Shown here: positions 1 to 64,000 of the stretch, piece by piece | Layout: the number at the start of each line of letters is the position of its first letter | Position numbering within the stretch: the stretch's first letter is position 1 | Assembly: GCA_030525245.1 (NCBI GenBank) | Contig: JAUNFB010000004.1 | Location: 1-64,000 of the forward strand | Direction of reading: 5' to 3' | Source of the DNA: Erysipelotrichia bacterium | GTDB lineage: Bacteria > Bacillota_I > Bacilli_A > Erysipelotrichales > Erysipelotrichaceae | DNA: 64,000 nucleotides | Made by a program: the position numbers and the translations under genes | Notes under the pieces: model-generated | What the model was told of the DNA's origin: nothing | The model's input: the letters and a program-made list of their open reading frames with translations, nothing else | The model's database searches: none

Positions 1-490
1 CATATTCGAATTTCTCCTTTTTTTCTTCCAGTAAAACAACAGCTTGAGCGATAACGCCTTCTTTGTTTCCGACAAATCCCATTTTTTCTCCTCTTGTGGC
101 TTTGACATTTATTTGTTCAAGTTTACAATGTAAGATTTTTGCGATATTTTCGCGCATTTGTTCTTTATAGGGTGCTAATTTAGGCTCTTCAATGATGATT
201 GTGGCATCGATATTTCCAATGGTATACTCTTTGACTGACATCATTTTTCTCACTTCGTCCAAAATGATCAGCGAGGAGATATCTTTCCAACGGTCATCAT
301 TATCGGGGAAATGTTTTCCTAAGTCGCCTAAAGCCAAAGCACCTAATATGGCTTCAGCAATCGCATGAACCAAAACATCGGCATCGGAATGACCCAACAA
401 TCCTTTCTCGTAGGGTATTTTAACGCCGCCTAATATTAAATCTCTGCCGCTTACCAATTGATGAATATCTGTTGACTGTCCTATACGCAT
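1..490 (-). CDS. ispF: 2-C-methyl-D-erythritol 2,4-cyclodiphosphate synthase (partial, 3' end beyond window)
   Basis: IspF converts CDP-methylerythritol 2-phosphate to methylerythritol cyclodiphosphate in the cytosolic MEP route to isoprenoids. Reading leftward from ATG at 490, 163 codons are open to the window edge with no stop, close to the usual family length of about 157-160, so only the last residues can be missing. The metal-binding D8-x-H10 pair, the LGHSDADVLVHA segment (H34, H42) and the GDLGKHFPD and TRGEKMGF motifs are visible and intact. It is divergent from the gene at 568, separated by a short AT-rich gap. Confidence 0.93.
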   Translation of the reverse strand, partial: MRIGQSTDIHQLVSGRDLILGGVKIPYEKGLLGHSDADVLVHAIAEAILGALALGDLGKHFPDNDDRWKDISSLIILDEVRKMMSVKEYTIGNIDATIIIEEPKLAPYKEQMRENIAKILHCKLEQINVKATRGEKMGFVGNKEGVIAQAVVLLEEKKEKFEY

Positions 491-550
491 TGTTTTACCT
501 CGCAAGTAGTATAACATAATGTATTTAACAATGGGAATAGAAAAGGAATT

Positions 551-570
551 TGTGCTAAAATATACTTATG
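551..570 (+). promoter_or_regulatory. Extended -10 promoter directly before an apparently leaderless start
   Basis: TG-C-TAAAAT (extended -10, hexamer 556-561) lies 7 nt before the ATG at 568. No Shine-Dalgarno sequence is at the usual distance; the only purine-rich stretch, AAAAGGAA, lies upstream of the -10. The geometry suggests transcription starts at or next to the initiation codon. This is inference from spacing only. Confidence 0.4.
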
Positions 571-1407
571 AATAAAGTATTGGTTATCGGTCCTTCTTAC
601 AAAAGTGAAATTATTACTACCGGAGAGAAACTCAATCAACGGCAGGTTTTTAATAGTGCTTTTTATGATGATTTAGCCGGTGGGCAATATAGTATTGCTT
701 ATAATTTGGCTGTTTTGGAAGTTAATACTTTTTTCATTACCCGCTTTGCTTATGACAGGAGTGGTAATGAAATGTTAGCAAATTTAGACAAGCAAAATGT
801 GACGGTTAGTTTTACAGGCAGCGGTTTGGTTTCAACTCCGCAAAAGACTTATTTATTCAGTCAACAGGATGGGAAAATTTTTGATAATATTACATATAAT
901 TGTTATCCGTCGGTGGAGGACAATATACCTTCTGAATTCTTTTTGAATACGGATTATGCCTTGATAAATATTGTTAACAGCAATTATTTACAAAATATTA
1001 TGAAGCTTTATCCGCATGTACGGTATATTTGTGACAATAATATTCCTGCTGATAATCTCTTAGAGAGAATCGAAGGAATTATCTTGGACATTGATTATAT
1101 TTGTAATTATGTTGACGAAAAGAACTTTGCGGATTTTGCGGGGCAACTGTTGTATAAAGGTATTAATTATTTATTGATTACAAATAAGGGCAGAGGCGTT
1201 TATATTTATACCCGTAACGGCAATGATTATATTCAAAAAGAAAACAGCGGTCGATATTATATAGGTTGTCATGAGGTGTTTGTCAGTATGTTTTTGGCTT
1301 CGCTGTCTAATGAAATGCCTTTTTCCCAAGCTGTTGATTATGCGCTGAATTTGGCTAATGATTTTTCTTATAGTAAAGCTTTTAAATTAGAAAAAGAATT
1401 TTTCTAA
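568..1407 (+). CDS. PfkB/ribokinase-fold protein with degenerate active site
   Basis: This 279-residue protein resembles the ribokinase (PfkB) fold. It has a GG motif (residues 38-39) followed by a helix and a segment like the substrate-binding region (RFAYDRSGNEM, about 59-69), and a late beta-strand/turn LLITNKGRGVYIY that matches the region before the catalytic loop. The family catalytic motif G-A-G-D-A-F appears here as G233-C-H-E-V-F238, so the general-base Asp is replaced by Glu and the anion-hole glycines are altered. It may be a non-catalytic or altered sugar or nucleoside kinase homologue. It is followed 25 nt later by the flavin reductase-like gene, so the two may be co-transcribed. 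No substrate can be named. Confidence 0.6.
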   Translation: MNKVLVIGPSYKSEIITTGEKLNQRQVFNSAFYDDLAGGQYSIAYNLAVLEVNTFFITRFAYDRSGNEMLANLDKQNVTVSFTGSGLVSTPQKTYLFSQQDGKIFDNITYNCYPSVEDNIPSEFFLNTDYALINIVNSNYLQNIMKLYPHVRYICDNNIPADNLLERIEGIILDIDYICNYVDEKNFADFAGQLLYKGINYLLITNKGRGVYIYTRNGNDYIQKENSGRYYIGCHEVFVSMFLASLSNEMPFSQAVDYALNLANDFSYSKAFKLEKEFF

Positions 1408-1432
1408 TTAATATAGAGAAGGAGATTATGAA

Positions 1433-2374
1433 ATGAGTTCATTTAAAGATTTAAGAATTGTTGATAATTTTTATCAAACATCGGCTTTTTTTCCAATGCC
1501 GACAGTATGTATTTCAACGGTTAATCCTGACGGTAGCTTGAATATCGGATCTTATTCTTTGGTATTCCCTTATTATATTGCCGGAAAACAAAGATATGCG
1601 ATGGTATTGGAATGCCGCAATACTTCTAATACTTGTCAAAATCTTATGCGTACACACAAGTGCGCTTTGAATTTTATTACCGATGAGAGAGAAACATTTA
1701 AAGAAGCTGTAAGATTAGGCTTTCCGGGACCTTCTGATGAGAAGATGAAGGACTTGAAGTTTGCAATGGAAGACGGTGTTACTGATCCGAGTGATCCTAA
1801 CAGACCGCAAGTCATCAGTACAGCATTCCAAGTATTTGAATGTACATGGGCAGTTGATTTGGAAAATGCCGGTAAATTTAATGTAGAAGATATTGATGAC
1901 GGACATCCGGGACCTTATAACGATTTTAACGGTATTACATCTAAATACGGTGCTCACTTCATCTTGTATATTGACAAGATCTTAATGAAGGAAAAATATT
2001 ATGATGCGATTGTTAATGGTGTGAATAAAAACAATTTCCCACCTGTACCTGTTGACTACGGTTATCGTGATTCGACCAATTTCTGGTATGTACGCTTCCC
2101 TAAATTAACTCATCCGATTTCTGAACCGGTTCCGGCACCGAAGGAAGTGGATTTGCAGTCAATCAGATATGCCGCTAATCGTGCTGATTCGGAAATTAAA
2201 TTTACAGATGATGCTTTACAGAATTTTGTAAAAGTTCCGCGTCCGTTTTTGAAGACTGTATTAAACGGTTGTGTTGCATGGGCTAAGGAAAATAATGTTA
2301 CTTTAATTACCGATAAGGAAGTAAAGATTATTAACGATAAGCGTAATGCTGAAAAGCAAAGCAGAAAAAAATAA
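1433..2374 (+). CDS. Flavin reductase-like (FMN-binding split-barrel) protein
   Basis: The 313-residue protein begins with a split-barrel FMN-binding domain of the flavin reductase/DIM6-NTAB type: a TVCISTVNPDGSLNIGSYS segment near residues 25-43, then a strand and an NTSNTCQNLMRTHKCALNFI region. Such proteins bind FMN and reduce flavins or small substrates with NAD(P)H in the cytosol. At 313 residues it is longer than the minimal domain of about 150-200; the C-terminal third is rich in Lys and polar residues and I do not recognise it. A good ribosome site (AGAAGGAG) precedes the ATG. The superoxide reductase gene lies 59 nt downstream in the same direction, so a shared role in electron transfer to oxygen-detoxifying proteins is plausible but inferred. 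Confidence 0.75.
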   Translation: MSSFKDLRIVDNFYQTSAFFPMPTVCISTVNPDGSLNIGSYSLVFPYYIAGKQRYAMVLECRNTSNTCQNLMRTHKCALNFITDERETFKEAVRLGFPGPSDEKMKDLKFAMEDGVTDPSDPNRPQVISTAFQVFECTWAVDLENAGKFNVEDIDDGHPGPYNDFNGITSKYGAHFILYIDKILMKEKYYDAIVNGVNKNNFPPVPVDYGYRDSTNFWYVRFPKLTHPISEPVPAPKEVDLQSIRYAANRADSEIKFTDDALQNFVKVPRPFLKTVLNGCVAWAKENNVTLITDKEVKIINDKRNAEKQSRKK

Positions 2375-2433
2375 GCAGATCTTTTGCTTAAACAGACAGT
2401 ATTCCCTTAAAATATATTTAGGAGGATTACAAA

Positions 2434-2805
2434 ATGAAAATTTATCGTTGCTCTATTTGCGGGAATATTATAGTTAAATTAAGTGACAGCGGTGTTACAC
2501 CGACATGTTGCGGTGAAGAAATGGTGCTGTTAAAGGCCAATACAACTGATGGAGCATTGGAAAAGCATGTTCCGCAAGTAAAACTTAATGAAAATCATGT
2601 AGAAGTACAGATCGGAGAAGTAATTCATCCGATGATTGAAACTCATTATATTGAGTGGGTATTATTGGAAACGGATAAAGGATTTCAAGTGAAATACTTA
2701 AAGCCTCAACAAGAACCGAGATGTTGTTTCGAGTTAGGTGATGAAAAGTTGCTTGCGGTCTATGAATATTGTAATCTGCATGGTTTGTGGAAAAAAGAAA
2801 TGTGA
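2434..2805 (+). CDS. dfx: Desulfoferrodoxin, two-iron superoxide reductase
   Basis: The 123-residue protein has the full class I (2Fe) superoxide reductase layout. The N-terminal desulforedoxin domain carries C6, C9, C25 and C26 for a rubredoxin-like iron. The catalytic domain provides the square-pyramidal iron ligands H45 (in EKHVP), H65 (IHPM), H71 (ETHYIEW), C113 and H116 (CNLHGLW). It reduces superoxide to hydrogen peroxide in the cytosol without releasing oxygen, typical of strict anaerobes. It follows the flavin reductase-like gene and is preceded by AGGAGG; a terminator follows at once, so these two form the end of one transcription unit. Confidence 0.97.
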   Translation: MKIYRCSICGNIIVKLSDSGVTPTCCGEEMVLLKANTTDGALEKHVPQVKLNENHVEVQIGEVIHPMIETHYIEWVLLETDKGFQVKYLKPQQEPRCCFELGDEKLLAVYEYCNLHGLWKKEM

Positions 2806-2814
2806 TTTAAACTG

Positions 2815-2851
2815 AAAAGACTTGAGCCGGTCAAGTCTTTTAGTTTCTTTT
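2815..2851 (+). terminator. Rho-independent terminator after dfx
   Basis: An 11-bp perfect stem (AAAAGACTTGA with TCAAGTCTTTT), loop GCCGG, followed by a T-rich tract. Confidence 0.9.
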
Positions 2852-2853
2852 TG

Positions 2854-2881
2854 TTGACATTATCAAAAATGATAATATAAT
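2854..2881 (+). promoter_or_regulatory. Sigma-A promoter with a palindrome in its spacer, for the ABC transporter pair
   Basis: TTGACA (2854-2859) and TATAAT (2876-2881) are both consensus, 16 bp apart. The spacer and its edges hold a perfect 6-bp inverted repeat, ATTATC (2859-2864) and GATAAT (2871-2876), separated by AAAAAT. A repressor bound there would block polymerase. The half-site order is the reverse of a canonical Fur box, so the regulator is unknown. Confidence 0.7.
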
Positions 2882-2912
2882 ATAAAAAGATAATGTTTAG
2901 AGAGGTATATAC

Positions 2913-3617
2913 ATGTTAAATATTGAACATTTAGTAAAGATTTATGGTGATAAAAAAGCAGTTGATGACTTATCTTTGATGGTTAATGCCGGTGAAATAT
3001 ATGGCTTTATCGGTCACAACGGCGCTGGTAAGACAACAACGCTGAAATCTGTTGTCGGAATCTTGCAATTCGATTGCGGAGAGATTACAATTAACGGAAT
3101 CTCAATAAAAAAGGAACCGTTGTTGTGCAAAAAACAGATTGCTTATATTCCGGATAATCCCGACTTGTATGAATATATGACCGGTATTAAATATTTAAAT
3201 TTTATTGCCGATGTTTTCGAATTGAGCGAAGCTGAAAGAACCGTAAGCATAGAAAAGTATGCTCGCTTATTTGAAATGAGTGATAGCTTGGGTCAGGCTA
3301 TTGCTGCTTATTCACATGGTATGAAACAGAAATTAGCTATTATTGCGGCATGGATGCATCATCCGAAGTTGATTGTAATGGATGAACCTTTTGTCGGTTT
3401 GGATCCTAAAGCATCTCATTTGTTGAAACAGATGATGCGCGAATTCTGTAATGAAGGAGGGGCAATTTTCTTTTCTACGCATGTATTGGAGGTTGCGGAA
3501 AAATTGTGTGACAAAGTGGCTATTATTAAAAACGGCAAATTGATCAAACAAGGTACGATGGAAGAAGTAAAAGGTGATGATACTTTGGAAGAAGTATTTT
3601 TGGAATTGGAGGATTAA
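2913..3617 (+). CDS. ABC transporter ATP-binding protein (ABC-2/exporter type)
   Basis: This 234-residue ATPase powers the permease encoded 3 nt downstream. Walker A (GHNGAGKTT, about residue 35), a signature-like YSHGMKQK segment (about 134), Walker B (LIVMDEP, about 153) and the switch His (STHVLE, about 188) are all present. It most resembles the CcmA/YxlF-type ATPases paired with ABC-2-like exporters, not importers, and there is no binding protein nearby. It starts 32 nt after a consensus promoter containing a palindrome, so its expression is probably repressible. The substrate is unknown. Confidence 0.92.
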   Translation: MLNIEHLVKIYGDKKAVDDLSLMVNAGEIYGFIGHNGAGKTTTLKSVVGILQFDCGEITINGISIKKEPLLCKKQIAYIPDNPDLYEYMTGIKYLNFIADVFELSEAERTVSIEKYARLFEMSDSLGQAIAAYSHGMKQKLAIIAAWMHHPKLIVMDEPFVGLDPKASHLLKQMMREFCNEGGAIFFSTHVLEVAEKLCDKVAIIKNGKLIKQGTMEEVKGDDTLEEVFLELED

Positions 3618-3620
3618 TTT

Positions 3621-5219
3621 ATGCTTAAAATTCTTATTCATAAGCAGGTAGGTGAAATATTTCGGTCGTATTTTTATGATGCTAAAAAGAATAAGGCTCG
3701 TTCCAAAATTTCAAGCATTCTTTTGATCGGAAGTTTTGTTTTATTGATGGTTGTTGTATTGGGCGGTATTTTTTCTGTATTCTCGCTTTTAATAGCTAAA
3801 GCATTAATTCCTTTAGAATTTGATTGGATGTATTTTATTGTTGTTTCTTTAATTGCGATAGCATTAGGAACTTTCGGCAGTGTTTTTTCTACTTATTCGG
3901 GACTGTATTTAGCAAAGGATAATGATTTGTTATTATCTTTGCCAATTTCGGTTGATACAATAATCATCTCTCGACTGGTTACGGTTTATCTTATGGGATT
4001 AATGTATAGTGCGGTGGTTATTATTCCGGCAATTATTGTTTATTGGGTTTTGATTGATAATATAACTTTGCCTATTGTGGTCGGCAATTTAATGATCGTA
4101 TTAATTATTTCGGTCGTAGTTTTATTATTGTCTTGCTTATTGGGATATGTTGTTGCGAAATTGTCACAGAAACTGCATAATAAATCTTTCATTACAGTGT
4201 TGTTGTCTCTATTGTTTATCAGCGGTTATTATTATATATATTTCAGAGCCAAAGTGTTGATTGGATATTTCTTAGAAAATGTATTGCTTTATGGAAAGAA
4301 AATAAAAACATTTGCTTATCCTCTATATTTATTCGGCAGAGCTTCATTGGGTGACTGGAAAGCTTTATTAATAACAATGATAATTACAGCTGCATTAACT
4401 TATATGGTTTGGAAGATGTTATCCAAGAGTTTCTTGATGATCGCTACTTCTTCCGCAAACAATGCGAAAACTCAAGTTAAGTCATTTAAAGAAAAACCGA
4501 AAAGTGTATTTTTCGCTTTAGTACAAAAGGAATTTAGAAGATTTACCTGCAGTGCCGATTACATGCTTAATTGCGGACTATCTACATTGATTATGCTTAT
4601 CGGTGGTTTTGTCTTATTGTTTAAAGGCAAAGATATATTTGCGAATTTAATATATCTCTTTGATGGTGATTCAAATACGATATGTATATTTCTTTGCGGA
4701 GCAATTTGTTTTTTGATTGCGACTAATGATATGGCAGCATGTTCGACATCATTGGAAGGAAAGACTATTTGGCAATTGCGGTCATTACCGATAAATACTT
4801 TTAGTATTTTGAAAGCAAAATTGGCTTTTCAGCTTATTTTGACTGTGCCGGTTGTAATCTTTGTGACGCTTTGTTCTTTGTGGTTTATTCAGCCAAGTCA
4901 AACAATTGCGCTTGCTGTTTTGTTGTTTAACATCTTGTTTACACTTTTATTTGGTTTATTTTGTATGTATTTAGGTTTGAAAATGGCTAATCTGCAATGG
5001 ACAAATGAGATTTCGGTTGTTAAGCAAAGCGGAGCAGTTGTTATAGCATTATTTTCTTGTTGGATATATGGAGTTTTATTTGTCGGAATTTATCTTGGCC
5101 TCGGCAATTTTTCCGCTTTGATATATCTGAGTATCGGAATAATTTTATCATTGCTTTTGTCGATTATATTTTATATATGGTTGAAAAATAAAGGCGTAAA
5201 GTGTTTTGAAGAATTATAA
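3621..5219 (+). CDS. ABC exporter permease, large polytopic membrane protein
   Basis: The 532-residue protein has roughly ten to twelve hydrophobic helices in two blocks separated by a polar stretch (about residues 275-300) that is probably cytosolic. It is directly downstream of the ATPase gene (3-nt gap) and ends in a terminator, so the two form a complete two-gene exporter. The size and layout match the large ABC-2-like permeases common in Bacillota, which have few characterised members. What it exports cannot be read from sequence. Confidence 0.8.
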   Translation: MLKILIHKQVGEIFRSYFYDAKKNKARSKISSILLIGSFVLLMVVVLGGIFSVFSLLIAKALIPLEFDWMYFIVVSLIAIALGTFGSVFSTYSGLYLAKDNDLLLSLPISVDTIIISRLVTVYLMGLMYSAVVIIPAIIVYWVLIDNITLPIVVGNLMIVLIISVVVLLLSCLLGYVVAKLSQKLHNKSFITVLLSLLFISGYYYIYFRAKVLIGYFLENVLLYGKKIKTFAYPLYLFGRASLGDWKALLITMIITAALTYMVWKMLSKSFLMIATSSANNAKTQVKSFKEKPKSVFFALVQKEFRRFTCSADYMLNCGLSTLIMLIGGFVLLFKGKDIFANLIYLFDGDSNTICIFLCGAICFLIATNDMAACSTSLEGKTIWQLRSLPINTFSILKAKLAFQLILTVPVVIFVTLCSLWFIQPSQTIALAVLLFNILFTLLFGLFCMYLGLKMANLQWTNEISVVKQSGAVVIALFSCWIYGVLFVGIYLGLGNFSALIYLSIGIILSLLLSIIFYIWLKNKGVKCFEEL

Positions 5220-5244
5220 AAAAATCGGATAATCCGATTTTTTT
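5220..5244. terminator. Bidirectional terminator between convergent genes
   Basis: AAATCGG-ATAAT-CCGATTT hairpin flanked by A- and T-tracts, placed between the permease stop and the stop of the convergent M24 peptidase gene. Confidence 0.85.
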
Positions 5245-6298
5245 AGATATATTGTTTTTCTTTGGAAAAATTGTTTAATACGATTGCTTTGTCTTTTCCG
5301 ACTAAAACTAAATCCTCGATACGTACACCTCCGATATTCGGGAGATAGATACCCGGTTCGATGGAAAAGCACATGCCTTCAACGATAATGATATCATTTG
5401 CTTGGCTTACATCATAGGGCTCGTGAACTTCCAAACCGATACCGTGTCCTAAGCGGTGCGTAAAATATTGTCCGTAACCAAAAGAGCTGATGTAGTCACG
5501 GGCTACTTTGTCGATCTCTTTCAACTTTTTGCCTGGTTGGATTGCTTGCTCGGCTAAGATATTAGCTTGTTTGACGATTTCGTAAATTTCTTCTATTTTG
5601 GCATTTTTTTGTAAGAAGGTTCTGGTCATATCGGAACAATAACCTTGATAGTGGGAACCCATGTCGATTAATACGGCATCTCCTTCTTTCAAAACGGTAT
5701 TATCGCTGATGTGGTGCGGATCGGCAGCGTTTTTGCCGAAGGCGACAATCGGTTCAAAGGATACCGGCTCGTGTGTTATTTCTTCGAAAAGTTCCAATAA
5801 AGTATTGTATACCTGTTTTTCTGTGATACCTATTTGTAAATAAGGGATAATGCGGCTCATTACTTCATCGTTATCCTTTGAGGCTTGTCTCATTTTTTCT
5901 TGTTCATCGGCTGTTTTAATATATCTGATTTTGGCAATTATTTCACCGCAATCGGTATAGTCGGCCGGATAACAATTCATCAAACGCAAAAGAAATGCGG
6001 CACTCCATTTACCGTCAACTCCGATATGCTTTCCGGTAAGACGTTGTGCTAACAATTCGATAGGGTTTTGAGTGTCATTATAGTAGACTATTGTGTAGTC
6101 AGCATTTTCTTTAGCGGTAAACAATTCGTTAACAAAAAGATAGTTACCATTGTCATTTACAAGTAAAGCTATCATTCTTTCGCCTGATTGAATATCGATG
6201 TCGACAAAATATTTTAGATTATAATAGTCGGTGATAATCAAATCACTTAATTCTTTTTCCGACATTTGCTTTTTTAATGTGTTTAAGGCTTGTGACAT
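5243..6298 (-). CDS. M24-family Xaa-Pro dipeptidase/aminopeptidase
   Basis: A cytosolic metallopeptidase that releases residues next to proline. The C-terminal pita-bread domain carries the five expected dinuclear metal ligands: Asp in LIDMGSHY, Asp in CSDMTRTF, His in RLGHGIGLE, Glu in SIEPGIY and Glu in VRIEDLV. The N-terminal half is the usual creatinase-like substrate-gating domain. I place the start at 6298 (protein beginning MSQALNTLKK, 351 residues) because GGAGG lies 9 nt upstream of that ATG; an in-frame upstream start would put the ribosome site inside the gene. It is transcribed alone. Confidence 0.92.
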   Translation of the reverse strand: MSQALNTLKKQMSEKELSDLIITDYYNLKYFVDIDIQSGERMIALLVNDNGNYLFVNELFTAKENADYTIVYYNDTQNPIELLAQRLTGKHIGVDGKWSAAFLLRLMNCYPADYTDCGEIIAKIRYIKTADEQEKMRQASKDNDEVMSRIIPYLQIGITEKQVYNTLLELFEEITHEPVSFEPIVAFGKNAADPHHISDNTVLKEGDAVLIDMGSHYQGYCSDMTRTFLQKNAKIEEIYEIVKQANILAEQAIQPGKKLKEIDKVARDYISSFGYGQYFTHRLGHGIGLEVHEPYDVSQANDIIIVEGMCFSIEPGIYLPNIGGVRIEDLVLVGKDKAIVLNNFSKEKQYI

Positions 6299-6404
6299 AA
6301 ATAAATCCTCCCACAAATTTGATTATACTACAATAATAAAAAAATATGTAAATTTCGGTGTTGATAATAAAATTAAAATAGTGAATATGCTACAATAGAT
6401 GTAG

Positions 6405-6429
6405 ATTCAAGTATGAGAAATTCTTGAAT
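6405..6429. repeat. Inverted repeat in the leader of the potassium-uptake operon
   Basis: Perfect 7-bp arms ATTCAAG (6405-6411) and CTTGAAT (6423-6429), 81 nt before the first gene. It could be an RNA leader hairpin or a DNA site; I do not recognise a known riboswitch here. Confidence 0.35.
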
Positions 6430-6509
6430 TGTTCGCAAGATGTCAACTTGTAAAAATGAAGATAAGTATTATAATTGATATGCTTTGATTTATGAAAGGA
6501 CTGTAAATT

Positions 6510-6941
6510 ATGGCTAAGAAAAAGAGTAATTTAACGATTATTATCGGCTGTGGGCAACTCGGTTCGAGAATTGCCAATGAGATATATCATGATGATGCCA
6601 ATGTTATAGTGATTGATCGTCATGAAGAATCATTCTCTCGTTTGGATTCTTCTTTTGGAGGACTGACAATTACCGGTGATGCTTGCGATTTTGAAATATT
6701 AAAAAAAGCGGAAATTGAAAAAGCTACCTGCGTTATCGCTGTAACCGATTTTGAAAACAATAATATATTTATCGGACAGGCCGCTAAAAAAATGTTTAAT
6801 GTTGAGAAAGTAATTATCCGTATCATTAATAATGATTTGCGTCCTATTTATGAATCGATGGGTATTGATACTGTTTGTCCTGCCGAATTGTCGGCAGCGG
6901 CTGTTATGGACTACTATAACCGAGGTATAAAAGATGAATAA
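6510..6941 (+). CDS. TrkA/KtrA-type potassium channel regulator, N-domain only
   Basis: The 143-residue protein is a single RCK/TrkA-N Rossmann domain: GCGQLGSRIA is the Gly-rich nucleotide loop, followed by an acidic strand end (VIVIDRHEE) and a GDACD motif. There is no TrkA-C domain. It would form part of a cytosolic gating ring under the TrkH-type subunit encoded two genes downstream, responding to NAD(H) or ATP/ADP. The stop overlaps the start of the second regulator by 8 nt, showing translational coupling. Such stand-alone N-domain regulators are known, but usually with a TrkA-C attached. Confidence 0.88.
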   Translation: MAKKKSNLTIIIGCGQLGSRIANEIYHDDANVIVIDRHEESFSRLDSSFGGLTITGDACDFEILKKAEIEKATCVIAVTDFENNNIFIGQAAKKMFNVEKVIIRIINNDLRPIYESMGIDTVCPAELSAAAVMDYYNRGIKDE

Positions 6942-7602
6942 AAGAATATTTATTATTGGTGGTAAAACGCAAGCCAGATCTTTAGCAGAGTCTTTGGCTT
7001 TAAAGAAATATGATGTTACAGTTGTTAATTCCGATGAACATTTTTGTCAGCGATTAGCCGAAATGGAAGGCGTCAATGTTATTTTCGGTGACGGTAGCCG
7101 GGTAGATGTGTTGGAAGACGCGGATATTAATCAATGCGATGTAGCCATTGCGATGAATGATCATGATGCCGATAATTTGGTTGTCTGCCAATTGTGCAAA
7201 AAGATATTCGGTGTAAAAAAGACGGTAGCAATGGTCAGTGACGCCAATCGCACGACTTTGTTTTATCAGATGGGTGTGGACAGTGTCATTTGCGCTACCA
7301 GTGCCATTACCGGATTATTAGAACAGCAAACAATTGCTGATGAGGTGAATCATGTTGTTCCGGTAACTGAGGGACGAATCAGAATCAGTGAAATATTGGT
7401 ATCGGAAAACAGTGAAATGGTTGGTAAGAAATTGGCGGATATTAATTTACCTAAAGAAGCCATTATCGGTTGTGTTATTAGAGATAATGAAAATATTATT
7501 CCGCGTGGTGATACATATATAAAAGCAAATGATATGTTGTTGTTATTGGCTTCGGCAGCTTGCGAAGACAAAGCAGTGAAGATAATTACAGGAAGAAAGT
7601 AA
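6934..7602 (+). CDS. TrkA-type regulator with TrkA-N and TrkA-C domains
   Basis: Residues 1 to about 135 form a TrkA-N domain and about 145-222 a TrkA-C domain (region MVGKKLADINLPKEAIIGCVIR onward), the ligand-binding part of RCK regulators. The Gly-rich loop is degenerate: IIGGKTQARSL lacks the GxGxxG pattern that the upstream partner keeps, so nucleotide binding may rest mainly with the first protein. The gene overlaps the preceding regulator and ends 1 nt before the TrkH-type gene. Together the two regulators could form a heteromeric gating ring. Confidence 0.88.
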   Translation: MNKRIFIIGGKTQARSLAESLALKKYDVTVVNSDEHFCQRLAEMEGVNVIFGDGSRVDVLEDADINQCDVAIAMNDHDADNLVVCQLCKKIFGVKKTVAMVSDANRTTLFYQMGVDSVICATSAITGLLEQQTIADEVNHVVPVTEGRIRISEILVSENSEMVGKKLADINLPKEAIIGCVIRDNENIIPRGDTYIKANDMLLLLASAACEDKAVKIITGRK

Positions 7603-7603
7603 T

Positions 7604-9070
7604 ATGAATAAAGAAAAATTTGTTTCTTTGAACAACTATGGTAAATTAGCGGTATTAATCGGTGTGATTTTGTTAATTCCGCTTGTATGTATACCTTTTT
7701 ATCCGGAAGATATTAAATATGCTCATTGCTTTATTATTCCGGGAGTAGTTACAATATTAATCGGTATTTTGATTTGTTATTTCGGTAAACCATTTGTTTC
7801 TTCCCGCTTCTATACGGTAAATCAAAAAAACAGTACCTTGATTGTCTTATTTGCTTGGATATTCAGTTGTTTTATGGGGGCTTTTCCTTTTGTACTTAGC
7901 GGACAATTAAACTTTTTACAGGCTCTGTTTGAATCCGTTTCCGGCTATACCGGTGCCGGATTAACGGTCATTGATATTGCATCTTCGTGTAAGTCGATCT
8001 TATTTTATCGCTCTTTAACTCAATTTGTCGGTGGATTAGGCTTTGTGGTTTTGTTTTTGGTGATTGTAAATGATAAGCAATCAATGGATTTATTTAATGC
8101 GGAGGGACATCCGGATAAATTGCGTCCCAATTTACGGGTAACGGCTCGGACAATCTTATGGACTTACTTAATTTTAGTTGGTATCGGTACATTGGGTTGT
8201 TGGATTTTGGGCATGGATTTTTTTGACAGTTTGAATCATACTATGACATCGATTGCGACCGGAGGATTTTCTACTAAACCTGATGGTTTAGCCGGCTACA
8301 GTTGGCAAATACAATTATGGATTGTTGTGGTCATGCTTTTGGGTTGTATAAATACGGCAGTACTTATTTTATTTGTACAAGGTAAGTTTAAACAGGTACT
8401 AAAGAACAGTGAGTTACGTTTTTTAAACGGAATGATGGTTGTCTTTACAATCATAGTGATGGTTTCTTTAGCCAATGTAAAAACAGATATCGGAGAAAAT
8501 TTTGTCTTCTCTCTGTTTAATGTTGTCTCGTCGTTTTCTACGGCCGGAGCAGCGGTGGGATCGTTTGTTTCTTTGCCGCATACAGCTATTTTCTGCTTTA
8601 CTCTTTTAATGATTTTCGGCGGTTCGATGGGTTCCACTGCCGGTGGTATAAAGTTATCCCGCGTGTATATATTTTTGCGGACATTGATTAAATCGGTTAG
8701 AGATAAATTATATCCTGCTCGTAATTTGAAATTGATGCGGATGTATCGTTCAACAGGAGAAGCGGTAATTGAAGAAAAACAACAAAAAGATGCGATAAAT
8801 TATGTCGGAATTTATACATGTGTTTATATCATCGGTGTAATTGCTTTGATGTTTGCATCCGGCTGTCAATTGCATGAGTCAATGTTTGAATTTGCCAGTT
8901 GTTTATCTACTGTCGGATTGAGTATCGGAGTAACAACTCCGACTTGTAATGCTGCAACATTAATTGTGGAGATGATCGGCATGATATTGGGCAGATTGGA
9001 AGTAATCCCTGTATTCTTCGGTTGTAATTATGCTGTTGAGGAAATAAAAAAGTTATTTAACAAGAAATAA
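7604..9070 (+). CDS. TrkH/KtrB-type potassium uptake membrane subunit
   Basis: The 488-residue integral membrane protein has four M1-P-M2 repeats. The selectivity-filter glycines are visible in the four pore loops: SGYTGAG, IATGGFS, FSTAGAA and LSTVGLS. It is the potassium-translocating subunit, gated by the two RCK proteins encoded just upstream, which makes 6510-9070 a complete K+ uptake operon. Its length matches TrkH/KtrB proteins of about 450-490 residues. A clear terminator follows. Confidence 0.94.
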   Translation: MNKEKFVSLNNYGKLAVLIGVILLIPLVCIPFYPEDIKYAHCFIIPGVVTILIGILICYFGKPFVSSRFYTVNQKNSTLIVLFAWIFSCFMGAFPFVLSGQLNFLQALFESVSGYTGAGLTVIDIASSCKSILFYRSLTQFVGGLGFVVLFLVIVNDKQSMDLFNAEGHPDKLRPNLRVTARTILWTYLILVGIGTLGCWILGMDFFDSLNHTMTSIATGGFSTKPDGLAGYSWQIQLWIVVVMLLGCINTAVLILFVQGKFKQVLKNSELRFLNGMMVVFTIIVMVSLANVKTDIGENFVFSLFNVVSSFSTAGAAVGSFVSLPHTAIFCFTLLMIFGGSMGSTAGGIKLSRVYIFLRTLIKSVRDKLYPARNLKLMRMYRSTGEAVIEEKQQKDAINYVGIYTCVYIIGVIALMFASGCQLHESMFEFASCLSTVGLSIGVTTPTCNAATLIVEMIGMILGRLEVIPVFFGCNYAVEEIKKLFNKK

Positions 9071-9073
9071 AAT

Positions 9074-9114
9074 AAGTCATCTGTATAAGCTGAAATCTTA
9101 CAGATGACTTTTAT
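9074..9114 (+). terminator. Terminator after the potassium-uptake operon
   Basis: Perfect 12-bp stem AAGTCATCTGTA / TACAGATGACTT with a 13-nt loop and a T-rich tail. Confidence 0.88.
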
Positions 9115-9156
9115 TGTTTGGACGATTTAATATATTTGAAGAAAATAATATATAAT

Positions 9157-9479
9157 ATGTGCAATGTTAATGGAACCGTGGCAGATGTTATATTGACAAT
9201 GAGCATTATATTTATGTTGATGATGATATAGATGATACGGATATTCTTGTGGATATGGTAGATAAGTATAAACCGTTATTGGTGAGTATAAATTATTATT
9301 CCGGTTCATTTGCGGAAGTTACGGATAATGCAACCGGTAAAAAGGTTAGAATAAATGATAATGATTGGACCGATTATGCGGAAGGAAATGTAAAAATATT
9401 GTCACATTTATCTCATATGGTTAAGGACTGCGGAATATATGAAGAAGATAAAGGTATTGAATCTCCGATACAGGTATAA
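9157..9479 (+). pseudogene. Small acidic protein gene with an apparent frameshift
   Basis: An open frame from GTG 9249 to 9479 encodes 76 residues, but the same frame stays open upstream to 9171 and reads an acidic, coding-like segment (DNEHYIYVDDDIDDTDI) with no start codon. A different frame opens with ATG at 9157 (MCNVNGTVADVI) and would join it if one base were added near 9193, at a short T/A run. This suggests a gene of about 107 residues carrying a one-base deletion, or a sequencing error. The C-terminal part (KPLLVSINYYSGSFAEV..) is not a family I recognise. No strong ribosome site is seen before either start. Confidence 0.45.
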
Positions 9480-9547
9480 AATTATTTAGACGTTATTTTC
9501 AATTAACGTTATGATACAATTGACTTAATAAAGAGAGGGTAATAATT

Positions 9548-9934
9548 ATGCCAATTAATTTTAATCAAAATTCATCATTTAGTCTAAAACAAATAGATGT
9601 TGCTTCAGTAAAAAATGAAGTGAAAGATTTGTTGATTGATTCGGAAGAAGCGGTTATGGCTTTTCAAACGGTTAGGGATCAACTTATTTTTACCGATAAA
9701 AGAATAATTTCGGTAGATGTTCAAGGTTTTATCGGAGCAAAGAAGACTTTTTGTTCTATGCCATACAGTAATATCCAATATTTTGCTGTTCAAACAGCGG
9801 GCTTTGGAGAGCTGAAACCGGATAATAAATTGATATTAACATTTTCCAATTCGTTTACTGCCGAATTTAATTTCAAGGACAAAGTGGATATCGGTCTTAT
9901 CGGGAGAACGATTTCCAAATATTTATTAAAGTAA
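9548..9934 (+). CDS. Bacterial PH-domain protein (bPH_1 type)
   Basis: The 128-residue cytosolic protein matches the small stand-alone bacterial PH-like domain proteins. After a short N-terminal helix comes the characteristic sequence of beta-strands (AFQTVRDQLIFTDKRIISVD, then GAKKTFCSMPYSNIQYFAVQ) and a final helix. These proteins are common in Bacillota and form ring oligomers, but their role is poorly defined. It has its own ribosome site (GAGAGGGT) and stands alone. Confidence 0.85.
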   Translation: MPINFNQNSSFSLKQIDVASVKNEVKDLLIDSEEAVMAFQTVRDQLIFTDKRIISVDVQGFIGAKKTFCSMPYSNIQYFAVQTAGFGELKPDNKLILTFSNSFTAEFNFKDKVDIGLIGRTISKYLLK

Positions 9935-9980
9935 GGTGAATTATCTGTACTGTTTTGCGAACTTTGTTTATCAAAAAGCA

Positions 9981-10009
9981 TTTAAAAAGAATCGCCTGAG
10001 CGATTCTTA
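9981..10009 (-). terminator. Terminator overlapping the murA stop codon
   Basis: Stem AAGAATCG/CGATTCTT (9987-9994, 10001-10008), loop CCTGAG. On the minus strand it is followed by a T-run. Confidence 0.85.
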
Positions 10010-11272
10010 GTCAATGATTTCGCGATGAATATCGGCACCCAAATCGGATAATTTGGAAACAATATCTTCATATCCGCGGTCTATATGGTAGATATCATGA
10101 ATGGTTGTGGTTCCTTGCGCAATCAATCCGGCGATAACCAAAGCAGCTCCGCAACGTAAATCGGTAGCAGATACATCGGTTCCGATCAGTTTGGTCGGTC
10201 CGACAATGGTTGCTGATGGTGAAGCGACGATGATATTGGCTCCCATTTTATTTAACTGTTCGCAGTGTTTGAAGCGGGCGACATAAATTGTTTCCGTTAT
10301 AACACTGTTACCTATGGCTTGAGTTAAAAGTGCGGTCAAAGGTGCCTGTAAATCGGTAGCAAAACCCGGATAAGGCATGGTTTTAATATTTGTTTTAGTC
10401 AATTGGTGTTCATTTCTTTTGATATGAACTTTGTCGTAATCGGTTTCTATGTCGACACCGATTTCTTTTAATTTAGAAATAAGAGAATCTAAGTGGTAAG
10501 GTATAACATTTTCGATTGTTACATCTTTTCCCATTGCGGCGGCAAGAATGATATATGTTCCGGCTTCAATTCTGTCGGGAATGATTTCGTGGAAACAACC
10601 GTCAAGTTTTTCGACTCCTTCAATGATGATTCGGCTGGTTCCGCCGCCGCGGATATTGGCTCCCATTTCATTTAAAAGGGTAATACAGTCGATGATTTCC
10701 GGTTCTCTGGCTGCATTTTCGATGACAGTTTCTCCCTTGGCGTATACAGCCGCCATAATGATATTGATGGTTGCGCCGACAGAGGCAAAATCTAAATAGA
10801 TTCTGGTGCCGATAAGTTCATCGGCAGTTAATATATAATTGTCATCACGATATTCGACTTTTGCTCCCAAAGCTTCAAAACCTTTGAGATGTAGGTCAAT
10901 TGGGCGTGGGCCTAAATTACAACCGCCCGGCATCCGGATGGTTACATGTTTGTATTTGCCTAAAAGAGCACCCATGAAATAATAAGAGGCTCTTAATTTG
11001 CTTACGGCATCGATGATTAATGGTTTATTAATCATTTCGGCAGGATCGATTACTATAGCATCTAAAGATGGAGTAGTAACTTTTATATTCATATATTCCA
11101 AAATTTCTTTTAAAGAACGGACATCGGAAATGTTGGGAATACCGACGATTGTTACTTTATTATGGGCTAATACAGCTGCCGGTATTAAAGCGACAGTGGC
11201 ATTTTTAGCTCCCGATACGCGGATATTCCCTTCTAACAGGTTACCGCCTTTTATTTTAATAACTTCTTCCAT
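10007..11272 (-). CDS. murA: UDP-N-acetylglucosamine 1-carboxyvinyltransferase
   Basis: MurA transfers enolpyruvate from PEP to UDP-GlcNAc, the first committed step of peptidoglycan synthesis in the cytosol. The 421-residue length is typical. The GAKNA motif (K23, N24) and the active-site loop with the fosfomycin-target cysteine (C118 in [14 protein letters not shown]) are intact, as are the duplicated inside-out barrel repeats. It is a single-gene unit with a terminator overlapping its stop. Many Bacillota have two MurA paralogues; which one this is cannot be decided from the window. Confidence 0.97.
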
Positions 11273-11341
11273 TTCTAATCACCACAGATAGTATAACACA
11301 AAATAGTCCAACTTATGGTAGAATAGTTTGGGTGATAAAAA

Positions 11342-12505
11342 ATGCAGGATAGAAAAAGAGAACAATTGTTCCGGATTACTTACTTTTTACTTTATTTAGC
11401 TCTGTCATTCAGTTTCTGTTTGCTGGTTCCGTTTTTAATTTCTTTGGGTTATACGGCTACGGAAAGGGGCATAATGTTGGCTTTTGGAGCAATCGCCGGA
11501 ATGGCAGTTCAATTTTGGATCGGTTATTTATGCGATAAAAATAAGACGATCAAAAAATATACTCATTATGTGTATTTTCTTTATTCACTTATAACGGTAT
11601 TGTTATATTTGACCGATTTTCACAATTTAGCTGTTCATATCTTGCTTGTTGGGACAATGCAAATATTTTTCCGGGTCAGCATCGGCCTTGTTGATTCTTG
11701 GGTTTTGGAAAGCAGTGAGGAGTGTAAGGAAAATTATGGTTCTATGCGTGCTTTCGGCTCATTGGGTTGGGTTGTCGGCAGTTATTTGGTCTCTTTGATG
11801 GTTACCGATTGCGGTTATAAACCGATAGGCATAGTTTTTACCGTTGTAGTTTTTCTGAATTATTTAATCGGAAGAAATATTGCCGATGCTCAAAAGCAAG
11901 AGAATACAAAAATTGATTTACAAGATGTGCAGGTTTTGTTTAAAAATAAATTGTATATATTGTTGATCTTGATTTTGTTCGGTGTATTTATGATGCAGTC
12001 ATCTTTGGATGTTACGATCGTAGATAAATTATCTGTTTTAAATGCATCCGCAAAACAAGTGAGTTATTATTGGATGGTAACAGGTATTGTAGAAATTCCT
12101 TTGTTTTTTGTCGGTAATAGATTGGCTAAGAAATATGGTTATACTGAATTATTGATTGTTTCGATAGCGATTTATGGTCTAAGATTTGTTTTATATGGTT
12201 TGTCAACCACAATTACGCAAATGATGTTGACTTCTCTGCTGCAATTTCTTTCTTTTCCGATTATTCAGGTGGTATCCAAACAAATGGTGGATCAGCAATC
12301 ACCTGCCAATCTTAAGAGTTGCGGGCAATTAATCGGTCTGGCTTTATATAATTGCACCAGTGCTTTGTGTGCGCCGCTGATGGCAGGATATTTAGAAGAT
12401 ACATTTAATATTGATGTGGCTTGCTTTGTGATCGGATCTTTTGCACTTTTTTCTATTTTGTTAGCTTTTGTTTATCGTCAATCGGATAAAAAAAGTAAGC
12501 GGTAA
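11342..12505 (+). CDS. MFS transporter (12 TM)
   Basis: This 387-residue polytopic protein has two bundles of six helices linked by a basic loop near residue 185 (AQKQENTKIDLQ). The loop between helices 2 and 3 carries a variant of the MFS signature (YLCDKNKTIKK). It resembles the LacY/NupG-like branch (sugar or nucleoside symporters). The promoter is probably TATGGTAGAAT (extended -10) about 20 nt upstream, with GGGTGAT as a weak ribosome site. There is no metabolic gene beside it except HPr, so the substrate is unknown. Confidence 0.85.
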   Translation: MQDRKREQLFRITYFLLYLALSFSFCLLVPFLISLGYTATERGIMLAFGAIAGMAVQFWIGYLCDKNKTIKKYTHYVYFLYSLITVLLYLTDFHNLAVHILLVGTMQIFFRVSIGLVDSWVLESSEECKENYGSMRAFGSLGWVVGSYLVSLMVTDCGYKPIGIVFTVVVFLNYLIGRNIADAQKQENTKIDLQDVQVLFKNKLYILLILILFGVFMMQSSLDVTIVDKLSVLNASAKQVSYYWMVTGIVEIPLFFVGNRLAKKYGYTELLIVSIAIYGLRFVLYGLSTTITQMMLTSLLQFLSFPIIQVVSKQMVDQQSPANLKSCGQLIGLALYNCTSALCAPLMAGYLEDTFNIDVACFVIGSFALFSILLAFVYRQSDKKSKR

Positions 12506-12516
12506 TTTAATTTGTA

Positions 12517-12545
12517 TTGAAAAAAATGCTCTCTTAGAGTAAAAT
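12517..12545 (+). promoter_or_regulatory. Sigma-A promoter of ptsH
   Basis: TTGAAA (12517-12522), 17-bp spacer, TAAAAT (12540-12545). A strong ribosome site AGGAGG precedes the HPr ATG. Confidence 0.75.
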
Positions 12546-12584
12546 CTATTTAAGAGCGGAGAAATATATAGGAGGTTTTTTATC

Positions 12585-12854
12585 ATGACTGAAGTTAAAG
12601 TTTTGGTTATTGATCCGGTAGGATTACATGCACGTCCGGCTACTGTGGCAGTTAATGCTGCAAGCAAATGCAAAGGATGTAAAGTTACAGTTTCTTATAA
12701 GGGACGTTCTGTTGATATGAAGTCAATCATGGGCGTTATGTCTTTAGGCATTCCTACACAATCGGAAATAGTTATTACTTGCGATGGTGAAAACGAAGAA
12801 GAAGCAGCAAAGAATATTGTTGAGACTTTAAGAGCACAAAAAGTTGTTGACTAA
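12585..12854 (+). CDS. ptsH: Phosphocarrier protein HPr
   Basis: HPr passes phosphate from enzyme I to the EIIA domains of every PTS, including the three mannose-family systems in this window and the PRD regulators. The 89-residue protein has the active-site His15 in GLHARPAT and the regulatory Ser47 in MKSIMGVMSLG, the site used by HPr kinase in Bacillota for CcpA-dependent catabolite repression. It is a monocistronic unit with its own promoter and terminator; ptsI is not adjacent, unlike in many relatives. Confidence 0.97.
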   Translation: MTEVKVLVIDPVGLHARPATVAVNAASKCKGCKVTVSYKGRSVDMKSIMGVMSLGIPTQSEIVITCDGENEEEAAKNIVETLRAQKVVD

Positions 12855-12867
12855 TTAGTATTTAAAG

Positions 12868-12900
12868 AGAAGTTGTTTTCAATGATAACTTCTTTTTTTA
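12868..12900 (+). terminator. Terminator after ptsH
   Basis: Stem AGAAGTT/AACTTCT with a 12-nt loop and a run of seven T. Confidence 0.85.
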
Positions 12901-12949
12901 TTGCAAAGAAATTTGTTATAATAAAGATGGAATTAAAGAGGGTCATAAA

Positions 12950-14635
12950 ATGAAAATAGAAGAAAAATATTTGATGTGGTTAAATCATCCGCAGATGGAT
13001 GATGACCTTAAAGAGGAACTGCAAAATATGAATGAGCAACAGAAAAAGGATGCTTTCTATATTGATGCTCAATTCGGTACAGCCGGTATTCGCAATATTT
13101 TAGGTGCGGGAACCAATCGCTTGAATGTTTATACGATTCGTAAGGCAACCAAAGGTGTTGCGGAAGTTTTGAAGCAAAAAGGCGGTAATTTAAGTGTGGC
13201 TATTGCTTATGATAATCGTTATAAATCAGCTGAGTTTGCTATGCAGACAGCTAAAATTTTAGCAAGCTATAATATTCGGGTATATTTGTATGATTCTTTG
13301 CGGACAACACCGCAATTGAGCTTTACAGTCCGCTATTTACATTGTACAGCCGGAATAATGATTACCGCTTCTCACAATACCAAAGAATATAACGGCTATA
13401 AAATATATGATGAAAACGGCTGTCAATTGGTGCCGATAAAAGTTGCTCCGATAATCAAGGCTATTGCCGATATAGAAGAAGATTTTGTTGAGGAAGCAGT
13501 ACTGAATGAGCAACAACAAAAACTTATTACATATATCTCTGCCGATGTGGATAAAATTTATTTAGATGAAGTATTGACAGTGCAATTAAATCCTGATTTG
13601 TCTAAAGATAATTTTAAAATTGTTTATACTTCTCAACATGGAACATCGTATAAACCTATTAGTACATTATTTGCGAAAGTAGGCTATGATACAGTTTATG
13701 TGAAAGAACAATGTTATCCGGATCCGGCATTTACCAATACGATTATTCCTAATCCGGAAGATCCGCGTGCTTATGTTTTGGCATTGGAATATGCCCGTAA
13801 AAACGACGCCGATGTTGTTTTGACTACTGATCCTGACGGTGACAGATTGGGCTTGGCTGTAAAACAAGGCAACGAGTATATTCTGATGACCGGAAATCAA
13901 ACCGGAGCGGTTTTAATCGATTATGTGTTGTCAATGCATAAGGAAAAGGGAACTTTGCCTAAAAATGCAGTATTATTCAATACAATTGTCACTTCCGATT
14001 TAGGGGAGGCAATAGCTCACGATTATGGCGTTGATGTGGAGAAAACTTTGACCGGATTTAAATATATCGGTGATAAAATCGAAATGCATAATCAAAAAAA
14101 GGATAAGAAATTTATTTTCGGTTATGAAGAAAGCTATGGTTATTTGATTAAGGATTTTGTACGTGATAAAGATGCCAATCAATCTTGCCTGTTAATTGCG
14201 GAATGTGCCAATTATTACAAGAAAAAGGGTTTGACTTTATATGATGTTTTGCAGAAACTTTATCAAAAATACGGAACATATGCGGAAAGTCAGAAATCTA
14301 TCGAATTTGCCGGAGCAGATGGCAGTATCAAAATGCAGAATTTACTGGCTAAATTGCGCAAAGAACAACCGCAAAATATTGCCGGCTGTGCTGTAGTTAA
14401 ATATCAGGATTTCGGAACGCAAAAATGTTACGAAAATGGTAATGTTGAGGATATTGTCGGCTTTGATAAGAGCGATGTTTTGAAATATTTCCTTGCGGAC
14501 GGTTCTTGGATTGCGGTAAGACCGTCGGGAACGGAACCGAAATGTAAATTTTATTATTGCATTAAAGGAAAAGATGCAAAGGATGTTCAAACTAAACAAC
14601 AATTGTACTATAAAGCTGTTACGGAATTAATTTAG
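12950..14635 (+). CDS. Phosphoglucomutase/phosphomannomutase family protein
   Basis: This 561-residue alpha-D-phosphohexomutase interconverts hexose 1- and 6-phosphates in the cytosol, linking sugar catabolism to cell-envelope precursors. Visible elements are the phosphoserine loop TASHNTKEYNGY (S141, where the usual Pro after Asn is Thr), the metal-binding loop TTDPDGDRLG, the sugar-binding GYEESYGY segment and the phosphate-binding RPSGTEPK near the C-terminus. The length fits the PgcA-like long subgroup of Bacillota. It is followed 9 nt later by the Gfo/Idh/MocA gene, so the two are co-transcribed. Confidence 0.92.
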   Translation: MKIEEKYLMWLNHPQMDDDLKEELQNMNEQQKKDAFYIDAQFGTAGIRNILGAGTNRLNVYTIRKATKGVAEVLKQKGGNLSVAIAYDNRYKSAEFAMQTAKILASYNIRVYLYDSLRTTPQLSFTVRYLHCTAGIMITASHNTKEYNGYKIYDENGCQLVPIKVAPIIKAIADIEEDFVEEAVLNEQQQKLITYISADVDKIYLDEVLTVQLNPDLSKDNFKIVYTSQHGTSYKPISTLFAKVGYDTVYVKEQCYPDPAFTNTIIPNPEDPRAYVLALEYARKNDADVVLTTDPDGDRLGLAVKQGNEYILMTGNQTGAVLIDYVLSMHKEKGTLPKNAVLFNTIVTSDLGEAIAHDYGVDVEKTLTGFKYIGDKIEMHNQKKDKKFIFGYEESYGYLIKDFVRDKDANQSCLLIAECANYYKKKGLTLYDVLQKLYQKYGTYAESQKSIEFAGADGSIKMQNLLAKLRKEQPQNIAGCAVVKYQDFGTQKCYENGNVEDIVGFDKSDVLKYFLADGSWIAVRPSGTEPKCKFYYCIKGKDAKDVQTKQQLYYKAVTELI

Positions 14636-14644
14636 GAGGTTTTT

Positions 14645-15631
14645 ATGAAATTGGGAATAATCGGTACAGGAATGATTGTTAAAACAGCATTGCCTTGTTT
14701 GAACAATATGCCGGAATATGTTTTGCAGGCAATAGCATCGACGGAAAAATCTAAGAGTGTTGCTCAGCAATTGGCTGAACAATATAATATTAAGGAAGTA
14801 TACACCGATTATCTTTCATTATTGGATGATAAAGAAGTGGAGACCGTTTATGTGGCTACTCCTAATAACTTGCACTATATTATGTGTCAAAAGGCTCTTT
14901 TAAAAGGGAAAAATGTTATTTGTGAAAAACCTTTTACAAGTAATTATTATCAATTGGCTGAATTGATGAAACTTGCTGAAGAAAAGCGATTATTTCTTTT
15001 GGAAGCAATTGCTCCTTCATTCTATCCTAATGTTAAAAAATTAAAAAGATTATTGCCTTTAATCGGGAAAATCAGGATTGTCGATGCTAATTACAGCAAG
15101 TATTCATCACGCTATACTGCATTCAAACAAGGAAAAATAATGCCGGCTTTTGATGTTGCTTGTTGTGGGGGAGCATTGATGGATCTTAATGTTTATAACC
15201 TGCATATGCTGGCTTTATTGTTTGGCGAAAGTACTGAAGTACAATATCATGCCAATATAGAGAGAGGCATTGATACTTCCGGTATTGTTACTGCTGATTA
15301 TCCTGATTTCAAAGCGGTATTAATCGGCAGCAAAGATTGCGACGGCAATAACTGTTTCTGTATTCAGGGCGAACAAGGTATGATAAATATAATTCCGAGT
15401 GCCGATGGTACCAAAGATATTAAAGTGATTTTGCATGACGAAATAAAAGAATACCCGGCTGAAAAGGGTGTTCATTACATGTATTATGAATTTAAGGAAT
15501 TTGAGCAAATAATTAAAGAAAAAGATTATACAACAGCTAATAAATTGGCTCAAACATCTCTTATTGTTATGCGTATGGTTACGGAAGCGAGAATTAAAGG
15601 TAATATTATATTCCCGGAAGATAAAGCATGA
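14645..15631 (+). CDS. Gfo/Idh/MocA family NAD(P)-dependent oxidoreductase
   Basis: The 328-residue protein has an N-terminal Rossmann fold (GIIGTGMIVK at the start) and the family EKP motif (CEKPFTSN, about residue 98) with the catalytic Lys, then the beta-sheet substrate domain. Such enzymes oxidise or reduce sugar carbons or dihydrodiols using NAD(P). It shares a strong ribosome site (TTAGGAGG) and a 9-nt gap with the phosphohexomutase, and its stop overlaps the NERD gene, so a three-gene operon is likely. The substrate is not predictable. Confidence 0.87.
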   Translation: MKLGIIGTGMIVKTALPCLNNMPEYVLQAIASTEKSKSVAQQLAEQYNIKEVYTDYLSLLDDKEVETVYVATPNNLHYIMCQKALLKGKNVICEKPFTSNYYQLAELMKLAEEKRLFLLEAIAPSFYPNVKKLKRLLPLIGKIRIVDANYSKYSSRYTAFKQGKIMPAFDVACCGGALMDLNVYNLHMLALLFGESTEVQYHANIERGIDTSGIVTADYPDFKAVLIGSKDCDGNNCFCIQGEQGMINIIPSADGTKDIKVILHDEIKEYPAEKGVHYMYYEFKEFEQIIKEKDYTTANKLAQTSLIVMRMVTEARIKGNIIFPEDKA

Positions 15632-16272
15632 TTTTATTGATTATTTTCATTGCGGCAATAATTATTCTTGTCATAGCTTTTTCTAAAGAAAATAGGTCCG
15701 TAACATCGTTAACGGATGAAAAGGGTCTGTATGGTGAAGAAATATGTGTTTATTACTTGCGAAAAATGCTTAGAAAAGATGAATATATTTTGAATAATCT
15801 TTTGTTATCATTAAGAAACGGCAGAAAAACAGAAATAGATGCAGTGATTGTTTCGCAAAAGGGAATATTTTGTATTGAAATAAAAAATTGGGTAGGACAC
15901 ATCAGCGGAGATAATTATTCGCAATATTGGTATCAAAGATATGATGACAAATATCTGGAGGATAAATTGCATCGTAATCCTTTTATCCAAAATGAAAACC
16001 ATTGTAAAGTATTAGCTCGTTTGTTTAATTACAAATATTCCGTAAATAATGTTATTCTTTTTCCGAAAATTGAGGATAAACAGGAATTACATTCATCGAC
16101 TACTTTCGAATTGGAAGAGTTTATTAAATATTATAGGTGTTTATCAAACGGCAAACTGCATTCATACGATGTTGAAAAGGTTGTAAGCAAATTAAGAAAA
16201 TATGAAGCCACAGATGAACAATTAAAGAACTACAAAAAACAAATGCAAAGAGAAAAAAATGAACACGATTGA
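15628..16272 (+). CDS. Membrane-anchored NERD (nuclease-related domain) protein
   Basis: Residues 1-20 form one transmembrane segment (MILLIIFIAAIIILVIAF). The following part is a NERD domain: a GLYGEEICVYYL helix (early Glu), then TEIDAVIV and FCIEIKNW, which supply the D-x(n)-E-x-K pattern of the PD-(D/E)XK nuclease fold. NERD proteins are predicted nucleases of undefined function. Its ATG overlaps the stop of the upstream oxidoreductase (4 nt), so it is translationally coupled to a metabolic operon, an unexplained pairing. The C-terminus is highly charged. Confidence 0.8.
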   Translation: MILLIIFIAAIIILVIAFSKENRSVTSLTDEKGLYGEEICVYYLRKMLRKDEYILNNLLLSLRNGRKTEIDAVIVSQKGIFCIEIKNWVGHISGDNYSQYWYQRYDDKYLEDKLHRNPFIQNENHCKVLARLFNYKYSVNNVILFPKIEDKQELHSSTTFELEEFIKYYRCLSNGKLHSYDVEKVVSKLRKYEATDEQLKNYKKQMQREKNEHD

Positions 16273-16287
16273 ATCGTGTTCATTTTC
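16258..16287 (+). terminator. Terminator overlapping the NERD gene stop
   Basis: GAACACGA-TTGAA-TCGTGTTC hairpin with flanking A-run and T-run; the TGA stop is in the loop. Confidence 0.85.
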
Positions 16288-16398
16288 ATGTTTGTTAAAG
16301 ATAAAGTATTGCCAATATTGTTTGGTAGCAGGAAAACTGTTGATAATAAGTAATAGGCATATTCTCTTTTGAAAATATTTTATGTCAGATTTTGTCTA

Positions 16399-18303
16399 TT
16401 ATTTTCTTAATATATGTTTATAAAGAATTGCTATTTTGTTTATAAAGTATTCGTATGTTGGATTTTGACAAATATCTTCTACCAATTCTTGGTTGGAAAT
16501 GATGAAAGAGAGATAGTACCAAAATGAGAGAGCGGTTTGATTGAATTTTTCGATGGAAACCAATAAAACCAGCTTAACTTCGTTTTTTTCATCCCATTTA
16601 ACAGGATTGTTCAGTATTAATACGGATATAAAAGTGTTGTCGGTTATAGATTTGACCGGATGTAAAACAGCTATAGAATGTCCGAAATAAGACATACTTA
16701 TTTCCTCGTGCTCCAATACGGATTGATATAACGGTTGTTTGATGTCAAATAAGTTGATAGCATTGCGACACATAAATTCAATTATTTCGCTTTTAGATTG
16801 AAAGTCTTTAACATAAAACAAATCTTTATAAAATTTAGCTGTTATACTGTCAATACCATTAAAACCATTTAATGCGAATTCTATCTTTTGATAATTACTT
16901 TCATTTAAAAATAAATCGACATATACAATATTATATTTTTCGGAGATTTCCTTATCGGTGGTGAATAATGCACCGTATTTGGTCATATCTAATTGTCCGA
17001 TGGCTATAGGAGTTACAATGTCAAAAGATTTGATTTTATTAAACCACTGATAGAATTTTTGTTTGACTAAGAAACAGTTACTTTTCTTTTCGGAAGAAAT
17101 CAGCAGCACATTGATAGATGATGAAGTACTGTTTTTTCTTTGCAGACCGTTGGCGAAATGAATTGCTAAATATGATATTTCATCCTCGGTTAGTTTTATG
17201 CCGTATTTCAGCATGAATTCGTGAGCGAAAGTATATGCTAAGTCAAAGGCAATCACATGATTTTGTTTAATACTGTAGGTGATTTCATTAGATAATTGTA
17301 AATCAAAACGTGCTCTCGACAATAAAGGAGTTGTGTGCAGGGCTAAATCCATTCGTAAATCGATATCATCGACAAAATCAATATTGTATTTATCTTTTAA
17401 TTTGATAAGGACATCGGTTATAAAATTGGCTATGTCTAAAGAAATATAGTCATCATCATACAATTCTCGTTTTCCTTGAATATTTATCGCCAGAAGATTG
17501 GCCTCAAACTCGGAATAATCGACATTAAATATTCGACAGATGTTTCGCATGATTTCCTGGGCAACTATTTGAATGTGCTGATAAGATTTATCTAGGGAAA
17601 CAGCATCTTTTTCGATATAGTTATTTTTTTTCATTCGCCATACGGAAGTATAGATGTGAACAACCAAATTTTGGAATACGTGGTCGGATACATTTATTCG
17701 ACTGTTGATGAAGGACTGCAATAAAACATTTTTGATTTTGGACAGTACTTCGTTATCGTTTTGATCGGGTCCAAGCAGACGATTTTCATTGACGGTGATA
17801 GCGAATAAATTCTCTTTGACAATGCATTGCCGAATATCCTTTTCATTCGCTTTTAATAACAGACCATTGGTTGTTGAAGAGATGACTTCTATATTATAAC
17901 TTTTAAATATTTTTTTGACTTTTTTCAAATCAACGGATAAAGTTGATCGGGAAATATATAAATCATCGCAAAGTTTTATCGGATTAATATTTTTGGAACT
18001 TATCAAAGCTCTTTGAATATATTTTATCCGTTGACTTTGATCATATACATTATTATCGTTTAAACAGTTTTTTTCAAAATTGTCGAATAATTTCTTGTTT
18101 TCAATTTTAAAAAGATATCCTTTGGATGGAGTCGATATGATACGGGCACCATTATTTTCGATTTCGTGTTTTATTTCTGAAATATCGCTTTTTAATGTAC
18201 GCAAAGAAATATTATGCTTTTTGGAAAGAGTATCGGCAGTTATATAAGCATTTGAAAAATTCACCAAGTCAGACAGAATAGCTTGTTGTCTTTTTATTAA
18301 CAT
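16399..18303 (-). CDS. PRD-containing transcriptional activator with EIIB-like and EIIA domains
   Basis: The 634-residue protein follows the MtlR/LicR type plan: an HTH_11 domain (1 to about 60, SLRTLKSDISEI), a second helix-turn-helix region (about 80-150, YISRSTLSVDLKK), two PTS regulation domains (about 185-395), a GatB-like EIIB segment (about 395-480) and a C-terminal EIIA(Fru/Mtl) domain whose phosphorylatable His is in IAVLHPVK. It is a DNA-binding regulator controlled by HPr and PTS phosphorylation, not an RNA antiterminator, because no CAT domain is present. It is divergent from the 13-gene catabolic block, so it is the obvious regulator of that block. Confidence 0.9.
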   Translation of the reverse strand: MLIKRQQAILSDLVNFSNAYITADTLSKKHNISLRTLKSDISEIKHEIENNGARIISTPSKGYLFKIENKKLFDNFEKNCLNDNNVYDQSQRIKYIQRALISSKNINPIKLCDDLYISRSTLSVDLKKVKKIFKSYNIEVISSTTNGLLLKANEKDIRQCIVKENLFAITVNENRLLGPDQNDNEVLSKIKNVLLQSFINSRINVSDHVFQNLVVHIYTSVWRMKKNNYIEKDAVSLDKSYQHIQIVAQEIMRNICRIFNVDYSEFEANLLAINIQGKRELYDDDYISLDIANFITDVLIKLKDKYNIDFVDDIDLRMDLALHTTPLLSRARFDLQLSNEITYSIKQNHVIAFDLAYTFAHEFMLKYGIKLTEDEISYLAIHFANGLQRKNSTSSSINVLLISSEKKSNCFLVKQKFYQWFNKIKSFDIVTPIAIGQLDMTKYGALFTTDKEISEKYNIVYVDLFLNESNYQKIEFALNGFNGIDSITAKFYKDLFYVKDFQSKSEIIEFMCRNAINLFDIKQPLYQSVLEHEEISMSYFGHSIAVLHPVKSITDNTFISVLILNNPVKWDEKNEVKLVLLVSIEKFNQTALSFWYYLSFIISNQELVEDICQNPTYEYFINKIAILYKHILRK

Positions 18304-18342
18304 TTGAAATTATCCTCCTTTTGATTTTTGCATTATTACATC

Positions 18343-18388
18343 GTGCAAATGATTGCACCAAGTAAATAATCTTTAATGGTAATATAAT
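18343..18388 (+). promoter_or_regulatory. Activator site and promoter of catabolic block A
   Basis: A perfect inverted repeat GTGCAA-ATGA-TTGCAC (18343-18358) sits upstream of a consensus -10 TATAAT (18383-18388) whose expected -35 position (18360-18365) reads AAGTAA, a very poor match. This is the layout of an activator-dependent promoter. The palindrome lies between the divergent PRD regulator gene and the operon, so that regulator is the probable ligand (inferred). Confidence 0.6.
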
Positions 18389-18475
18389 TTTGTATTTAAT
18401 ACTAAGGAATAACAAGAATATTTTAGCTTATAAAAGGGTTGAAATCAACATTGGGATTAAACGGAGGAATTGAAA

Positions 18476-19531
18476 ATGAGAAAAATTTCTATTATTGCCG
18501 ACGGACAATTTGCTGATAAACAAGAAGATAAAGATCTTGTTTTGAGCAGATTTTCCTTTGTGAAAGAGTTAGGTGCGGAAATCAATTTGGTTACCGATGA
18601 AAAATTTACGGTACTTCCGGAAGGATGTCCTTACAAATCGGCTAAACATCGTATTGAATTTGAAGGTCCGACAGTGTTTGACTATGATCCGGCTTTTTTG
18701 AAGAGTCTAGAAGGATCGGAAGCGATAATCGTACATTACAGTGCGGTAAATAAAAAAATGTTGGATGCGGTTAAGAATTTGAAATTTATCGGTGTATTAA
18801 GAAGTGGTGTGGAAAATGTGGAAATCGAAGCAGCAAATGCTCGAAATATTGCGGTTAGTTGTTCTCCGGGAAGAGTTTCCGAACCGGTAGCCGACTATAC
18901 TGTTACTTTAATATGTGCATTTAACAGAAATGTATCTCAACATGATATGGCTCACAAGGGAAAATGGGAGCAGGATAAATCGTTTGTTCCACCTTTAATG
19001 TCTGAACTGACAGTCGGTATTGTCGGGTTTGGTATTATCGGTAAAAAAGTAGCGAAAAGATTAGCCGGATTCGGTTGTCGTCTTATTGCTTACGATCCGT
19101 TTATGAATGAGGAAGCAGCTAAGCAATTAGGCGTAGAACCGGTAAGTTTGGAGGAATTAATGAAGCAATCGGATTGTGTGACAGTTCATGCCAGATATAC
19201 GGAAGAAACTGCCAATTTGATTAGCAGGCAGAATATTGCGTTAATGAAACCGTCAGCTTTTATTGTTAATACTGCAAGGTCAAGATTAATTGATGAAGAA
19301 GCACTTGTTGAGGCCTTGAAAAATCATAAAATTCGCGGAGCAGCATTGGATGTATATAACAGTGAACCGTTACCGGATGATTCGCCGTTCTTCCAAATGG
19401 ATAATGTTTTATTATCACCGCATATTGCCGGAACATCGGGTAATTGGACAAGAATGACTTGCGCAGCTATGGAGACTGAATTGAGAAATTATTTAGAAGG
19501 CAAAAAATTACAATATCAAGTAAATAAATAA
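18476..19531 (+). CDS. D-2-hydroxyacid dehydrogenase (phosphoglycerate dehydrogenase-like)
   Basis: This 351-residue NAD-dependent enzyme interconverts a D-2-hydroxyacid and its 2-oxoacid. The nucleotide fold carries GFGIIGKKVAKRL (about 186), and the catalytic triad is complete: Arg in NTARSRL, Glu in YNSEPLP and His in LSPHIAG. I start at ATG 18476 (MRKISIIADG), 8 nt after GGAGG; an in-frame TTG at 18470 is too close to that site. It is the first gene of block A and probably acts on an intermediate made from the PTS sugar, together with the aldolase that follows at 13 nt. Confidence 0.9.
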   Translation: MRKISIIADGQFADKQEDKDLVLSRFSFVKELGAEINLVTDEKFTVLPEGCPYKSAKHRIEFEGPTVFDYDPAFLKSLEGSEAIIVHYSAVNKKMLDAVKNLKFIGVLRSGVENVEIEAANARNIAVSCSPGRVSEPVADYTVTLICAFNRNVSQHDMAHKGKWEQDKSFVPPLMSELTVGIVGFGIIGKKVAKRLAGFGCRLIAYDPFMNEEAAKQLGVEPVSLEELMKQSDCVTVHARYTEETANLISRQNIALMKPSAFIVNTARSRLIDEEALVEALKNHKIRGAALDVYNSEPLPDDSPFFQMDNVLLSPHIAGTSGNWTRMTCAAMETELRNYLEGKKLQYQVNK

Positions 19532-19544
19532 ACGGAGGAATATT

Positions 19545-20417
19545 ATGTTAGTTGGAATGAAAGAAATACTGGTTAAAGCCAGAAAAGAAGGTTACGGAGT
19601 TATCGCTCCGACAATCAAAAGCATGGAAGAGATTAAAGTCTCTATCGATGCTGCCGAAAAGAAAAACTCAGCTGTGATTTTAAATTTCAATATCACTTAT
19701 GATTGGGTAAAGAGAGATGAAGATTTAGAGTTGGCAGCTTATATTGCTCGGGAAAGAGCAATTCGTTCGACGGTTCCTGTATGTGTGAATCTTGATCACG
19801 GCAAGGATTATGAATGTGTTATGCGAGCTATCAAATATGGATTCGGTTCGGTAATGATTGATGCCAGCTATAAAACATTTGAAGAAAATGTTGAAATTAC
19901 CAAGAAAGTTTGTGAAACAGCTCATGCAGCCGGCTTATCTGTAGAAGCGGAATTAGGTTGTGTCGGTATGGCTGATCCTTCATTCACTATTTTGGGTAAG
20001 TACACTCAAACTACGGAAACCGATCCTGATGTCGTTGTGGAATTTGTTAAGAGAACCAATGTGGACTTTTTAGCGATTTCTATCGGTAATGCTCATGGAC
20101 CGTATGCCAAAGATATCGTTCCGCATTTGAATTTCGAGTTATTACAAAAAATAGCAGCAGCTACGCCTATTCCGTTGGTTTTACACGGTGGTTCGGGAAC
20201 CGGTGATGAAAACATGGGAAAAGCTTGTACAATGGGTATTTGCAAGATTAATGTTGCTACCGATTTATCAAAAGAAGGCGTTAAAGTTGCTTTAGACGCT
20301 TTGAATAAGGATGAAAAACATGGTAGATTGGATTTCATTCAAAATTATAATACCGGTTTCCAAAACAAGATCGAATACTACATGGATGTATTCGGTTCAA
20401 CCGGTAAAGCTTTTTAA
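19545..20417 (+). CDS. Class II ketose-bisphosphate aldolase (GatY/KbaY/Fba type)
   Basis: This zinc-dependent aldolase of 290 residues cleaves a ketose 1,6- or 1,7-type bisphosphate, or a related phosphorylated keto sugar, to dihydroxyacetone phosphate and an aldehyde. The catalytic Asp84 and zinc-ligand His85 are in NLDHGKD; the other zinc ligands lie in IGNAHGPYA and VLHGGSG, which also form the phosphate site. It follows the dehydrogenase by 13 nt and precedes the PTS genes, consistent with breakdown of a sugar phosphate delivered by that PTS. No kinase gene is in the block. Confidence 0.92.
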   Translation: MLVGMKEILVKARKEGYGVIAPTIKSMEEIKVSIDAAEKKNSAVILNFNITYDWVKRDEDLELAAYIARERAIRSTVPVCVNLDHGKDYECVMRAIKYGFGSVMIDASYKTFEENVEITKKVCETAHAAGLSVEAELGCVGMADPSFTILGKYTQTTETDPDVVVEFVKRTNVDFLAISIGNAHGPYAKDIVPHLNFELLQKIAAATPIPLVLHGGSGTGDENMGKACTMGICKINVATDLSKEGVKVALDALNKDEKHGRLDFIQNYNTGFQNKIEYYMDVFGSTGKAF

Positions 20418-20431
20418 AACAAATGAAGTAA

Positions 20432-20990
20432 TGTGCATTTCACAATAAAGAAAAGGAGAAAATTATGTCATTTATATATGCTCGTGTTGACAGCCGTTTG
20501 GTTCACGGTCAGGTAGGAGCTAAATTGGTTCGGTATTTAAATATTTCCCGAATTGCTTTAGTTGATGATGCGGTAGCAAAAGATGAATTTATGAAGCAAA
20601 TTTATACTTTTTCCGCAAAAGCCTGCGGTGCAGTTGTAGAAATTTATTCAGTAGATGAGATTGCTGAAAGATACAAACAAGGCAAATTTGAAAATGCCCG
20701 TTATATGTTATTGTTTGGCAGTATCGATACGGCTTATCGTACTTTGATGGCAGGGGTTGACTATAAAGATTTAGCTATCGGTTCTATTAAATGCGATAGT
20801 CCGGATCAAAAACTGGCCTATAAATTGGTTTATATTTCATCGGATGATGCTCGAAAATTGAGAGAAATTTCTGCTAAAGAGGTTAATGCTTATTTTCAAT
20901 TGATGCCTGGCGAAGATAAACCTGTCAGTGTCGAAGAGGGTATAAAAACGGCCGGTTTTTAATTAACAAATATTTAATATGAAATGCACA
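20432..20990. repeat. 11-bp complementary elements flanking the IIB gene
   Basis: TGTGCATTTCA (20432-20442) just before the IIB ribosome site and its exact reverse complement TGAAATGCACA (20980-20990) just before the IIC ribosome site. In one transcript these could pair across IIB, or they could be copies of a DNA site in opposite orientations. Two copies of an AT-rich 11-mer could also be chance. Confidence 0.35.
20465..20962 (+). CDS. PTS mannose/fructose/sorbose family component IIB (block A)
   Basis: EIIB receives phosphate from IIA on His14 in DSRLVHGQVG and gives it to the sugar during transport through IIC/IID. The 165-residue length and fold elements match the Man/Sor family. It begins the gene order IIB-IIC-IID-IIA of this block. 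AAAGGAG precedes the ATG. Confidence 0.95.
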   Translation: MSFIYARVDSRLVHGQVGAKLVRYLNISRIALVDDAVAKDEFMKQIYTFSAKACGAVVEIYSVDEIAERYKQGKFENARYMLLFGSIDTAYRTLMAGVDYKDLAIGSIKCDSPDQKLAYKLVYISSDDARKLREISAKEVNAYFQLMPGEDKPVSVEEGIKTAGF

Positions 20991-21011
20991 AGTAAATAGA
21001 AGGAGAAAAAA

Positions 21012-21767
21012 ATGGATACTTCGTATATTATCAGAATTCTTATTGTAGCTATTCTTTACGGTATCGGTTCATCACACATCTTCCATACTTATCTTTGGGT
21101 ATGGTTGTACCATGGTTTAGTGGGTGGACTTGTGATCGGTATTGTAATGGGTGATCCGGCAAAGGGTGCTTTGATCGGGGCTCAATTAAACACTATCTTT
21201 TTAGGTATGGTTTTCTATGGCGGTGCATTGCCTGCCGACACGTTTATGGCAACTTGTATATCCGTACCGTTAGCTTGCACACTGGGACTGTCCTTAGACG
21301 AAACATTACTGGTTGCTGTTCCTTGTGCAACTTTAGGTGTATTGATTGTAACTTTTATCAGATCAATGAATACCGCTATTTGGATTCCGTATGTTGAAAA
21401 AGCGGTTCAAAACGGTGATGTGAAGAGAATTAAATTAGGTTCGGGTTTATATCCGTTCTTGGCAGCTGTGGCTTTAGCTTCACCGATCGTGTTTATCGCT
21501 TTATATTTCGGTCCGTCATTTATCGAAGTGGTTATCAATGCTTTGCCTGCATGGATTTCTAAATCATTGAATGCTTTAAGTTCGTTATTACCGGCATTAG
21601 GCTTTGCTATGTACATCAGAATAATCGGTACTACAAAGACTATTCCGTTCTTCATCTTAGGATTCTTTATGATGCAGTTCTTCAATTTATCGATTTTCGG
21701 TATTGCGATCTTCGGTTTTGCTTTAGCTTATCTGACAGTTTATATGAATAAGGATTTAATGGGTTAG
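21012..21767 (+). CDS. PTS mannose/fructose/sorbose family component IIC (block A)
   Basis: The 251-residue membrane protein has the Man-family EIIC pattern, with about seven to eight hydrophobic segments and the conserved GxxxGDxxxGxxIGAQL-like stretch (IVMGDPAKGALIGAQLN, about 49-65). Together with IID it forms the sugar channel. It lies 49 nt after IIB and 13 nt before IID. The substrate cannot be assigned from sequence alone. Confidence 0.94.
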   Translation: MDTSYIIRILIVAILYGIGSSHIFHTYLWVWLYHGLVGGLVIGIVMGDPAKGALIGAQLNTIFLGMVFYGGALPADTFMATCISVPLACTLGLSLDETLLVAVPCATLGVLIVTFIRSMNTAIWIPYVEKAVQNGDVKRIKLGSGLYPFLAAVALASPIVFIALYFGPSFIEVVINALPAWISKSLNALSSLLPALGFAMYIRIIGTTKTIPFFILGFFMMQFFNLSIFGIAIFGFALAYLTVYMNKDLMG

Positions 21768-21780
21768 GAGGAAGATAAAA

Positions 21781-22611
21781 ATGGAAAATAATAATAAAGA
21801 ATACAGAGCTTTACCTAAAAAACTGATCTATAAATCATTATTTCGTCAACATGTTTTAAATCAATTATCTTTCGGATATGACAGAGGTTATGTTAATTCC
21901 TGGACGTCGGGTGCATTACCTTGTTTACAATATTTATATCAGGATGATCCTGAAGGATTTAAAGCGGCATTGGAAAGAACTCGTGATTATTGGTTATGTG
22001 AACAAACTTTTGCCTCTTTGGCTTTCGGTATCTATTTGTCAATGGAAGAGCAATATGCTAATGGTGCCGATTTTGACCCTCAATTAATTCGTGAAATTAA
22101 ATCGTCTATTATGGGCCCGTTGTCGGGAATGGGTGATTCATTACTCGGTTCAACTGTTCGTCAATTGGTAATGATTTTCTTCCTCGGTTATGCGATGGAA
22201 GGTGTAACTTGGGCAGGTTTAGGATTTGTTGTAGTTTACAGTTTGCTTATCAATACACCGCTGATTATCTTATTCTGTAAAACAGGTTATAAATACGGCA
22301 AACAGGCTGTCGCAAAGTTATTGGGTACACCATGGCTAGAAGTTATAAGAGGTGCTTGCACTATGGCTTCTATGATTATAATGGGTGGTATGGCTGCAAA
22401 ATACACTACTTTTAAGTTGAATTACTCTTGGAGTGTCGGAGAAGCAACTTATTTCTTACAAGATAAAATTGATTCAGCAATTCCTGGCTTATTGGCATTG
22501 TTGGCTGTGTTTGTTTACTATCACTTTGTCGGTAAAAAAGTTAATTTCGTTTGGTTGATTTTCGGAACATTTGCTTTCTGCATATTGTTAGTGCTTATCG
22601 GCCTGATTTAA
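21781..22611 (+). CDS. PTS mannose/fructose/sorbose family component IID (block A)
   Basis: The 276-residue protein has the long hydrophilic N-terminal half and the conserved MGPLSGMGDSLLGSTVRQL motif (about 114-132) of EIID, then several hydrophobic helices. It completes the membrane part of the transporter. It has AGGAGG upstream and is followed by an intra-operon hairpin before the IIA gene. Confidence 0.94.
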   Translation: MENNNKEYRALPKKLIYKSLFRQHVLNQLSFGYDRGYVNSWTSGALPCLQYLYQDDPEGFKAALERTRDYWLCEQTFASLAFGIYLSMEEQYANGADFDPQLIREIKSSIMGPLSGMGDSLLGSTVRQLVMIFFLGYAMEGVTWAGLGFVVVYSLLINTPLIILFCKTGYKYGKQAVAKLLGTPWLEVIRGACTMASMIIMGGMAAKYTTFKLNYSWSVGEATYFLQDKIDSAIPGLLALLAVFVYYHFVGKKVNFVWLIFGTFAFCILLVLIGLI

Positions 22612-22620
22612 TTAATTGAA

Positions 22621-22660
22621 AATATGTTTCCGAGTACAATTATGTATTCGGAAACATATT
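22621..22660 (+). terminator. Strong hairpin between IID and IIA (attenuator or RNA-stability element)
   Basis: A 13-bp stem AATATGTTTCCGA / TCGGAAACATATT with about a 12-nt loop and only a short, broken T-tract. It may partially terminate, or protect the upstream IIB-IIC-IID message. Confidence 0.6.
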
Positions 22661-22681
22661 TAATGGGAGGAGCGTGTTTAT

Positions 22682-23089
22682 ATGAGCGTAAACATAATTG
22701 TGGCTTCTCACGGAAGATTCTGTGAGGAAATAATTAAAAGTGCGGAAATGATCGTGGGGAAAAATGAGCGGTTATTTTCCTTACCTTTATTAAAAGAAGA
22801 AGATCCAATGGATTATCGCCAGAAATTGGAACAGATTGTTAAGTCTTTTGGTAATAATCCATTTATTATTATCTGCGATATCATCGGTGGAACACCATAT
22901 AATTGTGCATTGCAAATGCTTCAAAAATACAATTGTGCGGTATTGACCGGATTATCATTACCGATGTTATTGGAAGCATATTATTTAGATAGTGATTCGG
23001 TTGACGAAACGGGAGAGATTTTGCTTAATTGTGCACAAAGTACATTGCAAGTTTTTACCAAGGAACTGATGAATAATATTTTGAAATAA
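22682..23089 (+). CDS. PTS mannose-family component IIA (block A)
   Basis: EIIA accepts phosphate from HPr on His10 in IVASHGRFCEE and passes it to the IIB encoded upstream. The 135-residue single domain matches free-standing Man-type IIA. Its position after IID, with its own strong ribosome site (GGGAGGAG) and a hairpin in front, suggests separate tuning of its level. The next gene, a ferredoxin-like protein, follows after 23 nt. Confidence 0.93.
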   Translation: MSVNIIVASHGRFCEEIIKSAEMIVGKNERLFSLPLLKEEDPMDYRQKLEQIVKSFGNNPFIIICDIIGGTPYNCALQMLQKYNCAVLTGLSLPMLLEAYYLDSDSVDETGEILLNCAQSTLQVFTKELMNNILK

Positions 23090-23112
23090 TTAAATCGGAG
23101 GACATTAATTGT

Positions 23113-23844
23113 ATGAAAATAAATCAAGAAAAATGTGTTGGATGTGGGCAATGCGCTGTTTATTGTCCGATGTCTGCAATTGAAGTTGTAAATCGTAAAG
23201 CAATTTTGAATGAGAAAAAGTGTGTGAATTGTTACAACTGCATTCGTAATGGATGCCCGGTAAAAGCGTTGGAAGTAACCGAATTACAATGGCCTTATAC
23301 TTTGCAGGAGTCATTAAGTTGTCCGACAGGAGTAGACGAGAAGTCCGGTGTTTCCGGTCGCGGAACTGCTGAAATGAAAACAAATGAGGTTACGGGAAGA
23401 ATCGGACACGGAAAAGTAGGTATTTGTTTGGAATTCGGCAGACCGGGTACGGGAACAACTTTCTATGATGTAGAAAAAGCATGTAAATGTTTAGGTAAAC
23501 ATCATGCATATTTTGAACCGTTAAATCCTGTTACATATGTTATGAGCAATACGGAAACAGGCGAAATCCAGGAAGATGTTAAGCCATTGTTTGTTCTGTC
23601 CGCTATAGTAGAGGCTTTGATTGATGCCGATCAATTGGAGGCAGTTTTGGAAGATGTGAAAATGCTGGCAAAGGAAGTTGATACGGTATTTTCTGTTGGA
23701 GTTTCTTCTTTAGTGAAAGAAGACGGAAGTACTTATTTTGATGAAACAATTGAGAAAATGGGGTTATCTGTATATCCGGAGGGAAAAACCAATGTTGGTT
23801 TAGGTAGACCTTTGTTTGATTTTAGTAAGGGGGAGCAAAGATGA
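23113..23844 (+). CDS. 4Fe-4S ferredoxin-domain protein of unknown function
   Basis: Residues 1 to about 55 are a two-cluster ferredoxin domain: C8, C11, C14, C18 and C37, C40, C43, C48 (the second motif has four residues before the last Cys instead of three). The remaining 190 residues contain a Gly/Arg-rich region (GRIGHGKVGICLEFGRPGTG, about 94-113) and a helical, acidic part, and I cannot place them in a named family. The stop overlaps the next gene by 4 nt, so the two products are probably made in step. Expected role: electron transfer to or from a partner in block A, perhaps the next protein. Confidence 0.7.
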   Translation: MKINQEKCVGCGQCAVYCPMSAIEVVNRKAILNEKKCVNCYNCIRNGCPVKALEVTELQWPYTLQESLSCPTGVDEKSGVSGRGTAEMKTNEVTGRIGHGKVGICLEFGRPGTGTTFYDVEKACKCLGKHHAYFEPLNPVTYVMSNTETGEIQEDVKPLFVLSAIVEALIDADQLEAVLEDVKMLAKEVDTVFSVGVSSLVKEDGSTYFDETIEKMGLSVYPEGKTNVGLGRPLFDFSKGEQR

Positions 23845-24458
23845 CACACACATTGCACAGAACGGGATCGGTTAATGATTTAAAGAAAGACTATATTATA
23901 TTAGCTATGCCGGTTAAAGGAGTTAATAAAGAAGGATCTAAGCAAAAATTAATTGATATATTGGATATCGGAATGAAAAACGGTGCTATCAATGCCGGTG
24001 ACACCCAATCGGGTAACATTTATTCTGTCGGCATCGATGGTTTAAAAGAAAGAATGAAAGATGGTGCTGTTTTGAATTTGACATTTGACAGTCAAGAGAA
24101 TGTTATTAAAACTCTTAAAGAAATCAAAGATTTGCAAAACGGTATGTCGGTAGTGGTAACCGGTTTGTTGGAATATACGAAGGAATGTTGTAAGCAGGCT
24201 GGTTTAAAAAGACATACCATCGCTCGTTCTTTGGGCGTATGGGGGAAAACAGAGTTGTTGCCTAAGCCGGAAGAAATGGAAATAATGACAATGTGCGGTC
24301 ATGGATTGATAACTGCCGACTTGATTTATAAAACCGCCGAAAAAGTTCGTAAAGGACAACTTACTTTGCAGCAAGCAGGAATAGAAATTGCTAAACCATG
24401 CGTTTGCGGGGCTTGTAATGTTACAAGAGCAGCCGAATTGATAGAAAAATTCTTATAA
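23841..24458 (+). CDS. Unrecognised cysteine-containing protein coupled to the ferredoxin-like protein
   Basis: I do not recognise this 205-residue family. It is soluble, with an N-terminal alpha/beta region (DYIILAMPVKGVN) and a glycine-rich middle. The C-terminal third carries MCGHGLI (about 152-158) and CVCGACN (about 188-194), with a CC pair near 121, all plausible cluster or metal ligands. It overlaps the ferredoxin gene (ATG within the last codons) and is followed 1 nt later by the amidohydrolase, so it sits between redox and ring-opening steps. A redox or cofactor-binding enzyme subunit is a guess from context only. Confidence 0.6.
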   Translation: MTHTLHRTGSVNDLKKDYIILAMPVKGVNKEGSKQKLIDILDIGMKNGAINAGDTQSGNIYSVGIDGLKERMKDGAVLNLTFDSQENVIKTLKEIKDLQNGMSVVVTGLLEYTKECCKQAGLKRHTIARSLGVWGKTELLPKPEEMEIMTMCGHGLITADLIYKTAEKVRKGQLTLQQAGIEIAKPCVCGACNVTRAAELIEKFL

Positions 24459-24459
24459 A

Positions 24460-25770
24460 ATGAAAACAATATTGAAGAATGGAAGAGTAATTGATCCGGC
24501 TAATAATGTAGATGATTATTTAGATGTATTGGTAGTAAATGAAAAGATTGCCAAAATCGAAAAAAATATCAGTGATGAAGATGCGATTATTGAAGATTGT
24601 TCAGGCAAACTGGTGACACCGGGTTTTGTTGAGATGCATGCTCATATGAGAGATTTCAACGAACCGGAAAGGGAAACTTTTTATACCGGAAGTTGCAGCG
24701 CACTATGCGGTGGTTATACGACTGTAGGAGTAATGCCTAACAGTAATCCGGTAATCGATACCGTCGAAATGGTGGAAAAATTTAAACAAAGAGCTAAAGA
24801 AAGTTCGGTTGTACGTTTATATCCTTTTGCTTCGGTTACGATGGGAAGAGCCGGCAAAGAAATAGTTGATATGAAGGCTTTAAAGCAAGCCGGAGTAGTA
24901 GCATTTTCTGATGACGGCAATGCAGTTAAGGAAGCAACCATGATGCGAGATATTTTAAAAGCGACTAAGGAAGTTGACTTGGTTGTTGATTTGCATTGTG
25001 AAGATAAGGCTTATACCGGTAAGGGAGTAGTAAATGCCGGCAAGTTGTCAGAAGAAATGGGGCTTCCGGGTATATCTTCCGTTGCCGAAGATATTGAGAT
25101 TGCTCGTGATTTAATTATTCAGGAAGAAATTCAAGGTCATATTCATATTGCTCATTTGGGTTCGGAGAGATCAATTAAATTAGTGGAATTCTTCCGTAAC
25201 AGGAATGTTGATTTTACTTGTGAAGTAATACCGCATCAGTTTTCTCGTACCGAGGAAATTGTTAAGAGAAAAGGTGTATTGGCGAAGGTCAAACCGCCAT
25301 TTAGAGATGAACACGATATGTTAGGCATCAGAGAAGGCATAAGAAAGCATTTGATAGATGTTATTGCGACTGATCATTGCCCGTATGCGGAAAGTGAATT
25401 ACAAGGTGGCTTGACGGCGACTAATCTGTTTGGATTAGCCGGTTTTGAGACTACCTTACCGTTAGCGTTGGATTTGGTAAGAGAGGGTTATGCCGATTAT
25501 TCATATATTATTGCCTGTTTAACCTGCAATCCGGCAAGGATAATGCGCCTTAATGATCGCGGAACATTATCGATAGGTAAAGATGCGGATATCACGGTAA
25601 TTGATCCGCATATCGAATGGACGGTTGATTTAAACAGATTTAAGAGTAAAGGAAAGAACAATCCTTATGAAGGAGAGAAGATGCGAGGTAAAGCCGTTAT
25701 GACAATGATTAATGGGAAAATTGTTTGTCGTGATTGGCAAATATTAAAACAGGTTGAAAAACCGTTTTAG
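24460..25770 (+). CDS. Dihydroorotase-like cyclic amidohydrolase
   Basis: The 436-residue protein belongs to the type I dihydroorotase/allantoinase/hydantoinase group of the amidohydrolase superfamily, which opens cyclic ureides hydrolytically. Visible metal-site elements are H60 and H62 with R64 (EMHAHMRD), the bridging-Asp region FSDDGNAV, IHIAHLGS, CEVIPHQF and the catalytic-Asp loop, here ATDHCPY instead of the DHAPH usual in PyrC. No other pyrimidine-synthesis gene is nearby. In block A, followed by FdrA/YlbE homologues, it more likely makes an N-carbamoyl acid for catabolism than serves biosynthesis. True PyrC remains possible. Confidence 0.8.
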   Translation: MKTILKNGRVIDPANNVDDYLDVLVVNEKIAKIEKNISDEDAIIEDCSGKLVTPGFVEMHAHMRDFNEPERETFYTGSCSALCGGYTTVGVMPNSNPVIDTVEMVEKFKQRAKESSVVRLYPFASVTMGRAGKEIVDMKALKQAGVVAFSDDGNAVKEATMMRDILKATKEVDLVVDLHCEDKAYTGKGVVNAGKLSEEMGLPGISSVAEDIEIARDLIIQEEIQGHIHIAHLGSERSIKLVEFFRNRNVDFTCEVIPHQFSRTEEIVKRKGVLAKVKPPFRDEHDMLGIREGIRKHLIDVIATDHCPYAESELQGGLTATNLFGLAGFETTLPLALDLVREGYADYSYIIACLTCNPARIMRLNDRGTLSIGKDADITVIDPHIEWTVDLNRFKSKGKNNPYEGEKMRGKAVMTMINGKIVCRDWQILKQVEKPF

Positions 25771-25791
25771 AGAAATGAGGATATTTTATTT

Positions 25792-27348
25792 ATGAGTTGT
25801 CTTGATACGATTATTTTAAGCAATACTTACCGTGATTCGGTGTTTTTAATGAAAATATCGGCAGAGGTTGCCAAAATTAACGGAGTTATTGAAGCTGCTG
25901 CGATGATGGCAACAGAGAGAAATAAAGATTTATTTGAGAAAAGTAATTTAAGCAATGAAAAAGTATGCAACGCTTTAAGCGATGATTTGGTTATTTCCGT
26001 CAGAGCAGAGAATGAAGAGGCATTACAAAAGGCTCTTTCAAAGGCAAATGAAATGTTAAGTTCAGTCAATAAAGCGGAAAAAACAGATAAAGACAATAAA
26101 ATCAAAACATTAGAGGCTGCTTTACAAGTGGATAAAGAGGCTAATGTTTTGTTGATTTCTTGTGCCGGTGATTATGCTAAGTATGAGGCGGTTAAGGGAT
26201 TAAATAACGGATTAAACATTATGCTTTATTCGGATAATATCAGTGTTGAAGATGAATTAGCTTTAAAACAATTGGCACATCAAAAACAATTGATTGTGAT
26301 GGGGCCGGATTGTGGCAGTTCTATTATTAATGGTGTACCTTTGGCTTTTGCTAATAGGGTCGGAAAAGGTCCGATCGGAGTTGTCGGAGCATCCGGTACC
26401 GGAATTCAAGAAGTAACAAGTCTTTTAGATCGATATGGATGCGGCATAACTCAGGCATTCGGAACCGGAGGACGAGATCCTAAAGAAGAAATCAACGGAA
26501 TTACAATGATGGATTGTTTGGAGATTATTAAAAATGATCCCAACAGCAAGGTTATATTGATTGTATCTAAGCCGCCGTGTAAATCTGTTTTGAAAAAAAT
26601 AATCGAATTTATCAAGTCTACCGAAAAACCGGTTGTGGTTAATTTTGCGGGAGAAGATGATTACAGTGAGATTGTTCAAGCAGGCGGTTATTATGGTAAA
26701 TCATTGGAAGAAACAGCTATGGAAGCTTATCGCTTAGCAACCGGTAAAGAAGTAGAATATGAATTGTTTTCCGGTATAGATTTTAACAAGTTAAATAAAG
26801 AAATAGCTAATTTGTTGCCGTCACAAAAGTATTTACGCGCTATTTATTCCGGTGGGAGTTTGTGCTATGAAGCAATGGCTGAAATCAAAAAATATGTTTC
26901 ACCGATTTTATCTAATACGCCACTAAAAGGTGTAGAAAAATTGGAAGATGTTAAAAAATCACGATTAAATACTTTTTTGGACATCGGCGATGATGAATTT
27001 ACAGTCGGTAAACCTCATCCGATGATTGATCCGACGATCAAATGTAAGAGATTGGAAGCGGAGATTTCTGATGAAGAAGTAGCGATTGTCTTGACTGATT
27101 GTGTGATCGGTTACGGTTCTTGTGATGATCCTGCAAAAGCTATAGCCGAAGCAATTAATGAAAAATCAACGACGAAGGCAATTGTTGTGGCTTCCGTTTG
27201 CGGCACGCAAAAAGACTATCAAATATATTCAAAACAAGTTGAGATATTGCGTGATGCCGGTGTATATGTTGCTCAAAGCAATTATCAAGCAGCAAAGTTA
27301 TGTGAATATATATTTAATAAATTATCGGAGGCTAAAAATGAAGGCTAA
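25792..27348 (+). CDS. fdrA: FdrA family protein (carbamoyltransferase-type subunit)
   Basis: The 518-residue protein matches FdrA, with two CoA-ligase-like modules resembling succinyl-CoA synthetase alpha subunits (the VGASGTGIQEV and FGTGGRDPKEEI segments, about 198-228). E. coli FdrA, YlbE and YlbF are reported as the subunits AllF, AllG and AllH of oxamate carbamoyltransferase, which phosphorolyses oxalurate-type N-carbamoyl compounds to carbamoyl phosphate. The gene overlaps the DUF1116 gene by 11 nt. Assignment of this reaction here is by homology; the natural N-carbamoyl substrate may differ. Confidence 0.88.
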   Translation: MSCLDTIILSNTYRDSVFLMKISAEVAKINGVIEAAAMMATERNKDLFEKSNLSNEKVCNALSDDLVISVRAENEEALQKALSKANEMLSSVNKAEKTDKDNKIKTLEAALQVDKEANVLLISCAGDYAKYEAVKGLNNGLNIMLYSDNISVEDELALKQLAHQKQLIVMGPDCGSSIINGVPLAFANRVGKGPIGVVGASGTGIQEVTSLLDRYGCGITQAFGTGGRDPKEEINGITMMDCLEIIKNDPNSKVILIVSKPPCKSVLKKIIEFIKSTEKPVVVNFAGEDDYSEIVQAGGYYGKSLEETAMEAYRLATGKEVEYELFSGIDFNKLNKEIANLLPSQKYLRAIYSGGSLCYEAMAEIKKYVSPILSNTPLKGVEKLEDVKKSRLNTFLDIGDDEFTVGKPHPMIDPTIKCKRLEAEISDEEVAIVLTDCVIGYGSCDDPAKAIAEAINEKSTTKAIVVASVCGTQKDYQIYSKQVEILRDAGVYVAQSNYQAAKLCEYIFNKLSEAKNEG

Positions 27349-28762
27349 TGAGTTAATTAATAATGAAGTAAATGTTATTAATATTGGATTGAAATCTTTT
27401 ACGGAAGGAATAAAAAAAGAAAACGGAAAAGTTTTAGACACAGATTGGTTACCGCCGGCTTCCGGTGATACGAAAATGGTAGATTTATTATTCAAATGCG
27501 AATTGCATGCGGAAGAAATAAATAAGGCTAATGAGAAGGCTGTGAATATTATTATGTCCGGGCAGCCGGTTTTAAAAGGAATAAAGCAGGCAAAATATGT
27601 TGTACCCGGATTGAAAGAACGCTTAATTTTACATGCCGGACCTCCTGTCGAATATAAAGATATGTGTGGGCCGATGCAGGGTGCTGTTGTCGGAGCAATG
27701 ATTTATGAAGGATGGGCAAAAGATAAAGCCGATGCGGAGAAGCAAATAGCAAACGGTGAAATAGAATTTGATTGTAATCATCATCATTCGGCAGTTGGAC
27801 CGATGACTGGAATAATAACTTCTTCAATGCCTGTATTTGAAGTGGTTAATGAGACTTACGGTAATTATGCTTACTGCACAATCAACGAGGGTATCGGTGA
27901 GGTTATGCGTTTTGGAGCAAATGGTCCCAAAGTTATTAGTAAATTACATTGGTTAGAAGACGTTTTTGCTCCGGCATTGAATGAAGCAATTCAAAAAACA
28001 GGCGGAGTAAATTTAAAAAATATTATGGCACAGGCTTTGGCTATGGGTGATGAGATGCATCAAAGAAATGTTGCTGCCAGTCTGATATTTTATAAGACTA
28101 TTTGTTCTGAATTGACTGAAGTGATCGTTGATAATCCTCATGGAAAAGAAATTGTGGAGTTTTTGGTTAAGAAAAACGACCAATTCTTCTTGAATTTGGC
28201 TATGGCTGCTTCCAAATCAATTATGGATAAAGCTCGCAATATCCCGATGAGTACTGTAGTTACGGCTTTAAGCAGAAATGGAGTCGATTTTGGTTTGAAT
28301 GTCAGTTCCTTAGGGGATGAATGGTTTACTGCTCCGTGTTTAAAACCTGTAGGTTTATATTTCCCGGGATATAGTGAGGAAGATGCTAATCCGGATATGG
28401 GAGACAGTTCGATTACAGAGTGTATCGGTATAGGTGGTTGTGCTATGGGTTGTTCTCCGGCAGTTGTAAATTTTGTCGGTGCCGGTTCGGTAGCCAAAGC
28501 GATGGAATATACCGATTCCATGGCGGAAATTACAGTGGCACAGAATTATAATTTGCCGATGCCGAATATGAATTTTGTTGGTGTTCCTTGCGGCTTTGAT
28601 ATCCGCAAGATTGTCAGCAGCGGCATATTACCGGTTATTAATACCGGAATGGCACATAAAAAGGCCGGTATCGGTCAAGTCGGAGCAGGTATTGTAAACC
28701 CACCGATGGATATTTTTAAACAAGCTTTGAAGAAGTTTGTTGAAGAATATATTGATAAATAA
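27338..28762 (+). CDS. DUF1116 protein, YlbE/AllG-like
   Basis: The 474-residue protein is of the DUF1116 (YlbE) family, partner of FdrA. Conserved-looking stretches include HAGPPVEYKDMCGPMQGA, FDCNHHHSAVGPMTG and the C-terminal NTGMAHKKAGIGQVGAG. I start at ATG 27338 because GGAGG lies 7 nt upstream; the frame is open farther left but overlaps fdrA and has no ribosome site. In E. coli the homologue is a subunit of oxamate carbamoyltransferase. Here it is translationally coupled to fdrA, supporting a complex. Confidence 0.9.
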   Translation: MKANELINNEVNVINIGLKSFTEGIKKENGKVLDTDWLPPASGDTKMVDLLFKCELHAEEINKANEKAVNIIMSGQPVLKGIKQAKYVVPGLKERLILHAGPPVEYKDMCGPMQGAVVGAMIYEGWAKDKADAEKQIANGEIEFDCNHHHSAVGPMTGIITSSMPVFEVVNETYGNYAYCTINEGIGEVMRFGANGPKVISKLHWLEDVFAPALNEAIQKTGGVNLKNIMAQALAMGDEMHQRNVAASLIFYKTICSELTEVIVDNPHGKEIVEFLVKKNDQFFLNLAMAASKSIMDKARNIPMSTVVTALSRNGVDFGLNVSSLGDEWFTAPCLKPVGLYFPGYSEEDANPDMGDSSITECIGIGGCAMGCSPAVVNFVGAGSVAKAMEYTDSMAEITVAQNYNLPMPNMNFVGVPCGFDIRKIVSSGILPVINTGMAHKKAGIGQVGAGIVNPPMDIFKQALKKFVEEYIDK

Positions 28763-28764
28763 TT

Positions 28765-30354
28765 ATGCCGGATAGTTTAACTTTACTATTAAGTGCTTTT
28801 ATTCCAATAGCAATGCTGATTATAATGCTGATATTCTTGCACTATTCTGCAACTAAGGCAGCAATGATCAGCTTGTTATTGACAGTGTTATCGGCACTGT
28901 TTATGTTTAAAGCATCATTATCGACAGTCTTTATTGAAGCGGGAAAAGGTTTATGGAATGGCTTATCAATACTTATGGTTATTTTATCGGCTGTTTCCTT
29001 ATATGAGGTAACTGCCGAGGCTAAAATAACAGTAGCATTTAAACAGGGGATTAATAAAATCAGTTCCAATGAGTTGATTCAAATATTGCTTATTGGTTGC
29101 GTATTTACGAGTTATTTGCAGGGTATAACAGGTTTTGGTGTACCGATTGTTGTTGGTGCCCCACTCTTGCGAGGAATAGGGGTTAAGCCTGTTTATGCGG
29201 TAGTTATATCGATAATCGGTTATGCTTGGGCTAATACCTATGGTACGTTAGCGGCGGCTTGGGACAGTTTGGTTCAAACTGTCGGGATAAGTGTTAATTC
29301 GACAGAGTTTTATCAGCTGTCATATTGTTCAACTTTATTTTTAGTTGTAGTTAATCTTGCCGGGTGTTTGGTCATTTGTTGGTTATACGGAAGAACGAGA
29401 GCTTTGAAAAAGGGTTGGTTGGCAATCTTGGTAATGGTTTTGTCTCAATCAATCGGTCAAATTATATGTGGACAGTTTAATACGACTGTTGCGGCTTTTT
29501 TACCTACTACGTTTTCTCTTCTGACAATAACATTATTGAGTAGGATGAAGATGTATAATTCTTTATGGAGAATTGAAGACAGTAAGATAATGGATAGGAA
29601 AAACACAGAGGAAAAAGAAAATTGTTCGATGACTTTTATTGATTCACTGTTTCCGTATATTGTTCTAACGCTTATAACATTTGTTTGTTTGCTGATCAAA
29701 CCGGTAAATAATTTTTTATCGATTATTAAAATCAGTATTTCTTTTCCGGCAACATTGACCGGTTATGGATTTAAGAATGAAGCGATCAATAATTATTCTC
29801 CGATCAGTATTTTCACTCATCCTTCGGTTTTTCTGCTTTTATCAGCAATTATCAGTTATATCTATTATCGAAAAAAGCAATATATTGTTCGATGCGGATA
29901 TAAAACAATTATTAAGACAATTCTTCGAAAAGTATTGCCTTCGGTTATTACGGTATCTTCTTTGCTTATGATGTCTAAGATCATGTCCGGTACCGGACAA
30001 ACTACGGTTTTGGCTGAAACAACGGCTAAAATATTTAAGGAAAAATATCCGTATTTGACACCTTTTATCGGTTTGATCGGGGCCTTTATTACCGGTTCAA
30101 ATATGTCATCAAATATACTTTTTGGTAAATTTCAACAGATTACCGCGCAAATGTTAGGTTTGAACGAAGATATTATTTTAGCTGCTCAAACATCAGGTGC
30201 GGCAATTGGCGGAGTTACCAGTCCGAGTAATATAACATTAGCAACAACTACGGTTGGAATAGCCGGAAGTGAAGGTGAAGTCTTGAAAAAAACTACGCCC
30301 GTGGCTTTAATTGTCTCCTTGATAATAAGTATGTTAGCGAATGCTTTTGTATAA
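28765..30354 (+). CDS. L-lactate permease-family (LctP) transporter
   Basis: The 529-residue membrane protein has the LctP/GlcA family plan of about 12-14 helices with the QGITGFGVPIVVGAPLL motif (about 118-134) and a C-terminal QTSGAAIGGVTSPSNI segment. Characterised members carry 2-hydroxy-monocarboxylates such as lactate and glycolate. It starts 2 nt after the DUF1116 gene, inside the FdrA cluster. Oxamate is a structural analogue of pyruvate and lactate, so a carboxylate linked to the carbamoyltransferase reaction is an attractive, untested substrate. Confidence 0.88.
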   Translation: MPDSLTLLLSAFIPIAMLIIMLIFLHYSATKAAMISLLLTVLSALFMFKASLSTVFIEAGKGLWNGLSILMVILSAVSLYEVTAEAKITVAFKQGINKISSNELIQILLIGCVFTSYLQGITGFGVPIVVGAPLLRGIGVKPVYAVVISIIGYAWANTYGTLAAAWDSLVQTVGISVNSTEFYQLSYCSTLFLVVVNLAGCLVICWLYGRTRALKKGWLAILVMVLSQSIGQIICGQFNTTVAAFLPTTFSLLTITLLSRMKMYNSLWRIEDSKIMDRKNTEEKENCSMTFIDSLFPYIVLTLITFVCLLIKPVNNFLSIIKISISFPATLTGYGFKNEAINNYSPISIFTHPSVFLLLSAIISYIYYRKKQYIVRCGYKTIIKTILRKVLPSVITVSSLLMMSKIMSGTGQTTVLAETTAKIFKEKYPYLTPFIGLIGAFITGSNMSSNILFGKFQQITAQMLGLNEDIILAAQTSGAAIGGVTSPSNITLATTTVGIAGSEGEVLKKTTPVALIVSLIISMLANAFV

Positions 30355-30367
30355 TTTATAGTTTGTT

Positions 30368-30398
30368 GTCAATTGTTTTTGAAAACAATTGACTTTTA
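30368..30398 (+). terminator. Hairpin between the permease gene and the DUF2877 gene
   Basis: A 12-bp stem GTCAATTGTTTT / AAAACAATTGAC with a minimal loop and TTTT tail. It may end most transcripts before the last gene or act as an attenuator. Confidence 0.65.
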
Positions 30399-30411
30399 GG
30401 TAGGAGAAGTT

Positions 30412-31278
30412 ATGGTTAAATTGTGTAAGTTGTTATATCAAGAAATATTGAAGCAACAAGAAATAAGGGGAAAAGTTATCTCTTCTTTTTCCAATTCTTT
30501 TAATGTTTTAAGCAATGATAAAATAATTACTGTATTAAATTCAAGTGAAAAAATTCAACCCTTCAGTATAGCCGGTGAAAAAATTACTGTTATCCCTGTT
30601 GTCGATGATGAAATTACAATTAATGAGAGGGGAATATATCTTAGCGGTAGCTTAATCTGTTTGTTTGATGAATTGGTTATATATGATCCTTTTTTATGCT
30701 TGAATTATCGTTCAACCGTGAAGAAAATTGCGGATAATTTTTTAAAGCTGGAAAGATTATTGCTTAGTAATCGTGAAATTGAAGGAATCGCTACGGTTTT
30801 ATATCCGCATAATTATTCATTAACAAAGGGATATGAGTATATAGTTGACGAGATAAATGACTGGTTAAATTACTATCAATACGGTCAAAAGACGCAATTA
30901 AAAAAGAAATCCGTTGATATATGCGGATTTGGTTATGGTTTAACTCCAAGCTGTGATGATTTTTTAGCCGGCGTTATGTTATGTGATTTAATGAAGGATA
31001 TATATGAAAATAAAAATACAGCCAATAAAATCAAAGAGTACTCCGATTTTGTTCATTTGTGTAAAAACAAGACTAATAAGATAAGTTTAACTTTATTGGA
31101 AAATTCGGCACAAGGAATGTGCAACGAAGTTACCAAAAACTTACTACAAGCATTATTTTCTCAAGAAGATATATTAGAACAATATGCGAAGAAAATGTTG
31201 AAAATAGGACATTGTTCCGGAGCGGATATGTTATGTGGTATTTTAACGGCTTATAAATACGCTAAGCCGAAAGTTTAG
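30412..31278 (+). CDS. DUF2877 protein, YlbF/AllH-like
   Basis: The 288-residue protein shows the DUF2877 hallmark GFGYGLTPSCDDFLAGV (about 171-187) and a C-terminal HCSGADMLCGIL segment. The E. coli homologue YlbF (AllH) is the third subunit of the reported oxamate carbamoyltransferase. It is the last gene of block A and overlaps the convergent MATE gene by 17 nt. The carbamate kinase gene (ybcF/allK in E. coli) that would convert carbamoyl phosphate to ATP is absent from the window. Confidence 0.85.
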   Translation: MVKLCKLLYQEILKQQEIRGKVISSFSNSFNVLSNDKIITVLNSSEKIQPFSIAGEKITVIPVVDDEITINERGIYLSGSLICLFDELVIYDPFLCLNYRSTVKKIADNFLKLERLLLSNREIEGIATVLYPHNYSLTKGYEYIVDEINDWLNYYQYGQKTQLKKKSVDICGFGYGLTPSCDDFLAGVMLCDLMKDIYENKNTANKIKEYSDFVHLCKNKTNKISLTLLENSAQGMCNEVTKNLLQALFSQEDILEQYAKKMLKIGHCSGADMLCGILTAYKYAKPKV

Positions 31279-32599
31279 AATATTCTTTCTTTTTGAGATA
31301 TAAGTAGTAAATTATGTAAGCTGAGGATGTTAATATCCAACTTACCGGCCAACATAGACTGATTGTTTGATAATTTAAGTTTGTTGAGGCGATTTGTGAC
31401 AGCCATAGATACCGAACAAGGCAGACAGAGACTAAATTAATGTTTAATGTGCAAGCCGGATGATTGGTACTTTGAAATAGTGCCGAGAATATTTCTATAG
31501 CGGTATAAAGGAAATAGGTCGGTGCCATAAAACGCATTATTTGAGCAGCTTTGGAACTGATGGCTATATTGTTGATGAATAGTTCGGATAATATATCACT
31601 GCCGAAGAATATTACCGCACTTACCGTGAAAGTTGCCAAATAAGAGATAAATAGGGCAACTTTTACTCCGGAGAAAACACGCTTGTATTGTTTAGCTCCG
31701 TAATTTTGGGATACAAAAGTTGTTGTAGCCGACATGAGACAAGTCATGATGACCCAAAAGGTATTTTCTAATTTAGTGTAAATCGCAAAACCGCTAATCC
31801 AGTCATCATTGAGTAGGTTGATGTAACTTTGAATATAATTATTGGTTAAAGCAAAGGCAAAAGAACCTAATCCGGCAGGCAAGCCGGTTTTAATAATTTC
31901 TTTTATGCAGCTTTGATCGGCCTTGAAATCCCGAAGATTGATATTCTGATGATTCCATACAGCTTTTAAGGCTATAACGGCACTGATGACTTGAGTTAAG
32001 ATATAACTGCAACAAACCCCTTTATATCCTAAGGGATAAATAATAATAAATATTATATCTAAGATAATGTTCAAAATGAAAGAAGAAATAATTAATGTGG
32101 TCGGAAGCTTAGCTAAACCGAGCACTCTCAGGATGCTGGTGGATAAAAGAAAAATAAAATAAAAGATATAGCCTAAAGAATATAATCTCAAATAGACAGT
32201 GCTGTCATTGAATAAAGTATCGGGAATGTTGACGGATTTTAATAATAACGGAGCGGCAATTAAGTATATCAAGGTAAAAACCAAAGCCATTAAACCTATT
32301 AACAGGTAGGAAGAACAGATGGCTTTTTTGGTGCGTTCTTCATTGTGCTGACCATAACATTTGCCGATTACGACCATGGGACCAACAATCATACCGCCGG
32401 CAAAATTGGTTATTAAGGTATAAAGAAGTGCTGCCGAACTGCCGACTATCGCAATACCTTCACCATCAACAAAATGCCCGACAATTATTAAATCTGTCAT
32501 ATTGTATAATTGTTGAATTACCCCACATAGCAGTACGGGTAAGGAAAGATTGATTAAAACTATACTGATTTTGGAATTTAAAATATCAATGTTCTTCAT
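31262..32599 (-). CDS. MATE family multidrug/toxin efflux transporter
   Basis: About 445 residues with twelve hydrophobic helices in two homologous halves (LSLPVLLCGVIQQLYNMTDLIIVG early, and a matching TGLPAGLGSFAFALTNNYIQSY near the middle), typical of the DinF/NorM-like MATE branch, which exports cationic compounds using an ion gradient. The frame is open to a TTG at 32662, but the first plausible ATGs are at 32611 and 32599; I prefer 32599 (MKNIDILNSKI), which aligns with the usual N-terminus, although its ribosome site is weak. It is divergent from the block B PTS. Confidence 0.85.
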   Translation of the reverse strand: MKNIDILNSKISIVLINLSLPVLLCGVIQQLYNMTDLIIVGHFVDGEGIAIVGSSAALLYTLITNFAGGMIVGPMVVIGKCYGQHNEERTKKAICSSYLLIGLMALVFTLIYLIAAPLLLKSVNIPDTLFNDSTVYLRLYSLGYIFYFIFLLSTSILRVLGLAKLPTTLIISSFILNIILDIIFIIIYPLGYKGVCCSYILTQVISAVIALKAVWNHQNINLRDFKADQSCIKEIIKTGLPAGLGSFAFALTNNYIQSYINLLNDDWISGFAIYTKLENTFWVIMTCLMSATTTFVSQNYGAKQYKRVFSGVKVALFISYLATFTVSAVIFFGSDILSELFINNIAISSKAAQIMRFMAPTYFLYTAIEIFSALFQSTNHPACTLNINLVSVCLVRYLWLSQIASTNLNYQTISLCWPVSWILTSSAYIIYYLYLKKKEYSKLSA

Positions 32600-32672
32600 A
32601 CCTAATAACATATCATTAAATATCGTTCTTTTGGCGCAACAAAACGCTAAGTGATAGTGCAATAAAATGCGC

Positions 32673-32699
32673 TGAAATCGTTTAATAATATTTTACAAT
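32673..32699 (+). promoter_or_regulatory. cre-like operator and -10 of the block B PTS operon
   Basis: TGAAATCGTTTAAT (32673-32686) matches most positions of the CcpA cre consensus, followed by a likely -10 TACAAT (32694-32699). A closely similar 14-mer precedes the second nagA-like gene. Confidence 0.45.
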
Positions 32700-32719
32700 A
32701 GAAATGAGGAAAAAAGCAT

Positions 32720-33139
32720 ATGGTTAAATATTTATTTGCAAGCCACGGAAAATTTGCGAAGGGAACGGAAAGTTTTTTACGTATTATGGTTGGTGGTAAA
32801 GAAAACGTGTATACAATTAATGCTTTTATTGATGAAAAAAGTATTGATGTATCGGTTAGAGAAAAATTGGCAGAAATCGGTGATTTCGACCAATTGGTGA
32901 TATTCTGTGATATTTATGGTGGCAGTGTTTGTCAGGAAGTATTCAGACAGGTTGCTTCTACCGAGAAAAACATTCAACTTATTGCCGGTTATAATTTGGC
33001 TTTAGTTATGGAAATAATGCTTAGAGACAGTGTGCTTACCAAAGAGGAAATTTTGGATGTTATTGAACAGTCAAAAGAAAGCATTAAATATGTGGAACTT
33101 AAACAGCAGATCATAGAAGATAATGATGAGTTGTTTTAG
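32720..33139 (+). CDS. PTS mannose-family component IIA (block B)
   Basis: The 139-residue IIA domain has its phosphorylation site His9 in FASHGKFAKG. It starts a five-gene operon IIA-IIB-IIC-IID-nagA, transcribed away from the MATE gene. Because the third PTS (39.6-41.7 kb) lacks a IIA gene, this protein may serve both systems. Confidence 0.92.
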   Translation: MVKYLFASHGKFAKGTESFLRIMVGGKENVYTINAFIDEKSIDVSVREKLAEIGDFDQLVIFCDIYGGSVCQEVFRQVASTEKNIQLIAGYNLALVMEIMLRDSVLTKEEILDVIEQSKESIKYVELKQQIIEDNDELF

Positions 33140-33151
33140 AAAGGAATTTAT

Positions 33152-33637
33152 ATGATTAAATTATTGAGAATTGATGAAAGACTTATTCACGGTCAAGTTG
33201 CTAATCAATGGGCAAGACAACTTAATGTTAATGCGATAGTTGTTGCCAATGATGCTGCCGCTAACAATGATTTAGTTAAGGCTTCATTGAAAATGGCTGC
33301 TCCGCAAGGTATGAAAGTAGTAATTAAAACAGTTGATGATGCGATCAAAACATTAAATGATCCGCGTGCTGCTAGTTTATCTATCTTTGTTGTTGTGGAC
33401 AATCCAAAAGATTGCTTGAAGATTGTGGAAAATGTCAAGTCTATTCCATATGTTAATGTTGGTAATTTCGGTCGTGTTGGCTTTGATAAGGCAAACAGAA
33501 GAGAATTTACCAGCTGTCTTTATGCGAATGATGAAGAGGTAGAAATCTTTAAAAAGATTATCGCTACCGGAATTGAATGTGAATGCAGAATCTTGACTAC
33601 TGATACGAAAGTATCATTAGCAAGTGTTCTTAAATAA
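33152..33637 (+). CDS. PTS mannose-family component IIB (block B)
   Basis: The 161-residue IIB protein has the phosphorylated His13 in DERLIHGQVANQW, typical of the Man/Sor family, and takes phosphate from the IIA encoded 12 nt upstream. It is close in length and pattern to the IIB at 41196, both of the DxRLIHGQV type, while the block A IIB is more divergent. Confidence 0.95.
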   Translation: MIKLLRIDERLIHGQVANQWARQLNVNAIVVANDAAANNDLVKASLKMAAPQGMKVVIKTVDDAIKTLNDPRAASLSIFVVVDNPKDCLKIVENVKSIPYVNVGNFGRVGFDKANRREFTSCLYANDEEVEIFKKIIATGIECECRILTTDTKVSLASVLK

Positions 33638-33659
33638 AAAGGGAGGAGAATAATTATTT

Positions 33660-34448
33660 ATGAGCATGTTTCAAACTGCAATGACCCTTGCTATTGCTAA
33701 CTACTTCTGGTGTTTGTTAGACAATTTCTTTGCATGGGACGCAACCTGGAGACCACTATTCTTTGGCTGGTTAACCGGATTATTATTAGGCGATATGCAT
33801 ACCGGACTTATTATGGGTGCAAAATTAGAAGCTCTTTACATGGGTATATCATCAATCGGTGGTGTACAAGCTTCAGATGCTTGCTTCGGAACTGTATTCC
33901 CGGTAACTTGGGTTATCACTCAAGGTGCTAATATGGATGCCGCATTGGCATTGGCAGTTCCTATCGGAACATTATTGGATTATGTAAACAGATTGACAAG
34001 TCCAATCGGTGTTGCTTTATTAGGTGTTTATGAAAAACAAGCCGCTGAAAACAATCAGAAAAAATATACTTTCATTCACTGGATTTATATGTTAGTTGTT
34101 GCACCTTTACCAAGAACAATCGTATTATTCTTAGTTATTTATTTAGGTGTAGGTAAGTTGGATGTATTGACCGGAAGTATGCCGGAATGGTTATTAAACG
34201 GTTTAGGCGTATCAAGCGGTATGTTGACTGCAGTCGGATTCGGTATCTTGACTTCTATGATTTGGTCACCGAAATTAGGAGTATTCTTCTTTGTTGGTTT
34301 CGCAATGGCAGAATTTATGGGTCTTCCGACAATTGCTATTGCTATCTTTGCTTTGGCAATCGCAATTTTCTACTTTATTATGGACCACAAGATTATTACA
34401 AGTGCCGGTACAAAGGTTGAAGCAAAAGATGAGGAGGATTTGTTCTAA
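33660..34448 (+). CDS. PTS mannose-family component IIC (block B)
   Basis: A 262-residue channel protein with the EIIC pattern (LGDMHTGLIMGAKLEALYMG near residues 41-60) and about seven membrane helices. The stop codon overlaps the IID start by 1 nt, so the two membrane subunits are translationally coupled. The C-terminus is an acidic tail (EAKDEEDLF). Confidence 0.94.
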   Translation: MSMFQTAMTLAIANYFWCLLDNFFAWDATWRPLFFGWLTGLLLGDMHTGLIMGAKLEALYMGISSIGGVQASDACFGTVFPVTWVITQGANMDAALALAVPIGTLLDYVNRLTSPIGVALLGVYEKQAAENNQKKYTFIHWIYMLVVAPLPRTIVLFLVIYLGVGKLDVLTGSMPEWLLNGLGVSSGMLTAVGFGILTSMIWSPKLGVFFFVGFAMAEFMGLPTIAIAIFALAIAIFYFIMDHKIITSAGTKVEAKDEEDLF

Positions 34449-35275
34449 TGGCTACTAAAAAAGAATTAACTCCAATTGAAAAGAAAAATTTAAGAGAAAT
34501 TTTCTGGAGATCAGGTCATATGTGGGCTGACTTCACAATGGTTAAAATGGAAGGTAACACATATGCTTATTCAATGTTACCGGTAATCAATGAAGTATAT
34601 GCCGGAAATGAAGAATTACAAAAAGAAGCATTTGTTCGTAATACAGAATTCTTTAATACTCATGCTGCAGCAGCAGGACTTGTATTTGGTATCTCATATG
34701 CTTTGGAAAGAGAAAGATCAAAAGATCCGGATGCATTACCTGGAGAATTCATCACTAATATTAAAACATCATTGATGGGCCCTTTGGCAGCTATCGGTGA
34801 TTCAATCTTCTTTAACTGTATTCGTGTTATTGCTGCCGGTGTAGGTATTTCATTGGCTGAACAAGGTAACCCATTAGGTGTATTTATGTTCATTCTTATC
34901 TATGGTGGCTGTTTCTTAACAACAAAATGGTTATTATTGAACTTAGGTTATACTGTTGGTACCGATGCTATCGCTAAAGTATTTAAGTCAGGTGTTATCG
35001 GTTCATTATCAGATGCAGCTTGTATCATGGGTTTAATTATGGTTGGTTCACTTGTATCAAGCATGGTTGATATCAGTACACCGCTTGTAATCCCTATGGG
35101 TGCCGGTACGGAAATGGTTGTTCAAGATATCTTTGACGGTATCATGCCTGGTATGTTGAAGCTTGTATTGGTATTTGTTATTATTGCGTTAGTTCGTAAG
35201 AAAGTTAAACCTATTGCTATTATTTTCGGTATCTTAGCATTCTCAATCTTAGGAGCAGCTGTAGGTATTTTCTAA
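34448..35275 (+). CDS. PTS mannose-family component IID (block B)
   Basis: The 275-residue EIID carries the family motif MGPLAAIGDSIFFNCIRV (about 110-127) and a hydrophobic C-terminal half. It is coupled to IIC and followed 1 nt later by the nagA-type gene, which links the transported sugar to N-acetylated amino sugars. Confidence 0.94.
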   Translation: MATKKELTPIEKKNLREIFWRSGHMWADFTMVKMEGNTYAYSMLPVINEVYAGNEELQKEAFVRNTEFFNTHAAAAGLVFGISYALERERSKDPDALPGEFITNIKTSLMGPLAAIGDSIFFNCIRVIAAGVGISLAEQGNPLGVFMFILIYGGCFLTTKWLLLNLGYTVGTDAIAKVFKSGVIGSLSDAACIMGLIMVGSLVSSMVDISTPLVIPMGAGTEMVVQDIFDGIMPGMLKLVLVFVIIALVRKKVKPIAIIFGILAFSILGAAVGIF

Positions 35276-35276
35276 T

Positions 35277-36473
35277 ATGAAATTTATTAAATCATCGTGT
35301 ATTTATTTTGAAGATGGCATAAAGTCGGGATATTTGGTTATTGACGGCAGTAAAATTGTCGGATATTTAGACGATAATGCGGAAGTTGCGGAATATGAAG
35401 ATTATGGCAATAACCGTATTATTCCGGGTATTTTTGACACACATAACCATGGAACATTCGGATATTCGTTAGATCAAACTTATAACAATGATGAGGAAAA
35501 AATCAGAGAAAATGTCCGTGGTTACTTACACGCTTTAGCTTATGAGGGTGTAACCTGCGTTTTTCCGACAACGGATGGAACAATTAAGCAGGTTGCTGAA
35601 GTGGCTAAAGAAGGAAATGGGAACGGTGCAAGAGTTTTAGGAATTCATTCCGAGGGACCTTATTTGTCACGCGTTGGCGAAAACGGTCGTCCTGAGCCGC
35701 ATCCTTCTATTGATATGCAGCATGTCGAAAGCATGTGGAATGATTCGCAGGGCTTACTTAGATTGGTGGCTATGGCTCCGGAAATACCTGATTCAGATAA
35801 AGCTGCTCAGTACTTTTTATCTAAAGGTGTGACCATGGCTTTTGCTCACAGCGATTTAAAAATGCAGGGTGCCAGAAAAGCAGTAGATGACGGTTATCGT
35901 GTGGCAACTCATACTTCTAATGTTATGGTCGGTATTCATCACCGTGATATTGGTGGCTTGGGAGTTATGCTTGATGACGATCGCGTACAATGCGAAGTAA
36001 TATGTGACGGTTTGCATAATTGTTTGGAATGGTTGCATTTGATGTTTAAAACAAAGTCACACGATAAATTTATGATGATTTCCGATTCGGTATCAATGGC
36101 CGGAGCTCCTGTAGGCAGGTATGATGTCGGTGGTGAGGTAGCAGAAAATGTTACTCCGGAAGGCTTCTTAAAAGATGATGACGGAAGGCTATGCGGCTCA
36201 ACAAAATCTGTTCTGTACGGCATCAGTAATTTGGTTGAAAAACTGCATATGCCTTTAGAGGAAGTAATTAAAATGTCAAGTTTGAATGCTTGCACATTCT
36301 ATGGCTTTGGAGACAGTAAGGGATCAATTAAAATCGGTAAAGATGCCGACTTGGTTGTAATTTCGGATGATTACAAGGCTATGGCTACTTATGTGGAAGG
36401 TAAGAAGGTATTTGATCGTAAGAGTGAAACACCTTTATACAATCCGCATCCGAAAGAAAAAAGAATTGGTTAA
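35277..36473 (+). CDS. nagA: N-acetylglucosamine-6-phosphate deacetylase (NagA type)
   Basis: This 398-residue cytosolic amidohydrolase removes acetate from an N-acetylhexosamine 6-phosphate delivered by the PTS encoded immediately upstream. Family elements visible are the HxH pair in FDTHNHGTFG, the metal-ligand Glu in HSEGPYLS, FAHSDL, THTSNVMVGIHHRD and the catalytic Asp in ISDSVSMAG. No nagB-type deaminase is nearby; instead three SIS proteins follow on the opposite strand. A second NagA-like protein is encoded at 58172, so the two probably differ in substrate (GlcNAc versus GalNAc or another epimer). Confidence 0.92.
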   Translation: MKFIKSSCIYFEDGIKSGYLVIDGSKIVGYLDDNAEVAEYEDYGNNRIIPGIFDTHNHGTFGYSLDQTYNNDEEKIRENVRGYLHALAYEGVTCVFPTTDGTIKQVAEVAKEGNGNGARVLGIHSEGPYLSRVGENGRPEPHPSIDMQHVESMWNDSQGLLRLVAMAPEIPDSDKAAQYFLSKGVTMAFAHSDLKMQGARKAVDDGYRVATHTSNVMVGIHHRDIGGLGVMLDDDRVQCEVICDGLHNCLEWLHLMFKTKSHDKFMMISDSVSMAGAPVGRYDVGGEVAENVTPEGFLKDDDGRLCGSTKSVLYGISNLVEKLHMPLEEVIKMSSLNACTFYGFGDSKGSIKIGKDADLVVISDDYKAMATYVEGKKVFDRKSETPLYNPHPKEKRIG

Positions 36474-36477
36474 TTTT

Positions 36478-36513
36478 AAAGGAAGTACTTGAATTACAGT
36501 ACTTCCTTTTTTT
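36478..36513 (+). terminator. Terminator of the block B PTS-nagA operon
   Basis: 12-bp stem AAAGGAAGTACT / AGTACTTCCTTT followed by seven T. Confidence 0.92.
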
Positions 36514-36524
36514 GATTGAGGCAT

Positions 36525-36553
36525 GTAAAAAACCGATTGAGCATCGGTTTTTA
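36525..36553 (-). terminator. Terminator of the SIS operon
   Basis: Stem AAAACCGAT/ATCGGTTTT, loop TGAGC, with A/T-runs; it lies just after the stop of the last minus-strand SIS gene. Confidence 0.85.
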
Positions 36554-36558
36554 TTGGT

Positions 36559-37278
36559 TTAGAAATGTTTTACGCGACCTTCAAAGTGTTTATAAATAGC
36601 ATCATTATCAAATCCGTCAACATTTTGTGATTGGAATACATACGGCTTTTTACCGTGAGACACAACTAATTTAATGGCTTCAGAAACAATAGTATTCATT
36701 AAAGTCATTGTCACTATAGAACTGGCCGGACCGGTTTTAATACCATTGATATCTAGGGTGGCATCGCCGCTCGGTAGGCAACTATCGATTACGCAATCAA
36801 CGCATTCGAATAGTCTTTTACCGCTTGGATGACGGCTGGTTGCGTTTTTTGACTGTTGTACATTGGTTAAAGCAACACAATAAATACCTTCTTTTTGGCA
36901 ACGCATAGCCATTTCGATCGGTACGGCATTTCTTCCGGAATTGGAAGTGATCAACATGATATCACCTTTTTCAATTTTATAACTATCAAAAATGATGTCG
37001 GCTAATCCGCTTAATTTTTCTAAGGCGCAGCTTCTTTGAGCTCCGTTGGATGTCAACACATCCGGATCTAGTATTGCATTTACATTGCCTAAACCGCCGG
37101 CTCTGGCAAATAATTCTATCCCTAACATATGAGAATGGCCCGTTCCGAAAGTATGGATTACTTTATCGTTTTCGATGTTTTCGGCAAATTTCTGTGCTAA
37201 AAGTTTTATAGTATCGGCATTTTTATCGATTGCTTGTTGAATGCAAGCGATAATTTTTCCTTCATATTCAAAATTCAT
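36559..37278 (-). CDS. SIS-domain (UPF0309-like) phosphosugar protein 3
   Basis: A 239-residue single SIS domain. The sugar-phosphate site motifs are intact: HTFGTGHSHMLG (about 41-52), ITSNSGRNAVPIEMA and RHPSGKRL. UPF0309 proteins often lie beside PTS and NagA genes, but no reaction is proven for most; isomerisation of an amino-sugar phosphate is the usual suggestion. Last of three tandem paralogues, 2 nt after the middle one. Of the three it is closest to the family consensus. Confidence 0.85.
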   Translation of the reverse strand: MNFEYEGKIIACIQQAIDKNADTIKLLAQKFAENIENDKVIHTFGTGHSHMLGIELFARAGGLGNVNAILDPDVLTSNGAQRSCALEKLSGLADIIFDSYKIEKGDIMLITSNSGRNAVPIEMAMRCQKEGIYCVALTNVQQSKNATSRHPSGKRLFECVDCVIDSCLPSGDATLDINGIKTGPASSIVTMTLMNTIVSEAIKLVVSHGKKPYVFQSQNVDGFDNDAIYKHFEGRVKHF

Positions 37279-37280
37279 TA

Positions 37281-38009
37281 TTAGATCCTCCCTTTATATT
37301 TGTCTTTAAGATTTTTATCGTGATTTTCATCACAGTTTAATACCGGTGGTACATAGTTGTGCTGTTGTAAAATTTCAATGGTTCTTGCTGATGCCGATTG
37401 CATAATAGCGTTGTTACAAATTGAAGATACAGCTGTTACTTTTTCTATGTCGTCAGTTTCTAACAGGGCATCACCGTGTGGACCGCAATTATCTAAAACA
37501 ATATCACCCAACATATAGAGCTTTTTACCGCTTGGATGACGTGAGTTTTCGGCTAAAGTGTGCTTCATGGAAGTTATTACAATTACTTTATGTCCGTGTT
37601 CTTTTGCGGAAGCGGCGAAGTCGATACCGATACCGTTAATTCCGGAATTGGAAAGAACAAAGAAGATGTCATTTGGCTTAATGTTATAAAGGTTGTAAAT
37701 AAATTGAGCAACACCCGGTTTTCTTTCAAATACATTTGTATGATCCGTGAATTCTTCAAAAGAGACTTTCCGGAAGATTACACAGTCGGCAGGTTCACAG
37801 ATATGAATAGGAACCAAAGAACCGATTCTGCCTGCTAAGTCAATGGCACATCCGGTTGAATGTCCTGAACCGAAGACATGAATAACACCGCCTTTTTCAA
37901 TGCATTCTGCCATTGTTTGGGCTGCTGCTTCAATATTATCCTTTTGGCTCTCATAAAGGTAATTCAACAGTTTTTCTGTTTCGTTTTTAAAGATTAAAGA
38001 GTTGACCAT
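37281..38009 (-). CDS. SIS-domain (UPF0309-like) phosphosugar protein 2
   Basis: The 242-residue middle paralogue keeps the Gly-rich HVFGSGHSTGCA (about 40-51), VLSNSGINGIG and SRHPSGKKL motifs and has several extra cysteines. Its start touches the stop of paralogue 1 (shared base at 38009), so translation is coupled. It may form homo- or hetero-oligomers with its neighbours, since SIS proteins work as dimers or tetramers with sites shared between subunits. Confidence 0.85.
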   Translation of the reverse strand: MVNSLIFKNETEKLLNYLYESQKDNIEAAAQTMAECIEKGGVIHVFGSGHSTGCAIDLAGRIGSLVPIHICEPADCVIFRKVSFEEFTDHTNVFERKPGVAQFIYNLYNIKPNDIFFVLSNSGINGIGIDFAASAKEHGHKVIVITSMKHTLAENSRHPSGKKLYMLGDIVLDNCGPHGDALLETDDIEKVTAVSSICNNAIMQSASARTIEILQQHNYVPPVLNCDENHDKNLKDKYKGRI

Positions 38010-38731
38010 TATCTGATTCTCCTTTCGTACGGATCGGTAAGTGCATTGTTATGAATATCGGCTTGATTGATATTAGCTGAAAGTAATACCGGTGCTTTAC
38101 CGAATTTATTAACATAATAACGATAAATTTCGGCATGAATCATTTGAGCTAATATGTTGGCAACAGTTGTGCCGGTTTGACAACACTTCACACCGTTGAT
38201 ATTTAAAGCCAAATCCGGATCGGCACTGTCAATGTCTAAATACATGTCAGCATAATCTAAGAGTTTTCCGTTGTTTTTATCGTAAGATTGTTTGTTGACA
38301 ACAGCAATGATTTTTTGACCTCTCTCTTTTGCTTTTTTAGCTAATTCGATGATTAGCGGCTCATTGCCGCTTTGGGAGATCAGACAATACATATCGCGGT
38401 TGTCGAGTTGATACATCTCTTCCATTTTGTCGATAAGACTTGCATCTTGATAGGCTTTTTTGGTAACATAGACATCTTCCTTGGTAATGATATTGTGCAT
38501 TAAAAGATGATTAAGTGAGTAATTGTGGAAGTAGGCGATACCGCCGGCACGGTAATTTAATTCGTTGCAGAATTCGATTCCTTGCTCGGTACCGAACAAT
38601 TGGATAACTCCTCCTTGTTCCATACATTCTGCCATCATGTTTGCAGCTTTGACAACATTATGCTTTTGGCTGTCGTAAACTCTGTCAATATTTGCGATTA
38701 ATGTATCGAAATATTCTTTGATTACATTCAT
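38009..38731 (-). CDS. SIS-domain paralogue 1 with degenerate sugar-binding motifs
   Basis: The 240-residue first gene of the SIS operon is clearly related in length and in its start (VYDSQKHNVVKAANMMAECMEQGG), but where the other two read GTGHS or GSGHS it has GTEQG, and the RHPSGK loop is missing. The SNSG-like turn is kept as SQSGNEP. It may bind a different ligand, or be a regulatory subunit of a hetero-oligomer. A ribosome site (GGAGAAT) and an upstream promoter with a palindrome are visible. Confidence 0.8.
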   Translation of the reverse strand: MNVIKEYFDTLIANIDRVYDSQKHNVVKAANMMAECMEQGGVIQLFGTEQGIEFCNELNYRAGGIAYFHNYSLNHLLMHNIITKEDVYVTKKAYQDASLIDKMEEMYQLDNRDMYCLISQSGNEPLIIELAKKAKERGQKIIAVVNKQSYDKNNGKLLDYADMYLDIDSADPDLALNINGVKCCQTGTTVANILAQMIHAEIYRYYVNKFGKAPVLLSANINQADIHNNALTDPYERRIR

Positions 38732-38787
38732 TTCATATTCTCCTTTCCGATGGAATGTGCCTTGGTGATAAGGCTTACAGATATTGT

Positions 38788-38821
38788 CGATTTCATTATA
38801 TCATTTTATTTGATGATGAAA
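38788..38821 (-). promoter_or_regulatory. Promoter and inverted repeat of the SIS operon
   Basis: On the minus strand a consensus -10 TATAAT (38795-38800) is surrounded by an imperfect inverted repeat, TTTCATTAT...ATGATGAAA (38791-38821), and overlaps TGAAATCG (38788-38795), an 8-mer also present in the promoter of the block B PTS operon. Probably an operator; the regulator is unknown. Confidence 0.45.
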
Positions 38822-38840
38822 TATATCTTTTTATTAATTT

Positions 38841-38866
38841 AAAAAATCTCTGAAAAGTCAGAGATT
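38841..38866 (-). terminator. Terminator after the small membrane protein gene
   Basis: AATCTCTGA-AAAG-TCAGAGATT stem, followed on the minus strand by six T. Confidence 0.88.
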
Positions 38867-38875
38867 CGGTTGCTT

Positions 38876-39481
38876 TTATTTCTTATCTTGTTCTTTTAAT
38901 ACCTCTTTGTATGTTTGCAGAATCAAACCGTGATTATAGTAACAATGCAGATAATTGATTTTCAAATTATTTTCGTACTTTTGCACAAGCGGTGCTAGAG
39001 AAGGTGTCATTTGAATCATTATGGTTGGAATAATAAATATTTCATCCGGTTTAATCGGATCGTAGGTAACATAGACATTGCCTTGCGGAATTTTTGTTTG
39101 TTGGATCGAAAACTTTTCGATACATTTAGTTGTGAAACAGTTTAAATTTCGATCGTAAACTTTGATTTCTAATTTCCACAGTACTTGTTTGAAAAAACGA
39201 CTGTCACGGATAGAGCGTTCTACCTGACCGGAAGTGATGCAAGCAAGTGCTATTTGATTGTTGCGGACTTTCTTTTCTACAATTCTTTGCGCAGCGTGTA
39301 AATCATAATCGACATAAAGGAAGGTAACAATTATAGAAATTATAAAATAAATAATGCATATCGTATAAATTTTTTCACCTAATGTGTCACGATATAAAAT
39401 CAGACCGATAATAAAGCATAATGTGAAAACAATTATTATGGCTAAGAATGCGGTAGCTTTTTTAAAGATTTTTAGTTGCAT
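38876..39481 (-). CDS. Hypothetical protein, two membrane helices plus a cytosolic or external beta-rich domain
   Basis: The 201-residue protein starts with two transmembrane segments (about 10-30 and 38-57) followed by a hydrophilic domain with alternating hydrophobic strands (LWKLEIKVYDRNLNCF, GNVYVTYDPIKPDEIFI). The layout resembles DUF3592-like proteins, but the match is weak and I do not assign a family. It is transcribed alone between the SIS operon and the third PTS. Confidence 0.6.
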   Translation of the reverse strand: MQLKIFKKATAFLAIIIVFTLCFIIGLILYRDTLGEKIYTICIIYFIISIIVTFLYVDYDLHAAQRIVEKKVRNNQIALACITSGQVERSIRDSRFFKQVLWKLEIKVYDRNLNCFTTKCIEKFSIQQTKIPQGNVYVTYDPIKPDEIFIIPTIMIQMTPSLAPLVQKYENNLKINYLHCYYNHGLILQTYKEVLKEQDKK

Positions 39482-39571
39482 AGTTAATACCTCTTCTGTA
39501 ATTAATTATAACTTATAATAGTCGAATAAGACAAATTTTGTAAAAAAGTCAAAAAAATATGTGAAATTGTG

Positions 39572-39610
39572 TTGGAAGCGCTTGCGCATTTGGCAAAAAT
39601 AGTATATATT
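39572..39610 (+). promoter_or_regulatory. cre/LacI-type operator and promoter of the third PTS
   Basis: TTGGAAGCGCTTGCGC (39572-39587) contains the palindromic core AAGCGCTT and matches the CcpA cre pattern at most positions. It overlaps a -35 (TTGCGC 39583-39588), spaced 16 bp from -10 TATATT (39605-39610). A protein bound there would repress. CcpA is the likely ligand; a LacI-family specific repressor encoded elsewhere is possible. Confidence 0.7.
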
Positions 39611-39633
39611 AATGTCAAGGGAGGTTCATTTAT

Positions 39634-40368
39634 ATGAGCAATGTATTATTAGGTATAATATTAGGTCTTTGGTCTGGTATATCTATGTGTTTGAATTTAT
39701 CTGGACTTGGAGTTCGTACTCCGATTATCACAGGTTTATTAACAGGTTTATGTATCGGAGATATAGGGACTGGTTTACAAGTTGGATCTGTTATGTTAGT
39801 TAACAGTATCGGTTTCTACACTTTCGGTGGTGCAACAATTCCTGATTATATCACTGGATCAATTTTCGGAACAATCGTAGGAAGCAGATCTGCTAACGTT
39901 GAATCAGGTATCGTTGTAGCTCAAGGTATCGCTTTGTTGATGACTCAAATGGACGTATTAGGACGTTCTTCAACTACTGTATTCCAACATTTAGGAGATA
40001 AAGCTTTAGCTGAAAATAATATCGGTAAGTTTGAAACTTATACTTTATTAGGAACATTACCTTGGATTTTATCAAGAGCAATTCCTGTATTCTTAGGCAT
40101 TATCTTAATTGACAATATCGTTGTCTTAACAGATTTCGCTAACTCAGTAGACTGGATCCGCAAAGGATTAGCATGTGTTGGTGGTGCTTTACCGGCAGTA
40201 GGTTTTGCATTATTGTTATCTTATATGGATTTAAAGAAGATGTGGCCATTCTTCATCGTTGGTTTCTTACTCTATTCATATGCAAATATGGGAACATTAC
40301 CTTTAGCTCTTGTAGGTTTAGTTGCCGCAAACTTTGTTCTTAAACAACAAGAAGGAGGTGCACAATAA
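39634..40368 (+). CDS. PTS mannose-family component IIC (third system)
   Basis: A 244-residue EIIC with the conserved ITGLLTGLCIGDIGTGLQVG region (about 32-51) and about seven helices. It is the first gene of an IIC-IID-IIB operon; the stop overlaps the IID start by 1 nt. It has a cre-like operator upstream and AAGGGAGG as the ribosome site. Confidence 0.94.
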   Translation: MSNVLLGIILGLWSGISMCLNLSGLGVRTPIITGLLTGLCIGDIGTGLQVGSVMLVNSIGFYTFGGATIPDYITGSIFGTIVGSRSANVESGIVVAQGIALLMTQMDVLGRSSTTVFQHLGDKALAENNIGKFETYTLLGTLPWILSRAIPVFLGIILIDNIVVLTDFANSVDWIRKGLACVGGALPAVGFALLLSYMDLKKMWPFFIVGFLLYSYANMGTLPLALVGLVAANFVLKQQEGGAQ

Positions 40369-41192
40369 TGTCTGCTACTAACGCTAAATTAAGTCAAAAG
40401 GCTCTTAAGAGTGCAATCAATCGTCATAACTGGGCATTACAATGGTGCTGGAACTATGAAAAGATGCAAGCAGCAGGTTATGCATATGCAATGGTTCCTG
40501 TAATTAAAGAATTATATTCTGATAACGAAGAACGTTGCCGTCATTTGGAAAGACATATGCAATTCTATAACACTCACCCGGGTGCAAGTGCATTGATTCT
40601 CGGTGCTGACATTGCTTTGGAAGAAGCATATCAATATGAAACAGGCGACAGTTTGAAAGTCGCTTTGATGGGACCTTTAGCAGGTATCGGTGATACAATC
40701 CAAGCTGTATTGGTTACTCCACCGTTCAATATTATTGCTGCAGGTTTAGCAAATGAAGGAAATGCAATTGGTGCAATCTTGGCTTCTACATTACCTTTAT
40801 TAGTATTATTCCTCATCCGTTGGCCTTTGTTCAATTACGGATATAAACAAGGTGTTAACGTTATTAATGATGTACAAGGTGCAGGTAAACTTGATAAATT
40901 ACAAGTTGGTGCCAGCGTATTAGGCGTTACCGTAATGGGTGGATTTATTCCGAGCATGATCGGTAAGAAGTTAGTTGTTAAATTAGGTAAAGACTTAACA
41001 ATTGGTGAAAATACTGTTGCTGCTAAGACTTTACAACAGGTATTGGATGCAATTTTCCCGAACATCGTACCATTACTATTAACATTCGCTTGCTACTGGT
41101 TAATTAAATCAAAGAAAAAATCACCGTTATTTGTTATCATGACATTGTTCGTTGTGACATTCATTTTAGGTGCATTAGGCTGGATGGCATAA
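40368..41192 (+). CDS. PTS mannose-family component IID (third system)
   Basis: The 274-residue EIID has the motif MGPLAGIGDTIQAVLV (about 100-115) and a hydrophobic C-terminal half. It begins inside the IIC stop codon, with AGGAGG in the end of IIC, and is followed 3 nt later by IIB. Confidence 0.94.
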   Translation: MSATNAKLSQKALKSAINRHNWALQWCWNYEKMQAAGYAYAMVPVIKELYSDNEERCRHLERHMQFYNTHPGASALILGADIALEEAYQYETGDSLKVALMGPLAGIGDTIQAVLVTPPFNIIAAGLANEGNAIGAILASTLPLLVLFLIRWPLFNYGYKQGVNVINDVQGAGKLDKLQVGASVLGVTVMGGFIPSMIGKKLVVKLGKDLTIGENTVAAKTLQQVLDAIFPNIVPLLLTFACYWLIKSKKKSPLFVIMTLFVVTFILGALGWMA

Positions 41193-41195
41193 TCT

Positions 41196-41681
41196 ATGAT
41201 CACTCATTTAAGGATAGATAATCGGCTTATTCACGGACAGGTCGCTGTAACCTGGATGAATAATATCGGTGCCGATAAAATTATTGTTTGCAATGATAAA
41301 GTAGCTGCCGATCCAATTCAAAAAATTGCGTTACCAATGGCTGCACGCGGAAATACTGTTTTGGTGTATACGATTGATGAAACTATCCGATACGCTAAGG
41401 AACATCCTGATGAAACAATGTTTGTCATTTGCAAGTTCCCTAGTGATGCTTTAGCAGTCATCAAATCAGGAGTAGAAGTTAAACGCGTTAATGTTGGAAA
41501 TGCAGCTCCGATTGTTGGGACTAAATATGTAATGGTTACAAAATCAATTGCTGTTACTGAAGATGATGCTAAAATCTATCGAGAAATTGCCGATTTACGT
41601 GGCGGTGAATTAACAAGTCAATTAACCACGCAGAACGGTGTTGAAAATTTCTTGGATATGTTAACTAAAAACGGTTTATAA
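41196..41681 (+). CDS. PTS mannose-family component IIB (third system)
   Basis: The 161-residue IIB has its phosphorylation site His13 in DNRLIHGQVAVTW. It ends the operon; a terminator follows. There is no IIA gene in this cluster, so phosphate must come from a IIA encoded elsewhere, with the block B IIA (32720) the nearest candidate. Confidence 0.94.
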   Translation: MITHLRIDNRLIHGQVAVTWMNNIGADKIIVCNDKVAADPIQKIALPMAARGNTVLVYTIDETIRYAKEHPDETMFVICKFPSDALAVIKSGVEVKRVNVGNAAPIVGTKYVMVTKSIAVTEDDAKIYREIADLRGGELTSQLTTQNGVENFLDMLTKNGL

Positions 41682-41705
41682 ACACATAAACAGTTGATAA
41701 TAAAA

Positions 41706-41737
41706 GGATGCCCTTTCTCAAAAGGGTGTCTTTTTTT
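41706..41737 (+). terminator. Terminator of the third PTS operon
   Basis: Ten-base-pair stem including two G-T pairs (GATGCCCTTT with AAAGGGTGTC), loop CTCA, then seven T. Confidence 0.9.
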
Positions 41738-41740
41738 GTC

Positions 41741-42020
41741 AGCAAATGTTGATATTTATATCATACCGTTAAGTCTTCCAAACGAAATGACTTAATAAAA
41801 TTGACACAACGATTATCTTCTAAATTTTAATTCCATTAGGCAGCTTCAGACATAAAGGTGAATTTCTTGGACGATAATCGAACTGTCAAATGTTGTTACA
41901 CTTGAAAAAGAATACTTGTCTCAATGATTGAAAAGGATAATATAGAATTTGGTCATTCTATTGTTATCGGATATATGTAATGAGGAATACATATTTGTTA
42001 AACATATGGGTTTATCCGTT
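41741..42020. other. Gene-free stretch, possibly an eroded coding sequence
   Basis: No intact gene or RNA is recognised in about 280 bp. On the plus strand two short coding-like stretches appear in shifting frames, near 41840 (AASDIKVNFLDDNRTVKC) and near 41905-41978 (RILVSMIEKDNIEFGHSI), interrupted by stops. They may be remains of a lost gene; I cannot match them to a family. Confidence 0.25.
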
Positions 42021-42054
42021 AAAAAAAAGAATCCTTTCAAAAGTGAAGGGATTC
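42021..42054 (-). terminator. Terminator downstream of the small membrane protein gene
   Basis: GAATCCTTTCA-AAAG-TGAAGGGATTC stem (one G-T pair) followed on the minus strand by a run of eight T. Confidence 0.85.
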
Positions 42055-42114
42055 ATCGTTTCCATTTTAATAAAGGAATATTATAAAAATTTTTAATTTG
42101 TTAGAATTAAATAT

Positions 42115-42579
42115 TTATTTAACTTTATCATTAAGTATTGCCAAGGCGTAAGGATAAACCGTTTTCTTCTCACCGTTGTATAATTCGACAGTTACTTTAG
42201 ATAAAGGCAATGAACTCTTTCGATAACATCTTTTAATGTTATTATATTGAATTTGTTTACCATCTATTATACAACGACTATCGTTATAGTAGAAAATCAT
42301 AAATTTTCGGTTATATACAGTTTCACAAATGCATTCGACGAATATTCCTATAGATACGACAGTTAAAGCATAATTATCTTCTTTTATGCCGATGTATAGG
42401 CAAAACAGAGAAAATACTGCCAAAATTACTATTAATCCGAAATAATGAGAAAACATCGGTAATTGTTGATATTGATTCAATTTTATAGTGCTCAATAATT
42501 CGTTTTGTTTTTTGTAACGATAAATAGTATAAATAATCGCGACTAAGCTGATAAATAATCCTAAAATATATTTGTTCAT
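42115..42579 (-). CDS. Hypothetical small membrane protein
   Basis: The 154-residue protein has an N-terminal transmembrane helix (1-18), two more hydrophobic segments (about 45-65 and 70-85) and a C-terminal basic, strand-rich domain of about 60 residues (RKFMIFYYNDSRCIIDGKQI) that could be PH-like. I do not recognise a named family. It is a single-gene unit with a terminator and a GGAG ribosome site just before the ATG. Confidence 0.55.
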   Translation of the reverse strand: MNKYILGLFISLVAIIYTIYRYKKQNELLSTIKLNQYQQLPMFSHYFGLIVILAVFSLFCLYIGIKEDNYALTVVSIGIFVECICETVYNRKFMIFYYNDSRCIIDGKQIQYNNIKRCYRKSSLPLSKVTVELYNGEKKTVYPYALAILNDKVK

Positions 42580-42582
42580 ACA

Positions 42583-42887
42583 TTTAATCTCCCTAACAAA
42601 ATTATAACATATTAATTGTGTTAATACAGAAAAATAAAAGATAGTTCATTTTAGTTTATTCTTTAACGATTGGTATAATTTTATATAAAGAAAGAGATTA
42701 TGTTGGTTAGATTAGACTGACTTGTTGTTCCTCAAAAAGCCGCTATTGCGGCTTTCATAAAAATTATATTATTGGTTTATTGATAAGCATTATCTATAGT
42801 GTGTCTTGTTTTCACAGAAGTGATTTTGTATATAAAATCTCTTTGAAAATTTGATGTTTCTGCGATCGATTGTTGTATTTGTCTGTA
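42583..42887. other. Intergenic stretch with one hairpin
   Basis: About 305 bp with no gene. The only clear element is the terminator hairpin at 42734-42756. Confidence 0.4.
42734..42756 (-). terminator. Likely terminator of the GntR-ABC operon
   Basis: AAAGCCGC-TATT-GCGGCTTT, 8-bp GC-rich stem; the minus-strand side continues into T5. It lies about 130 nt past the permease stop. Confidence 0.75.
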
Positions 42888-43517
42888 CTAAAATTCCTTT
42901 GTGGAATATATTTTTTCAGATATCTTATAAGAAACCGATAGTATGATGATGAGAAACAAAGGAAGAATTATATACCAATAATTGTTGAAAAATACTATCA
43001 AATCAATTGGGATACGGAATTTAACCAATTTAGAAAACAAAGTGATTAAACCGGTTAAGATAAATGTTAAGGCAAATAAACATATTCTGCCTTTTTCTAT
43101 ACCTAGTTTGAAGATCAATGGATACATTATTGCCTGGATTAGAATGGTTACAAAGGTTCCCCCAATCAAACCGGAAATGAATTCGTTAAATTCCCAATGA
43201 TTATTGATTATGCTGCTTAAACAGTTTAATAAGATCGTAATAATTACAGCTAATAAGATCAGAATCAAACTGGCTAAATATTTTGCTTTGACAACATTTT
43301 TTCTTCCATTGGGTAAAGTAACGGCATAGGCGTCCCATTTGTTGTATTCATCATAACTGAATGTAGAGATGAATAGCATAACAACAATGAAAGGAGGAAT
43401 AAAAGAAATATCAAAATCTTTTTGTAAAGACATTATAAAAAACACAGAAAGCATAACAATAATTAATTTCAAATTACTTTTGATAATAAGAATATCCTTT
43501 TTTATTAAACCTAACAT
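42888..43517 (-). CDS. ABC-2 type transporter permease
   Basis: The 209-residue protein has six hydrophobic helices, typical of the short ABC-2 permeases partnered with YtrB/BcrA-like ATPases. Its start overlaps the ATPase gene by 7 nt. With the GntR regulator it forms the common GntR-ATPase-permease module of Bacillota, often induced by cell-envelope antibiotics. An exporter is inferred; the substrate is unknown. Confidence 0.85.
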   Translation of the reverse strand: MLGLIKKDILIIKSNLKLIIVMLSVFFIMSLQKDFDISFIPPFIVVMLFISTFSYDEYNKWDAYAVTLPNGRKNVVKAKYLASLILILLAVIITILLNCLSSIINNHWEFNEFISGLIGGTFVTILIQAIMYPLIFKLGIEKGRICLFALTFILTGLITLFSKLVKFRIPIDLIVFFNNYWYIILPLFLIIILSVSYKISEKIYSTKEF

Positions 43518-44365
43518 TGTTTATCCCCCTTTATGATCAAAACCATCAGTTCATCGAGTGTTAATTTATCAACAACATAATCTTTGTATTTATTAGCCAT
43601 TTTGTTTCTATTGTTTACTAATATTTCATAAACATATTTATTCTTCTTGTAACTTACGATATCTTCTTTGGCAATTTTATCAAAGGAGTCGATGTCACAT
43701 TTTAAGATCCCGTAATTATCCAATAATTCATCTTTATTTTCATTAAGAATTATTTTACCGTTATCAACAAATATAATTTTATCGGCTATGTGCTCTAAAT
43801 CGCTGGTGATATGAGTGGAAAGCAAAATTGTATGCTCTTCATCTTTTATAAAATCTAAAAATATTTCCAATATATCATCTCTTACAACAGGATCCAATCC
43901 GCTTGTTGGTTCATCTAAAATGAGCAGTTTTGGATGGTGGGCAATGGCTGTAGCAATTTCTAACTTTTTTTTCATACCTTTGGATAGATCTTTTATCTTT
44001 TTGTTATGAGGCAGTTTGAATTTATCTAAATGTTGATAAAACAATTTTTTGTCCCAATTTTTATATATATCTTTCATGATATTGTTTATGTCATTTGCGT
44101 TTAATATTTCCGGGAAAAACATTCCGTCGAGAACTACGCCGATATCTTCTTTAGTCATATAATTTTCTCCGGCAAATATTTTTATTTTCCCACTATCAAT
44201 TTTAATGATATCCAATATTGATTTGATTAAGGTTGTTTTTCCTGCACCATTTTCTCCGATCAGACCAATAATATAGCCTTTGGGAATGTCTAAATTTATT
44301 TCTCCCAGTTCAAATTCGTTTTTGTATCTCTTTCTTAATTGTCGTATCTCTATTACATTATTCAT
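43511..44365 (-). CDS. ABC transporter ATP-binding protein
   Basis: A 284-residue ATPase with Walker A (GENGAGKTTLIK, about 37-48), signature LSKGMKKKLEIA, Walker B (LLILDEPTSG) and switch His (LLSTHITSDLEH). The roughly 80-residue C-terminal extension is typical of antibiotic-type exporters. It overlaps GntR upstream (ATGA) and the permease downstream, so the three are made as a unit. Confidence 0.93.
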   Translation of the reverse strand: MNNVIEIRQLRKRYKNEFELGEINLDIPKGYIIGLIGENGAGKTTLIKSILDIIKIDSGKIKIFAGENYMTKEDIGVVLDGMFFPEILNANDINNIMKDIYKNWDKKLFYQHLDKFKLPHNKKIKDLSKGMKKKLEIATAIAHHPKLLILDEPTSGLDPVVRDDILEIFLDFIKDEEHTILLSTHITSDLEHIADKIIFVDNGKIILNENKDELLDNYGILKCDIDSFDKIAKEDIVSYKKNKYVYEILVNNRNKMANKYKDYVVDKLTLDELMVLIIKGDKQC

Positions 44366-44742
44366 TGTTCATCACTCCTATAAATAAATTCAAATAAATC
44401 GTAAATTTCTTCCTTGCTGATATTAAATCTGTTCGCAATATCAATAATTTTAAACATGTGATCTTCTATTTCCTTGTTTGCTTTTTCTCTTGCCAATTGT
44501 GTGTTTTTGGGAGCAACAAAGGTTCCTTTCCCTTGAATCGATTTTATAAATCCTTCACTTTCCAATTCATCATAGGCTTTTTTTATGGTCATAACGCTTA
44601 TTTTAATATCATTTGCCAGAGCTCGAATTGATGGTATTGGTTCTCCTTCATGGAGTTCATCTGCCATTATTTGACTGATTATCTGATCCTTAATTTGTTC
44701 ATATATCGGAACAGGACAACTATTGCTGATAATAATCTTCAT
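44362..44742 (-). CDS. GntR family regulator, YtrA subfamily
   Basis: The 126-residue protein has an N-terminal winged helix (PIYEQIKDQIISQI, then SIRALANDIKISVMTIKKAYDEL) and a short C-terminal dimerisation tail of about 50 residues instead of a ligand domain, the YtrA pattern. I place the start at 44742 (MKIIISNSCP) since GGAGG lies 6 nt before it; the frame is open upstream through its own promoter. It represses the operon in which it is first, through the palindromes between -35 and -10. Confidence 0.9.
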   Translation of the reverse strand: MKIIISNSCPVPIYEQIKDQIISQIMADELHEGEPIPSIRALANDIKISVMTIKKAYDELESEGFIKSIQGKGTFVAPKNTQLAREKANKEIEDHMFKIIDIANRFNISKEEIYDLFEFIYRSDEQ

Positions 44743-44757
44743 AAACACCTCCAGACT

Positions 44758-44795
44758 GTTATATGTATGATATAACAGTGTATAACACTTGTCAA
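44758..44795 (-). promoter_or_regulatory. Autoregulated promoter of the GntR-ABC operon with two palindromes
   Basis: Reading the minus strand: -35 TTGACA (44790-44795), 17-bp spacer, -10 TATCAT (44767-44772). A perfect inverted repeat GTTATAT-N5-ATATAAC (44758-44776) covers the -10, and a second, AGTGT-ATA-ACACT (44778-44790), fills the spacer. This is the expected arrangement for a YtrA-type repressor site. Confidence 0.85.
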
Positions 44796-44895
44796 TAGTT
44801 TGCTTTGGTCTTGTCAAAAGTTCTCATTAACAAAATTCAATTGGATATATAATTTTTTTAATTTATAGTATAATTGATGTAGAGAGGGAAAATAT

Positions 44896-45414
44896 ATGAA
44901 TATAGAATATAAAGATGTTAAAGAAGTAGAAACACAAGGGAAATTGATGAAAGAAATCGGTTATAAACCAATCGGTGCTACCATTACCGGTTTGATCATT
45001 TCAGTAGGATTAATTGTTTTGAGAAATAAATTTTCGATCATTTTGGGAGTGTTTTTTTTGGTTCTGGATTTAATTGTATTGTTTGCGGTTAAAGATTATA
45101 AAGTGATGGATATTTATGAGAACGGAGTATTGATCTATGATTTAGAAAATACTTCTTTGGTTTATTTTCTTCCGTTTGAACAAATTGAAAAATGGACGGT
45201 GAAAAGAGAAAACGGTGCGAATGATGCGGTATATTTCTTATTGAACGATCAAACGGAAATATATAAGAATACTTTTCAATCGGCTAAGGCTTTCCGTTGT
45301 TTGAATTCTTTGATCGGTGAGAAAGAAGAGATGGCTATAAAAGGCAAAGAATACGGAAATAAAGTTGATACTTCTTTTAAAAATTTATTTAAAAGAAAAA
45401 AGGATAAAGAATAA
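44896..45414 (+). CDS. Hypothetical membrane protein with a PH-like cytosolic domain
   Basis: The 172-residue protein has two transmembrane helices (about 25-45 and 48-68), followed by a strand-rich domain (VMDIYENGVLIYDLEN, then FLPFEQIEKWTVKR), which looks PH-like, and a very basic C-terminal tail (KRKKDKE). Possible promoter TATAAT about 20 nt upstream and GAGAGGG ribosome site. No named family is recognised. Convergent with the ceramidase-like gene, with a 3-nt gap. Confidence 0.6.
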   Translation: MNIEYKDVKEVETQGKLMKEIGYKPIGATITGLIISVGLIVLRNKFSIILGVFFLVLDLIVLFAVKDYKVMDIYENGVLIYDLENTSLVYFLPFEQIEKWTVKRENGANDAVYFLLNDQTEIYKNTFQSAKAFRCLNSLIGEKEEMAIKGKEYGNKVDTSFKNLFKRKKDKE

Positions 45415-45417
45415 TCT

Positions 45418-46572
45418 TTATCCGGCAAAATTTTTAAGAGTATCTACCAATTCTTGTTTTGTTTGGTGATCCAAGACGTCCAAGAATGTTTCGTAAGTTA
45501 ATAACATTTCGTTTATCGGTGTAACATATGGTGAGTAACCGTTGGAATAACAAACCAAAATAGTATTGTGATCATTTACCAAACTTAAATAGTAAGAAAA
45601 CAACTCATTAGGAGCAAAGATGATTTTGACATGTTTTAAATCTAATTTTGTCAGGATCATCTCTTTTTGTAATACTCTTTGATGATTTTGAATTTTTTGA
45701 CGCATTATTTTTCCAAAACCGATAGTTTCCATTTCTCTTGGTGACAGATTTTTTGGTAAAGCCGATAAATCTATTTCATTCAGATCAATATTTACCGGAA
45801 TTACTTTTTCAGTTAATGTGAACGAGTTTAGCGGATAGTGAGTTGCAGGCTGATTTTTTAATTGTTCTATTTTGTTGAATAACTTAGTTCCCAACTCTTT
45901 TACATCATCGTAGGTTTGACCTTTACGGGTAAAACGGCAGGAAACATCACCGGCAGCACCTTGCCAGAAAGTATTGAAACATTTATTTTCTTCATTAAGC
46001 AAATTTAAACAATAACCGACATATTCCGCAGAGAAGAAATCGGTGTTATCCGCCGAAAGAATCGTTGGGTGGCAATTATAATTAATGATATTTATTATTT
46101 CTTGATCATTATCAAATATTTCTAGGAGATTCAGAATTACTAAGGCTTTGTGATTGCTTATACGGCTTGTTCCGACTTCTTCGTATGGGACACTGCGATA
46201 GGTATAAGAAAGATTACCGTCGTTGAAATGTAATTGTTTTATTGCCTGAACTATTTGACCGATCAATTGTTGATGATAAGTTTTGTCGGTAGTATCGCCG
46301 CTGTAGTGCGTATGAGTAGCACTGAGAACCAAATAAATGTCTTTATCAAAGGCATTTTTTACTTGTTTTTTTATTTCTTCAGTGTAATCGTAAGTAAAGC
46401 CCAATACATCACAGCTGATATTAATGAAAATATTGTTTTCAGTTTCTAAAGCAAAAATATGGGCTGACAAGTCATCATTTACTTTGGAAACAGGGTTTAC
46501 TTGTTGAAGATGACCGGCTTGTTTAACCGGATGTTGCGGATTGATGATTATTTTTTCGGTAGCATAACGCAT
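45418..46572 (-). CDS. Neutral/alkaline ceramidase-like hydrolase domain protein
   Basis: The 384-residue protein resembles the N-terminal domain of neutral ceramidases: an opening strand with proline-rich segment (IIINPQHPVKQAGH), a DDLSAHIFALE segment, a SCDVLGF turn, SATHTHYSGD (zinc-binding His pair) and a later NYNCHPTILS with another metal His and WQGAAGDVS. Such proteins are zinc amidases. There is no signal peptide, so it would act in the cytosol, unlike secreted ceramidases; many bacterial members are of unknown substrate. It is transcribed alone with a GAAGGGAG ribosome site. Confidence 0.7.
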   Translation of the reverse strand: MRYATEKIIINPQHPVKQAGHLQQVNPVSKVNDDLSAHIFALETENNIFINISCDVLGFTYDYTEEIKKQVKNAFDKDIYLVLSATHTHYSGDTTDKTYHQQLIGQIVQAIKQLHFNDGNLSYTYRSVPYEEVGTSRISNHKALVILNLLEIFDNDQEIINIINYNCHPTILSADNTDFFSAEYVGYCLNLLNEENKCFNTFWQGAAGDVSCRFTRKGQTYDDVKELGTKLFNKIEQLKNQPATHYPLNSFTLTEKVIPVNIDLNEIDLSALPKNLSPREMETIGFGKIMRQKIQNHQRVLQKEMILTKLDLKHVKIIFAPNELFSYYLSLVNDHNTILVCYSNGYSPYVTPINEMLLTYETFLDVLDHQTKQELVDTLKNFAG

Positions 46573-46787
46573 AATAAATCTCCCTTCTTTTATCTAAATA
46601 AAATTTAGCATATTATTAAGTTGTGTGCAAGCACTTTCATACAGAGGACTAAAAACTTGTTTAATTCATGAATTTAGATGAGCTTGTTATAAAACTGGAC
46701 TATTGTAAAAGAAAAAACACTGATCGTATTTGATGAATACAACTTTGTGGTAATGTTCCGGATTGTCACATTTTTGTCGCATAAAAC

Positions 46788-46838
46788 TTGACTAAAGGTT
46801 AAGCCGGTATTATTATTTATCTGTTAGCAACGGCTAAC
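46788..46838 (+). promoter_or_regulatory. Promoter with operator palindrome for the HMA protein
   Basis: TTGACT (46788-46793), 17 bp, TATTAT (46811-46816); a perfect palindrome GTTAGC-AACG-GCTAAC (46823-46838) covers the expected transcription start. A metal-responsive repressor (DtxR-, ArsR- or CopY-type) is a reasonable guess given the gene. Confidence 0.65.
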
Positions 46839-46852
46839 ATGGAGATGATAAA

Positions 46853-47110
46853 ATGATCGAAACAAAAGTTAATGTTGAGGGAATGGCTTGTGAAATGTGC
46901 GAAAGCCATATCAATTCTGCTATCAGAAACAATTTTGATGTAAAGAAGGTTACATCTTCACGCAAGAAAAATGAAACAGTTGTTTTAAGTGAAGAACCTT
47001 TGGATGAAGAAAAGGTAGAAAAAGTAATCACAGATTTGGGTTATTACTATAAAGGCATGCAGTCAAAAACTGTTGAAGAAAAACGCGGATTTCATTTGTT
47101 TAAGCATTAA
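46853..47110 (+). CDS. Heavy-metal-associated (HMA) domain protein, copper-chaperone-like
   Basis: An 85-residue soluble protein with one ferredoxin-like HMA domain; the metal-binding motif is GMACEMC (C13, C16) with the usual helix after it. CopZ/ATX1-like proteins carry Cu(I) or other thiophilic ions in the cytosol. The tail ends in FHLFKH, with two histidines. It stands alone with its own regulated promoter; no P-type ATPase gene is in the window. Confidence 0.85.
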   Translation: MIETKVNVEGMACEMCESHINSAIRNNFDVKKVTSSRKKNETVVLSEEPLDEEKVEKVITDLGYYYKGMQSKTVEEKRGFHLFKH

Positions 47111-47115
47111 TTAAT

Positions 47116-47199
47116 AAAAAGCACTTTGACATGTATCGACCTAAAATCGTTAGATTTCTGGTCTAACTTTTTGGGGTTACATCAAGCTAAAGTGCTTTT
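47116..47199. terminator. Large structured bidirectional terminator between convergent genes
   Basis: Outer arms AAAAAGCACTTT and AAAGTGCTTTT pair over about 84 nt. Inside, ATGTA pairs with TACAT, and GTTAGA-N7-TCTAAC forms an inner hairpin. The simplest role is transcription termination from both sides. Confidence 0.65.
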
Positions 47200-47809
47200 A
47201 CTTTATCTTATCCAGGCTAAGAAAATATAATATGGCGACAATGGTGTAGACCGAAAAGAAATTTTTATTTTTATCACAAGGTAATTTTAATAATTGTTTG
47301 GCTTCTTCTTTACTTAGCAAAACATAACCGTTGAAATATTCGGTTTCTTCGCAGTTATTTTGAGTGAAGTGATTGTCATCGCTGTAGGCAACCACCATAG
47401 CATTGCTTTCATCGGTAAAACCGGGTGAGGAAAACATTAAGGGATTGATCATTTCCATTTTCCGGACGATCAAACCGGTTTCTTCTCTTATTTCTCTTTT
47501 GGCTGCTGAAAATATATCTTCATTATCTTCAATTAATCCTGCCGGTACCGATAAAGTGTATTGTCCTAAGGGTAAGCGATATTCGTAATTCAAATATAAC
47601 TTATCATTGACGATTAAAACACAGCCTACACCATTAGGCTTTTCGGCGGATAATTGATCGGCATCTTTTTTGATAGCCAAATTATCTTCATCATTTCGGC
47701 TGGCAATATAGTAATGAGCATTATCTTGGTAATTTAAATCGTATAACTTGATATATTTGGTTTTATAAAGTGTTTTTAAGTTGCTTTTGTTAATGCTTTC
47801 CGGTTTCAT
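47198..47809 (-). CDS. NUDIX hydrolase (ADP-ribose pyrophosphatase-like)
   Basis: The 203-residue protein has a perfect NUDIX box, G-x5-E-x7-REIREETGL, within residues about 92-116, preceded by the strands of the NUDIX fold. Proteins of this length and plan usually hydrolyse ADP-ribose or related nucleotide sugars in the cytosol. Its start overlaps the stop of the PRD-type regulator upstream by 4 nt, so the two are co-transcribed. Confidence 0.88.
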   Translation of the reverse strand: MKPESINKSNLKTLYKTKYIKLYDLNYQDNAHYYIASRNDEDNLAIKKDADQLSAEKPNGVGCVLIVNDKLYLNYEYRLPLGQYTLSVPAGLIEDNEDIFSAAKREIREETGLIVRKMEMINPLMFSSPGFTDESNAMVVAYSDDNHFTQNNCEETEYFNGYVLLSKEEAKQLLKLPCDKNKNFFSVYTIVAILYFLSLDKIK

Positions 47810-49773
47810 AATTTCTCCTTTATTGATGGTATAGGGTTATTAGCATTGAAAACATAATAGTCATAAAAATCTATATACGGATTGTTGGCTACCACCGATG
47901 AAGTGAGAGTATAGACAACAATATTACGTATAACTTTTTCAGCTGTCTTGAGTTTTATCATGTCGTAATCCAAGGATATACAGTGGAAAAATATGCGGTT
48001 GAATTTCTGCTCATTATAGCGGGCATAATATTCCAAAAAGAACAGTTTGCTGAAGGCTTGTTCGGCGTTTTTGCAGAAGACAACGATGGTTAAGTCACCA
48101 TAATAAAAATTACATAAATCAATTCGCAAATTATCTATCTGCTCAATGATGCTTTTTTCGTTTGTGAATTGCTTCAATTGTTTTTTTAAGTTGGCTAAGC
48201 CGGTGAATTTGTAATTCTTGATATAGTCTTCTTCGTAAATTTTTCCAAATGCCCGATGATATATGCGAGAAGGTACAACGATTTGCTCGTAAAAATTACT
48301 GCTGTCTTCCTCTGTGAACAGATAATTGACTAATAGGGTCTTAATCTTTTTGTCATATACTGTTGAAACAAGTTTACAATTGCAGTAGAGTAGGTAATCG
48401 TAATTATCGATTTTTTTACCAAATAAGTCATTATAGGAAATTATATCGATTTTGTTGATTACTTCCAACCAAGTATTTTCAATTCTTCTTTTTAGAGAAT
48501 TGGAATTGATTTTACCCCATGGTGTATAGACGGCGATATTTACTTTTTTACCGATATTGTTTACGGAACGAATCATCGAATATATCAAATGTGAAGTATC
48601 GAAAAGAGAAGTTATACCAAAATGAAAATTCATTTGTTCTTCAACATAAGCGATTATTTTTTGAGCAATAGTATTGGATAATGCAGATTGCGTAACGGCT
48701 TTAACTGAAGATGCACTGTAACAATTATCATAAATGCCGAATAAGGCGGTTATATATAAGCGCAAGGAGTTGGCTCGTATATAACTTTGATAATAAGAGT
48801 AATTGGCTTCATTGATAATGGATAAGTCATATAATAAATTATAGACACCTGCAGCAATTTGTTGGCTGTTATTATCAATAATATAATCGTAATAAGTTTC
48901 AATGAAATTCAGACTGTTAATTAAGGTGTAGATGAGTAGCCAATCTTTCTCATTTTCACTGTATTTCAAGTCTAAGGCTATTTCTAGTTGGGAAATCAGT
49001 TCGGAAATATTTATTTTCTTTTTTAGATGGGATAAAAATTGTAATTGTTGTTCATTGTATTCTACTTCATGCTTTTTGATGATGCGGTAATAGGAGGTTA
49101 AGATCATAATAGTTAATCGAAATGAAGATGATTGATCTATTTCGATATTTTTGTCGATAAAATAATTGATAATTATTTGTTCAATCATTTTAAACTCGGT
49201 TTTATTGATATTCGGCAAAATATTTCCATAGGTATTATTGTCTTCATATTGATAGATATTGTCAAAAATAACTTTTTCATTACATAAGCGGTAATTGGCT
49301 TCGTTTCCCGATATATACATACCGTAATGTGGTCTTGTCAGCAGTTGTAATTGATATGGTTGCAGCAGTTTTCGAACACTCATTAAAATATTGGTGATGG
49401 TTCTTTTGTTGACAAACAGCATTGATGTTAATTGATCGACTTTTACATAATCATCGGCTTTAAATAATAACATTAAGATTATTTGGTAGTTTCTCGGTGA
49501 TTTTAAATTGGTATCAAATATATCGGTGTAATGTGTTCGCATTTCATCAATGATTTTTTTAATATTTTCTTCTGATGCAACTACAAAAAAACCGATATTT
49601 TTCTTGAATTCGATTTGTAATTCATTTTTATAATTGTCATTGATCATTTTGATATCTTGACGGATTGTCCTTTTGGTTACTTCTAAAATATCTATAAAGT
49701 GTTCATAGGTTAAAGGAGCATTTTGAGATAGCAGATCAAATAATATAATTGCTTGGCGATAATTGGAATTCAT
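47806..49773 (-). CDS. BglG/Mga-like transcriptional regulator
   Basis: The 655-residue protein has an HTH_11 domain at the N-terminus (EVTKRTIRQDIKMI), a second Mga/HTH region (FVNKRTITNILMSVRKLL, about 122-139), helical PRD-like blocks (about 190-400) and a C-terminal part resembling EIIB- and EIIA-like domains, but with no clear phosphorylation His. It is more divergent than the regulator at 16.4 kb. It sits with NUDIX and GNAT genes, not with a PTS, so its target is unclear. Confidence 0.75.
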   Translation of the reverse strand: MNSNYRQAIILFDLLSQNAPLTYEHFIDILEVTKRTIRQDIKMINDNYKNELQIEFKKNIGFFVVASEENIKKIIDEMRTHYTDIFDTNLKSPRNYQIILMLLFKADDYVKVDQLTSMLFVNKRTITNILMSVRKLLQPYQLQLLTRPHYGMYISGNEANYRLCNEKVIFDNIYQYEDNNTYGNILPNINKTEFKMIEQIIINYFIDKNIEIDQSSSFRLTIMILTSYYRIIKKHEVEYNEQQLQFLSHLKKKINISELISQLEIALDLKYSENEKDWLLIYTLINSLNFIETYYDYIIDNNSQQIAAGVYNLLYDLSIINEANYSYYQSYIRANSLRLYITALFGIYDNCYSASSVKAVTQSALSNTIAQKIIAYVEEQMNFHFGITSLFDTSHLIYSMIRSVNNIGKKVNIAVYTPWGKINSNSLKRRIENTWLEVINKIDIISYNDLFGKKIDNYDYLLYCNCKLVSTVYDKKIKTLLVNYLFTEEDSSNFYEQIVVPSRIYHRAFGKIYEEDYIKNYKFTGLANLKKQLKQFTNEKSIIEQIDNLRIDLCNFYYGDLTIVVFCKNAEQAFSKLFFLEYYARYNEQKFNRIFFHCISLDYDMIKLKTAEKVIRNIVVYTLTSSVVANNPYIDFYDYYVFNANNPIPSIKEKL

Positions 49774-49787
49774 ATGTTTGCCTCTTT

Positions 49788-50309
49788 TCAGTATACATAG
49801 CTTTGGATATTTTTAATTTCCTTTAGGGTGTCAAAGTACATTTGATAATCTTCTAAATATTTATACTCGGCTTTAAGAATAGTTTTTTGGGAAGCAATAT
49901 TTTCGCTAAAGCAGTCGGCAAAACAATAATCGTATTCTTGTTTTAATCGGGAGGTTATAAATTTTAATGCTTCGCTGCCATAACCGTGATGTTGAAATTC
50001 TTTTGCGATGAGAAAACCTAAGGAGATACATTTTTTATCTTTGTACGGCGGTACATCGTATAAATAATTGTTCAGGTGAAAATATCCGATTAATTGGTTC
50101 ATTCGGCATACGGCGACAGTCATCTTCTCATTTAACAGAATCGTAAAAAATATAGAGAATTCATTTTCTTTTTGGATATATTTCAGTCCCGCCGATCGAC
50201 ATATTTCTTTGTCATGCATTATCTCTTTTAGGGGATAGTAATCACCGAAATTTAACAGTCGGTAATTCAAATTTTCAGAATATAAGATTTCATTTGTTTT
50301 TAGGTTCAC
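49788..50309 (-). CDS. GNAT family N-acetyltransferase
   Basis: The 173-residue protein resembles the RimJ/RimL-like GNAT branch: early strand-helix region, then LGFLIAKEFQHHGYGSEAL (about 98-116), which holds the acetyl-CoA pyrophosphate loop in the Q/R-x-x-G-x-G/A form. It transfers acetyl from acetyl-CoA to an amine of unknown identity. The start is GTG with GGAG upstream. It is probably in one transcription unit with the regulator and NUDIX genes downstream. Confidence 0.82.
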   Translation of the reverse strand: MNLKTNEILYSENLNYRLLNFGDYYPLKEIMHDKEICRSAGLKYIQKENEFSIFFTILLNEKMTVAVCRMNQLIGYFHLNNYLYDVPPYKDKKCISLGFLIAKEFQHHGYGSEALKFITSRLKQEYDYCFADCFSENIASQKTILKAEYKYLEDYQMYFDTLKEIKNIQSYVY

Positions 50310-50361
50310 TGATTTTCTCCATTATTTTTATTATACAATAAAATAAACAGATTTTTATTAT

Positions 50362-51105
50362 TCATTTCGGTTGAAAATCAATGTTTGCTTTTCGGGCTTG
50401 TTGTTTTTGATAGCACCTTCTAATATTGTAGTGTTTTCCGTCTTTAACAAAATTAGCTCCGGTTTGATGAAAAGTGAAGGCGATATTCTGCTTTATGCAT
50501 TGTGATCTTATATTTAATATCCAATCATAATAGCAGATACGGGCTTTTCCCCCGGATTCTCCACCGACAGATACTTCTTGTATTTTAGATGAGAGATATT
50601 TTGTTAAATCAATTTGTTCTAAGATAGGAGCGGCGATTATTAAGCGATATTTTATCGGTGCTTGCAGGAAAATGGGTAAACGGTAATCGGCGGCTTGTTG
50701 ATTTTCTACCGTGCAGCCAATAGCAACATTTTCATAACCGTCTTGCCAGTCATCGGGAATGCATTGATAAAAGCGATCAATTCTTTTGGTGAAGAAATAA
50801 AAATAACAATCCTGGCGTTGTTTAATCATTTTCCAACAATCATCGCGCCACAAATCCGCGTCATTAAGAAAGAAATCGGATGTAAAGCAAGTTGGTATTA
50901 CCTGTTTACTTTCTATTTTATAGTCACCATTTCTTTTCTTTTTTATAGGCAAATTAAAGTCTGCCGTTTTGCGGCAGATATTAGATGAGATGGCGGAACC
51001 GTACATTTCATCCTGTCGATAGACATAACAGTTCCGACATCCTTCGCTGATTTTTGTACAACCATGCCAGGGATTCCAAGCGATTTCTTTTTTTTCGTTA
51101 TTCAT
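50362..51105 (-). CDS. Gp37/Gp68-like (DUF5131) protein
   Basis: The 247-residue protein begins with the family signature WNPWHGCTKISEGCRNCY (about 11-28), which holds three cysteines suited to a metal or Fe-S cluster, and has later cluster-free strands (YFFTKRID, GESGG). Phage Gp37/Gp68 homologues and chromosomal copies are widespread and structurally related to radical-SAM barrels, but the reaction is not established. No phage gene is nearby. It stands alone. Confidence 0.8.
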   Translation of the reverse strand: MNNEKKEIAWNPWHGCTKISEGCRNCYVYRQDEMYGSAISSNICRKTADFNLPIKKKRNGDYKIESKQVIPTCFTSDFFLNDADLWRDDCWKMIKQRQDCYFYFFTKRIDRFYQCIPDDWQDGYENVAIGCTVENQQAADYRLPIFLQAPIKYRLIIAAPILEQIDLTKYLSSKIQEVSVGGESGGKARICYYDWILNIRSQCIKQNIAFTFHQTGANFVKDGKHYNIRRCYQKQQARKANIDFQPK

Positions 51106-51308
51106 AAATAATAATTTTTTAAAGATTTACAATATTTGTTTACTTCGTTAGATGAACACAATATTGATGTAGACTGTCGTTTTTTATTAAATTTTCTCCT
51201 TAATTAATTATAATGTGTCATCTTAAATGGTGTCAAAAAAGAAAAGCCTTTATGATAAAAATGATTGATTAAGATGAAATTGATGTAGAAATCTTTTGTT
51301 TTAGACAA

Positions 51309-51338
51309 ATAAAAATCAAGGAACTTTGCCTTGATTTT
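51309..51338 (-). terminator. Terminator after the MFS-GH2 gene
   Basis: AAAATCAAGG/CCTTGATTTT stem with a 7-nt loop, overlapping the stop codon on the minus strand. Confidence 0.85.
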
Positions 51339-54330
51339 ATAAACTCAATTGATCATTGATTTTCTTCATGAATTTTTTATCAAATTTGACTACTTTGCGA
51401 TCATAAGTTACTAAGCCGTTTACTTCATCTTCAACATCAGATAGTTGGGTGTAGATAGTGGCGCTTAATCCATCCTTTATTAATGGAATTATTTGTTCGG
51501 TGTGTAACTGTAAGAATGCACTTTGTAAATCAATTTGATTGTTGAACAATTTGTATCCGAAAGCGGCATCGTTATAACTGTGGTTTTTGATCATTTGAGA
51601 ATAACCGCCGTATTCTGTTAATGCCCATACTCTGTCATCTTTATTAAATTTGATGTCTTGGAAGTAAATATGCTTGCTGCATAGATCGCCGCCTTTTTGG
51701 TCGTGCCAACCGCTGGCGTGATCGATAATTCGGCTGTTATCCAATGATTTAATCATTTTAGTTACATTTAAGGCATCAAATTGTCCCCAACCTTCATTGA
51801 ACGGTACCCACAAGGATAGAGAGACGCAATTATATAATAATTCGACAGTTTCTTTTGTTTCTTCGAGATACATATCGCGAGACTGTTGAGATTTACGGGC
51901 AAATAAATTGTAATGGTGGTCATTAAATTCAATTCCGACATATGGTAAGGCGGCAATAGTCAAGAAAGAATATTTTCCTCCGCCGTTGACCATATCTTGC
52001 CATACCAACATGCCCATTTTGTCGCATAGGTAGTAGAAATAAAGAGGTTCGATTTTAATATGCTTCCGAATGGTATTGAATCCCATATCTTTTAACATTT
52101 GGATATCATCCTGCATTTGTTGATAACTAGCCGGAGTATAGATACCATCCGAATAATAGCCTTGATCTAATACGCCTTTGTGAAAATAAGGTTTATTGTT
52201 TAAAAAGAGTCTTTTCTTTCCAGCTTTATCGAATCCGACAGAGAATTTGCGCATTCCGAAGTAGGATTTTATTTCATCTTGACCATTAGTAATAATTAAA
52301 TCATATAAAAATGGATCTTCCGGTGACCAACTGTGCATGTTTTCAATATGGATACTGCTGCTTCCGGCAACATCATCTTTGAATATAATGTTGTTTTTTT
52401 CTTTGATTGTAACAGTATAACTGCTGCTGTCACCATAAATGATTAAATTGAGCAATTGACTGTCATAATTGATATTGATTTTTAAAGAGCGGATGTGTTC
52501 TTTTGGCATTGATTCCAACCACACGGTTTGCCAAATACCACTGGTCGGTGTATACCAGATGCCGCCTCTTTTGCTTGATTGTTTCCCGCGGGAATAATAT
52601 GATTTGTCGGTATAATCAACAACTTTAACAATTAATTCGTTTTCATCCTGCAAATAATCGGTTATATCAACATCAAACGGCAAATAGCCGCCGATATGTT
52701 CTTTAATCATTTTGCCGTTGAGATAGACTTGGCAAATTTGGTCAACAGCACCAAAGTGCAAATAAACAAGACCTTCATTGAAATTTTGCGGTAAAATGAA
52801 TGTTTTTTTGTACCAGAGGATATCCTGAGCCGTTACAGTTTTATTAACTTGAGAAAGTATGCTTTCCGGAGAAAACGGCACAACAATATCACCGTCATAT
52901 TCTTGCGGAAGTTCTTCGCTTCGGTTAATCGCATATTGCCAAAGGCCGTTTAAGTTTATAAAGGATTTTCTTTGCATTTGCGGACGCGGATATTCCGGTA
53001 GGACGTTATTAACATCTAATTTTTCTCCGTAAGATGTCAATAAGTTATTGTGCTTGGTTTTCTTTTGCTTTTCTGCTTGATTATAAAAATGATAAGGAAT
53101 AAATATCAAGGCAGCACAAATTGCTGCTGCTAACCATATATTGGCACTTGGAACTTGTTTTATTACTCCTAATTCTTCATAAGTCATACCGCTGTTTTTG
53201 ATTACCGCCGCTCCGATAAACGGACCGATAATCATTGGCAACATTACCGTAAAAATCATTCTCAAGCCTTGAACAGAACCGGCACGGTTATTGGGCGTGT
53301 TATTACGGATTGAACCGTTGACAAGAGAAGTTACCAGCAGGTTACCACTCATCATCACAATACCGGATAAGATTACAGCTAAAGGTTTTCGACTGAAATA
53401 CATCATCAACAAACCGCCTGTCAATAAAATAATTGCCGGTATATAAAATTTCGATGCCCCTATTTTATCAATGACTGATCCGATAAGGACGGAAATAAGA
53501 GAAGAAACAATCAAAACAATTCCTAATATTAAGGCATAATTACTTATTTGTAAGTAAGCCTGAATATAGATGATCATATAAGGCATGAATATCTGCGTGG
53601 AAACGGAAAAAACTGCCGATGTAAGTAAAGCAAGATATAATTCTTTATTTTCACGGATGTTTTTGAGTTTGAATCCGTAAGTTAAATTGGTTAAAAAAGA
53701 GTTTTTGTTTTTAACTTTTACTTCGTCTTTTAGGATGAAGATTCCTATAATGCCGCCTAAAGATACGGCTGTACCGATGATGATAAAGAAAATATCCCAA
53801 TGACCTTTTTGAGTCAGCGGATCTAATAATCCGAATATCACCAACATCGCAATTAATGGTAAGGCTGCAATGACACTTTCAAACTTGCTGCGGCTACTGT
53901 TGTCCACTGTTTCGGTTAGCCAAGCATTGAAACAAGCATCGTTAGCTGTGGAACCGAAGAAGGTCATTATGCAGTCCATTAGAACAGCTAATTGCCCGCC
54001 TAAAAGTGCTGCTTGTTTATAAGGAAATAAAGCGGAAATATTATCGGTATTTAAGAAGGCAAATACGATGACCGATAAACCCCAAATAAAATAGCCTAAT
54101 ACGATAAAGATCTTTCTTTTGCCCAATTTGTCGGATAAACTGCCCATTAACATGGTTGTTAATGTTGCGGTTATCGCACTTAAAGCAACCATTGAAGCTA
54201 TGACATTAACATCTCCGCTTAAAGTATTATAAACAAAGACATTGAAATACATATTTTCTACAGTCCAAGCCAATTGCCCTAAAAAGCCGAATAACAATAA
54301 GCTTATCCAAATACGTGATTCTTTTTTCAT
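51337..54330 (-). CDS. MFS transporter fused to a family 2 glycoside hydrolase
   Basis: One uninterrupted reading frame of 997 residues. Residues 1-415 are a 12-helix MFS transporter of the sugar-cation symporter type (GSLSDKLGKRK between helices 2 and 3). Residues 416-448 are a polar linker. Residues 449-997 are a GH2 enzyme: sugar-binding domain (INLNGLWQY onward), Ig-like domain, then TIM barrel with the predicted acid/base E846 (PFNEGWG) and nucleophile E906 (ALTEYGG). Since 12 helices leave the C-terminus inside, the hydrolase should be cytosolic and act on the imported beta-glycoside. It starts 2 nt after ricT. The sugar, galactoside or glucuronide, is uncertain. Confidence 0.9.
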   Translation of the reverse strand: MKKESRIWISLLLFGFLGQLAWTVENMYFNVFVYNTLSGDVNVIASMVALSAITATLTTMLMGSLSDKLGKRKIFIVLGYFIWGLSVIVFAFLNTDNISALFPYKQAALLGGQLAVLMDCIMTFFGSTANDACFNAWLTETVDNSSRSKFESVIAALPLIAMLVIFGLLDPLTQKGHWDIFFIIIGTAVSLGGIIGIFILKDEVKVKNKNSFLTNLTYGFKLKNIRENKELYLALLTSAVFSVSTQIFMPYMIIYIQAYLQISNYALILGIVLIVSSLISVLIGSVIDKIGASKFYIPAIILLTGGLLMMYFSRKPLAVILSGIVMMSGNLLVTSLVNGSIRNNTPNNRAGSVQGLRMIFTVMLPMIIGPFIGAAVIKNSGMTYEELGVIKQVPSANIWLAAAICAALIFIPYHFYNQAEKQKKTKHNNLLTSYGEKLDVNNVLPEYPRPQMQRKSFINLNGLWQYAINRSEELPQEYDGDIVVPFSPESILSQVNKTVTAQDILWYKKTFILPQNFNEGLVYLHFGAVDQICQVYLNGKMIKEHIGGYLPFDVDITDYLQDENELIVKVVDYTDKSYYSRGKQSSKRGGIWYTPTSGIWQTVWLESMPKEHIRSLKININYDSQLLNLIIYGDSSSYTVTIKEKNNIIFKDDVAGSSSIHIENMHSWSPEDPFLYDLIITNGQDEIKSYFGMRKFSVGFDKAGKKRLFLNNKPYFHKGVLDQGYYSDGIYTPASYQQMQDDIQMLKDMGFNTIRKHIKIEPLYFYYLCDKMGMLVWQDMVNGGGKYSFLTIAALPYVGIEFNDHHYNLFARKSQQSRDMYLEETKETVELLYNCVSLSLWVPFNEGWGQFDALNVTKMIKSLDNSRIIDHASGWHDQKGGDLCSKHIYFQDIKFNKDDRVWALTEYGGYSQMIKNHSYNDAAFGYKLFNNQIDLQSAFLQLHTEQIIPLIKDGLSATIYTQLSDVEDEVNGLVTYDRKVVKFDKKFMKKINDQLSL

Positions 54331-54332
54331 AA

Positions 54333-55202
54333 TTACTCCTTGATATCGACTTCTTCTTTTGTCTCCGGCAAGATATTTTTCAATTCATCTACGGTTAAAT
54401 CCAAAGCATTTTCTTTATTGGAAATGCGGACGGTGTTGTTTAAGATGTTCATTGAAGTAATTCTGAATTTTTCGTTGTTATAGTAGACAATTGTATTGAG
54501 TTTAGGTAATCCGGCTCTTAATTCTTTGTAAGTATCATCTTCATATTTTAGGCAGCACATCAGCTTACCGCATTGCCCGGATAATTTAGCCGTGTTTAAG
54601 GCTAACAATTGGTTTTTAGCCATATTAATAGATACAATATCAAAATCATCTAAGAAACGGGAACAACAGGTTTCCATACCGCAACAGCCCAAGCCACCGA
54701 TAATTTTAGCTTTATCGCGCGGACCTATTTGACGTAATTCGATTCGACATTTGAAAGTTGCGGCTAATAGTTTTAGCAATTCTCGGAAATCGACTCTTTC
54801 ATCGGCTACATAAGAGAAAATAACTTTGGTTCGATCTAAAGTATATTCTGCCGATATTAAGTTCATGTCTAATTGAACATCTTCGATGCATTTTCGACAT
54901 TTGCGCATCAGTTCCGGTATTTCGTCAATATTGGATTGATGTTGGCGTAAATCGTTGATTGAGGCCTTGCGGATAATCGGTTTTAAAGCGATAGAAATAT
55001 TATGTTCTTTGCTGTCGCGAATGTCGCTGATTAATTCTCCCAGTTCAATACCGCGAACAGTTTCTACCACAACTTTGTCGCCGTATTTGAGAGTTTGATC
55101 GTTACAGCCGAAAGTGTAAGCTTTTTTGGAACCTTTAAATTTAACCGACACGCAATATTTGAATTCGATCGGTTGCTCCTGTTGATTTATTTCTTCATTC
55201 AT
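54333..55202 (-). CDS. ricT: PSP1-domain protein, RicT/YaaT-like
   Basis: The 289-residue protein has the PSP1 domain, with GLGCCGMETCCSRFL and SGQCGKLMCCLKYE cysteine motifs (about 170-218) typical of RicT/YaaT, which in Bacillus works with YlbF and YmcA in RNase Y-dependent mRNA maturation. It overlaps holB by 4 nt (ATGA) in the usual tmk-holB-ricT order and has AGGAGG before the ATG. Confidence 0.92.
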   Translation of the reverse strand: MNEEINQQEQPIEFKYCVSVKFKGSKKAYTFGCNDQTLKYGDKVVVETVRGIELGELISDIRDSKEHNISIALKPIIRKASINDLRQHQSNIDEIPELMRKCRKCIEDVQLDMNLISAEYTLDRTKVIFSYVADERVDFRELLKLLAATFKCRIELRQIGPRDKAKIIGGLGCCGMETCCSRFLDDFDIVSINMAKNQLLALNTAKLSGQCGKLMCCLKYEDDTYKELRAGLPKLNTIVYYNNEKFRITSMNILNNTVRISNKENALDLTVDELKNILPETKEEVDIKE

Positions 55203-56200
55203 ATTTTTACCTCCTGTTTTAGTTTATATAGTAATTGGTCTATACATAAAAGACCATTTGCGGCTTTAGATAAATTATCTTTGCATTGGCTGAAAGTTAT
55301 AAGAAAATTCTTGCAGTTGAAATTGTTGCTTTGCCGGGCTTTTCGTAAAAGACTGTCATATTCTTCATCCTTACTACGATATTCGGTCAAACAATCCTGG
55401 GCAAAGATTAAACCGATTTCCAAAAAGAAACCGATAGAGCTTTTTAAGGACTTATCATCGCCTTTTTTTTGTTTGGAAAAATTATCTTGCAAGAATATAA
55501 TTGCTTCGGCATTATTGTCGAGATAGTCATTCATAAATTCCAAAAAGGCATTTAAAGCAAAATCAAAATATTTATTTTGTTTGTATTGTTGAATATCTTG
55601 TTGAGAACTGACAAATTTACTTATTAAGTGGCAATTTAACTCTCTTAGATTTTGTTGCAAAGCATATTGATAAAAATCTTGTTTGCTTAATGGGTGAAAA
55701 TTAATGTTTTGGCAGCGTGAAACAATGGTTGATAAGACATTTTCCGGTTGTTCGGTCAAGAATATGCCGGTTAAATTATTTGACGGTTCTTCGATGAATT
55801 TCAATAAGCTGTTTGCGGCTTTTCCGGTCATATTTTCACAATTGTTGATGATAAATATTTTTTTTCCGGCTGCTTCTAAGGCTGTTTTGTCGAAACGCTG
55901 TTTGATATCTTCGATGTTTTGCAGTTTAATATTTTTTTCTTGGCAGTCAATATAGATTAAATCGGCGTAATTGTTTTCGGATACTCTAAGACAATCGGAG
56001 CATTTTTCACAGGCAAAACCGTTTTTTTTGTTTTGACAAACTAAACTTTGAGCTAAAAGAAAAGCTGTCTGTTTCTTTCCTGAACCTTTCGGCCCGGAAA
56101 ACAGGTAACTGTGTGATAGGCGGTTTTGTTTTAAAGCATTTTGTAATATTTGATAAACTACCGGTTGCTGTTTTTTCAAAGTGTCACTGTACATATTCAT
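55199..56200 (-). CDS. holB: DNA polymerase III, delta' subunit
   Basis: The 333-residue clamp-loader subunit has a modified P-loop (GPKGSGKKQTAF, about 41-52), a four-cysteine zinc module (CQNKKNGFACEKCSDC, about 54-69) and an SRCQNI sensor-like motif. It overlaps tmk by 17 nt and ricT by 4 nt, so the operon is tightly coupled. Confidence 0.92.
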   Translation of the reverse strand: MNMYSDTLKKQQPVVYQILQNALKQNRLSHSYLFSGPKGSGKKQTAFLLAQSLVCQNKKNGFACEKCSDCLRVSENNYADLIYIDCQEKNIKLQNIEDIKQRFDKTALEAAGKKIFIINNCENMTGKAANSLLKFIEEPSNNLTGIFLTEQPENVLSTIVSRCQNINFHPLSKQDFYQYALQQNLRELNCHLISKFVSSQQDIQQYKQNKYFDFALNAFLEFMNDYLDNNAEAIIFLQDNFSKQKKGDDKSLKSSIGFFLEIGLIFAQDCLTEYRSKDEEYDSLLRKARQSNNFNCKNFLITFSQCKDNLSKAANGLLCIDQLLYKLKQEVKI

Positions 56201-56819
56201 TAATTTTTTCTTTGATAAGTTTGTAAGTATTTTCGGCTACTTCTTCTTTGCTTAAAGAGGCATCGATGACTTTTATTCTTTTCGGATATTTTTGACAGAG
56301 TATTTCATACCCTTGTTGAACCTTTTTATGAAAATCAATACTTTCCGCATCTAAGCGATCCAAGTTTTCTCTTCCGGAAATTCTTCTTAATCCCTCTTGG
56401 GCATCAATAGAGTAGTAAACAGTCATATCCGGCAGATGATTTTCAATGGCGAATTCATTGATTTTAAATATTTCATCCATACCGATTCCTCGACCGTTAC
56501 CTTGATAAGCTAATGAAGAATCGATAAAACGATCGCAGATAACAATTTTTCCAGCCGTTAGAGCGGGCAAAATTATCTCTGTTAAATGTTGTCTTCTTCC
56601 GGCAGCATAAAGCAATGCTTCACAACGCTTATCCATGGCGGTATTTTTAACATCTAAAATGACATTGCGAATTTGTTCGGCAATTTCACTGCCACCCGGT
56701 TCACGGGTATAAACTACATCATATCCCTCTTGTTGCAGACGGGAAATTACAGTTTTACAGGCAGTGGTTTTTCCCGAACCGTCACATCCTTCGATAGTTA
56801 AAAATAAACCGTTTTTCAT
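56184..56819 (-). CDS. tmk: Thymidylate kinase
   Basis: The 211-residue enzyme phosphorylates dTMP to dTDP. P-loop EGCDGSGKTTACK (8-20), the DRFIDSSLAYQG motif (about 95-106), the TREPGGSE dTMP-binding loop and the lid region (RRISGREN) are present. First gene of the tmk-holB-ricT-MFS/GH2 operon. Confidence 0.96.
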   Translation of the reverse strand: MKNGLFLTIEGCDGSGKTTACKTVISRLQQEGYDVVYTREPGGSEIAEQIRNVILDVKNTAMDKRCEALLYAAGRRQHLTEIILPALTAGKIVICDRFIDSSLAYQGNGRGIGMDEIFKINEFAIENHLPDMTVYYSIDAQEGLRRISGRENLDRLDAESIDFHKKVQQGYEILCQKYPKRIKVIDASLSKEEVAENTYKLIKEKINEYVQ

Positions 56820-56953
56820 AAGACTATACCTCTTAAATATTATAACAAAAAATTATACCATACGGATAACTATTTGGTTTTAGAGACATTGGATTTGAAG
56901 TTTAGGAATTTATTTTATCGGATACTATTATAAAAATAGTAGGAGGAAATAAT

Positions 56954-57190
56954 ATGACAGAATTTAAGTATGAAATTATTGATGAACTGGGGATTGTATC
57001 ACAGGGAAACAACGGTTGGAAAAAGGAATTTAACCGTGTGAGCTGGTCGGGAAGAGAACCGAAGTATGATATCAGAGATTGGACAAATAATCACGAAAAA
57101 ATGGGTAGAGGGGTAACTCTTAACAAAGAAGAGTTGATGAGTTTGCACAAATTGATCGAAGATGAAATAAAAAATCTCAGTAACAGATAA
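56954..57190 (+). CDS. ydbC: YdbC-like PC4 single-stranded-DNA-binding protein
   Basis: The 78-residue protein matches the YdbC family, bacterial relatives of the PC4 coactivator: GWKKEFNRVSWSGREPKYDIRDW (about 22-44) and KMGRGVTLNKEEL (about 50-62) are close to the structurally known Lactococcus YdbC. It binds single-stranded DNA as a dimer; the physiological role is not settled. AGGAGG precedes the ATG and a terminator follows. Confidence 0.88.
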   Translation: MTEFKYEIIDELGIVSQGNNGWKKEFNRVSWSGREPKYDIRDWTNNHEKMGRGVTLNKEELMSLHKLIEDEIKNLSNR

Positions 57191-57210
57191 TGCGAAAGCG
57201 GATTACTTAC

Positions 57211-57251
57211 AAAAAAAGAACGAAGTAGTTTTAAATCACTTCGTTCTTTTA
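57211..57251 (+). terminator. Terminator after ydbC
   Basis: AAAGAACGAAGT / ACTTCGTTCTTT stem, 11-nt loop, T-run. Confidence 0.92.
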
Positions 57252-57418
57252 CTGTCTGAGAAGCGATATTGGTATCGCGAATTATCGAACATACTTACAA
57301 GTGACAGCAGCCTCGGTAGTGTACCCTTTATGCCAATAATTCTTTGTCTTTCCAAATTTGCATAGTCAGGCCGCATTGACCGATCGGTACATTACAACTG
57401 AAAAATTTATCTCGTTGA
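57252..57418 (-). pseudogene. Remnant of a GNAT acetyltransferase gene
   Basis: On the minus strand, from about 57418 down, one frame reads a segment containing PIGQCGLTMQIWKDKELL before a stop; the next frame continues at about 57333 with YWHKGYTTEAAVTCKYVR before another stop. These match, in order, the conserved strand and the acetyl-CoA loop of RimJ/RimL-like GNAT enzymes (I-G-x-C-G-L then W-x-K-G-Y-A-T-E-A), with the residues between them deleted. No start codon is found. Confidence 0.6.
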
Positions 57419-57820
57419 CTATTTTGCTTCTTTCTCTTCTGACATTGAAGTGCAATATGGACAACGTGTTGCTTTGATTGAGATTTTACTTTGACAGTAC
57501 GGACATGTTTTTTCTGTCGGTTCTTGTTTTTTTTCGCCTAAATGGGTTAATTTATTTACAACTTTCATCAAGCAAAAGAGAATGAAAGCCATAATAATGA
57601 AATTGATGATTGCTGATATAAATGATGAGGCGAATTGACTTATATCTTCTAAATTGTATTTTTTCGCTCCGGTTACAACATTTAATATTGGATTAATAAA
57701 ATTATCGGTAAGAGAAGTGACGATTCCGGAAAAAGCTCCACCGATGATAACACCGATAGCCATATCCATTACATTGCCTCTGAGAGCAAATTTTTTAAAT
57801 TCCGCTAAAAATTTCTTCAT
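57419..57820 (-). CDS. mscL: Large-conductance mechanosensitive channel
   Basis: The 133-residue MscL opens under membrane tension to release solutes during osmotic downshock. The N-terminal helix and pore helix (FALRGNVMDMAIGVIIGGAF) and the second helix (ISAIINFIIMAFILFCLMKVVNKL) are typical. The C-terminus ends in CPYCQSKISIKATRCPYC, a four-cysteine zinc-ribbon-like tail found on some Bacillota MscL proteins. GAAAGGAAA precedes the ATG. Confidence 0.95.
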   Translation of the reverse strand: MKKFLAEFKKFALRGNVMDMAIGVIIGGAFSGIVTSLTDNFINPILNVVTGAKKYNLEDISQFASSFISAIINFIIMAFILFCLMKVVNKLTHLGEKKQEPTEKTCPYCQSKISIKATRCPYCTSMSEEKEAK

Positions 57821-58122
57821 ATAAGTTTTCCTTTCGATAAATATTATATTGATATTTAGAGAAAATGAAAATATGAAAAAGTTTAATTATTATAACCTTC
57901 GTATTCAAATGCGTATTTTGAACCGATGTAGTATACTTCATAACAGACAGATGTTTTTTATTATCGTATAGGGAATAAATGTTCCGAAAGCAATAAATTG
58001 ATTTCGTGATGAACATTTGATATGAAAAATCGAAGGTGTTATCGGGAAAATAGTGCAAGAGTTGAATGAAACTTAAGAATTATTACGCAATTATTTTACT
58101 TTTTAGGGGTAAGAATTTTATC
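57821..58122. other. Intergenic stretch with possible coding remains
   Basis: About 300 bp without an intact gene. A plus-strand frame at about 57974-58076 reads a coding-like stretch (KIEGVIGKIVQELNET near its end) interrupted by two TGA codons, which may be the tail of an eroded gene. No RNA element is recognised. Confidence 0.2.
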
Positions 58123-58157
58123 TGAAAGTGTTTAATTATGTGCTAAACTTGTAATAT
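58123..58157 (+). promoter_or_regulatory. Operator-like 14-mer and -10 before the second nagA-like gene
   Basis: TGAAAGTGTTTAAT (58123-58136) differs at two positions from the block B element TGAAATCGTTTAAT, and overlaps the -35 position of a promoter with -10 TAATAT (58152-58157). Confidence 0.4.
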
Positions 58158-58171
58158 ATGGAGGTCATAAG

Positions 58172-59305
58172 ATGATTATTCAGAGTAAAAAAGTTTATTA
58201 TAATGAGAAATTTCAAGCTTTACAGGTTGAAGTAGTTGATGGAAAGATAATTGGTATTTATCCTTATGGTTTAGTTGGTGGGAATGTTACGGACTATGGT
58301 GATAATATGATTTTACCGGGATTTATTGATATTCATAATCACGGTTATGGGAATTGTGACAGTGACCATGCGACAGTTGATTGGGTTAAACATTGGATGG
58401 CTTATCTGCCTACCGAAGGTGTAACTTCAATATGTCCGACAACCAGCAGTGCTCCTCATCAGGTGGTATTAAACGGTATGAGAGCAATTGCTCAGGCTTG
58501 TAAGGAAGGATATGAAGGAACAAATATTTTAGGCATATATAGTGAAGGTCCTTTTATTTGTTATGATTATCGAGGAGCACAAGATTGGAATTCTCATTTA
58601 GTTCCGACAAAAGAGATCATTGACCAATATCTGCAAGCTTCGGATAATCGCTTATTATATGTAATGTTAGCTCCGGAGATGTTAGATAATACGAATGTTA
58701 TTAAGTATTGTTGCAGCAAAGGAATAAAAGTTACTATCGGTCATACCGGAGCGACTTTCCAACAATGTAAAGAAGCTTTAGAAGCAGGTGCAGTGTGCTT
58801 TACTCATACATATAATGGAATGCGTGGTTTGCATCATCGTGAGCCCGGTGTTGTCGGAGCGGCAATGTATTTTGAGGATGCTTATGCCGAATTGATTGGT
58901 GATGGCGTTCATGTATCATTCCCTGCTGCCCATATATTAGCTAAAATAAAAGGAAAAGATAGATTAATAACAGTTACCGATTCGGTTAATGTTAAAGGAC
59001 TTCCTGTTGGAAGACATGTTCATAATGGTGATGTGCTTATCATTGATGAAAATGTTGCTCGCTTGGAAGACGGAACATTGGACGGTTCGGTAAACAAACT
59101 GAATGTTTTAGTCCGCCGCGAGATAAATGAGGCAAAGATCGACATTGTTACCGCAATCAATTCGGTAACTTGTAATCCGGCAAATATGTTAGGTTATGGT
59201 CATTGTAAAGGTTATATTAAAGAGCATTATGATGCTGATATCACGGTTATGGATAAAGAATTTAATCCGTTACAGACCTATATAGCCGGGAAAGAAATGT
59301 TATAA
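58172..59305 (+). CDS. Second N-acetylglucosamine-6-phosphate deacetylase-like protein
   Basis: A 377-residue NagA-family amidohydrolase with HxH (IDIHNHGYGN), metal Glu (SEGPFICYD), IGHTGAT, THTYNGMRGLHHREPG and catalytic Asp (VTDSVNVKG). It shares the same motif order as the protein at 35277 but is clearly a separate paralogue. It is monocistronic, with GGAGG before the ATG and an operator-like site similar to that of the block B operon, so both may respond to the same amino sugar. Confidence 0.9.
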   Translation: MIIQSKKVYYNEKFQALQVEVVDGKIIGIYPYGLVGGNVTDYGDNMILPGFIDIHNHGYGNCDSDHATVDWVKHWMAYLPTEGVTSICPTTSSAPHQVVLNGMRAIAQACKEGYEGTNILGIYSEGPFICYDYRGAQDWNSHLVPTKEIIDQYLQASDNRLLYVMLAPEMLDNTNVIKYCCSKGIKVTIGHTGATFQQCKEALEAGAVCFTHTYNGMRGLHHREPGVVGAAMYFEDAYAELIGDGVHVSFPAAHILAKIKGKDRLITVTDSVNVKGLPVGRHVHNGDVLIIDENVARLEDGTLDGSVNKLNVLVRREINEAKIDIVTAINSVTCNPANMLGYGHCKGYIKEHYDADITVMDKEFNPLQTYIAGKEML

Positions 59306-59307
59306 AA

Positions 59308-59348
59308 TAAAAAATCCGTTAAACAGTTAATTGCTTAGCGGATTTTTT
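59308..59348. terminator. Bidirectional terminator between nagA-2 and the LysR gene
   Basis: AATCCGTTAA/TTAGCGGATT stem with A- and T-runs on the two sides. Confidence 0.88.
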
Positions 59349-59365
59349 GTTTCTGGGAAATATAT

Positions 59366-60253
59366 TTAAGCTAATTCTTTATATAATTTTAAGATATCAT
59401 TGAGGCATTCATGGTAGGGAAAGTCATTGGCATAAACGATGCTTGTTTCTCTTATCATGCTTAGATTTTCAATCGGTATACCGATTAATTCGCCTCTTTT
59501 AATGTCCTGTTGACAACTGCTTTTAGGCAAAATGGAAACGCCGATATCTTTTTTTACCAAGTTTTTAATAGTAGAAATATTATCTACTTCTAGGATTATA
59601 TTGAAATTATTGATACTTTCATTAATGCCGGTTAAAGTAGCGTTAAATAGTGTGCGTGTAGCACTGGTCGGCAATCGCATAATCATTTTTTGTTTTTTTA
59701 AGTCATTAATGGTGATGCTGCTTTTATTGGCCAGTGGATTTTCTTTAGCCATAATACAGATAAGATAGTCAGTATCCAAGGTTAAATAGCGTAAATTCGG
59801 ACGATTATATTTTTCTTCTACGATGATTAAATCCAATTCGTAATTTTCCAACATAGAATATAAGTTTTTGGTAACTTCGGTGATAATAGTGATAGTGGTA
59901 TTGCGATTTTGAGCACTGTATTTACCCAAAGCGGCGGCTATGTTATTGTTTTCGGAAGTGTGGGTGATTCCTATGCGTATATTGGTAGGGTTGATATCAT
60001 TGTCGGCTAAAGTTTGGATTAATTTATTTTCCAATGCCTGCATGCGGCGGGCATATTTTAAGATTATTTGTCCCTTTTCGGTAAGTTTAACCTCGGTACG
60101 ATTGCGCACGAAAATGGCGCAGCCGAATTGTTTTTCCAATAATTTAATTTGATGGGAAACAGCCGGTTGGGTGATAGCCAGGCGGGCAGATGCTTTGGTA
60201 AAATTTCCTTCTTCACTTAATACTAACAGTGTATGTGTTTTTAAATCTAACAT
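59366..60253 (-). CDS. LysR family transcriptional regulator
   Basis: The 295-residue protein has the LysR winged helix (FTKASARLAITQPAVSHQIKLLEKQFG, key residues about 16-42) and a two-lobed effector-binding domain (about 90-290). It is divergent from the small membrane protein gene at 60420, which is its most likely target by position. The effector is unknown. Confidence 0.92.
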   Translation of the reverse strand: MLDLKTHTLLVLSEEGNFTKASARLAITQPAVSHQIKLLEKQFGCAIFVRNRTEVKLTEKGQIILKYARRMQALENKLIQTLADNDINPTNIRIGITHTSENNNIAAALGKYSAQNRNTTITIITEVTKNLYSMLENYELDLIIVEEKYNRPNLRYLTLDTDYLICIMAKENPLANKSSITINDLKKQKMIMRLPTSATRTLFNATLTGINESINNFNIILEVDNISTIKNLVKKDIGVSILPKSSCQQDIKRGELIGIPIENLSMIRETSIVYANDFPYHECLNDILKLYKELA

Positions 60254-60419
60254 GACGAAACCTCGATAAATCTGATTTATTCATAATAATCTTGTTATAA
60301 AAGATTTTTATATATAGATTTATTTTAAGTAGGTTAGAAAAATAAGTCAACAAGCACTTTTGTTTACTGTAAGGGATTTATGTGATTATATAAAGATACA
60401 GAAAGGAGAATTTTCGATT

Positions 60420-60827
60420 ATGAAAGAAAATTATCGTGGGATGATCATTTTATTGATCTCCTTTGTACTATCCTTTGTTTTAAATTTAAATGCTATTTTA
60501 TATGGTAAAGCGCAAATCATCGGAGCTATTGCTTCGGTTCTATATGTTTTTTCTTGGTTGTATTGGGCTATGGCTTATGAAAATAAGAGGGAAAAGATTT
60601 TTTTATTTGTTTGGCAAATAGCAGCGCTTGTATGTAGCTTTTTTGTGATGTTATTTTTGGATAAAGGCAGTAATTATTTGATTATTCCTTCAATTGTCTT
60701 TTTGACTTCGTTAGCCGGTTTGCAGTATTTTTCTTTATTGGTTCCGTTGGTACAAATTTTACTGTCTTTATTTTTGTTTGTAATATCTTTCAGCCGTAGC
60801 GTTCGTGCCAGAGCCGGACAATTTTGA
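60420..60827 (+). CDS. Hypothetical four-helix membrane protein
   Basis: I start at ATG 60420 (MKENYRGMII, 135 residues) because AAAGGAG lies 9-15 nt upstream; the frame is open 60 nt farther left without a ribosome site. The protein is almost entirely hydrophobic, with about four to five transmembrane helices and a basic end (RSVRARAGQF). No family is recognised. It is divergent from the LysR regulator. Confidence 0.6.
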   Translation: MKENYRGMIILLISFVLSFVLNLNAILYGKAQIIGAIASVLYVFSWLYWAMAYENKREKIFLFVWQIAALVCSFFVMLFLDKGSNYLIIPSIVFLTSLAGLQYFSLLVPLVQILLSLFLFVISFSRSVRARAGQF

Positions 60828-60895
60828 AAAATTGACTATGTTTAATTTTCTAAATAACCTATATAATATATTTTGTGAATGAATAGGGATAGGTT

Positions 60896-61882
60896 ATGGA
60901 TGAGATAGCGAAGTATACGATAAGGGATAAGGATTTAAGTTTAACGATTCTTGATTATGGTGCAACAATAACGAACTTGGTTTTTAAAGGGACAGATGTT
61001 GCTTTGGGATATGAGAATATTGCCGATTACTTTATTAATAAACCATCACTGGGAATGAGTGTGATGCCTAATGCTAATAGGATTGGCGGCAGTGAAATTT
61101 TAATTAATAAGGAGAAATATAAATTGGAGCAGAATGACGGAAATAATAATTTGCATTCTCACAGTGAAAAATCTTGCCAGAAAAAAATGTATACGGTAAA
61201 AAAGCTCGGCTCTAAATTGATTTGTGAAACTTTTATGGCGGACAGGGAAGATTTGTTTCCCGGAAACAGACAATATAAAATAATTTATGAGTTAAAAGAT
61301 AATTGTTTATCGATTACTTATTCTTGTTTAAGCGATGCAGATACGATATTTAATCCCACCCAGCACACATATTTTAATTTAAACGGCCATAACAGCGGTT
61401 CGATTCTTAATCATTTACTAAAGATAAATGCGAGAAAATATACGGTTAATAACAGTGAATTGATACCTACCGGGGAAATAGCGACAGTAAAAGATACCCC
61501 TCTGGATTTTCAAAATTATAAAGCGGTTGGCCAAGACATTATGAGTGATTTTCCGGATTTGGTGTATGGTGACGGTTATGACAGCAACTGGTGCTTGAAT
61601 GATTATGATTCTTCTTTGAAATATTGTGCGTCGTTAAAAGGGAATCGTATTCAGATGAATGTTTATACCACTCAACCGGGATTGCAGGTTTATAGTGGCA
61701 ATTGTTTAAACGGAGAAATTGGTAAAGATAACTGTATTTACAGAAAAAATGCCGGTATAGCTTTGGAAACCCAATTTTATCCCGATTGTTGTCATCATAG
61801 CGATTTTGCGAGTAGTGAAATTAAGGCCGGTAAGGCTGTTACTTATAAAACAGTTTATGAATTTGAGGAGTGGAATATATGA
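60896..61882 (+). CDS. galM: Aldose 1-epimerase (galactose mutarotase)
   Basis: The 328-residue cytosolic enzyme interconverts alpha and beta anomers of hexoses. The catalytic His in NPTQHTYFNLNGH (about 158) and catalytic Glu in IALETQFYPD (about 286) are present, with the NRIGGS substrate region near residue 61. No gal operon is near. It overlaps the next frame's upstream part; a GTG-to-ATG start for the next gene at 61879 gives a 4-nt overlap. Confidence 0.93.
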   Translation: MDEIAKYTIRDKDLSLTILDYGATITNLVFKGTDVALGYENIADYFINKPSLGMSVMPNANRIGGSEILINKEKYKLEQNDGNNNLHSHSEKSCQKKMYTVKKLGSKLICETFMADREDLFPGNRQYKIIYELKDNCLSITYSCLSDADTIFNPTQHTYFNLNGHNSGSILNHLLKINARKYTVNNSELIPTGEIATVKDTPLDFQNYKAVGQDIMSDFPDLVYGDGYDSNWCLNDYDSSLKYCASLKGNRIQMNVYTTQPGLQVYSGNCLNGEIGKDNCIYRKNAGIALETQFYPDCCHHSDFASSEIKAGKAVTYKTVYEFEEWNI

Positions 61883-62409
61883 AAAGAATTTACTTGATAT
61901 TGACAAAATCCCCAACGCTTTTATCACGTAGTATTGCTTGGCTAACCGGAGAACAATATACTCATTCTTCGATCAGTTTTTCGGATACCATTCAACCGAT
62001 GTATTCTTCCGGTCGAAAGTATGCTTTTATATCTTTTCCTGCCGGATTAAAGGAAGAACCTTTGGATAAGAGCTTCTATAAATATTTCTCTAATTCCGCT
62101 ATGGGTATCTATTGTTTAGATGTTGATGATAAGGTATATGATCAAGCGTATAACTATGTCACAACAATGGTTGAAAAGAAATATCCTTTTAATGCGTTGG
62201 GCTTGATACTGTGTTGGTTAAAAATCGATCATCCTAGAAAAAATCATTATTTCTGTTCTGAGTTTGTAGCTAATGCACTGGCAGCCGGAGGAATTGATAT
62301 TTTAAAGAAACCTAATTTGTATCATCCGTCCGATTTTTTAAAGATTAAAGGTTTAAAATGTCTTTACATTGGTAAAGTTAAAGATGCGATTAATAAACAT
62401 TTTCAATAA
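61879..62409 (+). CDS. YiiX-like permuted papain-fold (NlpC/P60 superfamily) protein
   Basis: The 176-residue protein has the circularly permuted papain layout: the catalytic-type His in YTHSSISF (about 30) comes first and the Cys in YFCSEFVANAL (about 126) later, as in YiiX/YebB-like and lecithin-retinol-acyltransferase-related proteins. These may act as amidases or acyltransferases. No signal peptide is seen. I choose ATG 61879, 8 nt after GAGGAG, which overlaps the galM stop. Confidence 0.75.
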   Translation: MKRIYLILTKSPTLLSRSIAWLTGEQYTHSSISFSDTIQPMYSSGRKYAFISFPAGLKEEPLDKSFYKYFSNSAMGIYCLDVDDKVYDQAYNYVTTMVEKKYPFNALGLILCWLKIDHPRKNHYFCSEFVANALAAGGIDILKKPNLYHPSDFLKIKGLKCLYIGKVKDAINKHFQ

Positions 62410-62420
62410 AGTGACATGAA

Positions 62421-62460
62421 ATAACCCCTCATTGTTTTTAATGAGGGGTTATTCTTTTTT
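62421..62460 (+). terminator. Terminator after the galM operon
   Basis: Perfect 13-bp stem ATAACCCCTCATT / AATGAGGGGTTAT, loop GTTTTT, T-run. A-rich sequence on the other side means it may also serve the convergent ferritin gene. Confidence 0.93.
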
Positions 62461-62472
62461 TGGATGATGAAT

Positions 62473-62970
62473 TTATTTGTCGGAATGTTTTTCTTGCTTC
62501 AGCTCATTATTTATGGAATATAATCCTTGTTGACTGTTGCCGAACAATCGCATTTTAGTAATAATATCATCGGCGCTTTTTTCTTCTTCGTTTTGCTCGG
62601 CAATAAACCAATCTAACATTTGACGGCAACGATAATCGTTTAGTTTAATAGCGGTTGAGTAAATATTATTTATTGAATCCGTTATATATTTTTCGTGCTG
62701 TAAAATGGCTTGTAGGATTTGCAGATAATCTGTTTTTTCAATAAGAGGTTTGTCAATTGCTTCTAAAATGACTTCTTGCCGGTTATCTATGAGATAACGG
62801 ACAAAACGCATAGCGTGTTGATATTCTTCCTGTGCTTGAAGTCGATAGTGATTTTCCAGTCCATCCAAACCTTCGCTTGCGAAGTAATCGGCAATATCCA
62901 TGTAGAGATATGCGGAATATAATTCTTTGTTTATTTGTTGATTCAGTAATTCTTTTAATTCTGTATGCAT
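62473..62970 (-). CDS. ftnA: Non-heme ferritin
   Basis: The 165-residue protein forms a 24-mer that oxidises Fe(II) and stores iron. The ferroxidase residues E16, E49 and H52 (in QEEYQHAMRF) with later Glu (QHEKYI) and Q/E (AEQNEEE) are visible, and there is no bacterioferritin heme Met site. With the superoxide reductase at the left end it fits an anaerobe's oxidative-stress set. AGGAGG precedes the ATG. Confidence 0.95.
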   Translation of the reverse strand: MHTELKELLNQQINKELYSAYLYMDIADYFASEGLDGLENHYRLQAQEEYQHAMRFVRYLIDNRQEVILEAIDKPLIEKTDYLQILQAILQHEKYITDSINNIYSTAIKLNDYRCRQMLDWFIAEQNEEEKSADDIITKMRLFGNSQQGLYSINNELKQEKHSDK

Positions 62971-63084
62971 AATCTTCCTCCTGTAATTCCAGTATAGAAG
63001 AATTGAAGTGTTTTGACAGTTGATATGACCTATAAAGTGTAAAGAAAAAAAGTTTGATACATACGCATCAAACTGTTTGACAAC

Positions 63085-63161
63085 TGGTCGGAATGGTCGG
63101 ATTCGAACCGGCGACCTTTCGCTCCCGAAGCGAACGCACTACCAAGCTGTGCTACATTCCG
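63085..63161 (-). tRNA. tRNA-Pro, anticodon CGG, CCA encoded
   Basis: The minus strand folds as a full cloverleaf: acceptor CGGAATG/CATTCCG, anticodon stem TTCGC/GCGAA with loop TTCGGGA (anticodon CGG, codon CCG), T-arm containing GGTTCGAATCC, discriminator A, and a genomically encoded CCA (63085-63087). Confidence 0.93.
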
Positions 63162-63229
63162 TCAACACAATATATTATAACAAATTTTTTTAAATAAGAT
63201 ATAATAATATTGCTAGGAAGTGAAAAAAT

Positions 63230-64000
63230 ATGCGAAAAATTCGAAAATTATTACTTTTATTCTCAATTATGGTTGTTTGTTTGCTTAGCACGAGCAATAT
63301 TTCGGCCCAAGAAGCTTTTGATATTGATAATCATACGATCAATGTTGTTGTTAATGAGGATGGAACATTGAATATAACGGAAACTTTATCTGTTACTTTC
63401 AATGAATCAAGACACGGAATATATGTGAATTTACCCAAAAAGTACTCCATGGATTGGAACATCAACGGAGAGAAGACAAATAAATCATATTTTTTTCCTA
63501 TAAAGGATATTGAGGTGGTTTCTGACCACGAGTTTTCCATTGATGATTATACCGATTTTACAAGGATCATTTTAGGTAGTGAAGATTATTATACTCATAG
63601 GCAGGAAACATATATTTATAAATATACTGTAGTTACTCGTGATTTGGATTTAAGCGGTTTGCAGATGCTTTATTTGAATTTGATCACTTCCGGTTGGGAT
63701 ACAGTCACAAAGCATTGCGATTTTACAATTGCTTTTCCGAAAGATTTTTCCGATGAAAACATCATGATCGCTTATCCGGGCGGTATGATGACTTCTTTGG
63801 GCAGTGAAAGAGGTCTAACCTTATCACGGCAGGGGAATGTCTTGATCGGTTCTTATGATCGCCCAATACAGGCGGACGAAGCTTTAACGATCCGCGTAAT
63901 GTTGGATAATGATTATTATACTTTCCCGACTTTTGACCGCAAAGCGGCTTGTTTGACAGCTATCGGCGGGATATTTACATTAACGGTATTTATTATTTTC
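63230..64000 (+). CDS. DUF2207-type membrane protein (partial, 3' end beyond window)
   Basis: 257 codons are open to the window edge. Residues 1-26 are a signal peptide (basic start, hydrophobic core, cleavage after ISA). The following extracellular domain (about 27-235) has the DUF2207 pattern with VVVNEDGTLNITETLSVTF and SRHGIYVNLP near the start. A membrane helix (GGIFTLTVFIIF) begins at the cut. DUF2207 proteins are large membrane proteins of unknown function. GGAAGTG is a weak ribosome site 8 nt upstream. Confidence 0.88.
   Translation, partial: MRKIRKLLLLFSIMVVCLLSTSNISAQEAFDIDNHTINVVVNEDGTLNITETLSVTFNESRHGIYVNLPKKYSMDWNINGEKTNKSYFFPIKDIEVVSDHEFSIDDYTDFTRIILGSEDYYTHRQETYIYKYTVVTRDLDLSGLQMLYLNLITSGWDTVTKHCDFTIAFPKDFSDENIMIAYPGGMMTSLGSERGLTLSRQGNVLIGSYDRPIQADEALTIRVMLDNDYYTFPTFDRKAACLTAIGGIFTLTVFIIF

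Follow-up and report, generated by a model that had tools for sequence, protein, structure and literature searches.

P1-P2, a rare gene pair with ferredoxin motifs in a catabolic operon of an Erysipelotrichia bacterium

Results and Discussion

Gene content of the operon

The window analyzed here is a stretch of 64,000 nucleotides (contig JAUNFB010000004.1) from an Erysipelotrichia bacterium, whose genome is available as a 1.68 Mb draft (88.9% complete). We found a run of genes at 18470-31278, all on a single strand and separated by gaps of 70 nt or less, in the following order:

18470-19531, + strand: D-2-hydroxyacid dehydrogenase (Pfam)
19545-20417, + strand: class II aldolase (Pfam)
20465-23089, + strand: four mannose-type PTS subunits, in the order EIIB, EIIC, EIID, EIIA (EIIA by Pfam; the other three without a family call)
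23113-23844, + strand: P1, 243 aa, 2x[4Fe-4S] ferredoxin domain (putative) followed by an unnamed C-terminal domain
23841-24458, + strand: P2, 205 aa, member of an unnamed family
24460-25770, + strand: dihydroorotase (DHOase)-like cyclic amidohydrolase (TIGR00857, 371.6 bits against a cut-off of 279.05)
25792-27348, + strand: AllF/FdrA subunit of an OXTCase-type transcarbamylase (NF004760, 472 bits against 433)
27338-28762, + strand: AllG subunit (PF06545, E 1.8e-88; start assigned from the sequence to the ATG after GGAGG)
28765-30354, + strand: LctP-family carboxylate permease (PF02652, E 4e-75)
30412-31278, + strand: AllH subunit (PF11392, E 1.5e-23)

The ORFs of P1 and P2 overlapped by 4 nt and the DHOase-like gene started at 24460, 1 nt past the end of P2, so that the original prediction of an overlapping pair directly before a cyclic amidohydrolase was borne out. 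P2 was single-copy in this genome, and a DNA pattern containing two of its motifs occurred once in the window and in none of 100 shuffles. Compared with the copies in the uncultured Erysipelotrichaceae MAG iMGMC-791 (G532, locus L003), from a mouse-gut set, dN was 0.19 for P1 and 0.14 for P2, with dS above 2 in both cases; P1 and P2 are therefore real genes under strong purifying selection.

The DHOase-like protein was closely similar to Aquifex DHOase (E 1.2e-103) and belonged to the dihydroorotase family as judged by TIGR00857 and by its HxHxR, MPNxNP and ATDH signatures (HAHMRD, MPNSNP and ATDHCP in the window), and it scored below the cut-offs of all equivalog models among those listed. 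It also keeps the residues that bind the ring carboxylate in DHOases. AllF, AllG and AllH were encoded together, which constitutes an AllFGH system. Between LctP and AllH (30368-30393) lies a hairpin of 11 pairs with TTTT after it, possibly a partial terminator inside the operon. Three of the PTS proteins are presumably EIIB, EIIC and EIID, given their sequence and operon position.

The upstream genes (18470-23089) were spaced by 13-70 nt and their order was kept in L030, an operon of this MAG that repeats the window arrangement: dehydrogenase, aldolase, EIIB, EIIC, EIID, a 319-aa protein, EIIA, carbamate kinase, P1, P2, two small membrane-like proteins, DHOase-like protein, AllF, AllG, LctP and AllH. 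Identities to the window proteins were 76% (DHOase-like), 62% (AllF), 73% (AllG), 45% (LctP) and 29% (AllH). The two membrane-like proteins, located in the gap between P2 and the DHOase-like gene, and the 319-aa protein, located between EIID and EIIA (L030 10614-11697 and 14516-15475), were absent from the window; the 319-aa protein had no Pfam or NCBIfam family. The presence of carbamate kinase within the L003/L030 operon makes sense of AllFGH, since this enzyme would convert carbamoyl phosphate to ATP, and the operon probably yields carbamoyl phosphate. In the window genome, a carbamate-kinase-like piece was recognized by eye on another contig (L060 11498-11926).

P1, a ferredoxin fused to an unnamed domain

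P1 showed a Fer4 match (Pfam, E 2.5e-9; PF00037, 37 bits against a cut-off of 21.1), which placed its N-terminus among 2x[4Fe-4S] ferredoxins and upheld the prediction that the first protein is ferredoxin-like. It carries the motifs of a two-cluster ferredoxin (C8, C11, C14, C18 and C37, C40, C43, C48), and all eight of these cysteines were invariant in the six homologues. Overall, 8 of 12 cysteines of P1 were invariant compared with 60 of 243 residues (hypergeometric P 0.002, for six homologues that are not independent). Similar to bacterial 2x[4Fe-4S] ferredoxins, P1 has both CxxCxxC...C motifs and scores above the Pfam cut-off, but it differs from them in an added domain of ~185 residues that belongs to no family and in the presence of P2 as the next gene in all six genomes. 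Past residue 57, none of six members of the C-terminal domain had a match with a meaningful score in Pfam or NCBIfam.

Structure models of both P1 and P2 were built from two sequences only, and the P1 model (pLDDT 40) was too poor for detailed interpretation. The best structural match of P1 residues 99-230 was ACT-like (Z 8.5, rmsd 2.4, 88 aligned residues), a common fold matched by a weak model. This suggests a predicted ferredoxin-like/ACT-like fold at about residues 98-200. Separately, the profile of the C-terminal domain (23287-23841) matched a 56-residue stretch of glycerate kinase (PDB 2b8n, E 1.1e-4). The idea that the P1 C-terminal domain and P2 are duplicated halves was discarded, as their profile comparison was not significant (probability 1.4%).

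P2, a protein in no catalogued family

Three P2 motifs were found: C116-C117, MCGHGL (from M151) and CVCGACN (C187 to N193). P2 matched no Pfam family when six members were searched and had no meaningful NCBIfam match; profile searches of PDB gave chance-like matches only, and Foldseek gave nothing at E<=0.001. The earlier claim that P2 matches no known family therefore held in Pfam, NCBIfam and PDB, and neither family searches nor structure prediction yielded a confident match to a known enzyme family.

The cysteines, proposed to be cluster or metal ligands, fared unevenly. C117, C152, H154, C187 and C189 were invariant in all six homologues, whereas C116, the first Cys of the CC motif, and C192, the last Cys of CVCGAC, were Cys in only two of six (C192 is replaced by Phe elsewhere). 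Thus, the core was conserved and two of the six motif cysteines dropped out. In total, 4 of 6 cysteines were invariant compared with 44 of 205 residues (hypergeometric P 0.02, again for six homologues that are not independent).

The P2 model had pLDDT 65 and pTM 0.63, with the cysteine loops lying in stretches of pLDDT <50. The best match of residues 15-110 was MzrA (Z 7.6, rmsd 2.4, 74 aligned residues; a common fold and a weak model), followed by designed ferredoxin folds and PII-like proteins (Z about 7), suggesting that the N-terminal domain adopts a predicted ferredoxin-like (ACT/PII-type) fold. According to the search tool, Z values such as those obtained for P1 and P2 are common for models with no clear match, and the fold is a very common one. 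The models hence suggest, at low or moderate confidence, that both proteins have ferredoxin-like (ACT/PII-type) domains. In the model, the C-terminal part of P2 consisted of three helices; the MCGHG loop precedes the first of them and the CVCG loop precedes the third, an arrangement that suggested a Bfd-like site.

Bfd-type [2Fe-2S] domains have two ligand pairs, CxC ... CxxC, about 35 residues apart. The ligand pairs of P2 are similarly spaced in loops flanking predicted helices, but the motif is CxH-X32-CxC. We rejected a Bfd-type C-terminus for P2 as none of six members matched Fer2_BFD, the ligand pattern differed and the PDB profile search returned no Bfd chain. Neither P1 nor P2 contained a recognized flavin- or NAD-binding family, a flavin or Rossmann family, or any catalytic cofactor family in Pfam and NCBIfam.

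Distribution of the pair

The pair was detected in six distinct genomes (G000, which is the window genome, G532, G476, G484, G517 and G692), of which about four are independent, three of the six sequences being near-identical. G451 and G532 had the same L003 coordinates and were counted once. P1 and P2 were adjacent in all six genomes; the overlap was 4 nt in five, and a 3-nt gap was present in L003. Identity to the window copies was 82% for P2 and 76% for P1 in L003, 38 and 39% in L029, 38 and 38% in L027, 37 and 39% in L028, and 34 and 40% in L035.

P2 searches covered close relatives (1 of 98 genomes, the window genome itself), the phylum (2 of 392, itself and one spurious hit), the family (6 of 272, including one spurious hit) and, starting from an Arthrobacter genome, the phylum to which that genome belongs (1 of 246, G692). 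Searches around G692 found G692 only (1 of 149 and 1 of 396). L003 was retrieved by a cysteine pattern, and the other four homologues by profile with no cysteine requirement. The scan of genome contigs used a DNA pattern with CxCGxC and returned four loci, among which L003 was the sole relative; because the last Cys is not conserved, members with the other form of the motif must have escaped it. Loci L004, L005 and L006 from the same scan were not relatives; in L006 the second motif was out of frame, and the frame itself is presumably proline-racemase-like. Two profile hits were also judged spurious, one (G245, E 5.6e-4) covering 79 residues within a 602-aa frame and the other (G559, E 4.3e-4) lying inside a frame that appeared ABC-transporter-like by eye. 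No P2 relative was found in the viral contigs, plasmids and phages searched: the viral-contig hit L032 was an ordinary ferredoxin-like frame that stopped after 59 residues of the part read, and three further viral-contig loci were chance matches.

P1-P2 is therefore a rare, patchy, accessory pair among the genomes searched, a set that does not include Clostridia. Similar sequences presumably occur in thermophilic Firmicutes. No description of the pair was found in the titles and abstract openings of the literature searched.

Genomic context outside the window

When the window proteins were used as tblastn queries (E 0.01) against the four other loci (L027, L028, L029 and L035), neither DHOase nor any of AllF, AllG and AllH was detected in the stretch examined. 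In L027, L028 and L029 the pair had a divergent LysR-type gene on one side and a convergent Ldh_2-family dehydrogenase on the other. The dehydrogenase came closest to L-sulfolactate dehydrogenase and AllD without reaching the cut-off for either; these assignments came from Pfam for L029, NCBIfam for the L027 and L029 dehydrogenases, and similarity for the remainder. In L035, inspection by eye recognized neither LysR/Ldh_2 nor DHOase/AllFGH neighbors. We saw no target gene shared by all six loci.

The pair is thus not tied to the DHOase-like ring-opening enzyme. Its recurrence in four genomes without DHOase-like/AllFGH genes supports the notion of a new redox pair and weakens that of a ring-specific one. 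Accordingly, the original proposal was only partly sustained: a new redox pair is favored by its co-occurrence in 6 of 6 genomes, the absence of P2 from described families, its conserved core cysteines and the cluster motifs of P1, whereas a role on the ring before hydrolysis is disfavored by the four of six genomes with no DHOase-like/AllFGH genes nearby and by the lack of a flavin- or NAD-binding family in either protein. The simplest reading is that a general Fe-S redox module was recruited into the window operon.

Proposed function

The pair is real, conserved and undescribed in the libraries searched, and its probable role is electron transfer in the breakdown of small molecules. As P1 and P2 travel as a unit in 6 of 6 genomes, they probably work together. 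We tentatively propose, at somewhat less than an even chance, that each contributes one subunit to a previously undescribed Fe-S redox module that would act on small carboxylates. P2 and the P1 C-terminal domain have no family, yet they have stayed paired over deep divergence with the Cys/His core intact, which points to a small new Fe-S module. In this proposal, based in part on the predicted folds, the ferredoxin-like (ACT/PII-type) domains of P1 and P2 would pair side by side, a small anionic metabolite would bind at their interface, and the Cys-x-His ... Cys-x-Cys site of P2 would hold a third cluster or a metal. Low-potential electrons could pass from ferredoxin to P1 and via its two clusters to the P2 site, which would either donate electrons to a small carboxylate or accept them from it. 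In the window operon, the redox step would likely feed the DHOase-like/AllFGH route, in which ring opening would give an N-carbamoyl acid, phosphorolysis would give carbamoyl phosphate and carbamate kinase would give ATP. In other genomes the module would act on a different substrate, in three of them beside an Ldh_2-family hydroxyacid dehydrogenase. This anatomy would be equally compatible with sulfur transfer or sensing.

One alternative, possible but rather unlikely, is that P1-P2 is not an enzyme and acts instead as a regulator responsive to redox state and ligand, or as an electron-transfer adaptor: its ACT/PII-like domains would bind a metabolite, and its clusters would signal the redox state to a partner enzyme. 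The ACT/PII-like fold matches of both models, the differing metabolic neighbors, as expected for a general sensor, and the absence of a recognized catalytic family would all agree with it. However, the window pair sits amid catabolic enzymes, the six loci have no common target gene, and the strongly conserved Cys-x-His and Cys-x-Cys loops of P2 suggest a role in catalysis or cluster binding.

A sulfur-transfer or Fe-S assembly pair similar to methanogen MA1821/MA1822 is less probable. In that system, the partner of a protein with conserved cysteines is a ferredoxin with an attached ACT-like NIL domain, a plan shared by P1-P2 in that a ferredoxin carrying a ferredoxin-like domain adjoins a conserved-Cys partner. 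Against this, P1-P2 is without family match, with no sulfurtransferase or NIL Pfam match in six P2 members and six P1 C-terminal domains, and its neighbors are carbon and nitrogen catabolism genes. The domain order of the methanogen system is also reversed relative to P1.

Possible relation to orotate-type rings

A ring role may apply to the window-type operon only; we retain it there because G000 and G532 had no recognizable dihydroorotate dehydrogenase (DHODH) and P1-P2 were the only Fe-S proteins recognized in the operon. In G532 the sole DHO_dh-type match over the cut-off was a dihydrouridine synthase, and in G000 (88.9% complete) such a match covered 41 residues and was below the cut-off. 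PyrE was below the cut-off in G000, G532 and all four same-genus genomes tested. The other four P1-P2 genomes contained both a DHO_dh-family protein and PyrE. With neither DHODH nor PyrE over the cut-off in G000 and G532, the DHOase-like enzyme lies outside any recognizable complete UMP pathway.

We consider it distinctly unlikely that P1-P2 supplies the DHOase-like enzyme with its substrate by reducing an orotate-type ring, as a reductase that lacks flavin and draws its electrons from ferredoxin. The missing DHODH and PyrE assignments would fit, as would the position of the pair directly before an enzyme that keeps HxHxR and MPNxNP. On the other hand, four of six genomes have no DHOase-like gene nearby yet have an ordinary DHODH-family protein, the pair has no flavin or Rossmann family, the window genome is 89% complete, and no reduction would be needed if the substrate is itself a dihydro ring or hydantoin, as it may be. 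Neither protein matched PF01180, which places both outside the dihydroorotate dehydrogenase family. A DHODH gap-filling role was also weakened by G532 (97% complete), which has PyrB and PyrC but neither PyrD nor PyrE over the cut-off; in genus g31 the PyrD and PyrE genes lie near each other, so that one missing stretch could explain both absences. On contig C23 of G532 (L058 5626-12045), aspartate carbamoyltransferase and dihydroorotase genes were followed by carbamoyl phosphate synthetase genes (the last by eye).

The more specific scheme, in which the pair reduces an orotate-type acid, the DHOase-like enzyme opens the ring and AllFGH leads to carbamoyl phosphate, amounting to an energy-yielding orotate/ureide fermentation without DHODH, is more doubtful still. 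Finally, it is highly improbable that P2 is an epimerase or racemase that works without a cofactor through its MCGHG cysteine, in the manner of proline racemase: MCGHG is shared with the L006 protein, a chance find that is presumably proline-racemase-like, but there is no full-length similarity, none of six P2 members matched the proline racemase/hydroxyproline epimerase family at E up to 1 (Pfam, NCBIfam), a ferredoxin partner is present in 6 of 6 genomes and P2 has a further conserved Cys pair.

Comparison with known routes and AllFGH variants

For the favored redox module, the operon context gives a concrete set of candidate substrates, and its location in an operon with carbamoyl phosphate as the probable product hints at a ureide fermentation of gut Erysipelotrichaceae that has yet to be charted. 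As with the E. coli AllFGH oxamate carbamoyltransferase described in excerpts of PMC11326118, the window operon has AllF, AllG and AllH, and carbamate kinase is in the L003/L030 operon. The E. coli route, according to the same excerpts, uses allantoinase, allantoate and ureidoglycolate enzymes, whereas the window has a DHOase-like amidohydrolase, a PTS and P1-P2 instead. The logic of a reductase before a cyclic amidohydrolase is the same as in the reductive uric acid and pyrimidine pathways outlined in excerpts of PMC12507026, where a reductase feeds a cyclic amidohydrolase and an E. coli variant leads to phosphorolysis to carbamoyl phosphate. However, the reductases in those excerpts are flavin or XDH-type, and P1-P2 match neither.

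AllFGH relatives adjoined quite different hydrolases in other genomes. For example, in G124 (L014 3457-4575, 7334-8197 and 8222-12895), AllF, AllG and carbamate kinase, together with an AllH-like protein recognized by eye, shared one cluster with a biuret-hydrolase-like protein and a cyanuric acid amidohydrolase (NF052395, 540.8 bits against 360). An anaerobic cyanurate or biuret route to ATP via an AllFGH-type transcarbamylase is possible at this locus. L015 (G141) showed the same arrangement of AllF, AllG and carbamate kinase. In G008 (L016 4650-12572), AllF, AllG and a weak AllH match were located in a sugar-acid cluster with lactate racemase (LarA); an acetate/propionate-family kinase replaced carbamate kinase and no cyclic amidohydrolase was recognized by eye. 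The product of these AllFGH relatives may be another acyl phosphate. A further AllFGH variant was found in G408 (L013 7345-13482), with AllF, AllG and carbamate kinase beside an Amidohydro_3-type hydrolase.

Follow-up and report, generated by a model that had tools for sequence, protein, structure and literature searches.

The window analyzed here, a 64,000-nucleotide stretch of a contig from an Erysipelotrichia bacterium, carries on its minus strand a gene that joins an MFS transporter to a glycoside hydrolase family 2 (GH2) enzyme in one frame. The frame runs from an ATG at 54330 to its stop and encodes a protein of 997 amino acids, P0001 (Table 1). Its ATG has an AAGGAG Shine-Dalgarno sequence of its own that overlaps the end of ricT, making the fusion the last gene of the tmk-holB-ricT row. 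Neither direct neighbor of the fusion within the window is a carbohydrate gene. The gene directly downstream encodes a DUF5131 protein (50362-51105, minus strand), and a similar neighbor is not clustered at the fusions of sister loci. At 45418-46572 on the same strand lies a frame of 384 aa for which Pfam gave no match at E 0.001 and which by eye we take to be like neutral ceramidase-like proteins (HTHYSGDTT, GAAGDVS).

Table 1. Features of the fused gene and its surroundings, in window coordinates
Feature	Position	Strand	Basis or remark
Fused MFS transporter-GH2 hydrolase gene	51337..54330	-	997 aa; ORF, Pfam, homologues, AlphaFold2
MFS half, residues 1-415, about 12 transmembrane helices	53086..54330	-	Pfam MFS_1, hydropathy and charge, AlphaFold2 helices
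Short basic junction YNQAEKQKKTKHN, residues 416-428	53047..53085	-	Comparison with fused and split homologues
GH2 half, residues 429-997, furanosidase-type (CAZy GH2 group III-like)	51340..53046	-	Pfam, structure and motif comparison
N845-E846 codons, NE motif, predicted general acid/base (= E464 of Streptomyces ORF1110)	51793..51798	-	Alignment
E906 codon (TEYGG), predicted nucleophile	51613..51615	-	Invariant in 56/56 rows
T961 codon, taken as the Thr replacing the -1 subsite Trp in GH2 group III	51448..51450	-	Invariant in 55/55 rows
AAGGAG Shine-Dalgarno, just 5' of the fusion ATG, overlapping the ricT end	54336..54341	-	Sequence
tmk-holB-ricT gene row, upstream of the fusion	54333..56819	-	Fusion directly after ricT, as in sister genomes

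Pfam assigned residues 12 to 370 to MFS_1 (E 3e-34; 118.9 bits against a cutoff of 33.4), which makes the first half a member of the MFS. Residues E25 and D119 of this half are invariant. Hydropathy and loop charge gave this half 12 helices in an N-in/C-in arrangement with positively charged inner loops, and from this topology the GH2 enzyme is predicted to face the cytosol. The second half is a GH2 protein with jelly-roll, sandwich, and TIM-barrel domains (Pfam GH2 N, sandwich, and TIM-barrel matches across residues 494 to 899) and two catalytic glutamates, E846 in the NE motif and E906 in TEYGG; both are invariant across all 56 aligned GH2 rows, as is N845. An AlphaFold2 model of the fusion, made with 93 homologous rows, had a mean pLDDT of 91.7 and a pTM of 0.81 and shows a bundle of transmembrane helices with the GH2 fold after it. 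In this model the final transmembrane helix stops at about residue 425, with the GH2 fold starting some 10 to 35 residues farther on. The original prediction of a single-gene MFS-GH2 fusion, with an unbroken 997-residue frame, 12 helices, both catalytic glutamates, and a predicted place for the enzyme on the cytosolic side, is upheld by the ORF, Pfam, hydropathy, and AlphaFold2 results; that prediction gave no strand.

Distribution and origin of the fusion

The unbroken fusion is present in 7 of 7 genomes of the genus, that of the window included, and the other six copies are 66 to 68% identical to it. Six further genomes of the family also have it (G077, G103, and G170 of genus g24, G021 of g16, and G016 and G071 of g11), giving 13 of 316 genomes and 4 of 80 sampled genera across the order. 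Fusions also occur in two clostridial loci, L019 and L020. The gene is preceded by ricT throughout the genus and in L015, L016, and L018; L069 (G021) has another context. A stop or frameshift between residues 415 and 450, named in advance as what would overturn the fusion, was looked for, and none was found. Since there is no such break and the same unbroken frame recurs in independent assemblies, an assembly or frameshift error is excluded. Both halves gave NG86 dN/dS values of 0.02 to 0.14 in every comparison that could be computed; for the L017/L065 pair the values were 0.042 (MFS) and 0.058 (GH2) at a dS of about 0.75. Strong purifying selection acts on the MFS and GH2 halves alike. The L019 fusion is flanked (L019:4238-10482) by genes for a GH123-domain protein and a SASA-type carbohydrate esterase, which suggests that its glycan and the one of the window's clade differ.

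In 28 other loci the MFS and GH2 genes are separate, in the same order and on the same strand, with the transporter first. The expectation that the two parts are usually encoded separately holds, with the refinement that the separate genes often overlap and that fusion took place on more than one occasion. In 26 of the 28 split pairs the GH2 gene has a possible start codon located before the transporter stop ends, the overlap for the likely GH2 start is 1 to 32 bases, and most overlapping pairs have a Shine-Dalgarno-like sequence inside the transporter tail; this layout is probably that of translationally coupled genes. In the fused proteins, the basic tail of the transporter runs straight into the GH2 enzyme's own N terminus with no extra linker. 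Internal reinitiation yielding a free GH2 enzyme was considered and rejected for the window, where no internal start with a Shine-Dalgarno sequence was found at the junction of the fusion. Weak internal-start candidates occur in L021, in L069, and, farther in, in L019.

Trees of the GH2 half and of the MFS half each place the fused rows in three clades among split rows. When the fused rows were forced into one clade, the AU test rejected the constraint for both halves (P = 2.8e-42 for GH2 and 3.7e-49 for MFS), loss by splitting being outside the model of the test. A single ancient fusion is rejected on these terms, so the fusion arose independently at least twice. Treating L019/L020 and L067/L068 as one fusion event gave a P value of 0.057 in the MFS tree, and by these trees the number of events is at least two and probably three. 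GH2 relatives without an adjoining MFS gene exist in the family, as do MFS relatives without GH2. Since relatives have the two as a fusion or as overlapping neighbors, the transporter and the enzyme almost certainly work together.

The joining itself could still be functionally neutral, an accident that brought only equal dosage, and this would be compatible with any reading of the substrate. With an overlap as short as that of the split relatives, one small indel suffices to fuse the genes, and many lineages still have the split pair. Against this stand at least two, and probably three, independent fusions that have been long kept under strong purifying selection, and the window fusion has no internal start left at its junction. 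Since the genes already overlapped, we regard the neutral reading as worth serious consideration, though doubtful.

Class of the hydrolase and its sugar context

In structural alignments, the closest solved structures to the GH2 half were 7SF2 (38% identity) and then 9J6M and 9J6N (34%; TM 0.89 to 0.91 on the target), followed by 7XYR at 27% and, among the entries listed, by glucuronidases and others at 19% or less. Structure 7SF2 was named a beta-galactosidase by its depositors, and we found no characterization of it; among enzymes of known function, the nearest solved relative is the Streptomyces beta-D-galactofuranosidase (34%). In a 2025 subdivision of GH2, 9J6M falls in GH2_18 and 7XYR in GH2_19; the two together form group III, which is recognized by a threonine in place of the -1 subsite tryptophan and for which beta-D-galactofuranosidase and alpha-L-arabinofuranosidase activities are known (PMC12243196). 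After 7SF2, the group III structures 9J6M, 9J6N, and 7XYR rank before all GUS and LacZ entries, and a threonine, T961, is present in 55 of 55 rows. We take T961 to be the group III threonine from the spacing of its motif to the following aspartate, compared with GUS and LacZ sequences. By its motifs and relatives, the GH2 half belongs with furanosidase-type, group III-like enzymes, apart from LacZ and GUS.

The enzyme behind 9J6M and 9J6N, ORF1110 of Streptomyces sp. JHA19, cleaves beta-D-galactofuranosides (beta-D-Galf) and cleaved neither an arabinofuranoside nor the pyranosides tested, beta-D-galactopyranosides included (PMC4560423). A beta-D-galactofuranoside is the predicted substrate of the GH2 half. 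The published nucleophile of ORF1110 is E573 (PMC11084152), a residue that seems not to coincide with the conserved GEFGG glutamate aligned to E906; by alignment, the glutamate of GEFGG seems to be the nucleophile equivalent in ORF1110.

Galactose genes recur beside the relatives. Galactokinase adjoins the split pairs of L023, L032, L038, L039, and L058, aldose 1-epimerase adjoins L032 and L039, GH36 alpha-galactosidase adjoins L023 and L038, and UDP-galactopyranose mutase adjoins L027 and L058; the GH2-only locus L073 has an aldose 1-epimerase and a sugar ABC transporter beside it. Pathway genes of the genus were checked by family search in its seven genomes. A galactokinase signature was found in 7 of 7, belonging to a protein that scores under the galactokinase equivalog cutoffs; this divergent galactokinase-like gene (L087:7375-8652 and genus genomes) occurs in all seven. 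The same family search found no GalT (PF01087) in any of the seven, so that galactose use, if any, would take another route. It likewise found UDP-galactopyranose mutase in 0 of 7, which rules out that enzyme as the bacteria's own source of Galf; any Galf would therefore be of outside origin.

The same tethered importer-hydrolase could instead carry an alpha-L-arabinofuranosidase that frees arabinose from imported arabino-oligosaccharides. Such enzymes are found within GH2 group III (PMC12243196), and genes of the GH127 beta-L-arabinofuranosidase type lie directly upstream of the same MFS in L045 (4011-7215) and L046 (4118-8282; partial, then GH2), from which the MFS group may serve several furanoside hydrolases. 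This identity for the enzyme is nonetheless rather improbable, given that the L-arabinose isomerase AraA was found in 0 of 7 genus genomes by family search, that the closest characterized structure is Galf specific and did not cleave an arabinofuranoside (PMC4560423), and that the recurrent neighbors are galactose genes.

Direction of transport and remaining alternatives

No NCBIfam model matched the MFS half above its cutoff, so that no named MFS sugar importer family can be given, and PDB profile matches were only weak; the nearest of the weak profile and structure matches are of efflux type (LmrP, 3wdo, and Bcr/CflA). On sequence grounds, the half is a member of an MFS group without a name. 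Import is the presumed direction, but since efflux pumps are among these weak matches, an exporter was kept as an alternative. The cytosolic GH2 enzyme would then take the sugar off a glycoside that is internal or enters passively, after which the MFS half would expel the product, the whole acting as a detoxification unit. We give this little credence: the efflux-type matches, though the weakly nearest ones, are far under their family cutoffs and may reflect the general MFS fold only, and sugar-catabolic genes adjoin several of the split homologues.

An importer with a beta-galactosidase or beta-glucuronidase for aryl glycosides, as the original prediction had it, is very improbable and its substrates are not sustained: the common GH2 fold and catalytic residues and the weak NCBIfam GUS and LacZ matches to the GH2 half, far under their cutoffs, are set against a group III threonine in place of the -1 tryptophan, a structural identity of at most 19% to solved glucuronidases versus 34 to 38% to the nearest relatives, the inactivity of ORF1110 on beta-D-galactopyranosides, the absence of the glucuronate isomerase UxaC from 7 of 7 genus genomes by family search, and the absence of the glucuronidase NxK motif from its expected place, which by alignment of the following DRK motif reads E969-V970-N971 (N-x-K is confined to residues 538 and 711).

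Discussion

We somewhat favor the reading that the fusion is a membrane-tethered uptake-and-cleavage protein, a cytosolic beta-galactofuranosidase fixed to its importer. The MFS half would import a small beta-D-galactofuranosyl oligosaccharide or glycoside, and the GH2 half, attached through a stretch of about 13 residues, most of them basic, to the cytosolic end of helix 12, would remove the terminal galactofuranose. Released galactofuranose would convert to galactopyranose and then be phosphorylated by the galactokinase-like enzyme. The single gene would have come about when an ancestral MFS-GH2 pair, overlapping and probably under translational coupling, was joined in frame, at least two times independently. 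What the data show is the conserved frame under purifying selection, the conserved catalytic residues, the overlapping split relatives, the repeated fusion, and the furanosidase-type fold and motif; the cytosolic location, the galactofuranoside substrate, the import direction, and any kinetic benefit of tethering or channeling are inferred from these and from the topology. The direct cleavage of the incoming glycoside envisaged in the original prediction is plausible. More tentatively, the exit mouth of the MFS may be coupled to the GH2 active site, with cleavage during entry by true channeling or hydrolysis-driven uptake, an arrangement that would have arisen out of the overlapping pair two or three times. 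If such coupling is true, these bacteria would have a dedicated intracellular galactofuranose route. If the substrate prediction is true, the MFS is a candidate for galactofuranoside import and the GH2 enzyme one for a cytosolic galactofuranosidase.

Glycoside uptake and first hydrolysis are normally separate steps performed by separate proteins. A search of open-licence literature turned up no paper describing a natural MFS-glycosidase fusion. Both parts are of known kinds, and their joining, probably as an importer-tethered furanosidase-type GH2 enzyme, is new as far as this search goes. With a repeatedly evolved fusion and unfused overlapping relatives as natural controls, the benefit of an enzyme at the importer mouth is directly testable.

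The nearest systems for comparison are the split MFS-GH2 pairs of Bacillota and Izemoplasmatales (L022, L023, L042, and L061), whose halves are homologous (about 50 to 54% identity) and stand in the same order; they are encoded by two genes, which in most cases overlap where they meet, and not by one frame. ORF1110 (GH2_18) shares with the GH2 half its fold, the NE acid/base glutamate, and the YT[Q/E] and DRxVVK motifs, whereas it has a signal peptide and no described transporter and the enzyme of the fusion is predicted to be cytosolic and is joined to an MFS. The lactose permease LacS carries a C-terminal cytosolic IIA domain that is regulatory. Like LacS, the fusion would be a sugar permease with a C-terminal cytosolic domain; unlike the regulatory domain of LacS, that of the fusion is a complete glycoside hydrolase.
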